Assembly: GCF_003351865.1 (NCBI RefSeq)
Contig: NZ_CP022242.1
Span: 124,001-188,000 of the forward strand
DNA: 64,000 nucleotides
Origin: Methanofervidicoccus sp. A16
GTDB taxonomy: Archaea > AGJL01 > Methanococci > Methanococcales > Methanococcaceae
Reading direction: 5' to 3'
Both the position numbers and the translations under genes were made by a program. The notes beneath the pieces are model-generated. The model was not told the DNA's origin. It was given only the letters and a program-made list of their open reading frames with translations, and did not search any database. Positions 1 to 64,000 of the stretch are shown here, piece by piece. The number at the start of each line of letters is the position of its first letter. The first letter of the stretch is position 1.

Positions 1-270
1 TTGAATATCTTCTTCAGTTATCTCTAATTTTACTTCTTCATTCTCTATATTTTCCTCTTTTTTTATCTTTTTAGCCTTTCCAGAGATGGTGTATGTCTTG
101 TTTCCAAACATATCCATTACTTGAACCTTAGGTTTTTCAAAGACTAAGATCTTATCCTCCAACTCTATAGTTACCTTCAAAGCCCTTAGTTCTTCTGTCT
201 CCATTCCCATCTCTTTCATCATCTTCTCCATCTGTTTCAACATTCTTGGACTCATTCTTCCAGGAAACAT
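1..270 (-). CDS. nac: Nascent polypeptide-associated complex (NAC) protein, 5' part only
   Basis: The gene reads leftwards from an ATG at 270 and leaves the window after 90 codons, so only the N-terminal part is present. The start MFPGRMSPRMLKQMEKMMK is the typical opening of archaeal NAC-alpha homologues. It is followed by the beta-rich NAC domain (KVTIELEDKILVFEKP, then a VMDVFGNKTY stretch), and the visible part ends in an acidic linker that would precede the UBA domain. NAC binds ribosomes and nascent chains in the cytoplasm. GGTGAAAACT precedes the ATG and supplies a ribosome-binding site. No other gene is visible upstream for over 800 bases. Identification rests on motif recognition. 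Confidence 0.85.
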   Translation of the reverse strand, partial: MFPGRMSPRMLKQMEKMMKEMGMETEELRALKVTIELEDKILVFEKPKVQVMDMFGNKTYTISGKAKKIKKEENIENEEVKLEITEEDIQ

Positions 271-1123
271 AGTTTTCACCTTATTTTTTAGTACATTATT
301 GTGTTAGTTGATAAATATGATTAAGTATAATATAAATTAATTTAGGATAGTAAAAAATAACTATTATACAGTTAACTATAAAAATAGATAAGTATCTCTT
401 ATAAATGTTCATGAACACCTGATAAAAAGTGAATGGTCTTTTCTAACTCTTGGATTCTATTTTTTATACCATAGAGCTGTGATAAAAACCAAAATTAAAA
501 ATAGATACATATTAATCCTAATTTTATTTTTAACAACTTCTTTTAATTTTTTAATTCTTATTTTATTTTTTATGAAATTTTTTGGTGAGAACTAGATTAA
601 AAATATATCATTATAATGGATAACGAAATCCTTATGGGACAAAATTAAAATTTCTGTTATTAATTTCTATAGCCTACTTGAGATACTGAAAAGAAAAGAA
701 TGATTTCTGCCAAATATCCTCCAATATCTTTCATAATTATAGAGTTTTTAATAATAAGGGGATTTCATCCTTTTTAAGTATTTAGAATTGTTATTTTTTG
801 TTTTCATTAATTTTTTTATTTAAAATATTTTAATAGTCGTTATTTTAGTATCATTCTTTTGTTTATAACCATAATATAAAAATAAACTAAAAAATAATTC
901 TGATAATCATTTTAAAATTTATATTCTCGATGTAGGATTGAGTTTTTTATTTTAAAAACAATTTTTTTAATATTTTTATTTATCATATTGCATTAGTATA
1001 TTTTTATATTTTGATTAAGAGATTAGGATATCCTCTCCATTATATTTTTTATTATCATAACTCTAAGTTATTTACTTTAACAGAAACAAAAGTATTGCTA
1101 TAATTCAATTTTGGTGAATATGT
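271..1123. other. AT-rich intergenic region, no gene seen
   Basis: About 850 bases between the divergent NAC gene and the helicase operon. Both strands are full of stops and oligo-A/T runs. I see no ORF, tRNA or clear member of the dispersed repeat families. Only the GGTGA ribosome-binding site at 1113-1117 in front of the helicase ATG is convincing. The region must hold the promoters of both flanking genes, but I could not pick out a TATA/BRE pair with confidence. Confidence 0.5.
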
Positions 1124-4100
1124 ATGCCTATTAAAGAGGGCGATATAGTAAAAGGGCTTTTCTGGGATGAACCTTTTAAGGTGGTGAAAATAAGTGGAAA
1201 AGGAAGAGGTGTTTATATAGTAGGATATAAGATCCATTCAAGAATATGGAAAGAATTATTTTTAACAGCAGATGATTTGGAAAAAATTGAAAGGATGAGT
1301 ACTTCCACATTTATAGAGGATCCTGAGAATATTCGTCTATTTATGGAGGCTATCAAGATAAGATATGGATACCTCTTTAACCCACTGCTTGCGGTATGTG
1401 TCTCTAACATAGATCCTCTGCCCCATCAGATAGAGGCTGTTTATAAGTATATTCTTAGAGAGCCTCGTATAAGAACACTTCTGGCAGATGATGCAGGTGC
1501 GGGAAAAACTATAATGGCTGGTCTTGTTATAAAGGAGTTAAAAATGAGAGGGATGGTAGAGAGAATATTGGTGGTTGCACCGGGACATTTAAAGGAGCAG
1601 TGGAGGAGGGAGTTGTGGGAAAAGTTTTACGAATCCTTTAAGGTTATTGATAGAGGGGATTTTAGGGAGGAGGATGGAGACAACCCATGGGAGAGGTACA
1701 ACCAGGTGATAACCTCTATAGACTTTGCAAAGCAGGAGGATATTCTTAAGAGTTTGGAGGAGGTGTCCTGGGATCTCGTTGTGGTGGATGAGGCCCATAA
1801 GATGGCTGCATATATATACGGTAAAAGGCGGAAGGAGACGGACCGTTATAAACTTGGGAAGGTTTTATCCAAGACCTCTGATCATCTCTTATTTTTAACT
1901 GCAACACCTCATAAAGGAGATCCTGAAAACTTTAAGTTACTTATGGATCTATTAATGCCTGGATTCTTTCCAGATTATGAGAGTTTGGAGAATTTCCTGA
2001 AAAATAGAGATAGTGCCCTATTTATAAGGAGGTTGAAGGAAGATTTAAGAGACTGTGATGGGAGGCCTCTATTTACAAAGAGATATCCTATAACTGTAAA
2101 GTTCAATCTTTCAGATAAGGAGTTGGAACTTTATTACAAGGTTACTCAGTACGTGCTAAAGATATACAACAAGATAGGAGTAGAATATCCTAGGAGGGGG
2201 AACATAGCCTTTGCCCTTACGATCCTCCAGAGGAGAATGGCATCAAGTACCTATGCTTTATTACAATCCCTTAGGAGGAGAAGGAAGAGGTTGGAGGAGT
2301 TGTTAAAGGAGGGATCAACTTATAGGCATGCATGGGATGTAGATGTGGATTTTGAGGATGATATCGATGATGAAGAGAGGTGGAGAAGGGAAGAAAAATG
2401 GGAAGTTCTAACTGTGGCGGAAAATATAGAGGAGTTAAAAGAAGAGATAAAGACACTAGAAAAACTTATTGAACTATGTGAGGAGATCTTAGAAGAAGAG
2501 GAGGAGGTAAAACTTAAGGAACTTAAAAAGACTATTGGTAGAATATTTAGGGGCCTAGATGGAAAGAATACTAATTCCAAGATTCTCATATTCACAGAGT
2601 CAAAGGATACCTTGGATTATCTTGTAGAGAAGTTGAAGGGATGGGGTTATAAGGTTACTTGTATTCACGGTGGAATGAAAATGATGGAGAGAATTGAAAG
2701 GATGAGGGAGTTTCAGGAGAAGAGTGAGATAATGGTTGCCACTGAGGCTGCTGGAGAGGGTATTAACTTACAGTTCTGTAATGTAATGATAAACTACGAC
2801 ATTCCCTGGAACCCCAACAGGCTTGAACAGAGGATGGGGAGGATACATAGGTATGGACAACGTAGAGATGTGTATATATTCAACTTTGTTGCAGGAAATA
2901 CTCAGGAGGGGAAGGTGCTTATAAGACTATTGGAGAAACTTAAGGAGATCAGGGATATACTTGGGCGAGATAGAGTATTTGATGTTATAGGAGAGATACT
3001 GGCACATGAGAAGATAGATCTACCTGAACTTATCCTTAAGGCTGTACTTGAGGGAAGGAGTGTAGAGGAGGAGATTGAGAGGTTAAAGTGCAGTGAGGGG
3101 GTAAAGAGGGTGGTAAGTGGTGACATAGTTAACAAACCTACAGATATTCATGAGATTAAAGAGATGATGGAGAAGGCTAGGAAGAGATTGGATGTGGAAG
3201 ATATAGAGAGGTTTTTTAAAAGAGCCTTTGAGAAAGCAGGAGGTAGGCTCACTGAGGATGGGGGTATTATAGTCATAAATAATAGTATATTTGGAAAAAT
3301 ACCTGAGAAGATAAGGAAGATCGGGGAGAGTGAGGAGTTTAAGAAGAAGTTTGGTAAGTTGAAAGAGGATTATCCAAAGATAACATTTAGGAGGGGTATT
3401 GCAGTAGATAAAAATGTAGAGTTTATAACCTTTGGACACCCTCTCTTTGAGGCTGTACTTGAATGGACATTGAGAGAATTTAAGAAGGGAGCGGGGGAAG
3501 GAGGAGTATTTAGAGATCCCTCTGGGAGATTGAATGGATATATTGGGTTCTATATAGGGGAGATAGAGAATGGTAAGGGAAAGGTTGTAGGTAGGAAGGT
3601 CTTTGGAATATATATACCTAAGGAAGGTGGAGGGTTTGAGGAAGTGGATTTTGATGTATTTCAGCGTCTTCTTCCAGTAGGGGCTAGTAGTAGTCTAAAA
3701 TTTAGAAGTTATTACGAAGAGAGGTTACTATCTAGTGCTATAGATGTGATGGTTAGATTCAGGGAGGATATTCTTGAGGAGAGGAAAAAGGTTGTAGAGA
3801 TAAAAGAGAAGGGCTGGGAACATTTTCAAAATGAATATACAGGTTTAGATGGGAATGATAAATGGGAGAAATATATAGAGTCCTGGAAGAAACTTAATGA
3901 GGAGACAGAGAAAGAGTTGAACCTTTCGATATCTAAACTAGAGGTTTTAACTGTTATCAGAGTGGTGCCTTACGAAGATATAGAGGATGATGATGAGGAG
4001 GTGTTAGAAGAAGATATGTCAGAGAATAGAGAGATCGAGGAGATAGGGATGAAGATTGCTATAGAATTTGAGAGGTTCGAGGGGCGAAAACCTGAAGATG

Positions 4101-4426
4101 TTTCACGGGATAATTTAGGTTACGATATACGTTCAGTAGGTAAAGATGGGGAAGTTCGATATATAGAGGTCAAAGGAAGAGTAGGAGAGGGAGATGTTGC
4201 TCTAACTTATAATGAATGGCTTAAGGCTAAGGAGTTGGGAGATAGGTACTATCTCTATGTTGTAAGTAATGCCCCGACAGATCCAACATTGTATATAATA
4301 AGGGATCCTGCCAAGAAGATAGAACCTGTGAAAAAGGTTGAAATCAGTACTAAGATGATAGTACCTGCAGAGGAATGGAAGAAAAAGAAAGAGAAAGTAT
4401 GGAAGAAAAATTTGATATTAAAATAA
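1124..4426 (+). CDS. SNF2/SWI-type helicase with C-terminal DUF3883 (NO VEIN-like) domain
   Basis: An 1100-residue superfamily 2 helicase. Visible motifs: Walker A DAGAGKT (residues 123-129), DEAH (222-225), motif III LTATP, and motif V/VI ending QRMGRIHRYGQ (569-579), as in COG0553 ATPases. A charged linker follows, then at about 970-1080 a DUF3883-like domain with GYDI (999-1002) and EVKG (1015-1018). That spacing resembles a PD-(D/E)XK nuclease core, so this domain may be the nuclease or DNA-sensing part (inference). GGTGA lies 6 nt before the ATG. It heads a three-gene operon with a DNA methylase and a DUF499 ATPase, which suggests invader-DNA recognition or translocation. The coding strand is unusually rich in GAG, AGG and GGG codons. 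The helicase identity is firm; the defence role is inferred from its neighbours. Confidence 0.9.
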   Translation: MPIKEGDIVKGLFWDEPFKVVKISGKGRGVYIVGYKIHSRIWKELFLTADDLEKIERMSTSTFIEDPENIRLFMEAIKIRYGYLFNPLLAVCVSNIDPLPHQIEAVYKYILREPRIRTLLADDAGAGKTIMAGLVIKELKMRGMVERILVVAPGHLKEQWRRELWEKFYESFKVIDRGDFREEDGDNPWERYNQVITSIDFAKQEDILKSLEEVSWDLVVVDEAHKMAAYIYGKRRKETDRYKLGKVLSKTSDHLLFLTATPHKGDPENFKLLMDLLMPGFFPDYESLENFLKNRDSALFIRRLKEDLRDCDGRPLFTKRYPITVKFNLSDKELELYYKVTQYVLKIYNKIGVEYPRRGNIAFALTILQRRMASSTYALLQSLRRRRKRLEELLKEGSTYRHAWDVDVDFEDDIDDEERWRREEKWEVLTVAENIEELKEEIKTLEKLIELCEEILEEEEEVKLKELKKTIGRIFRGLDGKNTNSKILIFTESKDTLDYLVEKLKGWGYKVTCIHGGMKMMERIERMREFQEKSEIMVATEAAGEGINLQFCNVMINYDIPWNPNRLEQRMGRIHRYGQRRDVYIFNFVAGNTQEGKVLIRLLEKLKEIRDILGRDRVFDVIGEILAHEKIDLPELILKAVLEGRSVEEEIERLKCSEGVKRVVSGDIVNKPTDIHEIKEMMEKARKRLDVEDIERFFKRAFEKAGGRLTEDGGIIVINNSIFGKIPEKIRKIGESEEFKKKFGKLKEDYPKITFRRGIAVDKNVEFITFGHPLFEAVLEWTLREFKKGAGEGGVFRDPSGRLNGYIGFYIGEIENGKGKVVGRKVFGIYIPKEGGGFEEVDFDVFQRLLPVGASSSLKFRSYYEERLLSSAIDVMVRFREDILEERKKVVEIKEKGWEHFQNEYTGLDGNDKWEKYIESWKKLNEETEKELNLSISKLEVLTVIRVVPYEDIEDDDEEVLEEDMSENREIEEIGMKIAIEFERFEGRKPEDVSRDNLGYDIRSVGKDGEVRYIEVKGRVGEGDVALTYNEWLKAKELGDRYYLYVVSNAPTDPTLYIIRDPAKKIEPVKKVEISTKMIVPAEEWKKKKEKVWKKNLILK

Positions 4427-4466
4427 TAAAAATAATTAAAATATTATTTAATTTTAAAGTGATACT

Positions 4467-7169
4467 ATGGAAGATAAAAGATATATCGAGAAAACATTTC
4501 CCATAAGGGAGGTAGGGGAGATCTCTGCAAAGGAGAAGAACATCAGGCACGGCCATATATCTACACTTCATATATGGTGGGCTAGGAGACCTCTGGCAGT
4601 CTCCAGAGCTGTAAATTACGCCTCTTTAATTCCTGCTCCAGAGGATCTCTTGGAGGAGGAAAAGAGGAGGCAGTTTATTATAGACCTGGCTAAATGGGAG
4701 AATTCGCTCAACATGACTTATATTGACAAGGGGAGGAGGGATATTCTCTCTGCAAATGACGGGGTGCCTCCAAAGGTATTGGATCCCTTTGGAGGTGGAG
4801 GTGCTATACCTTTAGAGGCTTTAAGGCTAGGCTGTGAGGTTCATACCTTAGACTACAACCCAGTTGCAACATTGATATTGAAGTGTACTCTTGAGTATCC
4901 CCAGAAGTACGGGAGTAAGGTGGATAAGGAGGAGTTTGTAGATAGAAGTGTAAGTCCTCTGGTTAGGGATGTAGAAAAATGGGGTAATTGGGTTTTAGAG
5001 GAATCTAAGAAGGAGATAGGTAAGTTCTACCCTCCAGATGAGGACGGCTATATCCCTGTAGGGTATATTTGGGCTAGGATATTACCCTGTCAGAATCCCC
5101 TCTGTGAGGCGGAGATACCACTGATGAGACAGTTCTGGCTGGCGAAGAAGAGTAATAAGAAGGTGGCACTGTATCCCTATGTAGAGGATGGGGAGGTTAA
5201 GTTCAGGATTGTTGGAGATGGGTACGAGGAGTGGCCCGAAGGTTTCGATCCCTCCAAGGGGACAGTTTCAAGGGCTATAGTGACCTGTCCAGTGTGTGGT
5301 TATACCATAGATGGAAATACTACTAGGAGGTTGTTCCAGGAGGGGAAGGCTAGGGAGAGGTTAGTTGCAGTGGTTTTGCATAAACCTGGGAGGAGTGGGA
5401 AGAGGTACAGGATAGGGACGGAGAGGGATATTGAGGTGTTCAGGGAGGCTAAGAGGTACTTAGAGGAGAAGAGGGAGAGGTTGATGGAGAAGTGGTGGAT
5501 GGATCCTGTGCCTGATGAGGAGATGAATCAGGAGGATCCTAATACAGTTGCAGGGAGAGGGTATGGGTTTAAGAGATGGGGGGATCTCTTCAATTCTAGG
5601 CAGAAGTTGGCACTGATAACATTTACAGAGAAGGTTAGACTGGCTTATGAGAAGATGATTGAGGAGGGTTATGAGAAAGAGTATGCTAAGGCGGTGGCGA
5701 GTTATTTGGCGTTGGGAGTGAGTAGGTTAGCCGACTATAACTCTTCTTTAACTGTTTGGGCTGTTGCAGGGGAGTTTATAGCCCATACCTTTGGAAGGCA
5801 GGCATTACCTATGGTATGGGATTATTTTGAACTAAACCCATGGAGTGAATCTACTGGAGATTGGAATTCATCAATAGATTGGATTATTAAAGTCCTATCC
5901 CACCTAACCCAAATCCCCCCAGTAAAACGCCAAAAAAAACCCATTATCCCAAAGATATCCCAAACATCAGCAACAGAGATACCCTATCCAGATAACTACT
6001 TCGATGCAGTAATTACAGATCCACCTTACTACAATAATATCAACTATGCTGAACTATCAGATTTCTTCTACGTTTGGCTAAAGAGGAGTGTAGGAGATCT
6101 CTATCCAGATCTATTTATAACACCATTAACACCAAAAACCAAAGAAATAGTTGTAAATCCTGTAAGGCATAAGGGAGAGAAAGAGGCAAAGAAATTCTTC
6201 GAGGAGATGCTCAAAAAAGCATTTAAAGAAATATCAAGAGTACTAAAACCCAACGGAATAGCAGTAATAGTATATACCCACAAATCCACAGAGGGCTGGG
6301 AGACTGTTATCAAATCACTCTTAGACTCGGATCTCCTCGTTACCATGTGCTGGCCCATAGATACAGAGATGAGAGCAAGACTTATAGCAAAGGACTCAGC
6401 AGCTTTAAGATCCTCCATCTACATCGTATGCAGAAAGATCGAAAGAAAAAACATCGGCTGGCTACAGGAAATAAAGAAAGAGTTAAGGGAACATATCCCT
6501 AAAAAACTAGATCGACTATGGAATGAAGGTGTCAGGGGGGCAGATTACTTCATCTCCGCAATAGGCTCTGGAATAGAGGTATTCGGAAAATATAAGGAGA
6601 TCAGAGACTATGAAGGTAATAAGATAGACATATCCCAGATGCTAGAGATTCTCCGAGATATGGTTACAGACTATGCAGTAAGAAGAATACTCCACAACGG
6701 TATATCCCAGGAGTTGTCGCCCCTTACAAGGTTCTACATACTCTGGAGATGGAGTTATAGAGAGTCCAGGGTACACTACGATGACGCCAGAAAACTAGCC
6801 CAATCTGTAGGACTCTCCCTAGAAAGAGAGTGGAACAGAGGATTCATAAAGAGGGAGAAAGAGTACATTAGAGTTTTAGGACCTCAAGATAGAAAACTAA
6901 ACGAAATAAAAGTAAGGGACCTTATAGACGAGATACACAAGGCTCTACTCCTCTGGAGACATAACAGAAAAGACGAACTCCTAGAACTCTTAGAAAACAG
7001 TAGATACCTAAGTAATGGGGTATTCTACCAGGTGGCACAGGCTATCTCCGAGACCCTCCCAATAGACAGTACAGAGAAAAGACTACTGGACGGATTCCTA
7101 AGTGGAATAGATAGGTTAATAAGAGAGGTAGAAGATATTAAAGAGCAGAAGAAACTAACTGATTACTAA
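4467..7169 (+). CDS. DUF1156 adenine-specific DNA methylase with Zn ribbon (COG1743-like)
   Basis: A 900-residue putative N6-adenine (or N4-cytosine) DNA methyltransferase. DUF1156 occupies the N-terminus (PIREVGEISAKEKN, then HIWWARRP). The SAM-binding motif DPFGGGG is at 106-112 and the catalytic DPPYY at 518-522. Between them lie two Cys pairs (CQNPLC and CPVC) that look like the zinc ribbon of COG1743 proteins. It lies 40 bases after the helicase and ends 12 bases before the DUF499 ATPase gene, so the three are probably co-transcribed. Base and codon use changes sharply near 5780-5880: upstream codons favour AGG, TTG and GTG, downstream ones AGA, CTA/CTC and GTA. A recombination joint between the SAM-binding and catalytic halves is possible. 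It would protect self DNA by methylation if the operon is a defence system (inference). Confidence 0.88.
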   Translation: MEDKRYIEKTFPIREVGEISAKEKNIRHGHISTLHIWWARRPLAVSRAVNYASLIPAPEDLLEEEKRRQFIIDLAKWENSLNMTYIDKGRRDILSANDGVPPKVLDPFGGGGAIPLEALRLGCEVHTLDYNPVATLILKCTLEYPQKYGSKVDKEEFVDRSVSPLVRDVEKWGNWVLEESKKEIGKFYPPDEDGYIPVGYIWARILPCQNPLCEAEIPLMRQFWLAKKSNKKVALYPYVEDGEVKFRIVGDGYEEWPEGFDPSKGTVSRAIVTCPVCGYTIDGNTTRRLFQEGKARERLVAVVLHKPGRSGKRYRIGTERDIEVFREAKRYLEEKRERLMEKWWMDPVPDEEMNQEDPNTVAGRGYGFKRWGDLFNSRQKLALITFTEKVRLAYEKMIEEGYEKEYAKAVASYLALGVSRLADYNSSLTVWAVAGEFIAHTFGRQALPMVWDYFELNPWSESTGDWNSSIDWIIKVLSHLTQIPPVKRQKKPIIPKISQTSATEIPYPDNYFDAVITDPPYYNNINYAELSDFFYVWLKRSVGDLYPDLFITPLTPKTKEIVVNPVRHKGEKEAKKFFEEMLKKAFKEISRVLKPNGIAVIVYTHKSTEGWETVIKSLLDSDLLVTMCWPIDTEMRARLIAKDSAALRSSIYIVCRKIERKNIGWLQEIKKELREHIPKKLDRLWNEGVRGADYFISAIGSGIEVFGKYKEIRDYEGNKIDISQMLEILRDMVTDYAVRRILHNGISQELSPLTRFYILWRWSYRESRVHYDDARKLAQSVGLSLEREWNRGFIKREKEYIRVLGPQDRKLNEIKVRDLIDEIHKALLLWRHNRKDELLELLENSRYLSNGVFYQVAQAISETLPIDSTEKRLLDGFLSGIDRLIREVEDIKEQKKLTDY

Positions 7170-7181
7170 AAGGTGTTTAAT

Positions 7182-9740
7182 ATGAAGGCATTCAATCAGA
7201 TAGCCATACCCCATGAGGATATAAGGGAAGGAAGGCTAACGATGGATATCTTCGCTGCCGATCTCTGGCAGGTGGTAAAAGGTACGGCACCGAGGGACTA
7301 CCAAGATCCAGATGTCTTCTTTAGAAAGACCCACATCACAAAGGGTTTAAAAAATATCTTAGAAGTTGCAGAATCGAGACTTAAGGGAAGGGGAGGGGAT
7401 GCAGTTATCCAACTACATACGCCCTTTGGAGGGGGTAAGACCCATACATTAATTGCACTCTACCACAAGGCAAAAGAGTGGGGAGCCAATGTTGTAGTAT
7501 TTGAAGGTACAAACTTCGATGCAAAGGAGACGAGGATATGGGAGGAGTTAGAGAGACAACTGACAGGGAAAGTTGAGATAACCAAGGGAAACACCTCCCC
7601 AGGGAAGGAGAAACTTATTAAAATCCTTTCAGAAAATGCACCGGTACTGATACTGATAGATGAACTCTTGGAGTATGTAACGAAGGCTGCAGGAGTAAGG
7701 GTTGGAGATTCAAATTTAGCCTCTCAGACATACGCCTTTATCCAGGAGTTAACTGAAGCAGTATCTGCCCTTGGAAACACTATGTTAGTTTTAACACTCC
7801 CATCAAGTAATTTAGAACAGTACGATGAATATGCAGAGATAGCACTTAACAGACTTCAGAGGATTGTAGGAAGGACCGAAAGAATATATACGCCAGTAAG
7901 TGATGATGACATCGTCCATGTAGTGATAAAGAGACTCTTTAGCAAAATCGACAGGGAGGAGGCTAAGAAAATTGTAGATGACTTTGTAGATTACATAGAA
8001 AATGAGGGAATCCTCTCCAAGGAGGAGGCTACCCACTATAGAGAGAAGTTCTTAGAGAGTTATCCCTTTAAACCAGAGGTAATAGAGATACTTTACAAGA
8101 GATGGGGATCTTTCCCAAGTTTCCAGAGGACAAGGGGCGTCCTAAGACTCCTATCCCTAGTTATCTACGATATGTTAGACAAAGGGGTACCATTTATAAG
8201 ACTTGGAGACTTCGATCTAAGTAACGAGGAGATAAGGAGGGAGTTGATAAAACATATCGGCAACCAGTGGGACAGTATAATATACAGTGATATAACCTCC
8301 GAAGAATCTGGAGCGAAGAAGGTAGATAGAAATTTAGGGAGTGCCTATATCCCCTACAAACTTGGAACAGTTGTAGCCACCACTATATTTATGACCTCAT
8401 TCTCTGGAAGGGGGGAGAGGGGAATAACGATGAAGGAGTTAAAACTCTACGCCTCCCTTCCAATATTCCCAACGAGTGTAATAGATACAGTACTTGCCAG
8501 CCTTAGGGAAAAACTCTTCTACCTATCAGATGAGGACCTCTACTTCTTAACACAGCCTAACCTAAACAAGATAATCCTGAACTTCGAGGACAACATATCT
8601 ATGGAGGAGTTATACGAGGAGGAATTTAAACTGTTAGAAAATTACATCTCAGATAAACCTAAGTTTAAGGTATTTATACATCCAAAGTTTCCAAGGGAGA
8701 TACCAGACGATACCAACCTAAAACTCCTTATAATGAAGAGTGGTAATGTAGAGAGGGAGTTCGTAGAGAAGTGTGGAGAAAATCCAAGGATATACAAGAA
8801 CACCCTTATATTCTTATGTCCAGAGGAGGATTACAGAAGAAACTTCCAGAGGGCTATAAGGAGATATCTGGCTCTAAAGGGAATAAGAGAAAAGAAAATG
8901 GATGAACTGACACAATTACAGAGGGAAGAGGTAAAGAAGAAATTTAAAGATATCAAAAACCTCCTGTATTCGGAACTGAGATACTTCTACAGAAAGATAC
9001 TCCTTCCAACTAGGGATGGGTTCAAGGTAGTAGATCTGGGACACCCCCATCCAGCCTCAAAACGTAAATTGGACAATGTAGTTTATGAGGAGTTGAAATC
9101 TGAAGGGGAGATCCTGGAGAAAATATCCCCTGTAATAATAAAGGATAACTATCTCAAGGATAGGGACTATTTAGAGATAAAAAAACTCTACGATTCATTT
9201 TTAAAGATCCCAGGAAATCCAAGGATAGCATCTAAGGAAGGTTTCATAGAATCCATAAAGAAAGGTGTAAAAGAGGGAATATTTGGATATGGGAAGTTAA
9301 TAGATGGAGAGATAGAAGTTATCACAATTGGAGAAACCCCAGATGTCCAACTATCTGACGATGAGATAATAATAAAACCTGAACTATGTATAAAGGAGGA
9401 GAAAATAGAAGAGAAGAAGGGGGAAAAACTCCCAGAAAAACATTCGACAAAGGATGTAGAGAAAAGTATTCAAAAGGTAGAACATTCACCTACGGTAAAA
9501 GTAGAAGAGAAAGTAGAAGAAGATAAATATAGAAATATAACATTGAAACTTAAAATCCCACCTGAACCTGAAAAGATACTTATCATACCCCGTATAGTCA
9601 AATATCTAACAGGTAAATTTAAAAACTGTGAGATAGAGGTCACCATCAAGGCAAAGGATGGGGAAATAAGTAAAGCAGAATATGAAAATGCTATCGTAGA
9701 AGCACTTAAACAGTATAACATCCCGATTGATAAAAAATAA
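7182..9740 (+). CDS. DUF499 P-loop ATPase (COG1483-like), partner of the methylase
   Basis: An 852-residue predicted ATPase. From the ATG chosen here, Walker A FGGGKT is at 82-87 and the Walker B acidic pair DE is at 160-161 within a LILIDE strand; both are typical of DUF499. The C-terminal third is charged and ends with a small domain (PPEPEKILIIPRIVKYL). A GTG at 7173 is in frame, but AGGTG at 7171-7175 is better read as the ribosome-binding site for the ATG at 7182, 6 nt downstream. DUF499 ATPases are known to be encoded next to DUF1156 methylases and SNF2 helicases, as here. Its biochemical role is unknown to me; coupling ATP hydrolysis to DNA binding by the complex is inference. Confidence 0.88.
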   Translation: MKAFNQIAIPHEDIREGRLTMDIFAADLWQVVKGTAPRDYQDPDVFFRKTHITKGLKNILEVAESRLKGRGGDAVIQLHTPFGGGKTHTLIALYHKAKEWGANVVVFEGTNFDAKETRIWEELERQLTGKVEITKGNTSPGKEKLIKILSENAPVLILIDELLEYVTKAAGVRVGDSNLASQTYAFIQELTEAVSALGNTMLVLTLPSSNLEQYDEYAEIALNRLQRIVGRTERIYTPVSDDDIVHVVIKRLFSKIDREEAKKIVDDFVDYIENEGILSKEEATHYREKFLESYPFKPEVIEILYKRWGSFPSFQRTRGVLRLLSLVIYDMLDKGVPFIRLGDFDLSNEEIRRELIKHIGNQWDSIIYSDITSEESGAKKVDRNLGSAYIPYKLGTVVATTIFMTSFSGRGERGITMKELKLYASLPIFPTSVIDTVLASLREKLFYLSDEDLYFLTQPNLNKIILNFEDNISMEELYEEEFKLLENYISDKPKFKVFIHPKFPREIPDDTNLKLLIMKSGNVEREFVEKCGENPRIYKNTLIFLCPEEDYRRNFQRAIRRYLALKGIREKKMDELTQLQREEVKKKFKDIKNLLYSELRYFYRKILLPTRDGFKVVDLGHPHPASKRKLDNVVYEELKSEGEILEKISPVIIKDNYLKDRDYLEIKKLYDSFLKIPGNPRIASKEGFIESIKKGVKEGIFGYGKLIDGEIEVITIGETPDVQLSDDEIIIKPELCIKEEKIEEKKGEKLPEKHSTKDVEKSIQKVEHSPTVKVEEKVEEDKYRNITLKLKIPPEPEKILIIPRIVKYLTGKFKNCEIEVTIKAKDGEISKAEYENAIVEALKQYNIPIDKK

Positions 9741-9963
9741 GAATAAACTATAACAAAAGTAAAAAATAATAAAAATAGAAAAAATTAAAGAATTAACAGA
9801 ACTTTACCACACTTCTCTAATGTTCAAGATGTTGGAGAGGGATACAATAACGTTTACTTTTTAACTGTATTTATTTACTTAAGTTTAATAATTATTTTTT
9901 TATTTTGTTATATTAATAATTTTTAAAATAATTATTTTTAATTTTTTAATTTATGGTGATAAA

Positions 9964-11334
9964 ATGGAATTAGAATACTGCCTGGAAAAACTTGAGAGTC
10001 TATCTATAGACGCCTACTGGGATATAAGGGTGATAAAAAGTAGATCCAACAACATCATACTGAAGGATGGAAGTATAGAAGAGATATCCTCAGGTACCAC
10101 CTCTGGTGTTGCAGTTAGGGTGTTATACAAGAATGGATGGGGGTATGGAAGTTCCTACAGGACAGACTTTGAAGAGATTAAAACACTTTTAGAGCGAGCC
10201 TACAAGATGGCTAAACTCTCCAACGAGAACTCCAAGAAGACTGTAATACTTAAGGATGTGAAGGTTTATAGGGATCATGTGGAATCTGTAGGAAAGATAA
10301 ACCCTAAGGATGTAGATATAGAGGAGAAGAAGGAGTATATTATAGAGGCTCATAAAAATATGTTAGATAAAGAGGGAAAGATAGTAAGTACCTCGGTACT
10401 TTACTCTGATGTCCTGGGAAACTCCCTATTTATAAGTAGTGAAGGTGCCTTAATAAGGAAGGAGGTTAGTAGGGTACTTATGAGGATAACTGCAGTTGCA
10501 AAGGATAACTCCAATATACAGTACGCCTCAGAACGTATTGGAGGTTACGGTTTCGAGGTTGTAAAGGAGGGTGATGTAGAGGAGTTATCCAAAAGTACCA
10601 GAGAGAGGGCTATAAGATTACTTAGGGCGAAACCTTGTCCTAAGGGAGAGTTTAAAGTAGTGTTAGATCCTGAACTTGCAGGAGTCTTTATCCACGAGGC
10701 TGTGGGCCATGCCTCAGAGGCCGACTTAGTACTACAGAACGACAGTGTATTCAAGGATAAGATAGGTGAGAGAGTCGGTAGTGATTACGTGACTGTCATA
10801 GACAACCCCCTTATAGAGAACGCCTTTGGATACTATAAATACGACAGTGAAGGTGTTAAAGGTAGGGAGACTGTTATAATAGAGGAAGGTATATTAAAAA
10901 GTTATCTCCATACCAGGGAGACTGCAGGGCGGTTGGATATGGAGGTGACAGGGAATGGGAGGGCAGAGGGCTTAAATAAACCCTTAGTTAGAATGAGTAA
11001 TACATATATTAAACCGGGGGATTGGGACTTCCAGGAGTTGATAGAGGATACAAAAAACGGCATCTTCCTAAGGGGCTCCCGTGGAGGACAGGTAGATACA
11101 GGTAAAGGACTCTTCCAATTCAACGCAGTTGAGGCATTTTTAATTGAAAAGGGAGAACTTACAACACCATTAAGGGATGCAGGCCTCAGTGGAGAGATAA
11201 TGGAGATACTTCACAACGTAGATGGTGTTACAGAGGAGTTTAAACTAAGTGTAGGATACTGTGGTAAAAATGGACAGAGTGTGCCAGTGGGAGATGGAGG
11301 AGGTAGTATAAGAACTAAAACGATAATCAGTTGA
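9964..11334 (+). CDS. tldD: TldD-family metalloprotease
   Basis: A 456-residue TldD/PmbA-family protein. The metal-binding HExxxH motif is visible as HEAVGH at 244-249, followed by the conserved ASEAD, and the C-terminal half has the family's glycine-rich segments (RGSRGGQVDTGKG, SVPVGDGGGSIRTK). Bacterial TldD works with a TldE partner to process peptides; no TldE gene is adjacent here. A weak GGTGAT site precedes the ATG. The TGA overlaps the start region of the following deaminase gene, so the two probably share a transcript. Length is normal for the family. Confidence 0.9.
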   Translation: MELEYCLEKLESLSIDAYWDIRVIKSRSNNIILKDGSIEEISSGTTSGVAVRVLYKNGWGYGSSYRTDFEEIKTLLERAYKMAKLSNENSKKTVILKDVKVYRDHVESVGKINPKDVDIEEKKEYIIEAHKNMLDKEGKIVSTSVLYSDVLGNSLFISSEGALIRKEVSRVLMRITAVAKDNSNIQYASERIGGYGFEVVKEGDVEELSKSTRERAIRLLRAKPCPKGEFKVVLDPELAGVFIHEAVGHASEADLVLQNDSVFKDKIGERVGSDYVTVIDNPLIENAFGYYKYDSEGVKGRETVIIEEGILKSYLHTRETAGRLDMEVTGNGRAEGLNKPLVRMSNTYIKPGDWDFQELIEDTKNGIFLRGSRGGQVDTGKGLFQFNAVEAFLIEKGELTTPLRDAGLSGEIMEILHNVDGVTEEFKLSVGYCGKNGQSVPVGDGGGSIRTKTIIS

Positions 11335-11342
11335 GGGATAGG

Positions 11343-12641
11343 ATGATACTTATAAGGGATGTAAGACTACTGGAGGGTAATGGCAACTGGGATATACTTG
11401 TAGAGGGAAACAGGATAAAGAGAATAGGAAGAAACCTACTGGAGAAAGAGGGTATAGATAAAAGAGATGTAGAGATAATAGATGGAAGAAATATGGTGGC
11501 AATTCCTGGACTTGTAAATACTCACACCCACATACCTATGACACTCTTCCGAGGAGTTGCAGACGATATTCCCCTTATGGAGTGGTTGAACAACTACATC
11601 TGGAAGATGGAATCTAAGTTAAATGAGGAGTTAGTCTATATAGGTACCCTCCTTGGAACTGTAGAGATGATAAAGAGTGGTACAACTACATTCAACGACA
11701 TGTACTTCTACTTAGATGGTATAGTAAAGGGAGTACTTGAAAGTGGTATAAGGGCTGTCCTCTCTTACGGGATGATAGATCTATTCGACGAGGAGAAGAG
11801 GGAGAAGGAGATAAAGAACTGTGAAAAAACAGTGAAAAAGATAATAAAGATGGACAACCCGAGGATAAAACCTGCCATAGGACCCCATGCACCATACACA
11901 TGCTCCAAGGAACTTTTAACATTATCACATGAGATGGCAAGGGAGTACAATATCCCTGTACATATACACATGAATGAGACCTTAGATGAGATAAAAATAG
12001 TAAAGGAAAAAACTGGAATGAGGCCCTTTGAATACCTTAACTCCATAGGGTTCTTTGAGGGGGTTAGGGTAGTTGCAGCCCACTGTGTCCATCTATCAGA
12101 TAGGGAGATAGATATTATAGAGAAAAAAGGTGTTGTAGTATCCCACAACCCTATAAGTAATTTGAAGTTAGGTTCAGGTATTGCACCTATTCCAAAACTC
12201 CTGGAGAGGAATATCCTTATAACCCTGGGAACAGACGGCTGTGGTAGTAATAACAACTTAAACCTCTTTGAAGAGATAAAGATGGCATCTCTTATCCATA
12301 AGGGAGTGTCCTTGGATCCCACATCAGTACCTGGAGAGGTTTCCTTTAACTTCGCCACGTTAAATGGAGGTAAGGCTTTAAACTTAGAGGTTGGGGTACT
12401 GAAGGAGGGATACTTGGCAGATATAGTACTTGTAGATCTCAAGAAACCCTACCTGATACCAAATGAAAACTTAAAGTCCCATCTAGTCTATGCCTTCAAC
12501 GGAGTTGTAGATACTGTTTTAATAGATGGAAATGTGGTTCTAAGGGATAGGAGGATGGTTAATATTGATGAGTATAAGGTTTATGAGATGGCAGAGAGGG
12601 CCTATAGTAAGTTGGTTGAGAACGTAGATATTAAAAAATAA
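11343..12641 (+). CDS. dadD: 5'-deoxyadenosine / SAH / MTA deaminase (amidohydrolase)
   Basis: A 432-residue metal-dependent amidohydrolase resembling the Methanocaldococcus 5'-deoxyadenosine deaminase (DadD). It deaminates 5'-deoxyadenosine, S-adenosylhomocysteine and methylthioadenosine, recycling products of SAM reactions. The HTH metal motif lies at 61-63 within VNTHTHIPMTLFRG. Further ligands are visible as HIHMNET, AAHCVHL and GTDGCGSNNN. A TTG at 11331 overlapping the tldD stop is in frame, but GAGGG at 11333-11337 sits a good distance upstream of the ATG at 11343, so that start is preferred. Substrate preference within the family cannot be read from the sequence. Confidence 0.88.
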   Translation: MILIRDVRLLEGNGNWDILVEGNRIKRIGRNLLEKEGIDKRDVEIIDGRNMVAIPGLVNTHTHIPMTLFRGVADDIPLMEWLNNYIWKMESKLNEELVYIGTLLGTVEMIKSGTTTFNDMYFYLDGIVKGVLESGIRAVLSYGMIDLFDEEKREKEIKNCEKTVKKIIKMDNPRIKPAIGPHAPYTCSKELLTLSHEMAREYNIPVHIHMNETLDEIKIVKEKTGMRPFEYLNSIGFFEGVRVVAAHCVHLSDREIDIIEKKGVVVSHNPISNLKLGSGIAPIPKLLERNILITLGTDGCGSNNNLNLFEEIKMASLIHKGVSLDPTSVPGEVSFNFATLNGGKALNLEVGVLKEGYLADIVLVDLKKPYLIPNENLKSHLVYAFNGVVDTVLIDGNVVLRDRRMVNIDEYKVYEMAERAYSKLVENVDIKK

Positions 12642-13147
12642 TTTTTATAAAAAGAATAATTAAAATTATAAAATAAATAATGAAAAAATATATAAAAAAG
12701 TAAATTCTTATTTTTATCTCTTTTTTATTTATGGAACTACATAAGAGATATTATTGATTTTTTTAGGATTTTTACTCTCTTTTTAATTTTATTTTTATTA
12801 TAATAACCTTAGTTCCCATCAGTAGTGATTAAAAGAATAATAAAAAATAATCAATATAAAATCTATATAAAAATAAAAACTATTAAACATTCTAGGATCT
12901 TTCTGATCACTTAGTTAAGATAGAAAATCCTACTCTGAATCCCTGTATTAAAAAATATACAGAGGATCATTCTCCTTCAATATTATTTTTAAAATTTTTT
13001 GTATCTAGGATAGTAGAATTTTCTGTTTTTTAAAATCTTTTCTTTATTTTATTATTTTTTATAATTATTTTCATTATTTTTTTAAACTATCCTTTTTGAT
13101 GGGAAACTATGGTTTATAATATTATTTTTTTATGATACACTTCAACC
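12642..13147. other. Intergenic region holding a family A repeat
   Basis: About 500 bases between convergent dadD and hypD. The only structure I see is the reverse-oriented family A element listed separately. The rest is oligo-A/T without ORFs. Confidence 0.6.
12807..13112 (-). repeat. Dispersed intergenic element, family A, copy 1
   Basis: On the plus strand the element opens with CCTTAGTTCCCATCAGTAG and closes with TTTGATGGGAAACTATGG, giving imperfect terminal inverted repeats. Read on the minus strand, its core (CTCTGTAT ... ATTCAGAG, then TAGGAT-tttct-ATCTTA) matches the copies at 18328-18680 and 52104-52485. The second hairpin keeps pairing through a G-T wobble change. No ORF. Confidence 0.75.
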
Positions 13148-14224
13148 TTAAATAAACCCTCTATACTTATAAAATATATAACAGGTGCCCTCCTCGGAGA
13201 CCATACAACTTCCAACAGGATTAAGGGGAGTACAGTACTTCCCAAACAACTTACAATCAGTAGGTAACTTCTCACCTCTAAGTATCTCCCCACATATGCA
13301 GTTACTGTTTACTACCTCCTCCATCTCAGGTATATCCTCATGGCAGTATATATCGAGATCCCTGTACTTCTCCCTAAGTTTTAACCCCCCATTTTTTATT
13401 ACTGGAAAGCCCCTCCAGGGCACATCTGAAGGCTCAAATACCTCATTTATCAACCTCTGGGCGATGGGGTTTCCCTCCTCCCTAACAGCCCTTCTGTATT
13501 CGTTTTCCACTTTATAACTGTTGTTCAGTATCTGCCTCAATATCATCACTATAGATACTAAAACATCCACAGGCTCAAAACCTGCCACCACCATAGGGAC
13601 TTTATATCTCCTACAGAGTTCATGATAAGGTTTTAGCCCTGTAATGGTAGATACATGACCTGGACATATGAAACCTTGAATATTACTCCCCTCCTCCAGT
13701 AGGAACTCTACAACTGGAGGTATCTGCCTATGACAGTTTAATATGTAGAAGTTGTCTATCCCCCTCGATCTAACACTGACAACTTCGGCGGCAGTAGTTG
13801 GTGCAGTGGTTTCAAATCCAATTGCTATGAATACTACCTTCTCTCCCTCCTTCTCTGCAATCTTCACTGCATCCCCTATCCCATAGACTATCCTTATATC
13901 TGCACCCTCAGATTGTAGTTCCATAAGGGATTTTTTGCTCCCTGGCACCCTGTACATATCCCCCAATGTTGCCACTGTATAGCCCTCTTCAGCAAGATAT
14001 ATGGCGGTGTCTATCTCTTTTTGAGTAGTTACACACACTGGACATCCTGGACCTGGGATAACAGTTATATTTTCAGGTAGGACTTCCCTTATCCCGTATC
14101 TACATATAACATGCTCATGGGATCCACAGAGGTGCATTATTTTAATACTATCTAATTTACTGGAAAGTTTTTTTATTACTTCAATGGATCTTTTTATGAC
14201 TCTTCTATCGTTGATATTTATCAT
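13148..14224 (-). CDS. hypD: Hydrogenase maturation protein HypD
   Basis: A 358-residue HypD, the Fe-S scaffold that with HypC assembles the Fe(CN)2CO centre of NiFe hydrogenases. Diagnostic motifs are CGSHE (33-37), GPGCPVC (58-64) and FICPGHVS. The C-terminal [4Fe-4S] cysteines follow in NCICGEILRG, TDCKLFGKYC and GSCMVSEEG. Full length for the family. It starts at an ATG at 14224 preceded by a GTGAAAGG stretch. No other hyp gene is in the window, as is common in Methanococcales where hyp genes are scattered. Hydrogenases are central to hydrogenotrophic methanogenesis. Confidence 0.95.
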   Translation of the reverse strand: MININDRRVIKRSIEVIKKLSSKLDSIKIMHLCGSHEHVICRYGIREVLPENITVIPGPGCPVCVTTQKEIDTAIYLAEEGYTVATLGDMYRVPGSKKSLMELQSEGADIRIVYGIGDAVKIAEKEGEKVVFIAIGFETTAPTTAAEVVSVRSRGIDNFYILNCHRQIPPVVEFLLEEGSNIQGFICPGHVSTITGLKPYHELCRRYKVPMVVAGFEPVDVLVSIVMILRQILNNSYKVENEYRRAVREEGNPIAQRLINEVFEPSDVPWRGFPVIKNGGLKLREKYRDLDIYCHEDIPEMEEVVNSNCICGEILRGEKLPTDCKLFGKYCTPLNPVGSCMVSEEGTCYIFYKYRGFI

Positions 14225-14422
14225 CCTTTCACTGGAAATACTTTTATATAGTTAGTTCTGAAGTGTTTTTATATAAATTAATCTTAACCTATTAAAAATT
14301 CTGATAAAAATTATTATAATTATTATTATAATAATAAATAATTAAATATGGATGAAAAAGAAAAATTCTCCTTTAAAATATTTCTGAGTACTGAAAAGAG
14401 ATATGAATTAGCTCTTCTATCT

Positions 14423-16183
14423 TTAACAATATCTCCTTCTCTTCTCTACCTCGCCCATATAATCAACTACCCTCTTCCACTCCCTATACACCTTATAACC
14501 CTCTAATATCCTATTCCACACCTCATTAAACACCCTGTAATGAGTACTCATAATAGACTTCTTCAAAACTATAAGATCGATAGCCTTATCCTCCAACATA
14601 CTTGAAAACTTGCCCAACCCAAAGTCTATAATATAGACCTTATTCTTTTCGAGAAGTTCCCTATCAATTTTAAGATCGTTCTCACTGTCCTTAACACCTT
14701 CCAGAGTCCCTTGAGTACAACTACTATAAACCCTATCGTCTTTATAACTCTCAACAACTTCCCTACTGTCATCTATATCACCCTCCTTTACAACTATAAA
14801 GTTAGAGGTTGTAAGGTCGTTATGTACTATATCTCTCTCGTGAAGTTTTCCAACTATAATACCAATGTTATAGCAACAGTCCCAATTGCCCCTCTCTATC
14901 TCATCCTTTGCAAGGTTTCCAGGGATATAACTCATAGTTAAGGTATAATTCTTCTTATCTACATCAAATATATAGGGAGATAATATACCGTAATCTTTAA
15001 TGAGATATAAGAATCTCCCCTCCCTTACAGTCCTCCTCAACCTTATAGTTCTATCTAACTCCTCCAACCTATATCTCTTTTTAATCCTCTCCTTTACAAC
15101 ACACTCCCAACCTAGATAGGAGGTCCTCCTTATATCAGCCTCTGCCCCTTTTCCTATGAGATGCTCTGGTATTCTTCTTCTCTTTCCCCCCCTACTGTAC
15201 TCCTCCTCATCTATCCAGGTTACCTCTACAGTATCACTTCTGTAGTTAGGAATAGGTTTTGTCTCCTCTATGGACATCCTCCTACCACTGAGGTACATCA
15301 ACAGTCCCAGGTAGGCTATCATTACCCCGTTATCACCACAGAGATCCCTCCTAGGTACGTAGAAATCCACCCCCTGCTCCTCACACATATCCCTTAACAT
15401 CTCTCTAAGTCTGTTATTTACTGCCACCCCTCCTACTAGCATTACCTCCCCCTTATCTGTATGTGCCAGCGCCCTCTCTGTGATCTCCGTTAGCATGGAA
15501 AATGCCACCTCCTGAAGGGAGAAACATACATCTTCCAGTCTCTCCCCCTGTTCATATCTCTTTATAGCCGCAGTTAGTAGCCCTGAAAATGTTATATCCA
15601 TCCCTTTGATAGTATAGGGCAGATCCAACAACTTACTACCTTCCTTGGCAAGTTTCTCCACGTAGGGTCCCCCTGGATGTGGAAGATCACAATTCCTTGC
15701 AAACTGATCGAGACAGTTACCTATGGCAATATCCAAGGTTTCCCCAAATATCCTATACCTACCTCCAACGTATGCCAGTATCTGGGTATTTCCACCACTT
15801 ACATAGAGTGTTAAGGGATCTTCAGCATCTGTCACCAACTTTCCAATCTCAACATGTGCTATACAGTGGTTGACACCTATTATAGGTTTCTTCAGTGAAA
15901 GTGCCAAGGTCCTTGCAGCAGTTGCAGTAACCCTTAGACTTGGGCCTAATCCTGGTCCCTGGGAGAATGCCACTAGATCTATCTCCTCCTTAGGTACATG
16001 CTCAAATGCCTCCTTAATCAACTTTGGAAAGGTTTCTGCATGGTGATCTGCAGCTTCCCTTGGATTTATGCCCTGTACAGGTGGCTTATACATTACAGTT
16101 TTGTTGAAGAGTATATTACCCTCTGAATCTATAACCCCCACTCCAGTTTTTTCAGCGGTACCCTCCAGTCCTAGAACTATCAT
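14423..16183 (-). CDS. Kae1-Bud32 fusion: tRNA t6A37 threonylcarbamoyltransferase and kinase/ATPase (KEOPS)
   Basis: A 586-residue bifunctional KEOPS protein. The Kae1 half (about 1-325) has the metal-binding HxxxH at H106 and H110 (HCIAHVEIG) and the ASKHA glycine motifs. It transfers threonylcarbamoyl to A37 of ANN-decoding tRNAs. The Bud32 half (about 335-586) has GKGAEAD, the catalytic loop HNDLTTSN (454-461) and DFGLG (520-524). Natural Kae1-Bud32 fusions are known in Methanocaldococcus. Unusual here is roughly 45-50 charged, Ser-rich residues between SNFIV (about 464) and VYIIDFG (about 516), where other Bud32 proteins have only a few. GGTGAT precedes the ATG, in the 9-base gap after the HD protein gene. 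Confidence 0.95.
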
Positions 16184-16192
16184 CCTATCACC

Positions 16193-17572
16193 TTAGCCCT
16201 CCAATGCAGAGTAGTCATACCTATATATTCCCCTAACCTTTACAACTTCTTCCCTTATTAAACCTGAGAATATCAACTTTTGTAGTTCATTTAAAATCTC
16301 CGACTCTGATAAACCCCTCCCCTTTACAATACTTAACAGTTTTCCTCTACCTCTTATTCTATCCTCTTTCCTCAGAATATCTAAGATGGGACTCTCCATA
16401 TACCTATCTCTGAATTGTAGGAGTATTTCTTTCAACTGGGTACTATCTATCTTTTCCCTCAACTCCTTATATCTATCTGGAGGACCGTACAACCTAACAT
16501 CCCAGGATTTCATATAGGCCCATTTTAAATTCTTTGCAAGGGGCGATATCTCATCTAATCTGTATCTTCTCTCACCTGCAAGTACTGTAATACGGTGCTC
16601 ACTTATCTTGGGATAAGGAGGTATATCTAGAAATACAGTTGTACCAAATTTTTCTGAGAGTTCTTCCTCTATATATCTGATCTCCTCTTCCCTTAGGTTT
16701 ATCAGTATCCACTTCTCATAGGGAGACAGTTCGCTGTATTTAACTGTAAGCACATTCTTAAATAACTTCCTTCTGTCAAGCATTTTAATTAGTTTATTAC
16801 CCTCCCCCTCGGAGTTTCTCAGTGTACTTATTAAGTCTATATCGTCCATCCTTGAGAGATCTTTCACATCAAATAGTCCCTCTTCTATCCCGTGGATGAC
16901 AGCATTCTTTAACATAGTTTCAGAGATCCTGGAAGTTGGATGCATATATACAGAGGAGTACATCTGATATCTAGCGATAAGAAGGGATTCACCTGCAACT
17001 ACTCCCTTCTCTAATATACCTAACTTAGGTTTGTTGTCCTCAAATAGTACAATGCACCTTATTAATCTATTGTAGTCTATAGACCCGTACGCCACTCCAG
17101 TGTGATAACTATCCCTTAGGAGGTAGTCTATTCTATCTATATCTATATCCCCACCTATTAAGGATCCCTCAGGTCCCTTATACTGTAGTACATCTATAAC
17201 CTCCTTTGGAGAGTAATTTTCGATCTCCATTTTCTTTACTATCTTCCTGGTATAATATTCATGGTTGTAGCCCCTAATCTCTAGAGAGTGGGAAAAGGGA
17301 GGATGACCTATATCGTGAAGTAATGCTGCTATCCTTATGAGATTACAATCCACCCCTTCTAAGCCTTTCGATACCTCTCCAGCAATATGCATGGCACCTA
17401 TGGAGTGTTCAAAACGGGTATGGGTTGCACTGGGATAAACCATATAGGTAAGGCCTGTCTGCTTTATATTCCTCAGTCTTTGAAACTCTGGAGTGTCTAT
17501 TATAGATATTTCGCTATCTCTGATATGTATATCGTAGTAAATAGGATCCCGAATAATTTTGTCTCCACTCAT
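16193..17572 (-). CDS. HD-domain phosphohydrolase (COG1078/dNTPase-like)
   Basis: A 459-residue HD-superfamily protein. Metal-binding residues appear as H56 (TRFEHS), the H86-D87 pair (LLHDIGH) and the later D within GGDIDIDRIDYLLRD (about 140-153). The start IRDPIYYDIHIRDSEISII and the RLRNIKQTG segment are typical of the YwfO/SAMHD1-like COG1078 group, which includes dNTP triphosphohydrolases. The substrate cannot be told from sequence. It lies 9 bases upstream of the Kae1-Bud32 gene and is probably co-transcribed with it. The ATG at 17572 lacks a strong ribosome-binding site, so the mRNA may be near-leaderless. Confidence 0.88.
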   Translation of the reverse strand: MSGDKIIRDPIYYDIHIRDSEISIIDTPEFQRLRNIKQTGLTYMVYPSATHTRFEHSIGAMHIAGEVSKGLEGVDCNLIRIAALLHDIGHPPFSHSLEIRGYNHEYYTRKIVKKMEIENYSPKEVIDVLQYKGPEGSLIGGDIDIDRIDYLLRDSYHTGVAYGSIDYNRLIRCIVLFEDNKPKLGILEKGVVAGESLLIARYQMYSSVYMHPTSRISETMLKNAVIHGIEEGLFDVKDLSRMDDIDLISTLRNSEGEGNKLIKMLDRRKLFKNVLTVKYSELSPYEKWILINLREEEIRYIEEELSEKFGTTVFLDIPPYPKISEHRITVLAGERRYRLDEISPLAKNLKWAYMKSWDVRLYGPPDRYKELREKIDSTQLKEILLQFRDRYMESPILDILRKEDRIRGRGKLLSIVKGRGLSESEILNELQKLIFSGLIREEVVKVRGIYRYDYSALEG

Positions 17573-17750
17573 ATTAAGTAGTTTGATATTTTAATATATA
17601 AATACATAACTGGGATGTGTCTAACAACTATCACTTTTTATAGTCATGAAAAAATAATTACTAAATAGCAACGATAGAGCACTACAATAAAAAATAATAA
17701 TTATAATAAGAATAATTAAAATCAAAAAAATGAAAATAAAAAAATAAAAT

Positions 17751-17810
17751 GGGTTATTATCCTAGATTAACAGTGGGTACTGAGGGAGTAAGGTAGGATC
17801 TCTGATAATT
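17751..17810 (-). repeat. Motif C relic
   Basis: Read on the minus strand, this segment (TACTCCCTCAGTACCCACTG followed by AATCTAGGATAATA) is clearly similar to the motif at 56549-56610 and 59552-59630 (TTCTCCAGTAYTCAGTGTAA, then CAGAGGATAA). It is more diverged than those two, so membership is tentative. Confidence 0.4.
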
Positions 17811-17977
17811 CTTCTTTTTAAGAGTTTATTGCTCTTTTACTATTTTTTACTCTAATTACTCTAATTCTAATTATTATTTTATTGATGTTTTCCATGGTTG
17901 TTGTTAGTTTAAAAAATTTTGTTTAGTATAAAACCTTAGTGTATTGGGTTGATGATCTTTTGTTGGATCCTACATAA

Positions 17978-17993
17978 CCGAAAAGTATATATA
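17978..17993 (+). promoter_or_regulatory. BRE/TATA promoter of tRNA-Thr
   Basis: CCGAAAAGTATATATA is a purine-rich BRE joined to a TATA box. It is the same string found upstream of other tRNA genes in this window. Transcription would start about 25 bases further on, shortly before the tRNA at 18026. Confidence 0.75.
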
Positions 17994-18025
17994 CCTGATT
18001 GTGAATCTATAGATATCGGTATCGT

Positions 18026-18102
18026 GCCTTGGTGGCTCAGCCTGGCAGAGCGTCTGCTTGGTAAGCAGAAGGTCGCGGGTTCAAATCCCGCCCAAGGCTC
18101 CA
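18026..18102 (+). tRNA. tRNA-Thr(GGT)
   Basis: A complete cloverleaf: acceptor arms GCCTTGG and CCAAGGC, anticodon loop TTGGTAA (anticodon GGT, reading ACC/ACU) on a TCTGC/GCAGA stem, T arm GCGGGTTCAAATCCCGC, discriminator T73 (usual for archaeal tRNA-Thr) and an encoded CCA at 18100-18102. Confidence 0.97.
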
Positions 18103-19077
18103 TTTTTTATTTATTTTGTAATATTGAGTTATTTAAATATATGGTTGTGTTGATTAAAAAATAAATCGTAAAAAGTAAAACTTTGTTTTTATTTTTAGTC
18201 TAAATTAGAATTTTATTAGCCTTTTTAATTTGTTTTTAACTTTTTTAATTTTTAATATCCCTTAATTCCTATTAAAATAATAATTAAAAAACTAATAAAA
18301 ATCCTGGATAAAAAATAATAATATTTACCCTAATTCCCATCAAAAGAATATAGTTTAAAAAAATAATTTTAAAAAAATAATAAGGATAATTATAAAAATA
18401 AAAAATAAGAAAAGATTTTAAAATAAAACTTCTATTATCCTAGATACAAAAAATTTAAAAAGAAGATTGAAGAAGAATGATCCTCTGAATGCTCTCTAAT
18501 ACAGGGATTCAGAGTAAGATCTCCTATCTTACCTATGAGTTCAGAAAGAACTTAGGATATTCAATAGTTTTTATATAGTTTTATACTGATTATTTTAATC
18601 ATGATTTTTATTATAACAATTATTATTATTTTTCATTTTTTCACTGTTCTTTTAATCACTACTTAGATGGGAACTAAGGTTAATATATTAAAATAAAAAA
18701 GGTAAAACTATTAAATAATATTTAACCTCTTAGGATATTTCTTTCAATGTCCGAAAGTAGGTAGAAAATATCTTTTTGTTTATAATTTCAACATTACATT
18801 TATTCAAAATAAAAATATTATTTTTAATATAAATAAGGAATTTTTTATCTTTACAACAATCTTCTTTTTATATCTTTATATTTTAATAATTATTATTTTT
18901 ATCGAAATTTTTAATAGGGGATTAAAGATTATTTTATCTTTATTTTTATCCTTCTCTATAAGTTCAAAATATATACATAACCCATATTTTACTTAAAAAT
19001 AAATACATACCAGGGAACAAACTAACCAAACCTTATTTATTATTTTTAATGTTAAAACAATAAAGAGGGATTATATT
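18103..19077. other. Long intergenic region with a family A repeat
   Basis: Nearly 1 kb between tRNA-Thr and dphB. It holds the best-preserved family A element (18328-18680). The remainder is AT-rich with no ORF that I can support. Confidence 0.6.
18328..18680 (+). repeat. Dispersed intergenic element, family A, copy 2 (best preserved)
   Basis: About 350 bases bounded by CCCTAATTCCCATCAAAAG on the left and CTTAGATGGGAACTAAGG on the right. The core has a perfect 8-bp hairpin, CTCTGAAT ... ATTCAGAG, followed directly by a 7-bp hairpin, GTAAGAT-ctcct-ATCTTAC. The same order recurs in the copies at 12807-13112 (reverse) and 52104-52485. There is no ORF. Ends in inverted orientation suggest a MITE-like element; conserved hairpins leave an RNA role open. 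Confidence 0.8.
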
Positions 19078-19848
19078 ATGCTGATACTTGCAGGTTTGGG
19101 ACTTTACGACGAGAAAGATATGACTCTAAAAACCCTAGAATACGCCAAGAAGGCAGATAAGATATATGCAGAGTTTTACACTGCTGTTTTAACTGGTACA
19201 ACTTTAGATAAAATAGAGGAAGTCCTTGGAAAAAAGATAATACTCCTAAGTAGAGAGGATGTAGAGTATAGAGGAAATAAACTAATTGAGGAGAGTAGGG
19301 ATAAAGTAGTTATGTTCCTAACAGCGGGAGATCCTATGGTGGCTACGACCCATATAGATCTTGTTATAGAGGCTAAAAAGAGAGGTATAGATGTAAGGGT
19401 TATTAACGCCCCTTCTATATACTCTGCAGTAGGAATTACAGGATTACAGATATACAAATTTGGAAGAACTGCCTCAATAGTTTTCCCTGAACCTAACTAC
19501 TTTCCAGAGACTCCTTACAACATAATAAGGGACAACCTGAAGATGGGATTACATACACTCTGTCTCCTAGATATTCAAACTGATAAAAATAGATTTATGA
19601 GTGCCAACGAGGGCCTTAAGATCCTACTTGAGTTAGAGGATAGAAAAAGGGAGAATATTTTAAGTAGGGATACTAAGGTTGTAGTACTTGCCAGGGCAGG
19701 GAGTTTAAAACCAAAAATTGTATACGGTAAGATCGGGGATCTTATTGATTACGACTTTGGACCTCCCCTTCACTCTATTATCATACCTGGAAAGTTGCAC
19801 TTTATGGAGGAGGAGGCCTTAAAGTATCTATGTGAAAATATCCCATAA
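19078..19848 (+). CDS. dphB: Diphthine synthase
   Basis: A 256-residue SAM-dependent methyltransferase of the diphthamide pathway, which methylates the modified histidine of elongation factor 2. The N-terminus MLILAGLGLYDEKDMTLK and the LTAGDPMVATTH segment, which lines the SAM/substrate pocket, are diagnostic of DphB/Dph5. So are FPEPNYFPETPY and LCLLDIQ. It starts at an ATG preceded by GAGGGATT. Length matches the archaeal family. The gene converges with the small membrane-protein gene just downstream. Confidence 0.95.
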   Translation: MLILAGLGLYDEKDMTLKTLEYAKKADKIYAEFYTAVLTGTTLDKIEEVLGKKIILLSREDVEYRGNKLIEESRDKVVMFLTAGDPMVATTHIDLVIEAKKRGIDVRVINAPSIYSAVGITGLQIYKFGRTASIVFPEPNYFPETPYNIIRDNLKMGLHTLCLLDIQTDKNRFMSANEGLKILLELEDRKRENILSRDTKVVVLARAGSLKPKIVYGKIGDLIDYDFGPPLHSIIIPGKLHFMEEEALKYLCENIP

Positions 19849-19855
19849 TCCCTAT

Positions 19856-20041
19856 TTATTGCAACGTTTTAAGTCTCCTCAACCTCTCATTGATCTTCTC
19901 TAATTCCTCTCTAGTTAGTCTGGTAGATTGTTTAACATGATCTAACTCTTTCTTTAACTGGATTACTTTTATAAATAGTATGACATTTAGGAGAAGACTG
20001 ACAGTAGCTATTACTATAGCTAGCATATTGTAGGATGTCAT
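19856..20041 (-). CDS. Small membrane-anchored coiled-coil protein (unknown function)
   Basis: A 61-residue protein with one N-terminal transmembrane segment (about residues 7-26, LAIVIATVSLLLNVILFIKV). A highly charged helix (27-61) follows that should form a coiled coil. I do not recognise a named family. GGGGAGAAA precedes its ATG. Parts of the same sequence recur twice just upstream on the same strand (about 20055-20125 and 20189-20319). The latter copy is fused to the 3' end of the minD-like gene, so this looks like a tandem duplication in decay, with this copy the only complete one. Confidence 0.65.
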   Translation of the reverse strand: MTSYNMLAIVIATVSLLLNVILFIKVIQLKKELDHVKQSTRLTREELEKINERLRRLKTLQ

Positions 20042-20054
20042 TTTCTCCCCATTT

Positions 20055-20125
20055 AAAATTTTAAAGACTGTTTAAGTTGATCCAACTCCTTTTTAATTGA
20101 AAAGTTATTACAAATATAGTATGAG
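20055..20125 (-). pseudogene. Relic of a duplicated coiled-coil gene, copy 2
   Basis: Read on the minus strand, this stretch encodes QLKKELDQLKQSLK, close to QLKKELDHVKQSTR of the intact 61-residue gene next door, but it lacks the membrane segment and the C-terminal third. It is a short, diverged leftover of a tandem copy. Confidence 0.55.
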
Positions 20126-20188
20126 ATAGATATATAAGAAAATACTAAATGTAAATATTATAATAATTGTTATAACTATTATAATCCA

Positions 20189-20319
20189 TTACTGCAATGT
20201 TTTAAGTCTCCTCAACCTCTCATTGATCTTCTCCAACTCCTCTCTAGTTAACCTGGTAGATTGCTTAACGTTATCTAACTCTATCTTTAATTGAATCACT
20301 TTTATAAATAATATTACAT
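20189..20319 (-). pseudogene. 5'-truncated copy 3 of the coiled-coil gene, fused out of frame to minD
   Basis: One minus-strand frame reads VILFIKVIQLKIELDNVKQ followed by STRLTREELEKINERLRRLK and ends TLQ-stop, nearly identical to the C-terminal 43 residues of the intact protein at 19856-20041. There is no start codon and no full membrane helix. The 5' end of the copy joins the minD-like gene at about 20318, which enters it in another frame and stops after about 14 codons at 20271. Confidence 0.8.
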
Positions 20320-20939
20320 GCAGCACATTTCCTTACGTTGGGATCTTCAGGAACTACTCCCAATACTGGGACCTCTAAAATAGTTGCTATAGCCTTTGAA
20401 CTTAGTTCTGAATCTTCTTTCATAGTTCTGTTTATTATAGCGCCCAATACATTCGTATCTAATTTTCTGGCAATGGCTATAACCTTCAATGCATCGGAGA
20501 TAGAGGATATCTCTGGATTAACTACCAGTATTAGATGTTCTGCAGCAGATATCGCCGTTAACGCCTCCTTTCCAATCCCCGCAGGACAATCTATGATAAT
20601 AATCTCAGCCATTTCATGTAGTTTCCTTAGTACCTCCTCTAATTTCTCTGGTCGTGCCTTTCTAAATGCATCTAAAGATATACCTGCAGGTACAACCTTT
20701 ACCCCTGCTGGTCCTTCATATATTGCCTCCTCTATACTGGCCCTTCCTGCAAGAACGTCATTTAATGTTTTACCCTTTCCCTCAACTCCCAATACCAACT
20801 CTAAATTAGCCATTGCAATGTCTGCATCTAACACTATAACATCCTTTCTAAATTTAGCTAATGCCACAGCTAAATTTGCTGCAATAGTAGTTTTACCTGT
20901 ACCACCTTTACCTGACGCTATAGCAATAGATATTGCCAT
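20271..20939 (-). CDS. minD: MinD/ParA-like P-loop ATPase, 3' end replaced
   Basis: A 222-residue SIMIBI-class ATPase. The deviant Walker A KGGTGKTT is at 11-18, switch I DADIAMANLEL follows, and the Walker B region is IIIIDCPAGIG. Archaeal MinD-like proteins are usually near 260 residues. Here the MinD sequence stops making sense after PNVRKCAAC (about residue 208). The final residues (NIIYKSDSIKDRVR) are an out-of-frame reading of a duplicated fragment of the neighbouring coiled-coil gene. The last 40 or so residues, which normally include the C-terminal helix, are therefore missing. It may still bind ATP. It lies 8 bases downstream of the SepSecS gene. Symbol given by family resemblance only. 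Confidence 0.8.
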   Translation of the reverse strand: MAISIAIASGKGGTGKTTIAANLAVALAKFRKDVIVLDADIAMANLELVLGVEGKGKTLNDVLAGRASIEEAIYEGPAGVKVVPAGISLDAFRKARPEKLEEVLRKLHEMAEIIIIDCPAGIGKEALTAISAAEHLILVVNPEISSISDALKVIAIARKLDTNVLGAIINRTMKEDSELSSKAIATILEVPVLGVVPEDPNVRKCAACNIIYKSDSIKDRVR

Positions 20940-20947
20940 CTTTCCAC

Positions 20948-22267
20948 CTACTGTCCTTTCAATAAGAGGTCTTCTAATTTTTCAACTACGGTGATTATAT
21001 CCTCAGATTTCACACCAATAGCGGCATTTATAACAATGTAATCGTAGGGATATTTATTCAAATAACAGGTACCAAACTTGTCTGTGGATCTTACACCCCT
21101 TGGACCAGTGACTCTTAAATTGTAAAGTTTTCCTGCAATCTCAACAGGATCTGAATCGACGGTTACAGAGAGGGATATGGGGTTATTGATATTTAAAACT
21201 TTACCCCCTGTTTTTTCAACTAGTCTATTTAAGAGTTCTTCTAGGAGATCTCTACATTTTCTCTGCTCCTCCATCAAGTCTAGATACCTTCTCATTCCTA
21301 AGGATAGTAGAGAGATGAGTATATTTACAACAGGAGTTGCACAGGCCCTACCTGGATAACTGAGAGATATCTCCCTTAAAAAATCCCTATCCTTTGAATA
21401 TACAATACCTCCACCTATAGGAGTTAGTAGGTTCTTATCTGATGAACTTACTACAGCATCTACACGATACTTAAATGCCTTTCTTAATCTCTCTATGTAG
21501 TACCTACTCTGAAGTGCATAGGCGCCGTTTACAATATGAGGTATGTTGTACTCCTCACAGATCTTTCCTATCTCTTCTATATCGTCACCCTCTCTCGGTG
21601 GAAAAAATGTTAAGGTACTCAATACACAGGGATTGTTGCCTGCCTCTATCTCATGTACTATAGCATCCTCGATATCTTCTACATCCACCTTAAGGGCATC
21701 CCCGTAAAGTTTAGTCTCCACCAACCTCATCCTAAACCCTGCAAGGTAAATCCCCTTTATTGGGCTCTTATGGGCGGCGTAGGGATATATTACCACGTTG
21801 GAGTTATACATCCTTCTTACAGCATTTAGACAGAGGGAGAGGGAGAGTCCCGTCGCCACTGGTAGCCCTATTCCATGAACCTTTAAACCAAGATTCCTTA
21901 GGAAACTTGTTAATATACTGTTAGTTAAGTTGTACATTGCACTTGCACCTGGTGCCTTAGGCTGAGGATCTATAAGATTACCACTTCTACCTATTCCATG
22001 GCAGAATCCAGAGACCAACTCCTCCTGGATCTTCGAGGCGCATCTACCTTCCCTCTCCCCAACCCTTATAACCTTTGGATCCTTGTCGGTGTCCATAAGT
22101 GAGAGAAATTTTAAAAGTAATCTTATCTGGTCTTCAGGTAGTCCTTCTTTTGGGATCTTTCGATGATCTAAGATGTCCTCGATATACTTAAGGTTGTCCT
22201 TCAATATTAACAATCCTCTATCTTCCATATTCTTAGGGATTAGTCCACTTACATTCATTCGGAACAT
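20948..22267 (-). CDS. spcS: O-phosphoseryl-tRNA(Sec) selenium transferase (SepSecS)
   Basis: A 439-residue PLP enzyme that converts Sep-tRNA(Sec) to Sec-tRNA(Sec), the last step of archaeal/eukaryal selenocysteine synthesis. The phosphate-binding loop GRSGNLIDPQPKAPGAS lies at 93-109. The PLP lysine is predicted as K278 in VSSSDKNLLTPIGGG. FCHGIGRSGN and YPYAAHKSP match the family closely. Two Met codons (residues 1 and 4) could start the protein; GAGTGA before the first gives weak support. Its presence implies that this organism reads some UGA codons as selenocysteine. Confidence 0.95.
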   Translation of the reverse strand: MFRMNVSGLIPKNMEDRGLLILKDNLKYIEDILDHRKIPKEGLPEDQIRLLLKFLSLMDTDKDPKVIRVGEREGRCASKIQEELVSGFCHGIGRSGNLIDPQPKAPGASAMYNLTNSILTSFLRNLGLKVHGIGLPVATGLSLSLCLNAVRRMYNSNVVIYPYAAHKSPIKGIYLAGFRMRLVETKLYGDALKVDVEDIEDAIVHEIEAGNNPCVLSTLTFFPPREGDDIEEIGKICEEYNIPHIVNGAYALQSRYYIERLRKAFKYRVDAVVSSSDKNLLTPIGGGIVYSKDRDFLREISLSYPGRACATPVVNILISLLSLGMRRYLDLMEEQRKCRDLLEELLNRLVEKTGGKVLNINNPISLSVTVDSDPVEIAGKLYNLRVTGPRGVRSTDKFGTCYLNKYPYDYIVINAAIGVKSEDIITVVEKLEDLLLKGQ

Positions 22268-22815
22268 AGTTTCACTCTTTGGAGGTATGGATTTAGAGAA
22301 TTATTATAAAATTTATAAAATTAAAATATAAAAAAGAAGGTAAAAAATTACTAAAATCAAAAAATAGATAATGTCTTTTTTAAATACTACTAAATACTAA
22401 AAAGAGTGTAAAGTAAATCCCACTCTAATGAGGGTTGTTATTATTAGACTAACTTTATCTAATTGGATTGATGTTAATATTTCTCACAATAATCTGATGG
22501 ATATGCTTATAGGATTCTAATAAATTAGATGTGTTAATTATTATAAACCTTTTTTTACTATCTTTGTTAATTTAAGTTTTTTATTATTATTTTAAAATTT
22601 TAAAATCATTATAAAAAAATCTAGATACTTTCAAAACGTTTTTGGATTCTAAATTTATAATATAGAATCTTTATTAACAAAGAAACTCGTCCTTTTTTAA
22701 ATAATCTATGGGCATTTTATAAAGGCAAATATACACTGAAGTCATTTAATTATTTTTGATATTATGAACCTGGCTCTAAATATCTTAGAATAAAAAAGAA
22801 AAAAATAGTATCCCC
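22268..22815. other. AT-rich intergenic region, nothing identified
   Basis: About 550 bases upstream of the SepSecS gene and downstream of the peptidase gene. I see no ORF, tRNA or clear member of repeat families A-C. Oligo-T runs just past the peptidase stop could serve transcription termination. Confidence 0.4.
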
Positions 22816-23871
22816 TTAGAAGTACTTATCAATCTCCCCAATACACTTAACTATCAAATTAACAGTATTCTCTAAATCAGATAGATCTATAACCTCAACT
22901 GGAGTATGGATATATCTAGCAGGTACAGAGATCACTCCTGTAGGTACTCCCTCCCTTGTAAGGTGTATTGCAGTCCCATCTGTTGTACCTCCCTCTCCAA
23001 CCTCGTACTGTACTGGAATGTTGTACCTTTTAGAGATATCCTCTATCATCCTTAATACATCTCTGTGAGCAATAAGCCCCCTTCCAGCACCATCTACTAT
23101 ACAGGCAACAGGGCCCTTTCCTAACTCTACAGGAGCATCCTCCATCCTGATCCCTGGGTGATCTCCACAGATGGTTACATCTAATGCAATTGCCACATCT
23201 GGGTTTATCTTGAAGGCAGAGGTTCTAGCACCCTTTAATCCTACCTCCTCCTGAACTGTACCTACGAAGTACACCTGACACTTTAGATCCTCTTCTTTTA
23301 ACCTCCTGGCAACCTCTAAAAGGATAGCACAACCAACCCTGTCGTCGAAAGCTTTACATGTTACCCTATTGTTTCCAAGGATGTCAAACTCTGATTTTAA
23401 GGTTATCCAGTCTCCAATATCCACCCCCATCTTCTTCGCATCCTCTCTATCCTTTGCCCCAATGTCTATGAACATATCTTCAGATTTTATCATCTTGTTT
23501 CTTTCCTCCTCCTTCATCTTGTGAGGTGGCTTTGAACCTAAGACTCCAATAATCCTTTTACCATCCCTTGTATGGACTACAACCTTCTGATTTAGAAGCA
23601 TCTGATCGTTAATACCTCCAATTTTTACAAACTTCAGGAATCCCTTATCATCTATGTACTTTACCATTAAACCGATCTCATCCATATGGGCGGCTAACAT
23701 AAGTTTAGGTCCTTTATTTCCCATCCTACCTATGAGGTTTCCAAATCTATCTGTGAATACCTCCTCACAGTACTTTTTAAGTTCCCTCTCCATTATACTC
23801 CTTATATTATCCTCCCTACCGGAGATACCATCTGCCATGGATAACTCTTTAAGATATTCCAACACTCCCAT
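22816..23871 (-). CDS. M42-family aminopeptidase (TET/deblocking type)
   Basis: A 351-residue M42 metallopeptidase. The dinuclear metal site is visible as H62 and D64 (AAHMDEIG), D176/D177 (CKAFDDRVG), the catalytic and metal glutamates E208/E209 ([11 protein letters not shown]), D231 ([12 protein letters not shown]) and a late His in RYIHTPVEV. Relatives form dodecameric tetrahedral aminopeptidases that trim peptides in the cytoplasm. GGTGATAGG precedes the ATG, in the 9-base gap after the PIN-domain gene, so the two are co-transcribed. Product specificity (glutamyl or otherwise) is not predictable here. Confidence 0.9.
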
Positions 23872-23880
23872 CCTATCACC

Positions 23881-24285
23881 TTATATATACCCTTGTAGTT
23901 CAAAGTACTTCTTCTGTTTAACAACTACCACAGGGATACCTATATCAAGGAGTTTTCCCTTCAACTCCTTGTCGTTTGTACATACCACAACCTTTTTTCC
24001 TTCATCCCTACATCTTAAGGCGTAGTTCACTATTATCTCGTCGGTGTATCTCCCAGGAATATCCTCATTTTCCTCATCATATCTCCTGATAAGAGACAAG
24101 AGAAGTGATACAGAGTACCTCTCCTTACCCCTTAACCTATCCCTAAGTTTCTCCAACTCCTCCCTTACACACCTTAGTATTACCACCTTATAGATGTTAA
24201 ACAACCTCTCTAACTCGTAGTCTATGTTTATACCATGCTTGGCACTGTATATTAAGAAGTTGGTGTCAGGCACCACTAGGATCAC
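23881..24285 (-). CDS. PIN-domain protein (FCF1/VapC-like nuclease fold)
   Basis: A PIN-domain protein of about 134 residues, a predicted metal-dependent RNase fold. It has the first acidic residue in VVPDTNFLIYS, a mid Glu-rich helix (REELEKLRDRL), an acidic DEIIVNYALRC segment and TNDKELK. Archaeal relatives are annotated as rRNA-processing FCF1-like proteins. No antitoxin-like gene is adjacent, so a VapC toxin is unlikely. An ATG at 24315 is in frame but lacks a ribosome-binding site. A GTG at 24285 is preceded by AGGGGAT and starts directly before the PIN strand, so I prefer it. The gene sits between rad50 and the M42 peptidase, all on the same strand. Confidence 0.75.
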   Translation of the reverse strand: MILVVPDTNFLIYSAKHGINIDYELERLFNIYKVVILRCVREELEKLRDRLRGKERYSVSLLLSLIRRYDEENEDIPGRYTDEIIVNYALRCRDEGKKVVVCTNDKELKGKLLDIGIPVVVVKQKKYFELQGYI

Positions 24286-24334
24286 GTTATCCCCTGGGAC
24301 ATCTGAGAGATGCATCTTATCTTATTTGACGTAG

Positions 24335-27300
24335 CTAATACTCTCCACTATTATCTGGAAGTTTGACCTTAGAGATACCTCCTATCTTAGTGACGTAGAT
24401 AATGTTGTCTGCTATCTGCTCCAACTCCTGGTGGTGAGATATTATAAATATCTGGGAGATAGTTTTTATACTTTTGAATATATTTAACAGTTTCTTACGT
24501 CTATCCTCGTCTAAGAAGGCGGTGGGCTCATCTAATACGATAAACTGCAAATTGCCACAGAGAGCCTTTGCAATACCTAAACGTAGTGCCAATGAGACTG
24601 CTATCTGTTCCCCTCCACTTAAACTCTTTACAGAGAAATCGTCTACTAGGATATCGTAATCATCCTTTATCTGGATGTGATGGTAAGGTAGTTCAAACTC
24701 ACTGAATATCTCGTTTGTGTACCTCTGTATAAGCGGTATGTATCTCTTTCTAAGATACTGTTGAAATCCGTCCTTAGAGAATACATTCTCTCTGATATCT
24801 TCCAGATATTTTATATACCTCTCTAACTTCTCTTTTTCCTTCTCCTTTTCCTTTAAATCTTCTAACTCTTTTAGGAGATTTTGTAGATTCTCCCTGAGGG
24901 CCTCTAAGCGGGCGTTACATTCCCCTATTTTCTTCTCTATCGAGACTAAATTGTTATATATCTTTTCAACTTCTTCCTTTATTCTATAGTGATGCTCCTT
25001 ATCGTATCTTAGAGATTCTATCTCTCTTATATACTCCTCCCTTTTATCCCTCAGAGTTGATAATTCCTCTTCTATCTCTTTAATCTTCTTCTCCAATGTT
25101 TCTATCAGTTTGGAGACATCTACGTTATACCTCTTTGAGTAGTTCTCCAACACTGCAAGGGCATTCTTATATTTCTCATAGTCCTCTCTGTACCTTTCTA
25201 TCTCCCTCTCTAAGGATGTTTTCTTTCTCTCTAAATCCTCATAATAATCAACGTATTTTCTTATATTTTCTATCTCGTTAAGAACTTCATTTAACCTCCT
25301 CTCCTTTTCCTCCTTATCTACTATCCATCCCTTAATATCCCTCCATCTATTTAACTCACCTTTAAGAATCTCCCTCTCCTTATTTACCCTCTCTTTACTG
25401 TAATCTCCTACAATCTTTAAAAGTTCCTCTTTCCTCCTTAGTAGTTCCTCCCTATTTACTTTTTTCAGATAGTCCTCGGAGGATAGATACCTCCTATATG
25501 TCTTCTCTAACCTTTCTTTCTTTTCAATTAACCTTTTCATTTCCTCTTCTACATCTATATACTTCTCTATCTCACTATTTACACTCTGAAGTTCCTTACT
25601 GTACCTATCCAATTCCTGGTATTTTTCCTGGAGGTTTCTCTCCTTCTCCTTCAACCTTCCGTATTTGTTCTTTAAACTACTTATCTCCTCTAATAACCTC
25701 TCTAAATTCTTAATCTCCTTCCTACAGTTCCCCTGTTCCCTGTAAAGTCCCTCCAACTCTTTCTCTATCCTTTTAAGATCTTCCCTATATCTACTTAAAA
25801 GACTCTCCTTCTTAGAGTCGTCGATATCGGACTGACAGAGAGGACATTTATTACCTACCTTACTAAGTTTCTCTATAACCTCCTTTAACTCCTTTATCTT
25901 AGTTTTCCTCTCTGTTATATCACTATTTAACAGTTGGAACTTTTCTCTGTATTCATTTAATTTCCCTCTCAACTCCTCTTCTTCTTTTATCTTCTCTTCT
26001 ATCTCCTTTAAAGGTAATAACTCCCTCTCTAACTCTGGGATTTCCCTTTCCAATTTCTTTATCGTACTTTCTATATTTTTTCTCTTCACCCTCAACTTCT
26101 CAAGTTCTACAACTTTAACTCCCAACTCCTCTAATTTTTTCTCGATCTCCTTATACTCCAAATACCCCTCTCTACACCTCTCCAACTCCTCTCTATATCT
26201 CTCTATCTCCTCTAACCTACTGTTCAAACTTTCCAACTCAGAGAGTTTTTCCCATATTTCCTCCAACTCTCTCAATCTCCTCTCTATATTTTCAATCTTC
26301 TTCTCTACATCCTCTACCAGGATACCTTCAACTCCTTCCTCCTCTATTTTCCTACTAATATCCTCTATGTTCTTTTCTAACTCCCTCTTTACTCCCAGAA
26401 GTGTATTGTAGCGGTGATAGTACTCCCTGTATCTATCTATCTCAGAAGATACTTTTCTCAACTCTTCCTCAATTTCACAGTATCTCCTGTAGTTTTCCCC
26501 TCTATCTCTAAGTACCTCCATAAGATCCCTGATGCTCCTAAGATCTCCCTTTAAGATATCCCTCTCATTTTCAAGTGTTGCTATATTATTCTCAATATCT
26601 CTAATCCTATCGTTTAATTCCCTATAAATCTCCTCCTTTTTATTGTACTCCTCTAAGATCTTTCTCTTCTCTAGATAGATAACCTCTATCTCCCTATGCT
26701 CATCTTCTAACCTTCTCAATTCTATCTCTCTATTACTTATTTCCTCTTTTATCTCCTCAATATCCTTTTCTACACCCTCCCTCCTCAAAAGTTGCCCCTT
26801 TATATACTCTAACTTATTTTCAAACTTACTTATAGCATTTCTCATCTCCTTCCAAACCTTCTCATACCTATCTATACCTAAGATCTCCCCAACAATCTTC
26901 TTTCTCTCAGCAGGTGTGATGTTTATAAGACTGTCAATCTCTCCCTGTTTTATATAGATGGCATTTAGGAATACGTCATGATCTATACCTAAGATCTCCT
27001 CTATTTTCTTATTAACTTCCCTACTAGTCCTTGCATCAGGGCTACCATTTATATATAACTTGTTTATATTCTCTCCAGAGAACCTCTTACTCCTACTTCT
27101 AACTACCTTATAGATAGTACCATCCAACTCAAATGTAAGTTCCACTCTAAATTTCCCTGCTCCCCTCCTTATCAACTCCTCTATTTTATAACTTGAGGTT
27201 CCATAGAGTGCAAAACTTATAGCCTCGAATATAGAGGACTTTCCACTCCCATTAGGACCTATTATCGTTGTGATGCCTTTGTTAAAAGATAAATGTGTGT

Positions 27301-27346
27301 ATTTATGACTTCTGAAATTCTCCAAAGTTAAACTCTTTAACATCAT
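24335..27346 (-). CDS. rad50: DNA double-strand break repair ATPase Rad50
   Basis: A 1003-residue SMC-like ATPase. The N-terminal Walker A is GPNGSGKSS, and a long two-way coiled coil dominates the middle. The zinc hook CPLC is at 501-504. The C-terminal signature SLSGGEQIAVSLALRLG and Walker B FIVLDEPTAFLD complete the ABC head. With Mre11 it tethers and processes DNA ends. Mre11, HerA and NurA, usual archaeal neighbours, are not adjacent: the next gene upstream is pheT after 346 bases of intergenic DNA. GGTGA precedes the two adjacent ATG codons. Length and architecture are normal. Confidence 0.97.
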   Translation of the reverse strand: MMLKSLTLENFRSHKYTHLSFNKGITTIIGPNGSGKSSIFEAISFALYGTSSYKIEELIRRGAGKFRVELTFELDGTIYKVVRSRSKRFSGENINKLYINGSPDARTSREVNKKIEEILGIDHDVFLNAIYIKQGEIDSLINITPAERKKIVGEILGIDRYEKVWKEMRNAISKFENKLEYIKGQLLRREGVEKDIEEIKEEISNREIELRRLEDEHREIEVIYLEKRKILEEYNKKEEIYRELNDRIRDIENNIATLENERDILKGDLRSIRDLMEVLRDRGENYRRYCEIEEELRKVSSEIDRYREYYHRYNTLLGVKRELEKNIEDISRKIEEEGVEGILVEDVEKKIENIERRLRELEEIWEKLSELESLNSRLEEIERYREELERCREGYLEYKEIEKKLEELGVKVVELEKLRVKRKNIESTIKKLEREIPELERELLPLKEIEEKIKEEEELRGKLNEYREKFQLLNSDITERKTKIKELKEVIEKLSKVGNKCPLCQSDIDDSKKESLLSRYREDLKRIEKELEGLYREQGNCRKEIKNLERLLEEISSLKNKYGRLKEKERNLQEKYQELDRYSKELQSVNSEIEKYIDVEEEMKRLIEKKERLEKTYRRYLSSEDYLKKVNREELLRRKEELLKIVGDYSKERVNKEREILKGELNRWRDIKGWIVDKEEKERRLNEVLNEIENIRKYVDYYEDLERKKTSLEREIERYREDYEKYKNALAVLENYSKRYNVDVSKLIETLEKKIKEIEEELSTLRDKREEYIREIESLRYDKEHHYRIKEEVEKIYNNLVSIEKKIGECNARLEALRENLQNLLKELEDLKEKEKEKEKLERYIKYLEDIRENVFSKDGFQQYLRKRYIPLIQRYTNEIFSEFELPYHHIQIKDDYDILVDDFSVKSLSGGEQIAVSLALRLGIAKALCGNLQFIVLDEPTAFLDEDRRKKLLNIFKSIKTISQIFIISHHQELEQIADNIIYVTKIGGISKVKLPDNSGEY

Positions 27347-27692
27347 ATGTTTTCACCAAAGATAATAGGTGTTTGTCTCTTTATTATAATTAGTATTTTA
27401 ATAATCATTATTAATAATTTTTATCTTATTAATATAGAGATGTAAAAAAGGATAATATCTAGAAACGTTATTAAGAGTGTAATAAGAGAGATAAAATAAA
27501 TATAAGTTGATGAAATTGGCAATTAATTTTGTAAACATTATTTATAGATATCTAAAGGGAAACGGGCGATACTTATGGATTATATAAAAGAGGAATTGAA
27601 AGAATTTTTACTTTTTGTAATGATAATTATAAAAATTAATATAAAAATAATAAAAAAGGATTAACAGAGGTTTTTATTACCCAATTAAACCC
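27347..27692. other. Intergenic region between pheT and rad50, nothing firm
   Basis: AT-rich DNA where an mre11 gene might have been expected. A 29-codon plus-strand ORF from an ATG near 27574 has no good ribosome-binding site and no recognisable relative, so it was not annotated. Confidence 0.4.
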
Positions 27693-29375
27693 CTATCTAA
27701 CCTCCATCTCGAACCCTACAACTGGATACTCCAACTGGAAGTTAAGTATCACCTGAGGATGTATCTCCCCAAAGTATCCAATAACTCTATTATCCCTTAA
27801 ATCCACTATCTTAGCACACCTCCCAGGGATAAATGATGGATGGTTGTAGTTCTCCAGTTTATACTCAATATTTAACTCCCTCAATACACTCTCCCCATAA
27901 CTCTTTACCTCGTTGAAGTTTGCACTTGGATGGGTTATGACAAAGGCTAACTTTGTAATGTTTCTACAACTTCCCTCTCCATCTACTACAACAACATCCC
28001 CTACCTCAAATATCCTCTGGGGCAACTCATTTATCTTATTTATATACAGGGTTTCTAAGAGGAGTGGTAGTATCCAGGTTCTAACAACCCTGTGCTCTAT
28101 AGATGCAGGTTTTAACACCTCCACGTAATCCCTCTCACCTACCTCAATATTCATCCTTTTGAAGAGTACCTCCTCATTTGAGAGTGTTAGATTAACAACC
28201 TCGTAGAAACCATGGCCTATCATGATACTTCTAATATACTCCAACTTCTTCTCCAAAGGATGTTTCTCTCCCACTGTAAGTACCTCTGGGAGTGTTCCTG
28301 TGAATCTGTCGTATCCGTAGTTTATTGCAACCTCCTCTATGAGATCCACCTCCTGGAGTATATCTACCCTGTAGGGAGGTACCTGGACTGCTATACTGTT
28401 CCTCTCGTAGTTGTACTCTCCCTCCATCCTACCTTTTCTTAAGGCGTTTATTATCTCCCCCGGGTTCAGGTTCAATCCTAACCTTTTATTTACAAGATCT
28501 ACAGAAACCTCGTAGGTTTGAGGAGTAAGATCTGGATACACCTTAGAGTGATATTTTCCATCCTCTCCCTTTATATTCAGTTTAACCGAGTGTATATTAC
28601 CTCCTCTGTCTGCAAGGGCACATAAAATAATATTTAAAGTACTTTCAACACTGTGGATCTCAGTTCCTGTGACGTCTATCAGTAGATTCCTCGTCTCAGT
28701 TGTTACCTTTGTAAGGTTTCCATTTATTATAGGTGGCATGGAGAGGACGTTTCCATCCCTATCCACAATTAGAGGATACCTATCCCCAGAGATAAGATGT
28801 CTGTATTTTATCCCCTTCTCATGTTTCTCCAAGATCTCCCTTGGTGTCATCTCCCTATCCCATCCCAAGGGCTCAAACTTCACCTCGTCTCCAGATACCT
28901 CCTTATAGTAGAAGGGAGGAGATACTTTATCTAAATCGTGGATACCTATTGCAACCTTCTTCCTATCTCTCCCTATTGTCCAGTGGAGTTTCTCCTGGAG
29001 ATCTATTAAACTCTCCAAGAGATAACTGTCAATATTGAGGTTTTTTACGATGGCAAAGGCACAGTAGGGCCTACTACTTACACCTTCAACAAATACCTCC
29101 ACATCTGATGGATAAACCTGATACCTTGGCATACCTACCTCAATACCTATAAAGCCCCTGAAACCCCTTGCAAGTCCCTCAACACTTAAATAGTCAGGCC
29201 TGTTGGGATTTACAGAGAATTGAATTACCTTCTCTCTTCTACCATCTTTAACCTCCTCGAATATTCCTTCAACCTCTACGCCCATCATTGGAAACTTCTC
29301 CTCTACAGTCCTATCTGAGAGACTTATATTAACTAACTTCTCTAAATCCCTCTTTACAACCTTCACAGTTGGCAT
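27693..29375 (-). CDS. pheT: Phenylalanyl-tRNA synthetase beta subunit
   Basis: A 560-residue archaeal-type PheRS beta subunit. The alpha partner is not in the window, as is usual in Methanococcales. Visible landmarks are the start MPTVKVVKRDLEKLV and the B1/B3-B4 editing region with VNPNRPDYLSVEGLARGFRGF. The B5 domain follows with YEVSVDLVNKRLGL, and the catalytic-like core contains EVDLIEEVAINYGYDRF. The C-terminus (VIGYFGEIHPQVIL) is typical. Archaeal/eukaryal betas of this length lack the bacterial anticodon-binding extension. TAAGGTGAT precedes the ATG, and the nadM stop lies just upstream, so the genes form an operon. Confidence 0.95.
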   Translation of the reverse strand: MPTVKVVKRDLEKLVNISLSDRTVEEKFPMMGVEVEGIFEEVKDGRREKVIQFSVNPNRPDYLSVEGLARGFRGFIGIEVGMPRYQVYPSDVEVFVEGVSSRPYCAFAIVKNLNIDSYLLESLIDLQEKLHWTIGRDRKKVAIGIHDLDKVSPPFYYKEVSGDEVKFEPLGWDREMTPREILEKHEKGIKYRHLISGDRYPLIVDRDGNVLSMPPIINGNLTKVTTETRNLLIDVTGTEIHSVESTLNIILCALADRGGNIHSVKLNIKGEDGKYHSKVYPDLTPQTYEVSVDLVNKRLGLNLNPGEIINALRKGRMEGEYNYERNSIAVQVPPYRVDILQEVDLIEEVAINYGYDRFTGTLPEVLTVGEKHPLEKKLEYIRSIMIGHGFYEVVNLTLSNEEVLFKRMNIEVGERDYVEVLKPASIEHRVVRTWILPLLLETLYINKINELPQRIFEVGDVVVVDGEGSCRNITKLAFVITHPSANFNEVKSYGESVLRELNIEYKLENYNHPSFIPGRCAKIVDLRDNRVIGYFGEIHPQVILNFQLEYPVVGFEMEVR

Positions 29376-29384
29376 AACATCACC

Positions 29385-30054
<670 letters not shown>

Positions 30055-30286
30055 TGGGACGCCTCTACCTTACTATTTATGTGGAAAATAAAACCCTAGT
30101 TGAAATAATATTAAAAACATGTTATAGGGATCTATTTATTGTTAGAATGTTTCACAGTATGGAATACCTATTTTATCTCTTTTTTATAAAAAATTTATTT
30201 CAAATTTTTAAATAATAATACAAAAAAATAAAAAAATTAATTAAAAAACACCACCGTATCTCTAAATTTTTATTACTAAGAAAATT

Positions 30287-31147
30287 TTACTCCTTTTCAC
30301 ATTCCCCATCAACATCCTCAGGCTTTACCCTGGCAATTACTATATACCCAGTATGACCTATCATCCTTGGAGAGGGCCTGGCACCTTTTTCTGATATCTC
30401 TATATCCCTTACTAAACATTCGACAGTCCTTATCTCCATAAAACCATGCTCTTTTAAAGATTCTACACTCTTCTTAGCCTGTTCAATATAGGGCACGTAT
30501 ATGGCAATCCTACCCTTAGCCTTATTCAGGGCCTTTTTTGCATGTTCTACAACGTTCCAGGGATCTGGCAGATCCAACACCACAACATCTACATTCCTCT
30601 CCTCTATACCCTGTGTAACATCCCCTATCTTTTGAATAACGTTGTACAACCCATCTTCGTCTTCATCTTCTTCATTTAAGGTATCAACATCTTCATCTAG
30701 ACCTATTATCTTCTGCCCTTTTCTTACCAACCCAACAGATGCCAAGTTCTCCCTTGCCACCTTGGCAAATTCAGGTCTCTTCTCGTAGGTTATAACCTTA
30801 CCCCTCTTCCCAACTGCATTTGCAAGATAGATAGTTAGGGCTCCAGATCCAGTACCTGCTTCTACTACAGTCTCCCCATCTGCAATTCCGCAGTAGGTGA
30901 TGATAATACCTATATCCTTGGGCAATAGTGTAGTTACTCTCCTCTTCATCTTTTTAACTATATCGTATATAGTAGGTTCTAATAGGTAAAAGGTATGGCC
31001 CTTATGAGACTTTAACGCACTTCCCTCCTTTACATCCTTTAGATCAACTACTCCCAAATCGTTACCGAACCTTTCAACCTCCTTTTTAAGCAGATATTTT
31101 TTCCCCCTCTCATCTACAAGAAGTTTCTTCCTCAAGGTTTTCACCAT
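30287..31147 (-). CDS. trmI: tRNA (adenine-N1)-methyltransferase TrmI
   Basis: A 286-residue class I SAM methyltransferase of the TrmI family, which forms m1A at positions 57/58 of the tRNA T loop. The SAM motif is VVEAGTGSGALTIYLA, with VITYEKRPEFAKVARENL following and VVLDLPDPW near the catalytic site. An acidic loop (EEDEDEDG) around residue 160 looks like a lineage-specific insertion. The ATG at 31147 has no upstream ribosome-binding site. A TTG at 31135 lies 5 nt after a GGTGA and may be the true start, shortening the protein by four residues. Confidence 0.92.
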   Translation of the reverse strand: MVKTLRKKLLVDERGKKYLLKKEVERFGNDLGVVDLKDVKEGSALKSHKGHTFYLLEPTIYDIVKKMKRRVTTLLPKDIGIIITYCGIADGETVVEAGTGSGALTIYLANAVGKRGKVITYEKRPEFAKVARENLASVGLVRKGQKIIGLDEDVDTLNEEDEDEDGLYNVIQKIGDVTQGIEERNVDVVVLDLPDPWNVVEHAKKALNKAKGRIAIYVPYIEQAKKSVESLKEHGFMEIRTVECLVRDIEISEKGARPSPRMIGHTGYIVIARVKPEDVDGECEKE

Positions 31148-31443
31148 GTTGGTGTTTTTATTAAAATAATTATTACAAATGTGGTAAAAATAATATTATA
31201 AAAATGTAAAAATAAAAATAAATAAAAAATTCTTTGTATCCCTCTCATTTTAAAAATCTCGAGATTCTATTCTCTAGCAGAATTCTAGTACTTAGTATAG
31301 AGCATACCTTATAAAACTTTTTAATTAAACTTTTAATTTTTATATTTATGAATTATAATTATTATTATTTTATTTGTAATAATTATTTTCATGAAGAATT
31401 TTTACATAAAAACTAGAACCAATCTAAAACATGTAAAAAATCC

Positions 31444-32199
31444 TTATACCAACCTCTTCTGAATATACCTCTTCTCCTTAGATACATCCCTATCTTTCAG
31501 TACACTTCTCAACATGTTTTGAGACGTTTTCCAACATTTTCTGGCTATCTCTGGTAATTCTCCATGTTCTTTAATGTAATTTCTCAGATAGTTTATAGTA
31601 ACCCTATCACTTGGGTACCCACTTCCAATTTCTCCGTATATCTTCTTGTAATTGTCTATTATTCTATCCCTGGTAACCTTTGCTACAATAGATGCTGCAG
31701 AAACGATCTTGTACTTATCATCAGCCTTATGTTCAGCGATTATCTCGATATTACTGTTATAGACTATCAACTTAGACTTTATCTTATTTGAGAACACCTT
31801 TTTGTTATTGCTACAGGCGTCTATATATATCTTAAACTTCTTATCGTAGTGAGTGTAAATGTCGTTCCAATTCTCTATCTTGTACTCCTCTCTAAGTACC
31901 TTATTTATCAGTTTTGAGAACATCCCAATTTCTATGTTGTCTAAATTACTTCTCTTTATCATCTTATCTATATCCTTAGCCTCAAGGACGATGGTTTTAA
32001 CCTCGTATTTATTTATTATTAAATTGTAGAGTTCATTCCTCTTGTTTTTATTCAATTTTTTACTATCTTTCAAGCCCCACTTATTGAACTCCTCCAGATC
32101 CCTTTCCCTGGCCTTTACAAGTGCAATCACCATAGGACCTAAGACAGGTCCCCTTCCAGCCTCATCTAATCCAAGTATTATTGTGTCGTTCTCCTCCAT
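31444..32199 (-). CDS. rnhB: Ribonuclease HII
   Basis: A 251-residue RNase HII that cleaves RNA in RNA-DNA hybrids and at embedded ribonucleotides. The active-site motif LDEAGRGPVLGPMV places the catalytic pair at D12 and E13. The third acidic residue lies in KIYIDACS (about 127) and the last in ADDKYKIVSAASIVAKVTRD. GSGYPSD and the KCWKTSQN tail are also typical. The reading frame is AAA/AAT-rich (low GC) compared with its neighbours. The upstream region faces the divergent class III pilin gene. Confidence 0.96.
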   Translation of the reverse strand: MEENDTIILGLDEAGRGPVLGPMVIALVKARERDLEEFNKWGLKDSKKLNKNKRNELYNLIINKYEVKTIVLEAKDIDKMIKRSNLDNIEIGMFSKLINKVLREEYKIENWNDIYTHYDKKFKIYIDACSNNKKVFSNKIKSKLIVYNSNIEIIAEHKADDKYKIVSAASIVAKVTRDRIIDNYKKIYGEIGSGYPSDRVTINYLRNYIKEHGELPEIARKCWKTSQNMLRSVLKDRDVSKEKRYIQKRLV

Positions 32200-32300
32200 T
32201 CTAAACCTCTCACTTCCTTGTTTTTTATAAGAAAGTAATTTTTTTATATTTTTAATACTGATTATTATAAAAATAATTATTTATAAAATTGGTGGTTCTA

Positions 32301-32501
32301 ATGTTATCACTGAAAAAGTTGTTCTCTAAAAAGGGACAGATAAGTTTGGAGTTCAGTATCTTAATGATGACCGTTGTCCTTGCAGCAGTGGTAGCAGGGT
32401 ATTATATGATCGAGGCTGCTATGGATATTAGAAATACCTCTATAGACACTATAAATAGGACATCTAATGCAGTGCTTCATGCATTGAGTACTGTGGAATA
32501 A
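32301..32501 (+). CDS. Class III signal-peptide (archaeal type IV pilin-like) protein
   Basis: A 66-residue protein starting at an ATG with GGTGG five bases upstream; the in-frame TTG at 32289 is less likely. Residues 1-13 are positively charged and end KKG, followed by [11 protein letters not shown]. This is the class III signal sequence cut by the prepilin peptidase EppA before the glutamine, leaving one hydrophobic helix (about 15-35) that packs in the pilus core. The mature peptide of about 53 residues is small for a structural pilin, so it may be a minor pilin. No other pilus gene is adjacent; the UPF0200 gene follows after 8 bases. Confidence 0.82.
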
Positions 32502-32509
32502 GGGAAAAC

Positions 32510-33097
32510 ATGAAAAAGTTGATAGGTATTACAGGAATGCCAGGGTCTGGTAAGAGTGCAGTATTCGAGATAGCCCCTAAGTTCAACATTCCAGTAGTCT
32601 CTATGGGAGATGTTGTCCGCCATGAGACGTTAAAGAGAGGATTGGAATTAACACCTGAAAATGTTGGAAATACCGCTGTAGAGTTAAGAAAAAAATATGG
32701 AAAAGAGGCCATAGCAGTTTTCTGTCTTAAGTATATAGAGGAGAAGTATAAAGATGAGGATATAGTTATTATAGAAGGTATAAGGAGTATGTACGAGGTA
32801 GATTACTTTAGAAAACACTACCCTCTTACTATTGTAGCAATCCACTCCTCCCCTAAAACTAGATTTAAAAGGTTAAAAAAGAGAAAGAGAGAGGACGATA
32901 CCTCGGAATGGGAAGCCTTTGTTGAGAGGGATATGAGGGAGTTGGGCTTTACACTTGGTAATGTTATAGCCTTAGCCGATTATATGATCGTCAACGAGGA
33001 GGATTATAACACCTACCTAAAGAACTTGGAGAATGTGTTAAAAAAGATAATCAGTTCCTGGGAAAAAGAGAACAGTGGCGGGCCCGGAGGGATTTGA
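32510..33097 (+). CDS. UPF0200 nucleotide kinase-like protein
   Basis: A 195-residue P-loop protein of the UPF0200 family, related to dephospho-CoA and nucleoside kinases. The Walker A motif is GMPGSGKS (9-16). [14 protein letters not shown] and [16 protein letters not shown] are typical of archaeal members. The substrate is unknown. Its last codons (SGGPGGI-stop) read into the 3' end of the oppositely oriented tRNA-Arg, so the TGA at 33095-33097 lies in the tRNA's T-arm sequence, an overlap of 22 bases. It may be co-transcribed with the class III pilin gene just upstream. Confidence 0.85.
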
Positions 33098-33153
33098 ACC
33101 CTCGACCACGGGGTCCGAAGCCCCGCATTCTATCCAGGCTAAACTACGGGCCC
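33076..33153 (-). tRNA. tRNA-Arg(TCG)
   Basis: A minus-strand cloverleaf: acceptor GGGCCCG/CGGGCCC, anticodon loop CTTCGGA (anticodon TCG, reading CGA) on a CGGGG/CCCCG stem, T arm GAGGGTTCAAATCCCTC, discriminator G73 and encoded CCA. The last 22 bases overlap the end of the UPF0200 coding region on the other strand. A TATA-like stretch lies at about 33179-33202. Confidence 0.96.
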
Positions 33154-33178
33154 ATACTCTAGGGATATATTGTTTAGG

Positions 33179-33202
33179 TCATTTTATATATATTTTTTAT
33201 GG
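33179..33202 (-). promoter_or_regulatory. TATA-like promoter of tRNA-Arg(TCG)
   Basis: On the minus strand CATAAAAAATATATATAAAA lies about 26-50 bases before the tRNA 5' end, the expected TATA-box distance. Its BRE is weaker than the CGAAAA type seen at other tRNA genes. Confidence 0.45.
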
Positions 33203-33241
33203 TAATAGTAATTATTGTTATTTTTTTAATACGGTGTAATC

Positions 33242-35065
33242 ATGTGTGGAATAATAGGATATCTTGGAAATAGAAAAGTTTCAGAAATCCTATTAAAGGG
33301 ATTAAAAAGGTTGGAATACAGAGGATACGACAGTTGTGGTATCGGAGTTGTTGATGGAGATAAATTAATAATAAAAAAAGGTGCTGGTAAGGTAGATGAG
33401 GTTTCCAAAAGGGAGAACTTCCTCGAAGTAGAGGGAAAGGTAGGTATTGGACACTCTAGATGGGCAACCCATGGAAGTATAACAAAGGAGAACGCCCACC
33501 CCCATACAGACTGTAAAGGGGAGATAGCAGTTGTCCATAATGGGATAATTTCCAATTATAGGGAGTTAAAGGAAGAACTGATCAAAGAGGAACATACTTT
33601 TAAGTCCCAGACAGATACTGAGGTAATACCCCATCTAATTGAGAATGAGATAAGAAAACTGGATAAGCCTCAAATCTCCCAGGAGGATTACATAAACGCT
33701 GTAAAGAGGGCTATAAAGAGGTTAGAGGGCACCTATGCACTACTTGTACTGAATAAGAACTTCCCAGATCTACTCCTTGGAGTGAGGAATGAGAACCCTC
33801 TACTTTTAGGTGTAAAGGAAGATGAGTGCTTCCTAGGTAGTGATATATCTGCCTTTTTGGAATGGACTAAGGAGGTTGTTCCCCTAGAGGAAGGGGATAT
33901 GGTTGTTCTTAAGAGGGAGGGAGATAAAGTATCCTACAGTATATACAACTTAAGGGAGAATAGAGATGTTAGTAGCAACAGAAAGAAGATTACTATAGAG
34001 TGGGATATAGAGACTGCTGAAAAGGGAGGTTATGAACACTTCATGCTCAAGGAGATTATGGAGGAGCCCGAAGTTATAAAGAACTCTGCAAAGGTATCAA
34101 AGGAGGAGATTGAGGAGTTGGCAAGGTGTATAAGGGATTACAGTAGGGTGTATATCGTCGCCATGGGTACCTCCCTCCATGCAGGGATGGTTGGCGAGTA
34201 CTGGTTTTCCAAGTTGAATAAGTTAGTAATTCCCTGTGATGCCTCTGAATTTTTAGTAAAGGGGATAGTAGATGAAGATACCTTAGTTATAGGGATCACC
34301 CAAAGTGGAGAAACCTACGACACCATAAGGGCTATAAGGTATGCAAAGAGTAAAGGAGCAAAAACTGCCACAATAGTGAATGTACTGGGATCCACTGCAA
34401 CGAGGATAAGTGATATCACAGTTATGATGGGGGCAGGTATCGAGATCGCAGTATGTGCAACAAAAACCTATCTATCACAACTTATGATACTGTATAGACT
34501 CTTTATAGAGTATGGTAAAATAATCGGTAAAGATATGGAGGTATTTGAGAGGGAGATAGAGAGGATCCCTGGCTATATCAAAGAGATATTAAATAATAGA
34601 GATACTATAAAGAAGGTATCAGAGAGTTTAAAGGCTAAAAACTACCTATTTATCTCCAAAGGTATAAACCTACCAAATGCCTTAGAGGGTGCTCTGAAGT
34701 TCAAGGAGATCACCTACCTCCATGCAGAGGGTATGAGTAGTGGATTTTTAAAACATGGTACCATATCCCTTATTGACGAAAATATGGACACTGTAGCCCT
34801 TGTGCCACCCTCCAGTAGTAATCTCTTCAGATCTGTAGTATCTAACATAGAGGAGATAAAGGCCAGAGGCGGTAAGGTAGTTGCCATATCACCTGTGGAG
34901 ATAGAGGTGGTGGATCACCTTATAGAGATACCTGATGTATTGGAGGAGGTGAGCCCCTTCCTCTATGCACCAGTTTGTCAGTTGTTGGCATACTATAAGG
35001 CTGTGGAACTTGGTAGGGATGTAGACAAACCAAGGGGGCTTGCTAAGAGTGTTACTGTGGAATAA
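33242..35065 (+). CDS. glmS: Glutamine--fructose-6-phosphate aminotransferase (isomerizing)
   Basis: A 607-residue GlmS that makes glucosamine-6-phosphate for UDP-GlcNAc and glycan synthesis. The N-terminal glutaminase starts MCGIIGYLG, so C2 is the nucleophile after Met removal. The conserved ATHG and HNGIISNY loops follow. Two SIS isomerase domains contain AMGTSLHAG, GITQSGETYDT, and near the C-terminus KGINLPNALEGALKFKE. The terminal DKPRGLAKSVTVE is diagnostic. GGTGTAATC precedes the ATG. No riboswitch or ribozyme structure was recognised in the 88-base leader shared with the divergent tRNA-Arg. Confidence 0.97.
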   Translation: MCGIIGYLGNRKVSEILLKGLKRLEYRGYDSCGIGVVDGDKLIIKKGAGKVDEVSKRENFLEVEGKVGIGHSRWATHGSITKENAHPHTDCKGEIAVVHNGIISNYRELKEELIKEEHTFKSQTDTEVIPHLIENEIRKLDKPQISQEDYINAVKRAIKRLEGTYALLVLNKNFPDLLLGVRNENPLLLGVKEDECFLGSDISAFLEWTKEVVPLEEGDMVVLKREGDKVSYSIYNLRENRDVSSNRKKITIEWDIETAEKGGYEHFMLKEIMEEPEVIKNSAKVSKEEIEELARCIRDYSRVYIVAMGTSLHAGMVGEYWFSKLNKLVIPCDASEFLVKGIVDEDTLVIGITQSGETYDTIRAIRYAKSKGAKTATIVNVLGSTATRISDITVMMGAGIEIAVCATKTYLSQLMILYRLFIEYGKIIGKDMEVFEREIERIPGYIKEILNNRDTIKKVSESLKAKNYLFISKGINLPNALEGALKFKEITYLHAEGMSSGFLKHGTISLIDENMDTVALVPPSSSNLFRSVVSNIEEIKARGGKVVAISPVEIEVVDHLIEIPDVLEEVSPFLYAPVCQLLAYYKAVELGRDVDKPRGLAKSVTVE

Positions 35066-35830
35066 TTTACCTTCTAAGTATTTTATTAAAAAATTGGTTT
35101 TCTATCAAGGTTTATTATTACCTTAATTTCCATTCTAAATAATAATTTAAATAATAAAAATAAGAATAATAAAAAAGACTGGAAAAATATTAAAATATAA
35201 TACTTATAATGATAAAAATTAATAATAGCAACCTGTTATAAAGGATCTACTCCAATTCCATTTGGTATCTTAGAGCGTCCCAGAAAGATTATCTCTTATT
35301 TTGATTTTAATACTTCTTCTTATACTTTTATTTTTTATAATTATTTTCATTATTCTTTAAATTATCCTTTTGATGGGAAGTAGAGTTTATTATAATTTTT
35401 TATTATTGTAATTTTATTGTGATTATTGGAATATAATCATTAAAAATAATTTAAAAAATAATAATTAGTGGGAAAATAATAAAAAATTAATAAAAAGTAG
35501 TAGAATAATCTTATAAAAAAGAATTTTTAATTTTTTTAATTATTCTATTCATTATTATTTTTCTATTTGAGGTCCTTGATGATGGTAATTTTAGGTGTCA
35601 ACAAAATATTAGAAGAAAATTATTTATCTCTTAATTTTAAGAAATAAAGGAAAATCTTCTGTTTAAGGAATCTTTATCTTATAAATACTGGAAAAGTAGG
35701 ATAGTACTCTTGTTGAATTCTTTTTTCTTTTTGTTATTTTGTATTTTTTTAAATTTTTATTTTTATAATATAAATATTATAATCCTAATATTATTATTGA
35801 TTTACTAACTTTAAAATAGGAAATTGGCCA
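35066..35830. other. Intergenic region with a family B repeat
   Basis: About 765 bases between convergent glmS and the TIM-barrel gene. It contains the reverse-oriented family B element (35121-35388). The remainder is AT-rich without ORFs. Confidence 0.55.
35121..35388 (-). repeat. Dispersed intergenic element, family B, copy 1
   Basis: Plus-strand ends are CCTTAATTTCCATTC and TTTGATGGGAAGTAGAG, like family A ends. Read on the minus strand, the core (GCTCTAAGATA, then GGAGTAGATCCTT and AACAGGTTGCTATTATTAAT) matches the copy at 59200-59453 over more than 100 bases. No ORF. Confidence 0.75.
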
Positions 35831-36664
35831 TTACTCTAACTCCTCGTACTCCCTCTTCAATATAAGAGCATCGTACTCCAACCTTGGACTCTCACAGATA
35901 ACAGTGCCCCTTACACCGTAGTCCTTCAACGCCTTTAGAAGATCTCTATAGTTAAATTTTGACTCCTTAAGGGGTAAGTGATTCTTCTCCCCTCCCTTTC
36001 CATAGTCAATCCCTGATATATGGATATGCATATCGTATATTCCCTTTTTTCCAAGAGTATCCTCTACCTTTTCCAGTATCTTGTAGAAGGCGTTGTAGTC
36101 GTTTATCTTTCCCATACTCCTTGCATAAATATGGGCAAAATCTATACAGGGCAATATTCCAAGTTCCTGGGAGAGGGAGAGGGTTTCATCTAAATCTCCA
36201 AACTGGGTAGTTCTTCCAGTGGTCTCTGGTCTCAACATTACATTTATCTTGTTCTCCTTTAGGTAATCTAGTATCTTTCCTATGTTCTTTGCTATAGTAT
36301 TATATACCTCTTTTTTATCTTTCTTAAGGTAGTATCCTGGATGAAATACAATGTTTTTATTGGCATCAGAGTATCTATTGAAGATGTTTATTATCTTTCC
36401 TGTATTTATAATATGGTTTATACTTCTCTCAATTTTCTCTTTCTCTTTGGCATTTAGATTTATGTAGTAAGGTGCATGAGCACTTACTACAATCTTGTTT
36501 GAATGCTCCACTAGGTCTTTAGCACCCTTCTCTTTTATATTAACTCCATGGACAAACTCCAACTCCATGGCATTTAAATTTATTTTCCTTAAGAGGTAAA
36601 AGGCGTTTTTGGTAGTCCTCGGTTTTGTATTTAGAGGTATACCTGCAGTTCCAAAGTTTAACAT
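35831..36664 (-). CDS. TIM-barrel protein of the endonuclease IV / xylose isomerase-like family
   Basis: A protein of about 277 residues resembling AP-endonuclease family 2 proteins of methanogens. From the preferred ATG it opens LNFGTAGIPLNT. Metal-site-like segments are SAHAPYYINL, IVFHPGYYL, LRPETTG, CIDFAHIYAR, DMHIHISGIDYG and CESPRLE, together giving the His/Glu/Asp ligands of endonuclease IV folds. An upstream in-frame TTG at 36679 is possible, but AGGGAT sits just before the ATG at 36664. True AP-endonuclease activity is not certain; related barrels act on sugars or DNA. Confidence 0.8.
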   Translation of the reverse strand: MLNFGTAGIPLNTKPRTTKNAFYLLRKINLNAMELEFVHGVNIKEKGAKDLVEHSNKIVVSAHAPYYINLNAKEKEKIERSINHIINTGKIINIFNRYSDANKNIVFHPGYYLKKDKKEVYNTIAKNIGKILDYLKENKINVMLRPETTGRTTQFGDLDETLSLSQELGILPCIDFAHIYARSMGKINDYNAFYKILEKVEDTLGKKGIYDMHIHISGIDYGKGGEKNHLPLKESKFNYRDLLKALKDYGVRGTVICESPRLEYDALILKREYEELE

Positions 36665-37473
36665 ACTATCCCTGAACAATTATTTTAAATTAGTACTGAG
36701 GTGGTAAATCATACAATATTATCTATAAAAGTAACGACTTTTTACATTACATTACCATTTGGAGTGGATAGTATAAAAAAGTATTATTTTTATTTTATAG
36801 ACTTAAATTTCTGAAATAATAATAAGAATTAAGATTTAAATAAAAAAATAAATAACAGAATTATGGTAATATTTAAAAATTTTAACCCTGCTCTTAAAAG
36901 TTTCTGCTTAATCACTATCCTTAACAACAATAGTAAAATCCCATAAACACTATTTCAATTTCCTTCTTCAATCTTATTCGTATCTCTGAAATTCTAGATA
37001 AATAACCGCATATTACTAAACTTTCTATTATCATTGAGCCGTATGCTCAAAAAATATATACTCTATTTATCTTTTATTTTTCTACATAGGAGATCCTCTA
37101 TTCTGATTAGCAACCATCCTGTTAATGATACACTATAACAACATATTTGAATATATGATATTTCCCAGCTTTGTTAAATATATCGTTTTTTTAACTGTTT
37201 TAGATACCCTAATACAATATAAAAGAAAAAAAATGGTTAGTTCCTTAAAGATTATATGATTATTATTAAATTCTTAATATTATGTGAGAAGGTAGTTAAA
37301 GATAGGTATTATTTTCCTATTAGTTGGTGATCCCTTTCTCTCAATATTTAGAAACATTTTAAGGAAAGTAATTATATTTGAATATTGTTTTTTTGTTTTA
37401 CAACCTCTTTTTCTTAATTTTAACATATCCTAAGGAATTAGAGACAACAATTCATTCATACAATGGTGGAAAG
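36665..37473. other. AT-rich intergenic region with a small hairpin
   Basis: About 800 bases between divergent genes. A perfect 6-bp hairpin TTGAGC-cgtat-GCTCAA lies at 37034-37050 beside an A-run. Near 37090-37125 the minus strand has AACAGGATGGTTGCTAATCA, resembling 61685-61725. The ORF extension upstream of the helicase ATG at 37474 is not coding by my reading. Confidence 0.4.
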
Positions 37474-39441
37474 ATGGAGGTTAAGGAGTATATCAACCAT
37501 CTGAAAAAATTAGTGGAACTTGAAAGGAAGGCAGAGATAGAAGCCATGAAAGAGGAGATGAAAAAATTAAGTGGTCAGGAGAGGGAGAAGGTAGGTAGGG
37601 CTATCTTGGGATTAAATGGGAAAGTTATCGGTGAAGAGTTTAAATATAAACTGGTGAAATACGGTAGAAATAGAGAGATAAAAACTGAAATATGTGTTGG
37701 AGATCTCGTAGTAATAAGTAAGGGCAATCCTCTAAGAAGTGATCTAGTTGGTACTGTAACTGAGAAGGGAAAACACTACATCGTAGTAGCCTTGGAAAAT
37801 GTTCCTACCTGGGCTCTAAAGAACGTGAGGATCGATCTCTACGCCAACGATATAACCTTTAGGAGACAGATAGAGAATTTGGATAAACTCAGTGAAAGTG
37901 GAAAGAAAGTGTTAAAATACATACTGAAACTGGAGGAACCTAAGGAGAGTAAGGAAACTGAATTTGAACCAGAGGATGGGAATTTAAATGAGAGTCAGAG
38001 AGAGGCTGTGTGTCTATCCCTTGGGAGTGAGGATTTCTTTCTGATCCATGGGCCCTTTGGTACAGGAAAAACTAGAACTGTCACAGAGGTTATAATCCAG
38101 GAGGTGAAGAGGGGAAAAAAGGTACTTGCAACTGCAGAGAGCAATATAGCAGTTGATAACTTAGTTGAACGTCTCTGGGGAAAGGTTAAACTGGTTCGAG
38201 TGGGACATCCCTCCAAGGTATCGAAACACCTGAAGGAATCTACCTTATACTACCAGGTTGAAACCCATGAGAGGTACAGGGAGGTTAAGAGGTTGAGGGA
38301 GAGAGTAGAGAAGTTAATAGCACATAGGGATAAACATCTGAAACCCACACCTCAGTGGCGAAGAGGTCTCTCAGATGAGGAGATCCTGAAGTTTGCAGAG
38401 AGAGGGATCGGTGTAAGGGGAATATCTTCCAAGAATATAAGATCCATGGCCCAGTGGATCACAGTTAATATGGAGATCCAGAGGTTGTACGAGGAGGCCA
38501 GAGGTATTGAGGAGGAGATAATTAGGGAGGTGATAGATAAGGCGGAGGTTGTCCTAAGTACAAACTCCTCGGTGGCACTTGAGTACTTGGAAGGTGTTAA
38601 ATTTGACGTTGCAGTTATAGATGAGGCTTCCCAGACAACTATTCCAAGTGTCTTAATTCCTATAGGGAGGTGTGATAAGTTCATCTTAGCGGGAGATCAT
38701 AAACAACTACCTCCGACGATCCTAAGTGAGGAGGCACAGGAACTAAGTGAGACTCTCTTTGAAAAACTTATCCAGTTGTACCCCTCAAAGAGTAGGATCC
38801 TGGAGATACAGTACAGGATGAACGAGAAACTTATGGAGTTTCCAAGTAGGGAGTTCTACGATGGAAAGATCAAGGCGTATGAAGGAGTTAAAGATATAAC
38901 CCTCCTAGATCTAGGTGTTAAGGAGACCTCCTTTGAAGAGCCCTGGAGGTATATCTTAGATCCTAAGGAGCCCTTAATTTTTGTTGACACATCTAACCAC
39001 CCCGAGAAGTGGGAGAGACAGAGAAGAGGTTCCACCTCAAGGGAGAACCTCTTAGAGGCAGAGGTTGTTAAGAAGATCCTGGAGAGACTTATAGAGATAG
39101 GTGTATCACCAGAGTCTATCGGTGTTATAACACCTTACGAGGATCAGAGGGATCTGATAGATACGTTAATAGGGAATTACAGGGTGGAGGTGAAAACTGT
39201 AGATGGATATCAGGGGAGGGAGAAGGAGGTGATAATTCTTTCCCTTGTCCGTTCAAATAGGGAGGGAGAACTGGGATTCTTAACAGATATGAGGAGGTTG
39301 AACGTTTCCCTTACAAGGGCAAAGAGGAAGTTAATAGTTGTTGGAGATAGTGAAACCCTTAAATTACATCCAACTTACAGGAGGTTTATTGAGTACGTTA
39401 AAAGTAGAGGTATGTTGGTACATTTAAATAAAAAGATATAA
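37474..39441 (+). CDS. Superfamily 1 DNA/RNA helicase (IGHMBP2/SMUBP2-like)
   Basis: A 655-residue SF1B helicase of the UPF1/IGHMBP2 group. Walker A is HGPFGTGKT (192-200), Walker B DEAS (383-386). Motif III is AGDHKQLPP, and motifs V and VI are TVDGYQGREKEV and NVSLTRAKRKL. An N-terminal domain with GKVIGEEF and QxxxG-like turns resembles the beta-barrel insert of this family. GGTGG lies 6 nt before the ATG at 37474; an in-frame TTG 32 codons earlier has a hydrophobic, non-conserved leader and was rejected. The substrate is unproven; family members unwind RNA or DNA 5'-3'. Confidence 0.9.
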   Translation: MEVKEYINHLKKLVELERKAEIEAMKEEMKKLSGQEREKVGRAILGLNGKVIGEEFKYKLVKYGRNREIKTEICVGDLVVISKGNPLRSDLVGTVTEKGKHYIVVALENVPTWALKNVRIDLYANDITFRRQIENLDKLSESGKKVLKYILKLEEPKESKETEFEPEDGNLNESQREAVCLSLGSEDFFLIHGPFGTGKTRTVTEVIIQEVKRGKKVLATAESNIAVDNLVERLWGKVKLVRVGHPSKVSKHLKESTLYYQVETHERYREVKRLRERVEKLIAHRDKHLKPTPQWRRGLSDEEILKFAERGIGVRGISSKNIRSMAQWITVNMEIQRLYEEARGIEEEIIREVIDKAEVVLSTNSSVALEYLEGVKFDVAVIDEASQTTIPSVLIPIGRCDKFILAGDHKQLPPTILSEEAQELSETLFEKLIQLYPSKSRILEIQYRMNEKLMEFPSREFYDGKIKAYEGVKDITLLDLGVKETSFEEPWRYILDPKEPLIFVDTSNHPEKWERQRRGSTSRENLLEAEVVKKILERLIEIGVSPESIGVITPYEDQRDLIDTLIGNYRVEVKTVDGYQGREKEVIILSLVRSNREGELGFLTDMRRLNVSLTRAKRKLIVVGDSETLKLHPTYRRFIEYVKSRGMLVHLNKKI

Positions 39442-39662
39442 AAATTTTAAAAATAAGAATAATAAAAAAGTAAAAAATTCCTAATCTTGTTCCATTTAAT
39501 TATTTCTTTTTTAATATTTATTATAACTTATAACTATTATTTTTATCGCGATTCTTAACAGTTGTAATTTAGTATTGGTTAAAAATAAAAAGGGAAGGAA
39601 TTCCTATCTATATTCTTCTTCCGATACTTCTAAACACTAAAGAAGTGTATGTAGGGATATAT

Positions 39663-40580
39663 ATGGAAGTATGTAGCGTTTGTAAGGAAAAGAAGTCTAT
39701 CTACTATCAGCGCCACTCAGGTTTAAGGTTCTGTAGGGAATGTTTTATAAAGTATATAAAAAAGAAGGTTAGGAAAACACTAGGTAAAAAGATAATAAGA
39801 CAGAATGTTAAAATTGGAATGGGAATAAGTGGAGGTAAGGACAGTTTAGTAATGGCCTATCTATTGAGGGAGTACTACGCTCCAATACCTAACTCAGAGG
39901 TTATTGGGCTAATAGTGGATGAGGGAATAGAGGGATTTAGAAAAAAGGGAATAGAGATAGCGATAGAGTTCTGTGAAAAGTACGATATACCTTACTATAT
40001 AGCTACCTTTGAGGAATACATAGGATGTACCTTAGATAGCATAGTAGAGAGGGCTAAGGAGAAAAATATAACAGCCAACCCCTGTACCTTCTGTGGCGTA
40101 ATTAGAAGGAGGATATTGAACAACATGGCTTTAGAGAGGAGGTGTAATTACCTGGCAATAGGTCATAACTTAGATGATGTTGCCCAGGCAGTAATGATGA
40201 ATTACATAGAAGGAGATATTAAGAAATTGGCTATACTGGGAAGGAATATTGAACATCCTAAGTTTGTCAAGAGGATCAAACCTTTAAAGTATATTCCTGA
40301 GGATGAAGTAAAACTCTTTGCAGATCTCTTGGGCATTAAATACCACAGTGAACCCTGTCCATATTCCTCCCTATCCTACAGGAGTGAAATCTCGGATATC
40401 TTAGATCTTTTAGAGGAGAGGCATCCAGGGAGGAAGTATTCCATTGTTGCAGGTTTTGAGAGGTTGGTAAAGTATCTACCTGTCGAAAAGGAGAGAGGTG
40501 TATGTAAGTACTGTGGTAATCCTTCTGCATCTGATGTATGTAAGGTATGTGAGATTTTAAAGAAGTTGAACATAATTTAA
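39663..40580 (+). CDS. ncsA: tRNA 2-thiouridine synthetase, NcsA/Ncs6/TtuA family
   Basis: A 305-residue PP-loop enzyme that adenylates tRNA uridine and installs sulfur. Zinc knuckles occur at the N-terminus (C4, C7, C24, C27) and C-terminus (CKYCG ... CKVC). The PP-loop SGGKDS is at 56-61. The central CTFCG with a later EPCPYSS supplies cysteines for Fe-S or persulfide chemistry. This pattern fits NcsA/Ncs6 (U34) or TtuA (U54); I favour NcsA. AGGGAT precedes the ATG at 39663; the GTG at 39645 in the same frame overlaps that site's upstream side and was rejected. Confidence 0.87.
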   Translation: MEVCSVCKEKKSIYYQRHSGLRFCRECFIKYIKKKVRKTLGKKIIRQNVKIGMGISGGKDSLVMAYLLREYYAPIPNSEVIGLIVDEGIEGFRKKGIEIAIEFCEKYDIPYYIATFEEYIGCTLDSIVERAKEKNITANPCTFCGVIRRRILNNMALERRCNYLAIGHNLDDVAQAVMMNYIEGDIKKLAILGRNIEHPKFVKRIKPLKYIPEDEVKLFADLLGIKYHSEPCPYSSLSYRSEISDILDLLEERHPGRKYSIVAGFERLVKYLPVEKERGVCKYCGNPSASDVCKVCEILKKLNII

Positions 40581-40656
40581 ATATAGAGATAAATAAATGT
40601 GAATTTATAAATACTATTAATAAAAATTACGCAAATAAAAAAATAAGGTTTTGAAC

Positions 40657-41895
40657 ATGATAACAGATGGAAGAAAAATACTGGAGGTTGGTATAGGACA
40701 ATCTACAGATCCTACTGAAGCTATTGAGGAGGCTCTAGAGGGTTGTAGAAAACCAGATTTAACCATAGTATTTGCATCCTCCGACTTAGATCCTAACGAA
40801 GTTTACAGGGAGATAAAGGAAAAAGTTGGAAATTCCCATATAATAGGAGGTACTACTGCAGGGGAGTTTTCCAGTGCAGTTGAGAAACCGCAGAAAGGCA
40901 CTGTAGCAGTGATGACGCTGAAAAGCCCCTACCTTAAAGTTGGTGTTGGTGTAGGTGAGGGAATATCCAAGAATCCCTTTGAATGTGGAAAGGAGGCAAT
41001 TAGCAAAGCCTATGCCTCTTTAAAGGACAACCCTACAGCATCTGCAGTAATATCCATCGCCTTTATGAAGAAAAAGGGGCTAGATCTCTTGAAGATGAAA
41101 CCTTTCGTTAATATCATTCTTCCAGATGGTTTGGCAGGGGTTGAGGAGGAATTTATAAAGGGAATTGTATCGGCTGTTGGATGTAATCAGTGTATCATAG
41201 GTGGATCCACTGGAGATGACTTAAAATTTAAAAGAACCTATCAGTTTGGTAACGGTGTATATACAGATGCAGGTGTAGTGGCTACCTTGAGCAGTGCCCT
41301 AAAGATAGGTACTGGATATGGCCATCCCTTCTATCCTACAGATGCAGGTGCTGTTATTACCAAGTCTAAGGGAAGAGTAGTCTATGAGTTAGATGGTAGA
41401 CCTGCCTCTGAAGTTATGAGGGATTTACTTGAAGTGGATGAACTAACCCCTGAAATATTCTCTCAGACACCTGTAGGTGTTAAATCTTCAGATGTTTATG
41501 GGGAGTATATTATAAAAAGCCCTGCAAATGTGAAGCCAGATGGTAGTATAACTTTCTATTCTGAAGTTCCTACTGGATGTTATTTAACTATCATGGATAC
41601 TGATAAAGAACACATCATCGAATCTTTTAAAAGAACTATACTTAATGCTATAGAAGATGCAGGAGATCCAGAGGAGATAGGTGCAATTGTCATATTTAAC
41701 TGTATATTGAGACACTTACTTACAGAAAGAGAAGGAATAAACGATCTTAAGATAATAAAGGAGTTGGTAGGTGATGTTCCAGTAATTGGATTTAACACCT
41801 ATGGAGAGCAGGGGAGTACTTTAGGGGGATCTATAGGCCATTACAATCAAACCTCTACTGTGTTATTGCTGAGTAATGAGGTAATCTCTAGGTAG
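40657..41895 (+). CDS. FIST-domain protein (ligand-sensing FIST_N + FIST_C)
   Basis: A 412-residue soluble protein. The N-terminal half has the FIST pattern (SSDLDPNEVYREIKEKVG, then IIGGTTAGEFS). The centre has CIIGGSTGDDLKF, and the C-terminal FIST_C half ends in VIGFNTYGEQG. FIST domains are thought to bind small ligands such as amino acids and are often fused to signalling outputs; none is fused here. AAGGTT lies 6 nt before the ATG at 40657 and a TTG two codons earlier is unlikely. It stands alone upstream of nrpR, separated by 362 bases, so no operon partner indicates its signal. Confidence 0.85.
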   Translation: MITDGRKILEVGIGQSTDPTEAIEEALEGCRKPDLTIVFASSDLDPNEVYREIKEKVGNSHIIGGTTAGEFSSAVEKPQKGTVAVMTLKSPYLKVGVGVGEGISKNPFECGKEAISKAYASLKDNPTASAVISIAFMKKKGLDLLKMKPFVNIILPDGLAGVEEEFIKGIVSAVGCNQCIIGGSTGDDLKFKRTYQFGNGVYTDAGVVATLSSALKIGTGYGHPFYPTDAGAVITKSKGRVVYELDGRPASEVMRDLLEVDELTPEIFSQTPVGVKSSDVYGEYIIKSPANVKPDGSITFYSEVPTGCYLTIMDTDKEHIIESFKRTILNAIEDAGDPEEIGAIVIFNCILRHLLTEREGINDLKIIKELVGDVPVIGFNTYGEQGSTLGGSIGHYNQTSTVLLLSNEVISR

Positions 41896-42257
41896 GATTT
41901 TTACACTTTTTAGTCAACTGTATAATAACTATAATAATTAAATAATAACAATAATTAGAGTAAAAAATTAATAAATAAAAAAATTAAAAAAATTCTCTAA
42001 GAAAAAAGATTAAAAATTTTATCTTTCTTTCCTCTCGAGTATAATGATATAGTCCAGGAAATAAGAGATATATCCACTTTAATTTTAATAATTTTTAATT
42101 TTTATTTTAATTTCTTAATATTTTTTTATTTTAGAGGTTCTCGATTGTAGTATTTGTTCAAAAATCTGTTCAAAAAGTTTTGCATTTAAAAAGCGTATAT
42201 AACTATTTGTACTAGGTAGTAATTCACAAGTTTTTTATTCATTACAACGGTGATACC
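41896..42257. other. Intergenic region upstream of nrpR
   Basis: AT-rich with a TATA-like element near 42188-42202. I looked for a clear NrpR operator (GGAA-N6-TTCC) and did not find one here, so autoregulation is not supported by eye. Confidence 0.4.
42188..42202 (+). promoter_or_regulatory. Probable TATA/BRE promoter of nrpR
   Basis: AAAAAGCGTATATAA resembles the BRE/TATA strings of the tRNA promoters here and lies 56 bases before the TTG start of nrpR, leaving a short leader. Confidence 0.45.
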
Positions 42258-43880
42258 TTGGAAAACGATTTAGATGAGAAACTTATAGAGATACTAAGTA
42301 TATTAACCAAGTACGACAGACCTGTAGGTGCCAAGATAATAGCAGATGAACTTAAGAAACGGGGTTATGAGTTAGGGGAGAGGGCAGTTAGGTATCATCT
42401 TCAACTACTAGATGAGAAAGGCTTAACTGAGAAGGTAGGATACCACGGTAGAGTTATAACTGAAAAGGGGTTAGAGGAGTTAAATAAGGCGAACATATCC
42501 TACAGGGTGGGATTTGTATTCTCTAAGATATTGGAAAAGATGTATCTATCAGACTTTCCAAGGAGTGTTATAATCAACAGGTCGATAGTAGAGGGGGATT
42601 ATAGGGAAGTTAAGAAGTTGGTATTGAAGGTTATAGATAGTGGTTTTTCCATAGGAGATTTTATAAATATAAGGAGGGATGGAGATTTTATCACAGTTGA
42701 GACTCTATGTTCCATAACCTTTGACAGTTACCTTATGAAGAAGGGCGTATATCCTATGATAAAGTATGGAGGTATAGTTAAATTTGAAGATTACGAACCT
42801 GTGGCATTTGAAGGTGTTATAGACTTCAGTAAGTCATCTATAGATCCCTTAGAGGCATTTATTACTCGGGGAAAAACTGATGTACTTGGAATTATAGAAA
42901 ACGGCGAGGGGTACCTACCTGCAAACTTCAGGGTTATTCCCAATATAGCGTTGGATAGATTTGAAAACATTATAAAACAGGATATACTCAATGGGATACT
43001 AAGTTACGGCGAGGAGAATGTATTAGGGCTAAGTTTAAATGAGGGTGAGGTGGGGATAGTGCTTGTAGGTGGATTATCTCCTATATGTCCCTTGGTGGAA
43101 AAGGGGTATTCAGTTAAGATCAGTGCGGCAACTGATGTTGTAGATATCTCCAATATAAAAACAGTGAGTGTAAGTAAAAGGTATTTAAAGCCTGTGAAGA
43201 GGAAGGGGAAGGTTAAGATAGTATCTGTATTCTCCAAGATGCTCTCCATGATACATAAGGTAGATTACTGTATCGAAGATGGAGAGGGTAAGGTCTTAGT
43301 AAATAGATGTTGCATAGATAAAAAATATGAGGAGGAGGTGTTGGAGGCACTTAATAGATGTTATAAAATGGGAATTATGGTATCTGACAGGGTAGGTTTT
43401 GAATATAAAGGAAACAACTTAGTGGTAACTACCATATGTTCCTCTACAGTGGATGGAATACTTATAAGGTACGGCGTTCCCCTGATTCCATACTGCGGGG
43501 GTATATTGGAACTTTCAAAGGATAGGTTTATAGAGATCATCTCCTACGACGGCACCTCATTGGATCCCCATGAGATATTCCTCAACAGAATAGACGGTAA
43601 AAGTACAGTCCTATCTGGAGTTAGAAAGGCCCCAATGGTTGCAAGGGATAGGTTAATCCAGTTATTGAAATCTCTAAACTGGAAAGGTATACACAAGGTA
43701 GGGAAACCTAATAACGATATATGTGGTGTTAAAGTTGATAAGAGTATGTTTGGATATATAAGTTTTGGAGGTATGAATCCCTTCGCTGTACTTAAAAGTA
43801 GAGGTGTGCCTGTAGAGGTTTCTGCACTTCATGGGGTTGTAGATTACAGTAAGTTGACTCCTATAGAAGAGTTAATATAG
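42258..43880 (+). CDS. nrpR: Nitrogen-regulation repressor NrpR
   Basis: A 540-residue NrpR, the 2-oxoglutarate-responsive repressor of nitrogen-assimilation genes in Methanococcales. Residues 1-80 form a winged helix (ELGERAVRYHLQLLDEKG). Two tandem NrpR effector domains follow (about 85-310 and 320-540), each with the conserved LCSITFDS or ICSSTVDG and a DPLEAF or DPHEIF segment. The two-domain architecture with HTH is the M. maripaludis/M. jannaschii type. The start is a TTG with GGTGAT 3 nt upstream. No nitrogen-fixation or glnA gene is in the window, so its targets lie elsewhere. Confidence 0.95.
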   Translation: MENDLDEKLIEILSILTKYDRPVGAKIIADELKKRGYELGERAVRYHLQLLDEKGLTEKVGYHGRVITEKGLEELNKANISYRVGFVFSKILEKMYLSDFPRSVIINRSIVEGDYREVKKLVLKVIDSGFSIGDFINIRRDGDFITVETLCSITFDSYLMKKGVYPMIKYGGIVKFEDYEPVAFEGVIDFSKSSIDPLEAFITRGKTDVLGIIENGEGYLPANFRVIPNIALDRFENIIKQDILNGILSYGEENVLGLSLNEGEVGIVLVGGLSPICPLVEKGYSVKISAATDVVDISNIKTVSVSKRYLKPVKRKGKVKIVSVFSKMLSMIHKVDYCIEDGEGKVLVNRCCIDKKYEEEVLEALNRCYKMGIMVSDRVGFEYKGNNLVVTTICSSTVDGILIRYGVPLIPYCGGILELSKDRFIEIISYDGTSLDPHEIFLNRIDGKSTVLSGVRKAPMVARDRLIQLLKSLNWKGIHKVGKPNNDICGVKVDKSMFGYISFGGMNPFAVLKSRGVPVEVSALHGVVDYSKLTPIEELI

Positions 43881-43941
43881 ATTAAAAAATTTATTTAAAA
43901 AATAATCATTATAAAAATATTTAAATATATTAAATTAGAAT

Positions 43942-43958
43942 CGAAAGTTATATATATC
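43942..43958 (+). promoter_or_regulatory. BRE/TATA promoter of tRNA-Ser and the ribosomal cluster
   Basis: CGAAAGTTATATATATC matches the other tRNA promoters in this window and sits about 41 bases before the tRNA-Ser 5' end. It may also drive the ribosomal genes that follow closely. Confidence 0.65.
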
Positions 43959-43998
43959 ACAACTGTATATTATAAATACTGCCAAGTAGATGGTATGT

Positions 43999-44086
43999 GC
44001 AGAGGTAGTCTAGCCTGGTAAGGCGTGGGACTGGAAATCCCATGGGGCTTTGCCCCGCGGGGGTTCAAATCCCCCCCTCTGCGCCA
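43999..44086 (+). tRNA. tRNA-Ser(GGA)
   Basis: A class II tRNA: acceptor GCAGAGG/CCTCTGC, anticodon loop CTGGAAA (anticodon GGA, reading UCC/UCU), long variable arm GGGGCTTTGCCCC, T arm GGGGGTTCAAATCCCCC, discriminator G73 and encoded CCA. It lies directly upstream of rps13. Confidence 0.97.
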
Positions 44087-44144
44087 TTTTTTTATTTATT
44101 TTTCTTTTTTTTATAAACACGACTATTTTTTGGAGGTGCTTATA

Positions 44145-44600
44145 TTGAGTCAGGGGGAATTTAGGCATAGATTGAGGATCTCTAAAACAGATATAGATGG
44201 AAATGCTCCATTAGAGTTTGCCCTACAGGATATTAAAGGTATAGGTAAAGCCATGGCTAAAGCCATAGTTAGAGTTGCAAAATTAGATGGACAAAGACCT
44301 GCAGGTTACCTAACTGATGAGGATGTTAAAAAGATAGAGGATATATTAAGAGATCCTGCGAAACACGGAATCCCATCGTGGATGTTTAACAGAAAGAGGG
44401 ATCCTTACTCAGGAGAAGATAGACACCTGATAGAGAGTGACTGGATACTTGCAGTCCAACAAGACATAGCAACTATGAAGAGGATCAGGTGTTATAGAGG
44501 AATTAGGCATGAGTTAGGACTACCATGTAGAGGTCAGAGAACTAGAAGTACATTTAGAAGAGGTCCTACAGTTGGTGTTAGTAGGAAGAAGAAAAAGTAA
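44145..44600 (+). CDS. rps13: Ribosomal protein uS13
   Basis: A 151-residue uS13. It opens SQGEFRHRLRISKTDIDG and contains the helix-turn DIKGIGKAMAKAI and the basic RNA-binding tail (RCYRGIRHELGLPCRGQRT) typical of S13. The start is a TTG at 44145 with GGAGGTG about 9 bases upstream. A longer in-frame reading beginning at 44025 runs through tRNA-Ser and is false. It heads the rps13-rps4-rps11-rpoD-rpl18e-rpl13-rps9-rpoN order conserved in archaea. Confidence 0.97.
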   Translation: MSQGEFRHRLRISKTDIDGNAPLEFALQDIKGIGKAMAKAIVRVAKLDGQRPAGYLTDEDVKKIEDILRDPAKHGIPSWMFNRKRDPYSGEDRHLIESDWILAVQQDIATMKRIRCYRGIRHELGLPCRGQRTRSTFRRGPTVGVSRKKKK

Positions 44601-44615
44601 TATAAGGTGAGAGTA

Positions 44616-45155
44616 ATGGGAGATCCTAGGCGATTGAAAAAGAAGTACGATACTCCTAACCATCCCTGGATTGGGGAGAGAATTAAAAGAGAGAAAGAAC
44701 TTTTAAATAAATACGGTCTTGTAAACAAGAGAGAACTTTGGAAGATGGAGACTAGATTGAGAAAGTTCAGAAGACAGGCTAGGAAGTTGATAAGTGATAC
44801 CTCCAAACAGGGAGCAAAGGAGGCTAAGCAGTTGTTTAGCATCCTAAGAAGATATGGAATATTGGTTAAAGAAGATCCAACTTTGGATGACGTCCTCTCC
44901 CTTACTGTAGAGGATATACTGGAGAGAAGATTACAGACTATAGTATTTAGAAAAGGGCTGGCAAGAACTATAAAACAGGCTAGGCAATTTATAGTCCATG
45001 GGCATATCGCTATTAAAGGTAGGAGAGTTACTGCACCTAGTTATTTAGTACCAGTTGACGAAGAGGATCATATAACCTATGCTCCAACCTCTCCATTGGC
45101 CTCCAAGGATCACCCTGAGAGGGTGAAAGTGGTAACTACTGAGGAGGGCAATTAA
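44616..45155 (+). CDS. rps4: Ribosomal protein uS4
   Basis: A 179-residue archaeal uS4 with start MGDPRRLKKKYDTPNHPW and the S4 RNA-binding domain (RRLQTIVFRKGLARTIKQAR, then FIVHGHIAIKGRRV). It binds 16S rRNA early in small-subunit assembly. GGTGA at 44606-44610 lies 5 nt before the ATG at 44616; the GTG overlapping it is not the start. It is 15 bases from rps13 and part of the same operon. Confidence 0.97.
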   Translation: MGDPRRLKKKYDTPNHPWIGERIKREKELLNKYGLVNKRELWKMETRLRKFRRQARKLISDTSKQGAKEAKQLFSILRRYGILVKEDPTLDDVLSLTVEDILERRLQTIVFRKGLARTIKQARQFIVHGHIAIKGRRVTAPSYLVPVDEEDHITYAPTSPLASKDHPERVKVVTTEEGN

Positions 45156-45177
45156 AAATTTTGAGTAAGGTGATAAG

Positions 45178-45552
45178 ATGGGTGGAAGATGGGGGGTTGT
45201 CCACATCTATGCCTCCTACAACAACACTATAATACATGTTACAGACATAACAGGAGCAGAGACTATTGCTAGGATCTCTGGAGGTATGATTGTAAAGAAC
45301 CAGAAAGATGAGTCCTCTCCATATGCAGCTATGCAGGGGGCATTTAAAATAGCTGAAATGATAAGAGAAAAAGGTATTGATAAGGTCCATATAAAGGTAA
45401 GAGCCCCTGGAGGTAGTGGGCCAAAAAACCCAGGACCTGGAGCCCAGGCTGCAATTAGGGCTTTGGCAAGAGCAGGAATACAGATCGGTAGAATAGAAGA
45501 TGTAACTCCAATACCTCATGATGGAACTACTCCAAAGAAGAAGTACAGGTAA
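45178..45552 (+). CDS. rps11: Ribosomal protein uS11
   Basis: A 124-residue uS11. It starts [20 protein letters not shown] and has the conserved RNA-binding end [33 protein letters not shown]. It lines the mRNA path on the 30S platform. GGTGATAAG precedes the ATG. It lies between rps4 and rpoD as in other Euryarchaeota. Length is normal. Confidence 0.98.
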
Positions 45553-45573
45553 ATTATCTAATTTGGTGGTATC

Positions 45574-46149
45574 TTGATATCTGATATTCAGAAGGAAAAA
45601 ACACGAATAGGGGATATCCTCAGGTTTAAATTAAAGGGACCCCTTTCCTTTTCCAATGCCCTAAGGAGGATAATGATATCAGAGGTACCTACATACGCTA
45701 TTGAATACGTTTATATCTATGAAAACACATCCTCCATGTATGATGAGTTGATAGCCCATAGACTAGGCCTTATCCCAATAAAGGGAATGCCCCTTAGTAA
45801 AGAGGAGGTTATAACATTTGTTCTCAACAAGGAAGGCCCCTGTACTGTATACTCGGGGGATCTAAGATCTGAAACAGGAGAAGTTGCATTTAAAAATATT
45901 CCTATTGTTAAGTTGAAAGAAGGACAGAAGTTAAAGTTAGAATGTGAGGCTGTAGTAGGTATAGGAAAGGTACATGCAAAGTGGCAACCTTGTAATTGTA
46001 CATACAAACAGATTGATGAGAATGAAGTTGAATTTTTAGTGGAGTCTCATGGTAATATGGAACCTGAGGAAATACTAGTTTCATCTATTGAGATATTAAA
46101 GGGTAAAGGGGAAAAACTTCTAAAGGAGTTGGAAACACTAGAGGAATAA
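45574..46149 (+). CDS. rpoD: DNA-directed RNA polymerase subunit Rpo3 (D)
   Basis: A 191-residue subunit D, the archaeal counterpart of bacterial alpha and eukaryal Rpb3, which nucleates polymerase assembly with subunit L. The dimerisation region [20 protein letters not shown] and the [10 protein letters not shown] motif are diagnostic. It lacks a full ferredoxin-like cysteine set, keeping only the PCNC pair in the insert, so no Fe-S cluster is expected. The start is a TTG with GGTGGT upstream. It is tightly spaced within the ribosomal operon. Confidence 0.96.
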
Positions 46150-46159
46150 GGTGGGATCT

Positions 46160-46522
46160 ATGAGAGAACCTAAGGCAACTAATCCAAGAATCTTAAAGTT
46201 GATAGAAACACTTAAATTTGAATCCTACAGAACTCAGAGAAAGATCTGGAAGGATTTAGCAAGGAGATTATCGAAACCTGCTAGAAGGAGGGCAGAGGTA
46301 AATATAAGTAAAATAAATAGATATACAAAAGAAGGGGAGATAGTAGTTGTTCCAGGTAAGGTGTTAGGTGCTGGAAAGTTGAATCACAAGGTAACTGTTG
46401 CTGCACTCTCCTTCTCCGAAGGTGCAAGGAGGGCTATTGAAGAAGTAGGGGGAAGGTGTATAACTATCGAGGAGTTAATTAAGGAAAATCCTAAAGGTGT
46501 CCAAATAAGGATTATGGCATAA
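46160..46522 (+). CDS. rpl18e: Ribosomal protein eL18
   Basis: A 120-residue eL18, homologous to the uL15 C-terminal domain. The [15 protein letters not shown] start, [15 protein letters not shown] and [20 protein letters not shown] are all conserved. GGTGGGATC precedes the ATG at 46160, so the GTG at 46151 overlapping the site was not used. It follows rpoD after 10 bases. Confidence 0.97.
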
Positions 46523-46542
46523 TTGAAACACAGGTGAAAGGT

Positions 46543-46956
46543 ATGGTAGTTATAGACGCTAAAAATGCAGTTGCTGGAAGGTTGGCATCTTATGCTGCCA
46601 AATTAGCCCTCTCAGGAGAAGAGGTATTGATAATAAATGCAGAGAAGGCAATAATAACTGGAAACAGAGAATATATCTTCAAGCAGTTTCTCCAGAAAAG
46701 ACATAGAAAAAGTATAACTAACCCAAGAAGAATGGGTCCAAAGTATCCAAGAAGGCCCGATGATATTCTTAGAAGAATGATAAGAGGCATGCTACCATAC
46801 AAGAAGGCAAAGGGAAGGGAAGCATTTAAGAGAGTTAAGGTTACAGTAGGAACTCCAGAGGGCGTAACTCCAGATATCACCTACAACAAGATGCCAAATA
46901 CCCACAAGTTTGTAACTATTGGAGAAATCAGTAGACATCTAGGAGCTAAATTTTAA
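46543..46956 (+). CDS. rpl13: Ribosomal protein uL13
   Basis: A 137-residue uL13. Conserved segments include VIDAKNAVAGRLASYAAKLA, then NAEKAIITGNRE, and MIRGMLPYKKAKGREAFKRV. AGGTGA at 46532-46537 lies five bases before the ATG at 46543, which is preferred over the GTG within that site. It lies between rpl18e and rps9 as usual for archaea. Confidence 0.97.
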   Translation: MVVIDAKNAVAGRLASYAAKLALSGEEVLIINAEKAIITGNREYIFKQFLQKRHRKSITNPRRMGPKYPRRPDDILRRMIRGMLPYKKAKGREAFKRVKVTVGTPEGVTPDITYNKMPNTHKFVTIGEISRHLGAKF

Positions 46957-46969
46957 AAGGGGTGGTTAG

Positions 46970-47374
46970 GTGAAGGTAGTACATACTGTCGGTAAAAGGA
47001 AAACCTCCATTGCAAGGGCTACTGCAAGGGAGGGAAAGGGTAGAATTAGGATAAATAAGGTGCCTATTGAACTTTTCGGACCGAAATATTTAAATATGAG
47101 GTTGATGGAACCTATAATACTGGCTGGAGATGTAATAAACACCATGGATATTGATATTACAGTTAAAGGGGGAGGGGTTTCAGGACAAATAGATGCAGTA
47201 AGAACAGCCTTAGGTAAGGCCATCGTTGAATTCACTGGAAGTATGGAGATAAAGAAGAAGTTCTTAGAGTACGATAGGACGTTGTTAGTTAGTGATGCAA
47301 GAAGAACTGAGCCCCATAAACCAAGTAGGTCCACCAAGGGACCAAGGGCCAAGAGACAGAAGTCTTACAGATAA
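46970..47374 (+). CDS. rps9: Ribosomal protein uS9
   Basis: A 134-residue uS9. It starts at a GTG with GGGGTGG upstream, reads KVVHTVGKRKTSIARATARE, and ends with the basic tail ending KRQKSYR that reaches the P-site tRNA. The GGVSGQIDAVRTALGKAI core is conserved. Full length; part of the operon. Confidence 0.98.
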   Translation: MKVVHTVGKRKTSIARATAREGKGRIRINKVPIELFGPKYLNMRLMEPIILAGDVINTMDIDITVKGGGVSGQIDAVRTALGKAIVEFTGSMEIKKKFLEYDRTLLVSDARRTEPHKPSRSTKGPRAKRQKSYR

Positions 47375-47406
47375 ATTTCCCTATTATTTTTTTGGTGGTA
47401 ACTGTG

Positions 47407-47622
47407 GTGATGTTTCCTATTAGATGTTTCTCTTGTGGAGCTGTAATATCTGAGGTATATGAGGAGTATCGCTCCCGGTTGATGAAGGGGGAGGATCCCA
47501 AAGAAATACTAGACGACTTAGGAATTAAAAAGTACTGCTGCAGGAGGATGTTTATATCCCACAGGATAGATGAAGATGGTAGAGAAATATTTGACGATAT
47601 GATGGAACATGATTCCTACTAA
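47407..47622 (+). CDS. rpoN: DNA-directed RNA polymerase subunit Rpo10 (N)
   Basis: A subunit N of about 71 residues (Rpb10 homologue) that stabilises the D/L platform. The zinc-binding motif CFSCG and paired cysteines YCCRRM are diagnostic. The start is ambiguous: GTG at 47404 or 47407 and ATG at 47410 all lie after GGTGGT at 47394-47399; the second GTG gives the best spacing. Homologues begin close to MFPIRCFSCG. It is followed 10 bases later by tRNA-Pro, so the tRNA may be cut from this operon's transcript. Confidence 0.96.
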   Translation: MMFPIRCFSCGAVISEVYEEYRSRLMKGEDPKEILDDLGIKKYCCRRMFISHRIDEDGREIFDDMMEHDSY

Positions 47623-47632
47623 GTTTTTATGT

Positions 47633-47710
47633 GGGACTGTGGGGTAGCCTGGTCTATCCTGCGCGTCTGGGGGGCGCGCGACCCGAGTTCAAATCTCGGC
47701 AGTCCCACCA
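47633..47710 (+). tRNA. tRNA-Pro(GGG)
   Basis: Cloverleaf with acceptor GGGACTG/CAGTCCC, anticodon loop CTGGGGG (anticodon GGG) on a very GC-rich stem, T arm CCGAGTTCAAATCTCGG, discriminator A73 and encoded CCA. It is embedded between rpoN and rpoK with no separate promoter apparent, so it is likely processed from the ribosomal operon transcript. Confidence 0.96.
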
Positions 47711-47755
47711 TTTTTATTTTTTATTTATGTTTAAACCAGTATCTTGGTGTTTTTT

Positions 47756-47929
47756 ATGAGATACACTAGGTTTGAAAAGGCCAGACTCATTGGAGCGAGA
47801 TCTTTACAGATCTCAGATGGAGCCTATTTAACTGTTGAAACAGAAAAAGAATCCTCCTTAGATATTGCCAGGGAGGAGTTTGAGAGGGGAAAAATACCTC
47901 TAATAGCAAAACCTAAAAAAAGATACTAA
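47756..47929 (+). CDS. rpoK: DNA-directed RNA polymerase subunit Rpo6 (K)
   Basis: A 57-residue subunit K (Rpb6/omega homologue). RYTRFEKARLIGARSLQISD, a run of conserved RNAP-contacting residues, is followed by ARIA-type sequence SLDIAREEFERGKIPL. GGTG lies 6 nt before the ATG at 47756; the in-frame upstream TTG at 47744 overlaps that site and is not used. It lies between tRNA-Pro and the enolase-like gene, the same order as in many Euryarchaeota. Confidence 0.96.
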   Translation: MRYTRFEKARLIGARSLQISDGAYLTVETEKESSLDIAREEFERGKIPLIAKPKKRY

Positions 47930-47967
47930 CTCTTTTTTTTATTATAAATTCTTAGAGGTAGATCTCT

Positions 47968-48930
47968 GTGGATGGGGAGATTATAATAGAGAGAATAACT
48001 GCAAAAAAGGTTTTTAAAAACTCAAAAATAGGTATTAAAATAACAACTTTAACACCAGTAGGAATAGGTTATCACATCATTCCAGTGAAAAACCCTGACT
48101 ATGTTATATCCGACATCGAGAATATAATAGCGCCAGAACTTGTTGGACACCCTGTATCGGATCAGGACCTAATAGATTCTATAATATGTAGTACTCCAAT
48201 AGAGGATACAGTTACAACCATGGGAGTCTCTCTAAGTGTCTCCCAGGCGGCAGCCAATGCCTTAGAGATACCTTTATTTAAGTATATTGGAGGTGCCCTC
48301 TCCACTCAGTTACCAAGTGTAGCCTGTCCTCTACTCTCTGACGGTGAGGGAGATCTTATAGTAATACCTATAACTGAATCGATAGAGGAGATGGTATACC
48401 TCTACAAAAAACTATTGGAGAGTCTCTCCATTACATATAAAGATACAGTTGTAGATATAGAGGGAAGATATAGGTGTAAAAACATCTTTCAGGAGTTAGA
48501 TAGATTTAAAGGGATAGTATCTGAAGTATCTGAGGAGGAAGATATTAAAATACTGGTAGGTACCTCACTAAGGGAGAATATAGATGATAATGAGATATTT
48601 GAAAAAATATCCGACCTAGATTATTTAGAAAGTCCTAAAACTGTAGAATTTGACGGTATTTTAACTACAGAGGATATAGATGATGTAGCAGACTTCTCAA
48701 AGGTAGAACCCTATACAGTTAGTACATTAAGTGAGTTGTACTACTATATAGAGTATATACTTGAGAGAGGTTTAAATCCTCTAATAGCAGGTAATAATCC
48801 CACCTTTTCACATATTGCAGTAGGTTTAAAGACACCCCTTATAAGATGCAGTATAAACTCCAATATTTTAAATGAACTATGGGATATAGAGAGAATACTT
48901 AATAATCCCTATATAAATAAACTATTGTAG
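47968..48930 (+). CDS. Enolase-like protein, probably not catalytic
   Basis: A 320-residue protein at the position where many archaea carry enolase (after rpoK). The N-terminal part keeps enolase character: VSLSVSQAAANALEIPLFKYIGG parallels the family's A-A-A-x-x-L-x-L-P-L-Y-x-Y-I/L-G-G stretch. But it is 100 residues shorter than real enolase (about 420). The Mg2+-binding D/E/D strands are not recognisable. The region matching the catalytic lysine and NQ(I/V)GT reads VEPYTVSTLSE, and the SHRSGE loop reads AGNNPT. It is therefore likely a pseudoenzyme or has a new role. GTG start with GAGGT upstream. The rps2 gene usual for this locus does not follow. Confidence 0.75.
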   Translation: MDGEIIIERITAKKVFKNSKIGIKITTLTPVGIGYHIIPVKNPDYVISDIENIIAPELVGHPVSDQDLIDSIICSTPIEDTVTTMGVSLSVSQAAANALEIPLFKYIGGALSTQLPSVACPLLSDGEGDLIVIPITESIEEMVYLYKKLLESLSITYKDTVVDIEGRYRCKNIFQELDRFKGIVSEVSEEEDIKILVGTSLRENIDDNEIFEKISDLDYLESPKTVEFDGILTTEDIDDVADFSKVEPYTVSTLSELYYYIEYILERGLNPLIAGNNPTFSHIAVGLKTPLIRCSINSNILNELWDIERILNNPYINKLL

Positions 48931-49172
48931 TAGTAAATTTTCTATAAAGGGTCATGCTCTGTTTTGATTTTATTTTTTTATCTGGCCGTAATATTAACAT
49001 TTTAAAACTTATAATTAAAAAAATAAAATATAATAAATAATAAAAATTATAATTAAAATAAAAGACTGCAATAAAATTTGTGAAGATATAAAAGATGATC
49101 CTGTTGAGAATGATCTATGGGATTAAAACAGTATTATAGAATAATACACATGAAAATTACCCTAAACTAAAA

Positions 49173-49192
49173 CCGAAAACCTTATATATATG
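49173..49192 (+). promoter_or_regulatory. BRE/TATA promoter of tRNA-Val
   Basis: CCGAAAACCTTATATATATG lies 26-45 bases before the tRNA, with the same CCGAAAA BRE as at tRNA-Thr. Confidence 0.75.
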
Positions 49193-49217
49193 TTTATAGT
49201 ATTACAATAAATCGATT

Positions 49218-49291
49218 GGGCTCGTGGTCTAGCTGGCTATGATGCCGCCCTGACACGGCGGTGGTCGGGAGTTCGAATCTCCCCGAGCCCA
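49218..49291 (+). tRNA. tRNA-Val(GAC)
   Basis: Cloverleaf with acceptor GGGCTCG/CGAGCCC, anticodon loop CTGACAC (GAC, reading GUC/GUU), T arm CGGGAGTTCGAATCTCCCC, discriminator A73. The 3' CCA is not encoded (CTA follows), unlike most other tRNAs in this window. Confidence 0.96.
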
Positions 49292-49330
49292 CTATTTTTT
49301 TTAAGATGTTTTATTCGTATATTCAAATAT

Positions 49331-49786
49331 TTAATTGCTACTTTTTAATTTCAGAATAGTTTTTCTCAGATCTCCAGTTTCAAGTAATAATTTCTCAACA
49401 TCTTCTCTTTTAAATCCTTTCTCCTCCAAGAGTTCTACAGCCTCTCTAAAGAATCTCGATCTTCTCAATATCTCCTGAGATAATTTTTTCTTTAATTCCA
49501 TATACTCTTCCTTACTCATCCCAATACTCCTAAGAACCATATCCCGTAAAGGACATGGTTTACTTATCTTACAGCACCATACTAAACTGTTGAAACAGGT
49601 GCCCTTTCCTTCCCCTAATCTTGTTTTCTTTCCAAATTCTTCTTTTATCTTAATATACTCCTCAGGGGTCATCTTTAGTACCTCCAGTGCATCGTGTATA
49701 GGACAGTTCTTTATAGGGGGACAACAGAAGGCCAATCCTCTAAGATCCCCTCCCCTACATATATGAGATGGTGCATCCTTCCACAT
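49331..49786 (-). CDS. Methanogenesis marker protein 9-like cysteine-rich protein
   Basis: A protein of about 151 residues with two similar Cys clusters: ICRGGDLRGLAFCCPPIKNC and, about 40 residues later, CFNSLVWCCKISKPC. Each has a CC pair and a following C, suited to metal or Fe-S binding. The opening MWKDAPSHICRGGDL matches what I recall of methanogenesis marker protein 9, a family of unknown function conserved in methanogens. The C-terminal third is a charged helix. GTGGTGAT precedes the ATG at 49786, preferred over the GTG at 49798. It stands alone between tRNA-Val and the DUF366 gene. Confidence 0.7.
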   Translation of the reverse strand: MWKDAPSHICRGGDLRGLAFCCPPIKNCPIHDALEVLKMTPEEYIKIKEEFGKKTRLGEGKGTCFNSLVWCCKISKPCPLRDMVLRSIGMSKEEYMELKKKLSQEILRRSRFFREAVELLEEKGFKREDVEKLLLETGDLRKTILKLKSSN

Positions 49787-49985
49787 ATCTATCACCACAA
49801 TTTTACAGGCAGATTAACCTTAAAGTGTATTAGGATAAAATATAAATTTTTATCTTATAGATTAACAAGAATTCATTTTATTTCCTAATAATTATTATAA
49901 TAAAAATCCCATTCCTATTTAAATAACTATTAATTTTTACTTCTATTGTGAAAATTTTAATACTATTCTAATTTATGGTGAAAAA

Positions 49986-50612
49986 ATGAAGATTATACAC
50001 TTCAACACTGTTTCACTGATAATAGAAGAGAAAAGAATGACGTATACAGGAAAAGAATTGGAACCATTATGGGCCTTTGAAAGGTACAGCATCCAGAAGG
50101 ATAGTATTGTGGTTTTTAGAGGGAAGATAGAGGTACCTTTAGAGAATATGAAAGATCTAAAGGATGTAAAGGAGGAAGGTTTTAGGAGCAAAGTATTGAT
50201 AACTTCTTTAGATGCCATAAATTTCATTCTCGAACATTTCGACAATCCAGATTTAAAGATGGCGTATTTAAGGCAGAGGCTTCTAGTGCTTATAACTAAG
50301 GAGGTACTGGAGGAGATCTCTGGGAAAAAGATAACAAGGAAAGGTGATGATCTGTACTATAAAGGGGGGAAGTTGTCAGTATCTATAGCCTCCAGGGGTA
50401 TATCTTCGGGAAAGATACATTTAGGTATAAACCTTTCTAAGAAAGGAACCCCATCTTATATTAAAACCTCATCATTAGAGGATCTAGGAATCGACATTGA
50501 AGAAGACACTATACTGGGTATTATGGAAACTATAGGAAGAAGATATGGAGAGGAGATGGACAAGATAGAGGAGGATATAAGAAAAACTAGATGTTTATAT
50601 GGTTCTTATTAA
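49986..50612 (+). CDS. DUF366-family protein
   Basis: A 208-residue protein resembling archaeal DUF366. Recognisable stretches are YTGKELEPLWAFE near the start and GKIHLGINLSKKGTPSYIKT in the C-terminal half; the glycine-rich segment may form a binding loop. Biochemical function is unknown to me. GGTGAAAA precedes the ATG. It has no close same-strand partner, so context adds little. Confidence 0.7.
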   Translation: MKIIHFNTVSLIIEEKRMTYTGKELEPLWAFERYSIQKDSIVVFRGKIEVPLENMKDLKDVKEEGFRSKVLITSLDAINFILEHFDNPDLKMAYLRQRLLVLITKEVLEEISGKKITRKGDDLYYKGGKLSVSIASRGISSGKIHLGINLSKKGTPSYIKTSSLEDLGIDIEEDTILGIMETIGRRYGEEMDKIEEDIRKTRCLYGSY

Positions 50613-50926
50613 GAAGATGTTTTAAAATACTACTCCAAATTTTCCATTAAAAAATAATTATAAAAAATTAAAAAGAAGGTTATAAAATAAAATTTTTAAC
50701 ATTGGTTGGATAACTATAAAGAGATAAATACCTTTCTTAATAAAGGATAACGGTTTTTACTTTTTAGCCATTAATATTTCTTTATTAAATATTTAGCACT
50801 ATTAAGATTTTTAATTTTTATAAATACTTATTAATAATCATAATTCTTATTATTTTTTTTATTGTTTAACTATTCACTTTGATGAGAACTTAAGTTAAAA
50901 AATTATTAAAAATCTTAACTTTTACT
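50613..50926. other. Intergenic region with end-like repeat motif
   Basis: AT-rich convergent gap. It contains CACTTTGATGAGAACTTAAG at about 50876-50895, similar to the right end of the dispersed elements, but no full element was found. Confidence 0.4.
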
Positions 50927-51931
50927 CTAATGTAAACTGGGATTTAAAACATATCCTTCGTTGTTGCCCTTAGTGATCACTATCTCCCCATCTATACCTA
51001 TTCTATCAAAAAACTCCTTAGAGGTTTCAACTACTTTCCTAATATCTTCCTTACCATTACATATAGAGTACAAGGTAGGCCCAAAACTGGATAACCCACT
51101 GTAGCCTACCCTCTGAAGTTCCCCTAGAAGATTCCTAACTATTTCCTTCTGAAGTCCCACTTCCACTTTTTTAAACCCTAAATACTGAAGTTTGTTGATA
51201 CCTTCACCAAATGAAACAATATCTCCCTCAACTATAGCAGGCAGGATTTTCATAAGGACAATGTGGCATATCCTCTGGGTCTCCTCTAAAGGCACAGGAC
51301 AGTACTTCTTAAAGATATCCACCTCCCTATCACCGTGGATGTTCTCTCCCTTAGGGATTGTAAGTACAATGTCCCACTTGAAGTCATGTCTGAATATTAG
51401 AGGAGGTACTCTGACATTTTTTGAGGCTGAAGAAGGAGCAAATATTTCCTTGTCCTTGCCCTTTCCAAAGGTATGCCCTCCGTCTACTATGAAACCTCCT
51501 CTCTCAAAGGCATATACACCTATTCCCGAGGTTCCTCCTCTACCTGTGATACTGGCTAGAGTTTTGATGTCTAACTCCTTGTTGTACACTTTTGATATCA
51601 ACATCCCTGTAGATAGTGCCATCTGGGTACCACTACCTAACCCACTGTGTAGGGGGATAATATCTTTCACTTTTATGTAGATCCCGTCCTCTCCAATATA
51701 TTTTAAAACCTTTTCAGATACTCTGAATACCCTATCTCTTATATTATTTAAAGTATCTTCAGGGATTCCTCTATACTCTATCTCTATCTCGATCTCTGAA
51801 CTCTCTTTACCCTCGATATGAAAGTTAGGGTAGTCTAATGCAATCCCCAATCCTCCGTCTACTCTACCTATACTTCCGTTGAGATCTATTAATCCAATAT
51901 GGATTCTTGAGGGGGATTTAAGAGTTATCAT
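50927..51931 (-). CDS. mptG: Beta-ribofuranosylaminobenzene 5'-phosphate synthase
   Basis: A 334-residue GHMP-kinase-fold enzyme that joins PRPP and p-aminobenzoate derivatives in the first committed step of tetrahydromethanopterin synthesis, a C1 carrier in methanogenesis. The GHMP-type loop PLHSGLGSGTQMALS (about 92-106), start SRIHIGLIDLNGSIGRVDGG, GRGGTSGIGVYAFERGGFIVDGG segments and YSGLSSFGPTLYS near the C-terminus support this. ATG at 51931; no strong ribosome-binding site is visible. The folded GHMP domain does not act as an ATP kinase in this family. Confidence 0.92.
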   Translation of the reverse strand: MITLKSPSRIHIGLIDLNGSIGRVDGGLGIALDYPNFHIEGKESSEIEIEIEYRGIPEDTLNNIRDRVFRVSEKVLKYIGEDGIYIKVKDIIPLHSGLGSGTQMALSTGMLISKVYNKELDIKTLASITGRGGTSGIGVYAFERGGFIVDGGHTFGKGKDKEIFAPSSASKNVRVPPLIFRHDFKWDIVLTIPKGENIHGDREVDIFKKYCPVPLEETQRICHIVLMKILPAIVEGDIVSFGEGINKLQYLGFKKVEVGLQKEIVRNLLGELQRVGYSGLSSFGPTLYSICNGKEDIRKVVETSKEFFDRIGIDGEIVITKGNNEGYVLNPSLH

Positions 51932-52562
51932 AAAACTGCACCAATTTTGTTTTACTTTAAACCTGAAATTTTCTCTGCTTTTCTAGTGTTCTGACATCCC
52001 GAGGAGATACAGTAAAATTTTATGTGTTTATCCAGTATTTAATTTTTTATTTATTAATTTATAAAAAATAATAAAGGCAAGTAAAAATACAATATCTTTA
52101 ATACCCTAGCTCCCATCAAAAGGATAGTTTAAAAAAAAATAATAAAAATAATTATAAAAAAAATAATTATGATAAAAAAGAAAATTTAAAAATAAATAAT
52201 AAAATAAAAATGTTTAAAAAATAAAAAACTTCTATCATCCCAGATATAAAATTTTAAAAAGAAGATTGGAGGGGAATAGCCCTCTGAATATCTTTTAATA
52301 TAGTGGATACCAGAATAAGATCTCCTATCTTACATAAGTGATTAGAAAGATCCTAGAATGTTTAATAGTATTTTATATTATAGATTTTATACTGATTATT
52401 TTAATCATGATTTTTAATTATAACAATTATTATTATTTTTCATTTTTTTATTGTTCTTTTAATCACTACTTGGTGGGAACTAAGGTATATTATTTTATAT
52501 TATCACTTTGGTGGGAACTAGGGTTCTTTAATATATTTCCAATGTTTAAGCTTTTAAATTTG
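51932..52562. other. Intergenic region with a family A repeat
   Basis: About 630 bases. The family A element at 52104-52485 fills the middle. A second end motif (CACTTTGGTGGGAACTAGGG) follows at 52504-52523. An 80-codon ORF running through the element (52338-52580) is Phe/Tyr/Ile-rich and judged spurious. Confidence 0.55.
52104..52485 (+). repeat. Dispersed intergenic element, family A, copy 3
   Basis: About 380 bases bounded by CCCTAGCTCCCATCAAAAG and CTTGGTGGGAACTAAGG. The core keeps TAAGAT-ctcct-ATCTTA, GATCCTAGAATGTTTAATAG and ACTGATTATTTTAATCATGA, shared with the other family A copies, while the CTCTGAAT hairpin is damaged on its right arm. Confidence 0.75.
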
Positions 52563-52880
52563 CTAAATTCCAACAACTAAAGACAGTAGTAAATGAATCA
52601 CCACTCCAATTAATACAGAAACACCTAAATTCTTCCATTTTCCGTATGATAAAAATACAAATACTAATGCTACGATGCTCACACCTATATTTTCAAAATC
52701 AATGGGAAAGGATACTAAGGAGGTAATAAAAAGTGCAGATATTATAGCTGTCGATGAATAGGGAAGGAATTCATTAATGCCCTTTAATCTTTTAAATTTT
52801 TCGCTAAAATATAGGGGTAAAAACCTTGTTAGATATGTTCCTATGGCGACTAATACTATGGCAATGTAATGCTCTATCAT
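52563..52880 (-). CDS. azlD: AzlD-like branched-chain amino acid exporter subunit
   Basis: A 105-residue membrane protein with about four hydrophobic segments. The conserved TYLTRFLPLYF (about 15-25) and the FLPYSSTAIISALF stretch match AzlD. Its ATG overlaps the AzlC stop as ATGA, so translation is coupled. With AzlC it forms an amino acid exporter. No regulator such as AzlB is present nearby. Confidence 0.85.
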   Translation of the reverse strand: MIEHYIAIVLVAIGTYLTRFLPLYFSEKFKRLKGINEFLPYSSTAIISALFITSLVSFPIDFENIGVSIVALVFVFLSYGKWKNLGVSVLIGVVIHLLLSLVVGI

Positions 52881-53518
52881 TTTCCCACCTTTATTTTTAA
52901 CAACAGTATTGGAGTTAGAATACCTGCAAGTAGTATTCCAACAGAAGTATATCCAAGATAATGGAATAGAAGGGAGATAGATCCTCCGATCAGTGCAGAG
53001 ATTATATGAGATCCTTTAAGGTTTGAAATTAGAAGGACTAAAAACAGTGCTGGAAATGAGAATGTTAAGGAAGGTATCAAGATTTTATTAGAGAGTAGGA
53101 TTGACCCGCCCAGGATACCAATTAAAGTTCCTAAAATCCATGACAAATAAGCTCCCAACTCTAAACCTAAGATAAATTCCTCACTATTTGGTGCATTTAA
53201 AGATAAGGCAAAAACCTCATCTGTCAATCCAAATGCTGTTATAAAGTGGTTTTTTATTTCAAATCTTTCGGAGATTATACAACTATAAATTATATATCTT
53301 AGGTTTAAAAGTAATGGAACAACTACTGCATCTATAAAGGAATGGGGCATAAGGGAAATTAACGCGAATTGACTTGTTCCACCGAATATCAATGCCGATG
53401 CAAGAAGTATTTCAACTTCGTTAAATCCTAATGTTAAGGCTGTTATTCCAAAGGTTATACCAATGGGAATATAACCAAGTGCTATAGGGATACTAGCAAT
53501 GATTCCTTTAATAAACAT
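52877..53518 (-). CDS. azlC: AzlC-like branched-chain amino acid exporter permease
   Basis: A 213-residue integral membrane protein with several hydrophobic helices. The family markers are IPIALGYIPIGITFG near the N-terminus, ASALIFGGTSQFALISLM, and GLTDEVFALSLN mid-protein. AzlCD-type transporters export branched-chain amino acids. The ribosome-binding site is a full AGGAGGA, unlike the GGTGA type used by most genes here. Together with Phe/Leu-rich low-GC codons this hints at acquisition from elsewhere, though AzlCD is common in archaea. Confidence 0.88.
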   Translation of the reverse strand: MFIKGIIASIPIALGYIPIGITFGITALTLGFNEVEILLASALIFGGTSQFALISLMPHSFIDAVVVPLLLNLRYIIYSCIISERFEIKNHFITAFGLTDEVFALSLNAPNSEEFILGLELGAYLSWILGTLIGILGGSILLSNKILIPSLTFSFPALFLVLLISNLKGSHIISALIGGSISLLFHYLGYTSVGILLAGILTPILLLKIKVGK

Positions 53519-53735
53519 GACTATTCCTCCTTTTTAGAGGGAAAGATTATCTGCTCAGTTATATTATTTACCATAGATTAACAGTATCTATCCGTCATCT
53601 TTTTTACACATCCACAATTTATAATATAAATACATTTATATCGTATTGAGTTTAAAATAATTTAAAATAAATTCCATATACATTCTGATAAAATTAGGGA
53701 GTATTATTAAAAGTAGGCTTATATTGGTGAAAAAT

Positions 53736-54950
53736 ATGAACTTTAGAATAATAGATAACGGCGTCACAGCTCCAAAAGGTTTCAAAGCAAATGGCTATAA
53801 AAATGGAAAGTATGGTGTAGGTATAATATACTCTGAGAAAAACTGTACTGGTGCAGGAACCTTTACAACCAATAAAGTTGTTGCCCATCCTGTTAGGATA
53901 TCCAAGGAGGTACTGAAGAATAACAGGGATAGGTTAAGATGTATTGTAGTAAACAGTGGAAATGCCAACTGTTTTACTAAGAATGGATACGAAGATGGAA
54001 AAAGAATGATATCTAAAACTGCAGAACTCCTAAATATCCCTGAGGATTCCATCTTAATAGCCTCCACTGGAGTTATTGGAAGAAAGATGCCTATGGATAC
54101 AATACTTTCTCAAATAGAAGAAACATATAAGAGGTTGAAAGAAGAAAGTAATAACTACAACTTCGCTCTCTCTATACTTACTACCGACAGATTTCCAAAA
54201 ACTCTTGCCCTTGAATTTGAGGTAGATGGTAGAAAGGTGAGGATAGGAGGTACTGCAAAGGGTGCTGGAATGATAGCACCTAATATGCTCCATGCAACAA
54301 TGCTCTCCTTTATTACTACAGATATCAAGATAGATCCAGAGGATTTAAAGGTAGTACTCCAGGATGTAGTAGATGAAACCTTTAACAACATCGTTGTAGA
54401 TGGAGATACAAGTACCAACGATACTGTATTTATCCTTGCAAATGGAGAGAGTGGAGTTAGATACGAGGAGTGTCCTGAGTTGTTCAAAGACGCTCTCCAT
54501 TATATATGTAGGGAACTGGCTAAGATGATCGTAATGGATGGAGAGGGAAGTACAAAGATGATGGAGGTTGTAGTAAAGGGTTGTGCCTCAAAGGAGGATG
54601 CTATTAAGGCATCAAAGAGTATCGTTAGATCCTTACTTGTAAAGACTGCTCTCTATGGTGGAGATCCAAACTGGGGTAGAATAGCCGCTGCAGTGGGATA
54701 CAGTGGGGCAGAGATGGATATGAAGGTTATGGATATTGTAATATCCGATTATAAGAGGGAGGTCTATCTAGTTAAAGATGGAGATCCTATAGATGAGGAG
54801 AGTGAGGAGTTCAAAGTGGCAGAGAAGATTATGAAGAACGACAAGATTAAGATAGTTGTAGATCTGAAGATGGGGAAATATAAGAATACCTCCTACGGTT
54901 GTGATCTAACCCATGACTATGTAACCCTTAATTCCGAATACACTACTTGA
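53736..54950 (+). CDS. argJ: Bifunctional glutamate N-acetyltransferase/ornithine acetyltransferase ArgJ
   Basis: A 404-residue ArgJ that moves acetyl from N-acetylornithine to glutamate in arginine synthesis. The self-cleavage motif GAGMIAPNMLHATMLSFITT is complete, with the nucleophilic threonine at T188 (HATML). TFTTNKVVAHPV and VNSGNANCFT lie in the N-terminal half. Near the C-terminus GGDPNWGRIAAAVGYSG is diagnostic. GGTGA lies just upstream of the ATG at 53736, so the TTG three codons earlier was not used. It is not linked to other arg genes in this window. Confidence 0.96.
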   Translation: MNFRIIDNGVTAPKGFKANGYKNGKYGVGIIYSEKNCTGAGTFTTNKVVAHPVRISKEVLKNNRDRLRCIVVNSGNANCFTKNGYEDGKRMISKTAELLNIPEDSILIASTGVIGRKMPMDTILSQIEETYKRLKEESNNYNFALSILTTDRFPKTLALEFEVDGRKVRIGGTAKGAGMIAPNMLHATMLSFITTDIKIDPEDLKVVLQDVVDETFNNIVVDGDTSTNDTVFILANGESGVRYEECPELFKDALHYICRELAKMIVMDGEGSTKMMEVVVKGCASKEDAIKASKSIVRSLLVKTALYGGDPNWGRIAAAVGYSGAEMDMKVMDIVISDYKREVYLVKDGDPIDEESEEFKVAEKIMKNDKIKIVVDLKMGKYKNTSYGCDLTHDYVTLNSEYTT

Positions 54951-54971
54951 ATATTTACATATATGGATTAA

Positions 54972-54986
54972 CGAAAAGTATATATA
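54972..54986 (+). promoter_or_regulatory. BRE/TATA promoter of the tRNA-Arg/tRNA-Glu pair
   Basis: CGAAAAGTATATATA, nearly identical to the tRNA-Thr promoter, lies just after argJ and about 46 bases before tRNA-Arg. It probably drives both tRNAs. Confidence 0.75.
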
Positions 54987-55031
54987 GGAGAACTGATATT
55001 GTAGTGTATGCTTTTGAAGTATTTCTTTTAT

Positions 55032-55109
55032 GGGCCCGTGGCCTAGCCTGGATACGGCACCGGCCTTCTAAGCCGGGGGTCGGGGGTTCAAATCCCCCCG
55101 GGTCCGCCA
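55032..55109 (+). tRNA. tRNA-Arg(TCT)
   Basis: Cloverleaf with acceptor GGGCCCG/CGGGTCC (one G-T wobble), anticodon loop CTTCTAA (TCT, reading AGA) on a CCGGC/GCCGG stem, T arm GGGGGTTCAAATCCCCC, discriminator G73 and encoded CCA. AGA is a heavily used Arg codon in this genome. Confidence 0.96.
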
Positions 55110-55133
55110 TGGATCTTTTTTCCTATTAACATT

Positions 55134-55208
55134 GCTCCAGTGGTGTAGCCCGGCCAATCATGCGGGCCTTTCGAGCCCGCGACTCGGGTTCAAATCCCGA
55201 CTGGAGCA
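55134..55208 (+). tRNA. tRNA-Glu(TTC)
   Basis: Cloverleaf with acceptor GCTCCAG/CTGGAGC, anticodon loop CTTTCGA (TTC, reading GAA/GAG) on a CGGGC/GCCCG stem, T arm TCGGGTTCAAATCCCGA, discriminator A73. CCA is not encoded. It lies 24 bases after tRNA-Arg and is probably in the same transcript. Confidence 0.96.
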
Positions 55209-55506
55209 TATTATTTTCTTGTCGTTATCCTCTTTTATTATTTTAACTGTTTTTTTTTAAATTCTACCATATTAATTTAGAAGGGAATCCTGTTTATTCT
55301 TTTTTAGGATTTTTTGAAACAATTCAGAGAAAGTTGTTATATAGAGACTTTTTACATTTTATTTTTATTACTATTTTTGTTTTAATTACTCAAAAATTAA
55401 ATATTATAATAAAATAATAAGTGTAAACATTTTTTGAATATTTCTGGAAACTCTAAAAAGAGACTAAATATTAATTTAGTTAACGAGATTTCCATCGTGT
55501 ATAACC

Positions 55507-56238
55507 ATGGATCTAAAAGTTATTCATCTAAAGGGGATAGATTCTACAAACAGATACTGTTATAAGTTAGGTAAAGAAGGTAAGAGAAACTTAGTTGTTA
55601 TTGCAGAAGTTCAAAGTGCTGGAGTGGGAAGACTTGGGAGGAGGTGGTATTCTAACTACGGTGGACTCTACTTCTCGATACTACTTGATTTAAAAGAGTA
55701 TTTAAATGACAGGGAGGAAAGTATTGGTAAGTTGAACTTTATAGGTTCTATCTCCGTCTATGAGACGTTGATAGAGTATTTACCTAAAAACCTGCGAGAA
55801 TCTATAGGTATAAAATTCCCCAACGATGTTATCGTTAGTGTCAATAGAGATAAAAAGATATGTGGTATCCTCTCGGAGATAAACTGGGATCATAAGTTTG
55901 TCGTCTTAGGGATAGGTATAAATATCAACAACCATATTCCAGAGGATCTAAAAGATACTGCAGTATCTCTGCGGGAACTGTGTAAAAGGGAGTACGATAG
56001 GTTTGAAATTTTCTATAGATTTCTCAGTAGATTTAAGGACAACTTCCATCTAGAGGATAGGGAGATTCTAAAAAAATATGAAAAGTACTCCAAAACCCTT
56101 GGTAGATACGTCAAAGTAGTAACACCAAATGAAGAAATAACTGGAACAGTTTTTAAGATTGACTATGGTGGAATATACCTCTCTACGCTGGAGGGCATCC
56201 GATATATAAATGTTGGAGATTGCATCCACCTTAGATGA
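55507..56238 (+). CDS. birA: Biotin--[acetyl-CoA carboxylase] ligase, lacking the DNA-binding domain
   Basis: A 243-residue monofunctional biotin protein ligase. It lacks the N-terminal winged helix of bacterial BirA, so it is not a repressor. The biotin/ATP site is GVGRLGRRW (39-47), followed by KFPNDVIV and the GILSEINWDH strand. A C-terminal SH3-like domain contains VVTPNEEITGTVFKIDYGG. It would biotinylate pyruvate carboxylase in a methanogen. The start is an ATG at 55507 with only weak ribosome-binding sequence. Confidence 0.93.
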   Translation: MDLKVIHLKGIDSTNRYCYKLGKEGKRNLVVIAEVQSAGVGRLGRRWYSNYGGLYFSILLDLKEYLNDREESIGKLNFIGSISVYETLIEYLPKNLRESIGIKFPNDVIVSVNRDKKICGILSEINWDHKFVVLGIGININNHIPEDLKDTAVSLRELCKREYDRFEIFYRFLSRFKDNFHLEDREILKKYEKYSKTLGRYVKVVTPNEEITGTVFKIDYGGIYLSTLEGIRYINVGDCIHLR

Positions 56239-56822
56239 ATTTTAATTTTTCTATATTAGAAAGATGGTAATCTTAATAATAAAATTAACTACATCCTGTA
56301 GGGTGTTTCTAAGTACTATAAAATAAAAAGATGTTATTCTTTAAACAATAAAACTTTTTAAACTAGGAGCGACTATCGAGAATTCTAATAAAAAAGGAAG
56401 TGTAAATAATAGATAAAAATCGCTATTAATACATAAATAATTTTTTATTTTTTTAAAATTATAAATTATTAATAAATAATAAATAATTAAAATTAAAATA
56501 GGATTAAGATAAAAAATAAAAAAATAATAAAAAAAGTAATAGGTAAAAAAGATTAATAGAAATCCACTCCTACTTCTCCAGTATTCAGTGTAAACTAGAA
56601 GATAAGGATTAATTTTAACTTTTTTATTTTATCTGTGTCCGTTCTTTAACTACTTTTATATTTTTAGATTTTAATTATTTTTATAATGATTATCTTCTAT
56701 TCAAGTTATTGTTGGCCCTAGTTTCTATCAAGTCAGTCTTCAGTAAAGATCCTGAAAGATATATAAGTTGTGTTTTTTACTATTCTTTTAATCGCTACTT
56801 TAATTAATAACACGGTTTATTA
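56239..56822. other. Intergenic region with motif C and repeat-end fragments
   Basis: About 580 bases between convergent genes. It contains motif C at 56549-56610 and, near 56715-56732, CCCTAGTTTCTATCAAGT, resembling the left end of the dispersed elements. No ORFs. Confidence 0.5.
56549..56610 (+). repeat. Motif C, copy 1
   Basis: The core ACTTCTCCAGTATTCAGTG, followed by TAAACTAGAAGATAAGG, matches the copy at 59552-59630 across about 55 bases. Possibly the core of another element family sharing the same terminal motifs. Confidence 0.55.
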
Positions 56823-58496
56823 TTACTTGTGAGCAAAGTAGCAGATGATCTTTAACTCATCATCCTCTATTTTATCATCTACCCTTACAAACCCATACCT
56901 CTCAAATTGGACGATCTCATCTACATTTACATTTCTAAAGTCCTTCTCTGCAAATCCATGACGTTCCCTTCCCTCTGTATCAATTACTACAGTCTTCACG
57001 GCATCCTTAACTGGTACCCAGTGTATTACCTTCCCCCTCTTCCTCCTAAGTATCCTGAAGTCCTCACTGTGATACCTAGCGTATATTACATCCCCCTCTA
57101 TCCTCTCTACGACTATGTTGTACAACTCCATCAACCTGTACATCCCATTAACCTCTAACTTATCTGAGATATAAACCTCCCCTTCAAATGGAAGTTCCCT
57201 GGTACCTAAGTCCCTATCGGGGTGCATCCTAAGATAGAGTGTTTTAGGTTCTCCTCCCAACACCTTCAACCTCTTAGGATTCTCCACGAAGAAGAACCTC
57301 TTTGCATCCTTATCAATTATCTCCCTGTTTATAGCGTAGAGGTTCTCCCAGGAGTACTTTACATCTGCAGGTTTTATCCCGATCTCCAACATGGATCTGT
57401 ATATAGCCTCAGGTTTAATTCCTCTCCTTCTAAGGGCTCTCAAGGTTCCCAACCTTGGATCGTCCCATCCACTGTACTCCCCCTTAATTATCCCCTCGTA
57501 CATCTTAGAGGTACTTAGTACTGTCCCCTCTATCTTTAGAATACCGTAGTGGATATATTCGGGCATCTCCCATTGGAAGTATTCGTATATATACCTCTGT
57601 TTCTCCGTATTAACTATGTGATCCTTCCCCCTTAGAACATGGGTTATTCCCAGTAGATGATCGTCAACTGGAACTGAGAAGTTCATAAGGGGATAAACAA
57701 TATATTTATCTCCAGTTCTTGGATGGGGAGTGTCCTCCATCCTAAATATTGGAAAGTCCCTAACAGAGGGATTTTTATGTTGTATATCAGTTTTCAGCCT
57801 AACTACAGCCCCCTCTAAACTGTTATCCAACATCCTCTCCCAGAGTTCCAAATTTTCCTCCACAGATCTATCCCTACACCTACAGGGTATCCCCTGATTT
57901 TTAAGTTCCCTAAACTCTTCAGGATCACATTCACATACGTAGGCATGCCCCATCTCTATTAACCTCTTACAGTGATCATAGTATATCTTCATCCTCTCAG
58001 ATTGTATAACCTTCTCATCTACTCTTATATTCAACCACTCTAGATCCTCCTCTATCATTTCGTATGCCTCTGGAAGTACCCTCTTAGGGTCTGTATCCTC
58101 CAGTCTCAGTATGAACTTTCCACCGTACTTCTTTACGAAGTAGTCGTTAAGCACCGCTGCCCTACTGTGTCCTAAGTGTAGGGGGCCGGAGGGGTTTGGG
58201 GCGAATCTCATAACTACACTATCTTTAACATTCCTCAATATCAACTCCCTCTTTCTCTCTTTACTGTCTTCAACTATCATATCTGGAGCTATCTCCTCTA
58301 ACTTCTTCCTCTGTTCTTCAAGGGGCATGGATTCAACTTCTTTGGACACCTCAAGTACTAAGTTATATATCTCCTTAGCCCTACTCCTTAGATGAGGATT
58401 GTCTGCCAATATCTTTCCCATAACTCCCTTTGGATTTACTTTCCCACTGTTTAAGATTGAACTTTGAAGTACATACTTAAGGATCATCTCTTTCAA
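56823..58496 (-). CDS. gltX: Glutamyl-tRNA synthetase (archaeal type)
   Basis: A 557-residue class I synthetase of the archaeal GluRS/GlnRS group, with a non-catalytic N-terminal extension of about 95 residues. The HIGH-like motif is PLHLGH (105-110), and the KMSKS-like motif is LSTSKMY. APNPSG and [10 protein letters not shown] are typical. The C-terminal beta-barrel domain is the archaeal type. It charges tRNA-Glu, and tRNA-Gln with Glu for later amidation by GatDE. ATG at 58496; ribosome-binding site weak (GAGGTGG upstream). Confidence 0.96.
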
Positions 58497-58709
58497 TATT
58501 CCACCTCTCTTTTTTATAAGGTTTAAATTATTATAATAAATAAAAAATAAAAAATTTAAATAATTATAATAAAAAATTTATTCCTGATACACCTATTGGA
58601 AGCATTGGAAAGGTTATTCAACATTTTAAGAATTATTAGATATTTCATTAATAACATCAGATTTATATAGTAAAAGCAATAAAAGAGATGATAAAATTAG
58701 GTGATACTG

Positions 58710-59132
58710 ATGGAACATAAAATCTATTACGATTACGATACTCTACTTAAGAGGGCATTTAGCCAACTTCCAGAGGAAGTATTTAAAGATATAAGATTTG
58801 AGATACCACCTGCAGATAGTATTGTTGAGGGTAACAGGACTGTAATAAAGAACTTCAGGGATATTGCAAAGGTTATAAACAGGGATATACAGTTCTTTGC
58901 AAAGTATATAATGAGAGAGTTAGGTACTGCGGGAAATGTAGAGGGACAGAGGTTGATACTCCAGGGTAAATTTAATAACTACCTTATAAACAGTAAGATC
59001 AGAGAGTTTATAGAGGAGTATGTACTATGCGAGGAATGTGGAAAACCAGATACCAAGATCATTAAGGAAGGTAGGCTCCATTTCCTCAAGTGTATGGCCT
59101 GTGGAGCTATAAAACCTATTAAATTAATTTAA
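58710..59132 (+). CDS. eif2b: Translation initiation factor aIF2 subunit beta
   Basis: A 140-residue aIF2-beta. It has the central fold with FEIPPADSIVEGNRTVIKNF, RDIQFFAKYIMRELGT and the C-terminal zinc ribbon CEECGKPDTK ... CMACG. It helps deliver initiator tRNA with the alpha and gamma subunits, which are not in this window. GGTGAT at 58700-58705 lies 4 nt before the ATG at 58710; the overlapping GTG at 58701 is less likely. Confidence 0.96.
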   Translation: MEHKIYYDYDTLLKRAFSQLPEEVFKDIRFEIPPADSIVEGNRTVIKNFRDIAKVINRDIQFFAKYIMRELGTAGNVEGQRLILQGKFNNYLINSKIREFIEEYVLCEECGKPDTKIIKEGRLHFLKCMACGAIKPIKLI

Positions 59133-59199
59133 TTTTTTCTAATTTCTATCAAAGTGATGGTTTAAAAAAAATTAGATAATAATAATTATAATTAAAAAA

Positions 59200-59453
59200 C
59201 CCTAATTTCCATCAAAAAAATTCTGATAAGAATAACAATAATTATAAAAATAAAAGTATAAAAGGAAGGTATTAAAATCAGAATAAAGAGATAAATAGTC
59301 TCTCCTAGGGTGCTCTAAGATATTACGGAAGTGGAGTAGATCCTTCCTAATAGGTTGCTATTATTAATTTTATTAAAGGTATTATATTTTAATATTTTCT
59401 TAATCTTTTTATTATTTTTATTCTTTTAATCACTACTTGGTGGGAACTAAGGT
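59200..59453 (+). repeat. Dispersed intergenic element, family B, copy 2
   Basis: Ends CCCTAATTTCCATCAAAA and CTACTTGGTGGGAACTAAGG. Internally GCTCTAAGATAT, GGAGTAGATCCTT, AATAGGTTGCTATTATTAAT and TATTATATTTTAATATTTT all match the reverse complement of 35121-35388. Confidence 0.75.
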
Positions 59454-59551
59454 TTTTATATTATCATTTTGATGGGAACTAGGGTTAATTAAAAAATATA
59501 AAATAAATTTATAACAATATAAGTAAAAAGTAAAAAATATTAAACTAAAAA

Positions 59552-59630
59552 TAAAAGATTTAACAAAAATCACGCCCTGTTTCTCCAGTACTCAGTGTAA
59601 TCCAGAGGATAAAAGCAATTTTTTACCTGT
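59552..59630 (+). repeat. Motif C, copy 2
   Basis: TTTCTCCAGTACTCAGTGTA followed by ATCCAGAGGATAAAAGC lies directly after the family B element. It matches the motif at 56549-56610 closely. Confidence 0.55.
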
Positions 59631-59721
59631 ATTTATTTTTTATTTTAATTTATTTTTTAATTATAATTATTATTTTTATTTTAATGGAAACTAAGACTAT
59701 AATTTTTAATTAGGTGAAAAC

Positions 59722-60831
59722 ATGAAAGGATTCTGTTATAGGTGTGGTTATGAAGGTGAACTAATAGAGGGATTATGTAAGGAGTGCTACGCCCAGGTGT
59801 ATCCTCTGTTTCACGTACCTGAAGAGATAAAGATTGAAGTATGTCATATGTGCGGTTCCTATAAGAGGAGAACTTGGCAAGATCCAAAGGGTGAAGATCT
59901 GTACTCTATACTAGATGAAATAGCCTACTACGCCACAAAGGACAACTTAAAAAAGGCTCATAAAAATATAGAGATTGAAATAATACCTAAGGAGCCAGGG
60001 CAACTACCAGGGGGTAAGAGAACTAAGGTAGAGATCCCAGTGAGGGTAATTGGAAGGGGGAAGTTGCCAGGAGAGGATAGAGAGAGAACTATGGAGAAAG
60101 ATGTAAAGGTACGTCTACAGATGGTCCAGTGTCCAAGATGTTCCAGGTATATGTCTAACTACTACGAGGCTACTCTCCAGATAAGGGCTATGAATAGGCC
60201 TCTAACTGAAGAGGAGAGAGAGGAGTTAGATAGGTTTGTAAGGAAGGAGGTTGAAAAAAGACTGAAAAAGGATAGAATGGCCTTTATATCCAAATTCATA
60301 CCTAAGAAGGAGGGACTGGACTATCAAATTGGTTCTATGGGTGGAGCGAGAAACATAGCCTCGAGTATAAAATCTAAGTATGGAGGGAAGATCAAAGAAA
60401 CTGCTAAATTAGTGGGGGTTGATAAGAACAGTGGTAAGAACCTCTACAGGATCACCATAGTTGTAAGGATACCTGAATACAAGGTAGGGGATATAGTCGA
60501 ATATAGAGATAAGACGTACAAGGTGGTTTCCATAAAAGAGGATAAACTATACCTAGAGGATATAGCAGATAGGAGGGAAAAGATACCTGTCCAGTGGAGT
60601 ACTGCCGAGAAGGAGACTAGACTACTAAAGAGAGGAGAGGAATGTCCTACCGCTACAGTTATCTCAGTCTCTCCAGAAACAGTTATAGCAATGGATGACA
60701 GTAACTACGAAGTATACGAGTACAATAACGTATTTGAAGATATCAAAGAGGGAGATACTCTGAGAATATATAAGAGGGATAATGTCAGTTATGTGGTTGG
60801 AGTGGATAAGAAGATGAAAAGAGAAGGGTAA
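59722..60831 (+). CDS. Nmd3-like 60S/50S ribosome export-family protein
   Basis: A 369-residue archaeal Nmd3 homologue. N-terminal zinc-binding pairs are C5/C8 and C19/C22 (CYRC, CKEC), C41/C44 (CHMC), and a later CPRC near 137. The Nmd3 core follows, and the C-terminus contains beta-barrel domains ([20 protein letters not shown]). In eukaryotes Nmd3 is a large-subunit export adapter; archaea have no nucleus, so it likely acts in late 50S maturation (inference). GGTGAAAAC precedes the ATG. Confidence 0.92.
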
Positions 60832-62054
60832 GGGTTTTTATTAAAAATAAAAAGATGAAAGTCTTTTATTTAGCACCTTCTTAGTGTTTCTAGAGAGATG
60901 GAAGGAAGGGAAAATTCCCTACTAAGTAATAGAAGATATCACATTATTATACTAGGAATGTTTAAATAGTTTGCCTATAACTTTTATAGCCGTAAAATAA
61001 AAAATGAGAATTGTTAGGTAGTGTCTATTAACGGTAATTTTAGTCTAATTTCCTAGGTTTTTAATTTTTTTATATTAAAAAATTCCAATAGAATAATTAT
61101 AATTATTATAAATATAAAAATTTAGAATAAAAATAGAATAAATTAATAAAAAAGAAAAAAAGACAAAAAACTTTCTTAAGAAAAATTATTTAATTTTTAA
61201 TTTTTTATATAACAAAAAATAATAAAAATGATATTAGTCTAAAAACAGAGAAAGTTCTATTATCTATAAAACTCCTATTATCTATCACTGAATATTAAAG
61301 AAAAATATGTTCTCCTAACAGGTTTTATTTTATATTTTAATAATTATCCTGAAAGATGGAAGATAGATGTTATTAATGGCCTTATTTTTTGTTAATTAAT
61401 TTTATTTAGGATTTATTTTAATTATTCTTTTAATATTAACTTAAACAATAGAAAACAAGATTTATACCTGGAGTGTCTAGTAGTTTAATGTTTTTTGTCA
61501 GTTTTACCCACTGCTCACCTTGGTAAGCCCTGCAACAAGACCACTGGTAGCACTCCTTCTACCAGTTAAACTGTTTATAAGTGAGGATTTGCCTACATTG
61601 GGATATCCTACTATTCCTACCTTGCCCTCTTGGATACTTTTGTCCAGTATCTGATACTTAAGACATTTTCAAAAAATAAAGATCTTATTAACTCCCTATT
61701 TCTGATTAACAATACTATCCTGTTAGGTATATCTACTTCATCCTCAATATTCGAGGATGTTCTTAAAAAAGTATTTATCTTTTTCTGATTTTAACAACTT
61801 CTTTTTAATCATATTTTATTTATTTTTATTTTTATCAGAACTTTATTATAAAATTATTTTTTAATGAATATTTAAAAAATTATTATAACTAATTTATCTT
61901 AAATTATGTAGTGATCATGGCCATTTAAACCTCTATAGGAGAATCAGACTTATAACCGTTAAGTTAATATACCATGGACCACTATGTAAAACCACCACAT
62001 TTTTCTATTTTTTTATAAGATTATCACAATTAAAACACTCAGAAAGGGATAACT
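60832..62054. other. Long intergenic region with a GTPase relic
   Basis: More than 1.2 kb between nmd3 and rpl15e. It holds a minus-strand GTPase pseudogene fragment (61504-61680), and an imperfect inverted repeat (61909-61984). The rest is AT-rich, with a GGGAAAATTCCC palindrome near 60918-60929. Confidence 0.55.
61504..61680 (-). pseudogene. Fragment of a circularly permuted (YlqF/MJ1464-type) GTPase
   Basis: The minus strand encodes a stretch of about 57 residues between stops: ILDKSIQEGKVGIVGYPNVG, then KSSLINSLTGRRSATSGLVA and GLTKVSSG-stop. It includes an intact G1/P-loop (GYPNVGKSS) and a G2-like region like that of circularly permuted GTPases used in ribosome biogenesis. There is no start codon, no G3/G4 region and no further domain, so this is a decayed remnant. 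An intact copy may exist elsewhere in the genome. Too short to have been called as a gene. Confidence 0.8.
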
Positions 62055-62639
62055 ATGGGTATATACAAGTATATTCAGGAGGCTTGGAAAGTTCCAAAGG
62101 AATCTTATGTTAGGGACTTGCTAAGGGAAAGAATGCAAAAATGGAGAAGAGAGCCTGCAGTTGTAAGGATTGAAAGGCCTACAAGAATAGACAGGGCTAG
62201 GAACTTGGGATACACTGCAAAACAGGGGATTGTTGTAGTTAGAGTTAGAGTTAGAAGAGGTGGACTGAGGAAACCAAGACCTACAGGTTCCAAAAAACCT
62301 GCGACCTTGGGGGTTAAAAAGATTACCATGGGTAAATCTATTCAGAGGATAGCAGAGGAGAGGGCTGCTAGAAGATATCCAAACATGGAGGTACTGAATT
62401 CCTACTGGGTTGGAGAAGATGGTAAGTACAAGTGGTACGAGGTAATTCTAGTAGATCCTCACCACCCATCTATAATGAGTGATCCTAGATACAACTGGTT
62501 ATGTACAGGGAAACATAAAGGTAGAGTATTTAGAGGGCTGACCTCGGCAGGTAAGAAGGGTAGGGGATTAAGAAACAAAGGTAAAGGAGCGGAAAAGGTA
62601 AGGCCAAGTATAAAGGCTAACAGAAGAAGAGGGAAATAA
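62055..62639 (+). CDS. rpl15e: Ribosomal protein eL15
   Basis: A 194-residue archaeal eL15. Conserved features include the start [56 protein letters not shown], and the tail [30 protein letters not shown], all rich in basic residues for 23S rRNA binding. AAAGGGATAACT precedes the ATG. It stands alone, preceded by a long non-coding stretch and followed by the top6B gene after 373 bases. Confidence 0.98.
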
Positions 62640-63012
62640 AAAATTTTCTTTTTTCTTTTTATAAATTATGGAATATAATTTTTTAAACTACAATAAAATA
62701 ATAAAAAATTATTATAATTAAAAAATATAAATCTAAGAGGTTAATAAAGGTTAAAAAGGTAAAATCTGCCGTTATCCTCTGTTTCTATTGAACATGAGGG
62801 AGAAAGAGGGATATTTTCATTAACTCTACTTTGGGTTTTTTACTTTTTCATTTTTTATATTTTTATTATAAATCCAAAATGTTATGTGCATGACTATATT
62901 TATATTATATAAAATCTTATTATTTTTATAACAGCCCTATTTTTACCAAAAGTTAGTTTTTATGATATCTTTACTTATAGTATTTGTTAGATACTACTCT
63001 CGGTGAGAAATT
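62640..63012. other. Intergenic region with a possible motif C relic
   Basis: AT-rich. Reverse-oriented motif C-like sequence at about 62758-62803 (minus strand AACAGAGGATAACGGC within CTCCCTCATGTTCAATAG context). No ORF. Confidence 0.4.
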
Positions 63013-64000
63013 ATGGGAGATAAGAGTCCTATATTTCAAGAGTTTAAGGAGCATTCCATCTCGGAATTTTTTAGAAAAAATAGGCATATGCTTGGATACA
63101 GTGGGAAGTTAAGAAGTATGACCACGATAATCCACGAGTTGGTAACTAATGCCTTAGATGCCTGTGAGGAGGCAGAGATACTACCTGATATCAAGGTGGA
63201 GATTAAAAAACTTGGGACAGATCACTACAGAGTTGCTGTAGAGGACAATGGACCTGGTATACCTCCAGAGTTTGTTCCTAAGGTATTTGGTAAGATGCTG
63301 GCAGGTTCTAAGATGCACCGTTTTGTCCAATCTCGAGGACAGCAGGGTATTGGAGCTGCAGGGGTACTTCTATTTGCCCAAATAACCACTGGAAAACCTC
63401 TGAAAATAACAACTTCTACTGGAGATGGGAAGATCCATGTAATGGAGGTGAAGATGAGTATTGAGAAGAACGAGGGGGATATTCTATCTCATGAGGTGAA
63501 AAAGGGACATTGGAGGGGTACAAGGGTAGAGGGGGAGTTCAAAGAGGTTACTTACAACAGAAGGGAGCAGGGGCCCTACGAGTACCTCAGAAGGATAAGT
63601 TTATCCACTCCTCATGCAAGGATAACACTTGTAGATCCAGAGGAGACTGTTGTATTTGAGAGAACAGTCGATAAGATCCCTGCACGTCCCGAGGAGATAA
63701 AACCTCATCCTTACGGTTTAACTCCCGATGAACTTCTCTACATATCACGAAAGACTAATGCGAAGAAGATCTCTAATATGTTAGTTAAGGAGCTCTCCAG
63801 GGTAACTCCACAGAGGGTTAAAGAACTTGAGGATTATATACTTAGAGATAAGATACTGGAGAGATATAGAGGGAGTGCACTTTGGGATCTAATAGTAAAG
63901 TGTTATCTCAATGTAGATATTAAGAAATACCTAAAGAAGTTCTCCCAGTATTTGGATAAAAAGGAAATAGAAGAAGTTAAAGAGATAATAAAGGCTCTAC
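63013..64000 (+). CDS. top6B: DNA topoisomerase VI subunit B, 5' part only
   Basis: The frame is open from an ATG at 63013 to the window edge (329 codons, about half the family's length). It is the ATP-binding subunit of the archaeal type IIB topoisomerase. The GHKL ATPase motifs are visible: N-box [13 protein letters not shown]1 VEDNGPGIP, and G2 [10 protein letters not shown], then [12 protein letters not shown]. The H2TH region begins near the edge ([18 protein letters not shown]). GGTGAGAAATT precedes the ATG. The top6A gene would be expected beyond the window or elsewhere. Confidence 0.96.

Follow-up and report, generated by a model that had tools for sequence, protein, structure and literature searches.

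The three genes at positions 1124–9740 of the window, the 64,000-nucleotide stretch of Methanofervidicoccus sp. A16 analysed here (genome G000 in the comparisons below), very probably constitute an intact HMA system, a kind now also termed type-1 BREX-related (BR), acting in a restriction-like manner in which HmaB would mark, HmaC would sense and HmaA would cut. In our view the operon most likely encodes a working, restriction-like defence of an ordinary kind. The HMA type was introduced in 2021 as a candidate defence system of helicase, methylase and ATPase, for which 1,638 instances were counted across 26 phyla (Payne et al. 2021, PMC8565338), and its loci were renamed type-1 BR in 2026, with a helicase carrying an active C-terminal PD-(D/E)XK domain (PMC12839542, NAR 2026); BR systems of all types occur in 3592 taxa (PMC12839542). 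Antiphage activity of the helicase-nuclease is credited to Liu et al. 2024 (doi 10.1111/1751-7915.14524) in the citation given by PMC12839542, and a 2013 paper already counts DUF3883, fused to an SNF2 helicase beside DUF499, among novel REase domains (PMC3710099). The system and the DUF3883 nuclease call are thus both prior knowledge, so that the preliminary description falls short in novelty, and the operon is a copy of a known kind that adds no new category.

All three open reading frames are intact and lie on the plus strand, in the order helicase, methylase and ATPase (Table 1). They are separated by 40 bases (hmaA–hmaB) and 3 bases (hmaB–hmaC, with hmaC counted from 7173), with no embedded genes between them and no specificity or restriction subunit beside them. 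The preliminary description had given this same arrangement, namely three close same-strand genes for a helicase with DUF3883, a DUF1156/Zn-ribbon methylase and a DUF499 ATPase without an adjoining restriction or specificity gene, and the open reading frames, the Pfam domains and the conserved cysteines agree with it. Its coordinates also stand, except for the start of hmaC, which is probably ATG 7182 rather than GTG 7173, since relatives begin with MK.F and AGGTG precedes this ATG. The name Hma, which it had given to such a triad, proved correct in the comparison with the PADLOC models that it had proposed as a check, where HmaA (E 8.5e-188), HmaB (E 5.3e-136) and HmaC (E 3.4e-125) were the best models, one for each protein of the operon. 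The GC content of the operon is 40.5%, against 35.7% downstream.

Table 1 Features of the HMA operon, with positions in the window
Feature	Position	Strand	Description
hmaA	1124..4426	+	1100 aa; Snf2-family helicase with putative C-terminal PD-(D/E)XK (NOV_C/DUF3883) nuclease; proposed effector; PADLOC, Pfam
HmaA helicase ATPase motifs	1496..1798	+	Walker A GAGKT (125–129), DEAH (222–225); in at least 97% of 75 HmaA proteins
HmaA nuclease domain (predicted)	4001..4393	+	residues ~960–1090; AlphaFold2, Foldseek
HmaA catalytic core GYD1001 ... E1015-V-K1017 (predicted)	4124..4174	+	E972 upstream, E1031 downstream
hmaB	4467..7169	+	900 aa; DUF1156 amino-type DNA methylase; proposed self-marking enzyme; PADLOC, Pfam
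HmaB Zn-ribbon cysteines C208, C213, C274, C277	5088..5297	+	each kept in at least 97% of 33 relatives
HmaB catalytic motif IV DPPYY (residues 518–522)	6018..6032	+	kept in at least 97% of 33 relatives
hmaC	7182..9740	+	DUF499 AAA+ ATPase; 852 aa from likely ATG (855 aa from GTG 7173); proposed sensor and scaffold
HmaC Walker A GGGKT (86–90), Walker B DE (163–164)	7428..7664	+	numbered from GTG 7173

Upstream of hmaA lies an 844-base intergenic gap (window 280–1123, 19% GC; in G018, locus L087, the corresponding gap has 72 bases), for which no coding or repeat explanation was found, the only matches being low-complexity and AT-rich. A lone N6_Mtase/Eco57I-like methylase gene on the minus strand (G000:C1:119679–121133; L096:5679–7133) is located ~2.9 kb outside the left edge of the window, with the housekeeping genes guaB and NAC lying between it and the operon.

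Besides the SNF2-rel_dom and Helicase_C domains, Pfam identifies in HmaA a C-terminal NOV_C domain (DUF3883, residues 971–1059, E 3e-24), and the closest solved chain by sequence is RapA. No solved relative of the nuclease domain was found by sequence search alone. The AlphaFold2 model of residues 940–1100 (mean pLDDT 88, from 73 sequences) is predicted to contain, in order, a helix, three strands, a fourth strand, a helix and a strand, with D1001 opening one strand and E1015-x-K1017 placed on the next. The top Foldseek matches in the PDB are Holliday junction resolvases (2eo0, 4tkk, 2wcz; Hjc), the SPARDA nuclease and I-Ssp6803I, after which come EcoRV and further members of that superfamily; the E-values for the isolated domain are modest (best 8e-3), with nearly all the leading hits belonging to one superfamily. 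E972, D1001, E1015, K1017, T1028 and E1031 are invariant in all 75 HmaA proteins. In the model, residues 940–1100 thus fold like PD-(D/E)XK nucleases, and form a putative C-terminal nuclease. The preliminary description had read the GYDI...EVKG pair in DUF3883 as a PD-(D/E)XK core and had named structure prediction of residues ~960–1090 as a check; the predicted fold is of the nuclease type and, together with the invariant catalytic residues, bears this reading out. The type-1 BR helicase is also described with an N-terminal Tudor domain and an inactive REase after the helicase core (PMC12839542), and residues 1–75 and 640–950 of HmaA are present and align with relatives.

HmaB matches DUF1156 (1e-22) and, weakly, N6_N4_Mtase in Pfam, and its four conserved cysteines back the Zn-ribbon that had been noticed earlier. 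From established methylase motifs, the DPPY sequence implies an amino methylase, most likely one acting on N6-adenine. The PADLOC paper called HmaB an m5C methylase (PMC8565338), whereas the DPPYY found here would point to an amino (N6A/N4C) methylase instead.

HmaC matches DUF499 in Pfam (5e-41), and its Walker motifs are kept in at least 95% of 37 HmaC proteins, being invariant in the 35 that were aligned. No N-terminal HEPN extension is fused to it. The best PDB match of the predicted model (mean pLDDT 85) is the BrxC of Acinetobacter BREX (9zll_D; E 5.6e-6, prob 1.00, 576 columns), with an rmsd of 5.8 and a TM of 0.52 by target length, and the next matches are ORC/Cdc6 chains. This BrxC-like predicted fold supports, from structure, the published kinship with BREX.

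For the biochemical activities, the methylation motif and the trigger we infer the following order of events. HmaB would methylate a motif on the host DNA, probably at N6-adenine; HmaC, as a BrxC/ORC-Cdc6-like AAA+ protein, would assemble on DNA and read the unmodified state of the invader; HmaA would then be recruited, translocate by means of its Snf2 motor, and cleave the foreign DNA through the PD-(D/E)XK domain at its C-terminus. The BrxC-like character of HmaC, and the resemblance of the HmaA motor to RapA and to the BREX and DISARM helicases BrxH and DrmD, would also suit a BREX-like defence without cutting, in which the invader either has its replication blocked or is sensed by the HmaC complex, with no role for the nuclease other than as a backup or in abortive infection. 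We consider this unlikely given the invariance of the catalytic residues in HmaA, and neither PglZ nor a HEPN domain is there to act as an alternative effector; cleavage by HmaA is the reading that we prefer.

Within the family, three of 22 genomes carry a close HmaC (G000, G012 and G018, the last corresponding to Methanothermococcus sp. SCGC AD-155-E23, L116). In G018 the operon is flanked, as in G000, by NAC and TldD, one at each end, and in G012, where only the hmaC–TldD side is assembled, the hmaC side of the site is shared. Because the operon occupies the same site in G000 and G018, its inheritance within this small clade is vertical and not a fresh acquisition. It is only in genomes with the operon that NAC and TldD neighbour each other; in the sister genome G008 they are flanked by NadE and SepRS, two genes that lie far from each other in G000, so that no clean empty insertion site can be read. 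A recent transfer of hmaC was also considered, from its 73% identity to a Guaymas deltaproteobacterium, but is weakened by the 68–69% identity of other bacteria and archaea over the same 473 residues.

In the sister family, close HmaC proteins are present in G022, G027 and G032, and decayed copies are also found: besides its close HmaC, G027 contains another hmaC interrupted by many stops, and in G026 a decayed copy lies beside the same neighbours as in G027. In the G026 copy (L112:10845–12101, minus strand), a single 418-aa open frame fuses the N-terminal part of HmaA, up to residue 230, with its nuclease end (912–1080), which may be a chance deletion or a retained nuclease module. The gap between hmaA and hmaB exceeds 300 bases in 32 of the 64 relatives with measurable gaps, and embedded genes can lie there; the genes embedded between hmaA, hmaB and hmaC in the sister-family loci include OLD/GajA-like and AbiL/PDC-M38-like genes in G027 (L108) and a MADS8-like ATPase in G022 (L109). 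A search of GTDB genomes with the HmaA alignment gave 511 candidate stretches with HmaA relatives in bacteria and archaea, the best 80 of which come from many phyla in the two domains. The HmaA tree mixes archaeal and bacterial proteins, with at least seven label changes forced by well-supported branches. A search of genome contigs with HmaC alone found nothing; HmaC relatives were found in 147 plasmid records, all below 60% identity, and in no phage records.

Between G000 and G018, hmaA and hmaC each show a dN/dS of ~0.14 and have changed roughly twice as much at the amino-acid level as the housekeeping genes next to them; selection maintains the system, which evolves faster than its surroundings. 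That the operon is a non-functional relic in this strain is very improbable: decayed copies do exist in the sister lineages G026 and G027, but here all three frames are intact, the key motifs are kept and the dN/dS is low. A housekeeping function, whether replication, repair or transcription, with a RapA-like helicase, an ORC/Cdc6-like ATPase and a regulatory methylase, would account for the resemblances to RapA and ORC/Cdc6, for the purifying selection and for the site common to G000, G018 and, as far as assembled, G012. Such a role is nevertheless hardly to be expected of an operon that is absent from most relatives of the same genus and family, whose decayed copies are tolerated, whose gene tree crosses domains, and whose locus in a relative has defence-like genes (OLD/GajA-like, AbiL-like) embedded in it. 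The operon occurs patchily, has been transferred widely and has in places decayed, so there is no conserved housekeeping synteny across relatives, a feature that the preliminary description had considered as a point against defence. As far as sequences, predicted folds and genome comparisons can tell, its defence reading has withstood the available tests.

The stem of the thermophilic methanogen clade in the HmaA tree measures 0.94 changes per site. There is a small chance that this clade's compact HMA without HEPN forms a branch of its own, which diverges fast and whose methylation motif and trigger could differ from those of the tested bacterial HMA. We found no test of an HMA system in an archaeon in the literature. 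A compact, intact HMA with neither embedded genes nor a HEPN fusion offers a convenient minimal system for studying the methylation motif and the effector role of the helicase-nuclease.

Compared with other systems, the HmaA Snf2 helicase resembles DrmD of DISARM, but the HmaA model outranks DrmD in PADLOC, the NCBIfam DrmD model gives 402 bits against a cut-off of 610, and the operon has no DrmB or DrmMI gene. A genome-wide search in which the control was detected found no PglZ, and BREX proper and type-3 BR are thereby ruled out. BREX combines PglZ with BrxA/B/L-type genes, and the latter are absent from the operon; type-3 BR has a standalone PglZ and a nuclease-free helicase, whereas HmaA has a predicted nuclease domain. 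Type-3 BREX has homologous counterparts of all three core proteins (BrxC, BrxXI, BrxHII; PMC12839542), but here PglZ is missing, the operon is not accompanied by any further BREX gene, and the putative nuclease is fused to the helicase.

Type-2 BR is distinguished by a DUF3780 gene and an HKD nuclease on the helicase, and the operon has no extra small gene and no HKD hit, which speaks against this type. A general layout similar to type 2 is seen in sister genomes such as G008 (L090), where the gene order is DUF1156 methylase, DUF499 ATPase, small gene and helicase; the type-2-like ATPases of these genomes are longer than the HmaC of the window and only ~23–25% identical to it. In L090, L091, L113 and L114, from related genomes, a different DUF499 system has a small gene (~145–152 aa; the two copies scanned gave none of the Pfam domains) preceding a NOV_C helicase, and L091 also has an EVE-domain gene.

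Four of the features by which type-1 BR is recognised are found in the window: a same-strand operon of three genes, a DUF499 protein with intact AAA+ motifs and a predicted BrxC-like fold, a DUF1156 methylase, putatively of the N6 type, with the DPPY motif and a long insert between motifs I and IV, and an Snf2 helicase whose C-terminal domain is PD-(D/E)XK-like in both predicted fold and residues. The operon shares with type 1 the tripartite DUF499/DUF1156/Snf2 composition, the C-terminal PD-(D/E)XK of the helicase and the absence of PglZ (PMC12839542). In that type, 1370 of 2446 taxa have an N-terminal HEPN domain on the ATPase and the remainder lack it (PMC12839542), as does HmaC here, and the architecture fits type-1 BR without HEPN. 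With HMA as defined in PADLOC (PMC8565338), the operon has the same three genes and no categorical difference.

Follow-up and report, generated by a model that had tools for sequence, protein, structure and literature searches.

The window, a stretch of 64,000 nucleotides that is part of a single 1.504-Mb contig, contains three copies of a dispersed repeat, which we call family A. Copy 1 (12806–13113, reverse strand, 308 bp) lies between two convergent genes, one of which occupies 13148–14224. It has inverted ends and is flanked by an exact 8-bp target duplication, TTATAATA, at 12798–12805 and 13114–13121. Copy 2 (18327–18680, forward strand, 354 bp) was delimited through alignment and flank comparison. 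Its left target duplication, TAATATTT (18319–18326), matches the counterpart on the right, TAATATAT (18681–18688), at seven of eight positions. Copy 3 (52103–52524, forward strand, 422 bp) has two right ends in a row, 38 bp apart (inner 52472–52486, outer 52510–52524). It is the outer one that fits the target duplication, TCTTTAAT, an exact 8-bp match between 52095–52102 and 52525–52532. The alignment of the three copies showed a mean column identity of 80%, which bears out an earlier sequence-only reading of this DNA that had placed three related copies here. The locations given in that reading were right, while the limits were shifted by the 8-bp duplications to those stated above. The target-site duplications it had suggested looking for were found, in exact form at copies 1 and 3 and with one mismatch at copy 2.

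Two further elements in the window belong to family B, which has the same type of ends and a different core. The first (59199–59485, forward strand) has its inner right end at 59453, and its flanks, read by eye, share TAATTAAAAA at the outer end. Two right ends follow each other at 59439–59485, 32 bp apart. The second (35120–35386, reverse strand) is flanked by octamers that agree at 7/8 positions. By eye, this family B copy has a left arm that resembles family A, and arms may therefore have been exchanged between the two families. Family B yielded 52 usable cores in 281595 bases, two of the 54 hits being too short and dropped.

The insertion of copy 1 was compared with the corresponding site in relatives. 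The gene at 13148–14224 is present in nine relatives of the same genus; five of these nine loci were uninformative, and the element was absent in all four relatives that hold both neighbour genes. The matched gene ends are 512 bp apart in the window, as compared with 82 (G004), 8 (G005), 0 (G008), and 2 bp (G010). This empty-site comparison was made for copy 1 only. With the element removed, the flanks of copy 1 (window 12642–12797) were still ca. 110 bp longer than in G004, and a further insertion or deletion has therefore taken place at the site.

Family A is large, as a genome-wide profile search showed. The sequence-only profile (156 nt) was built from a 40-copy alignment, to which G001 contributed one copy and the window's genome the other 39. 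It gave at least 117 core matches in the 1.504-Mb genome, at least 108 of them at E < 1e-13; with 150 of 2933 candidates scored, these counts may be low. Copy 2 used as a query on the same contig gave at least about 40 long matches (40 of 296 candidates scored). The family ends are 15-bp inverted sequences of the IS982 type, ACCCTAGTTCCCATC...GATGGGAACTAAGGT, and copies set side by side begin to resemble each other at ACCCTAG and cease to do so at CTAAGGT. With up to two mismatches, the end motif GATGGGAACTAAGG was counted 381 times genome-wide (186 + 195), as compared with nine occurrences of the reversed pattern. The terminal inverted repeats proposed from the letters alone are thus real and recur far above chance. 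The element length, taken from 86 end-resolved copies, had a median of 327.5 bp and a range of 235–511 bp. The proposal that the copies are intergenic and non-coding was also confirmed: all 108 strong cores stay clear of ORFs of at least 100 aa, any overlap being no greater than 30 nt, and just 3 of the 648 reading frames of these cores (six for each copy) are open. Gene order could be read at 65 of the 108 copies, where the neighbouring genes were on the same strand in 37 cases, convergent in 21, and divergent in 7. Two pairs of family A copies, at 903.2–903.6 kb (L165) and 1495.6–1496.0 kb (L195), have identical scores and equal spacing in both places, which suggests a segmental duplication.

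Target-site duplications were then counted across the genome. The nine weakest of the 117 core matches were dropped, and 22 of the remaining 108 copies were left out since one or both ends were not found within four mismatches or the flanks were unavailable. An exact duplication of at least 7 bp was found at 36 of the 86 end-resolved copies, against an expectation of 0.95 obtained by pairing flanks between copies. The commonest length was 8 bp (17 copies). The duplications delimit the elements as ACC...GGT, i.e., inverted repeats with 5' AC ends, as for IS982. At the inner ends, 50 of the 86 copies had no exact duplication of 7 bp or longer (49 had at most 3 bp, one had 6). When outer ends were allowed, a duplication of at least 8 bp was observed at 47 of 108 copies (50 shuffles: mean 1.2, maximum 6) and was absent at 61; this count treats the copies at 449857 and 450358 separately, though they lie within one composite. 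Some copies lacking a duplication at the inner end show one at the outer end, which suggests that some nested copies moved jointly as composites.

The interiors of the elements have an unexpected organization with respect to each other. The variable core columns are mostly two-state, with both states common, and are nearly independent of one another. For the linkage calculation, the 12 cores (of 108) that are shorter than 140 nt were dropped, followed by seven near-duplicates among the remaining 96. In the 89 non-redundant cores, the mean r2 was 0.272 at a distance of 1–5 bp, 0.188 at 6–10 bp, 0.055 at 11–20 bp, 0.041 at 21–40 bp, 0.023 at 41–80 bp, and 0.016 beyond. Linkage was thus nearly gone beyond approximately 20 bp. 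The decay over the 33 sites was significant (permutation p = 0.0007), also for pairs at least 8 bp apart (p = 0.0007). The nine transversion sites alone gave p = 0.0013, and 0.004 at distances of 8 bp or more; in all 29 pairs of transversion sites separated by more than 20 bp, each of the four combinations occurs in at least three copies. In family B, where four near-duplicates of the 52 cores were dropped, the decay was weaker, with r2 falling from 0.074 to 0.008 (p = 0.0007 overall and p = 0.010 for pairs separated by at least 8 bp). The family A interiors behave, in statistical terms, as mosaics of short alternative blocks. We infer that the mosaicism was caused by repeated short-tract exchange between copies, through gene conversion or template switching.

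The same pattern could be ascribed to independent recurrent mutation at a few hot positions, with no exchange. This would fit the nature of the variable sites, 24 of 33 being C/T or A/G, and the 2–27 changes per site required by a tree. However, independent mutation gives no fall of linkage with distance, which is what was measured over all sites and over the transversions. The multi-base allele at columns 102–103 also argues against it: it requires 2–4 changes on the tree and is nearly independent of the remaining core. We therefore consider mutation at hot positions an unlikely source of the mosaics and retain short-tract exchange as the explanation.

How complete this exchange has been was judged from copies that share a junction or a block. 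Eight copies with a common right-side junction had a core identity of 0.798, as compared with 0.797 for random copies. These eight (e.g., at 1137146, 1408190, and 1238393) adjoin the same sequence, TTTTTCTAGTCTTTTTTATT, which apparently belongs to an element of a third kind that has a right end of its own. Since a duplication is present at the junction in one of the eight, repeated insertion into a single target may explain the group instead. In another junction group of seven copies, the identity was 0.827, a value reached by 52 of 1000 random groups, and one junction-sharing pair was less alike (0.736). Of the four block classes tested, that at columns 102–103 gave an identity outside ±20 columns of 0.809 within the class and 0.801 between classes (p = 0.002); the other three showed no clear excess (p = 0.14–0.38). 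Taken together, these comparisons indicate that the exchange was extensive yet incomplete.

Orthologous insertions were also sought. At one insertion apparently common to the window's genome and G001, the core takes only 82nd place when the 108 cores are ranked by likeness to the G001 orthologue. One flank there runs without a difference for ca. 85 bp, and the other is less alike; the contig may be chimeric at this place, given that the G001 assembly is fragmented and 64% complete. The copies at L106 and 1.108 Mb were considered as an orthologous pair on the basis of a shared neighbouring repeat and a similar core. They were rejected, as the sequences diverge beyond the element. At L104, 227 bp of the gene flank can be matched, but the elements do not align at the site.

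Taken further, family A may consist of combinatorial repeats, in which copying over tens of bases keeps reshuffling blocks between copies at their existing sites, without recourse to transposition, and thereby makes each copy a new mosaic. The unchanged identity of the eight junction-sharing cores and the low rank of the G001 core hint at this. We put it forward tentatively, at somewhat less than an even chance. Template switching in gap repair or very short gene conversion may be the routes. According to PMC8223754, conversion tracts range from hundreds of bases in bacterial multigene families to several kilobases in Haloferax, and very short tracts are found in bacterial antigenic variation. 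If the loss of linkage reflects exchange, its scale here is much finer than that of the tracts of hundreds of bases and more described there, and short-tract exchange in archaea would become testable.

The end-motif matches in relatives led to a set of insertion sequences with the same ends. G023 contains two 987-bp IS982-family elements bounded by family A-type ends. The two open frames of the G023 element matched the NCBIfam IS982 model with E = 4.2e-28 and 3.2e-8, below the model cut-off, and two protein pieces matched the same model with E = 4.2e-28 and 2.6e-30. The second half of the G023 transposase was matched by Pfam DDE_Tnp_1 and DDE_Tnp_1_3. One of the G023 copies has an 8-bp duplication, TAATTATC, outside its ACC/GGT limits, as read by eye; it was the only clear 8-bp duplication among the insertion sequences examined. 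G028 has one 935-bp IS982-family element with such ends. G014 has three, of 980–1044 bp, with open frames of 260–261 aa and weaker duplications. These G014 elements are a candidate for a recently active parent. Across G014 (contigs C2, C13, C20, C21, and others), 30 pieces matched IS982, many of them from copies split by the same stop. A 942-bp element in G006, which belongs to the window's genus, has a left end that is exactly ACCCTAGTTCCCATC and a transposase frame with stops. Among the 41 genomes, IS982 relatives were found in 9 by protein search and in 11 by family search, and none of the matches reached the NCBIfam threshold, the best scoring 127.5 bits where 130 are required.

In the window's genome, both IS982 searches led to a single place, at 218.1–218.3 kb, where a 72-codon frame is interrupted by a stop. 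This decayed fragment (218.1–218.4 kb; L129, 1356–1731) is followed just downstream by the end AATGAGAACTAGGGT; the opposite end was absent at up to three mismatches. No intact IS982 transposase was found in this genome, rated 99.94% complete, by protein or family search. For the parental transposase that the sequence-only reading had suggested looking for, there are likely candidates in relatives, in the form of same-ended IS982 elements; in the own genome, only the decayed fragment was found. The family A interiors showed no clear similarity to seven IS982 sequences (best 40.5 bits, as compared with 37.4 for shuffled interiors). An origin of the interior by simple internal deletion of the tested insertion sequences was rejected on this comparison. 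As the interiors score about like shuffled ones, family A does not consist of simple deletion derivatives of these elements.

On this evidence, family A is best explained as a MITE family with IS982-type ends, mobilised in trans by an IS982-family transposase, a reading to which we assign a probability of about 90%. The elements are short, lack a transposase gene, have inverted ends and target duplications, and reach a high copy number, and one site is empty in relatives. Judged from the shared ends, an IS982-type transposase could act on family A. Such an enzyme would recognise the 15-bp inverted ends in trans and join the elements to AT-rich intergenic targets, duplicating 8 bp. Exchange between copies would then mix the interiors, presumably by post-excision gap repair or short conversion. 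Movement would have ceased for want of the enzyme. It has probably stopped, as the searches of the own genome turned up no more than a decayed piece of transposase.

The enzyme might instead belong to another transposase family with similar ends, the link to IS982 being a convergence. The unrelated interiors and the lack of an intact IS982 gene in the searches of the own genome would agree with this. However, the 15-bp ends match those of IS982 elements on both sides, in several genomes, one of them of the same genus. One G023 copy of IS982 also has an 8-bp duplication, and in the own genome a decayed IS982 fragment is followed by an end of this kind. Convergence is thus very improbable, and the IS982-type MITE reading is preferred.

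The sequence-only reading had offered two possibilities, MITE-like remnants or a family of small RNAs with two conserved internal hairpins. The first agrees with the ends, the duplications, the empty site, and the copy number; the RNA structure on which the second depends did not hold up. Of 40 copies, 11 can form seven or more of the eight pairs of hairpin 1, and 32 can form six or more of the seven pairs of hairpin 2. Over both hairpins, 83.5% of the cells were paired, as compared with a shuffled mean of 83.3%, and 187 of 500 shuffles reached the observed value. Pairing in the hairpins is thus no better than in shuffles, and the G–T wobble of the copy at 12807, which had been taken as a sign that hairpin 2 is preserved despite base changes, is one of several one-sided changes. 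In the larger alignment, where covariation had been proposed as a check, RNAalifold predicted no pair on the 40 copies, and no consensus structure was obtained. Six copies folded singly had z-scores from −1.70 to +1.57. Rfam at gathering thresholds gave six tRNAs in the window, none of them at family A copies.

Selection on hairpins 1 and 2 in dispersed structured small RNAs would be in line with some of the observations. The core GC content is 28%, as compared with 24% in the non-coding DNA of the fetched stretches, and the core appears, from the look of the alignment, to be better conserved than the arms. As few as 13 of 500 shuffles attained the observed covariation score, and 36 of 500 the number of two-sided changes; these are the two of five pairing measures that lean toward RNA, and related sequences can beat shuffles without structure. 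The arm alleles of hairpin 1 are weakly associated in the pairing direction at four site pairs (Fisher p = 0.012, 0.033, 0.078, and 0.26, uncorrected). This association was considered as support for RNA and rejected, since sites that far apart show background linkage of similar size. We regard the internal hairpins as features of the sequence that give no sign of conserved RNA pairing. With pairing at the level of shuffles, no predicted consensus pair, unremarkable folding energies, no Rfam match, and target duplications at the copies, the small-RNA reading is not supported by the sequence comparisons and has hardly any credibility left. It serves as a caution that, where repeats are dispersed, hairpins and partly conserved sequence say little in favour of an RNA function.

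With 73 candidates scored per genome, the core profile matched at least 3 of 41 genomes, which belong to a single genus: the window's own, G001 (at least 15 matches), and G004 (at least three, weak). No match was found among the candidates scored in 14 genomes of genus g5 (73 per genome). The end motif at one mismatch occurs in 25 of the 41 genomes, in several of them at control level. When copy 2 served as the query of a plain DNA search, 24 of the 41 genomes were hit; outside G001, the hits were short and came chiefly from the AT-rich arms and the ends. Viral contigs contained no exact match to the 25-nt family end, and plasmids no match to copy 2. In a species collection, the 25-mer end matched one record, Methanothermococcus okinawensis isolate SZUA-1532; records of the own genome were possibly excluded from this search.

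The known systems place these elements as follows. The IS982 family is described in PMC7335449 as having AC-ended inverted repeats, a mean length of ca. 1 kb, and direct repeats of variable length, and IS982-like elements are reported there from Methanotorris formicicus and a Methanocaldococcus. The IS982 elements that we found in archaeal genomes have the 15-bp ends of family A. Insertion sequences of the IS982 family are autonomous, whereas family A is gene-free and about one third of their length. The dispersed repeats of a related archaeon, cited in PMC2229807, are likewise scattered repeats; they were reported to have coding potential, in contrast to the non-coding family A. The lack of a core-profile match among the candidates scored in the g5 genomes is a further difference. 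The closest parallel is MITECca01 of Cardinium, which PMC9769881 describes as an IS982-derived element of about 240 bp, whose inverted repeats closely resemble those of an insertion sequence of the IS982 family. This example means that IS982-derived MITEs are already known as a kind. Both MITECca01, as portrayed there, and family A are short, lack a transposase, and have IS982-like inverted repeats. MITECca01 was judged in that paper to be derived from its parent and likely maintained by intact copies of it, whereas for family A only a decayed fragment was found and the interiors match no tested insertion sequence. Family A is a clear case of MITE expansion, and the small archaeal genome that holds it yielded no working source of transposase. 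Likely parents persist in relatives, so the loss of the enzyme and the freezing of the family could be dated through species comparison. What sets family A apart is the degree of its mosaicism, which is unusual.
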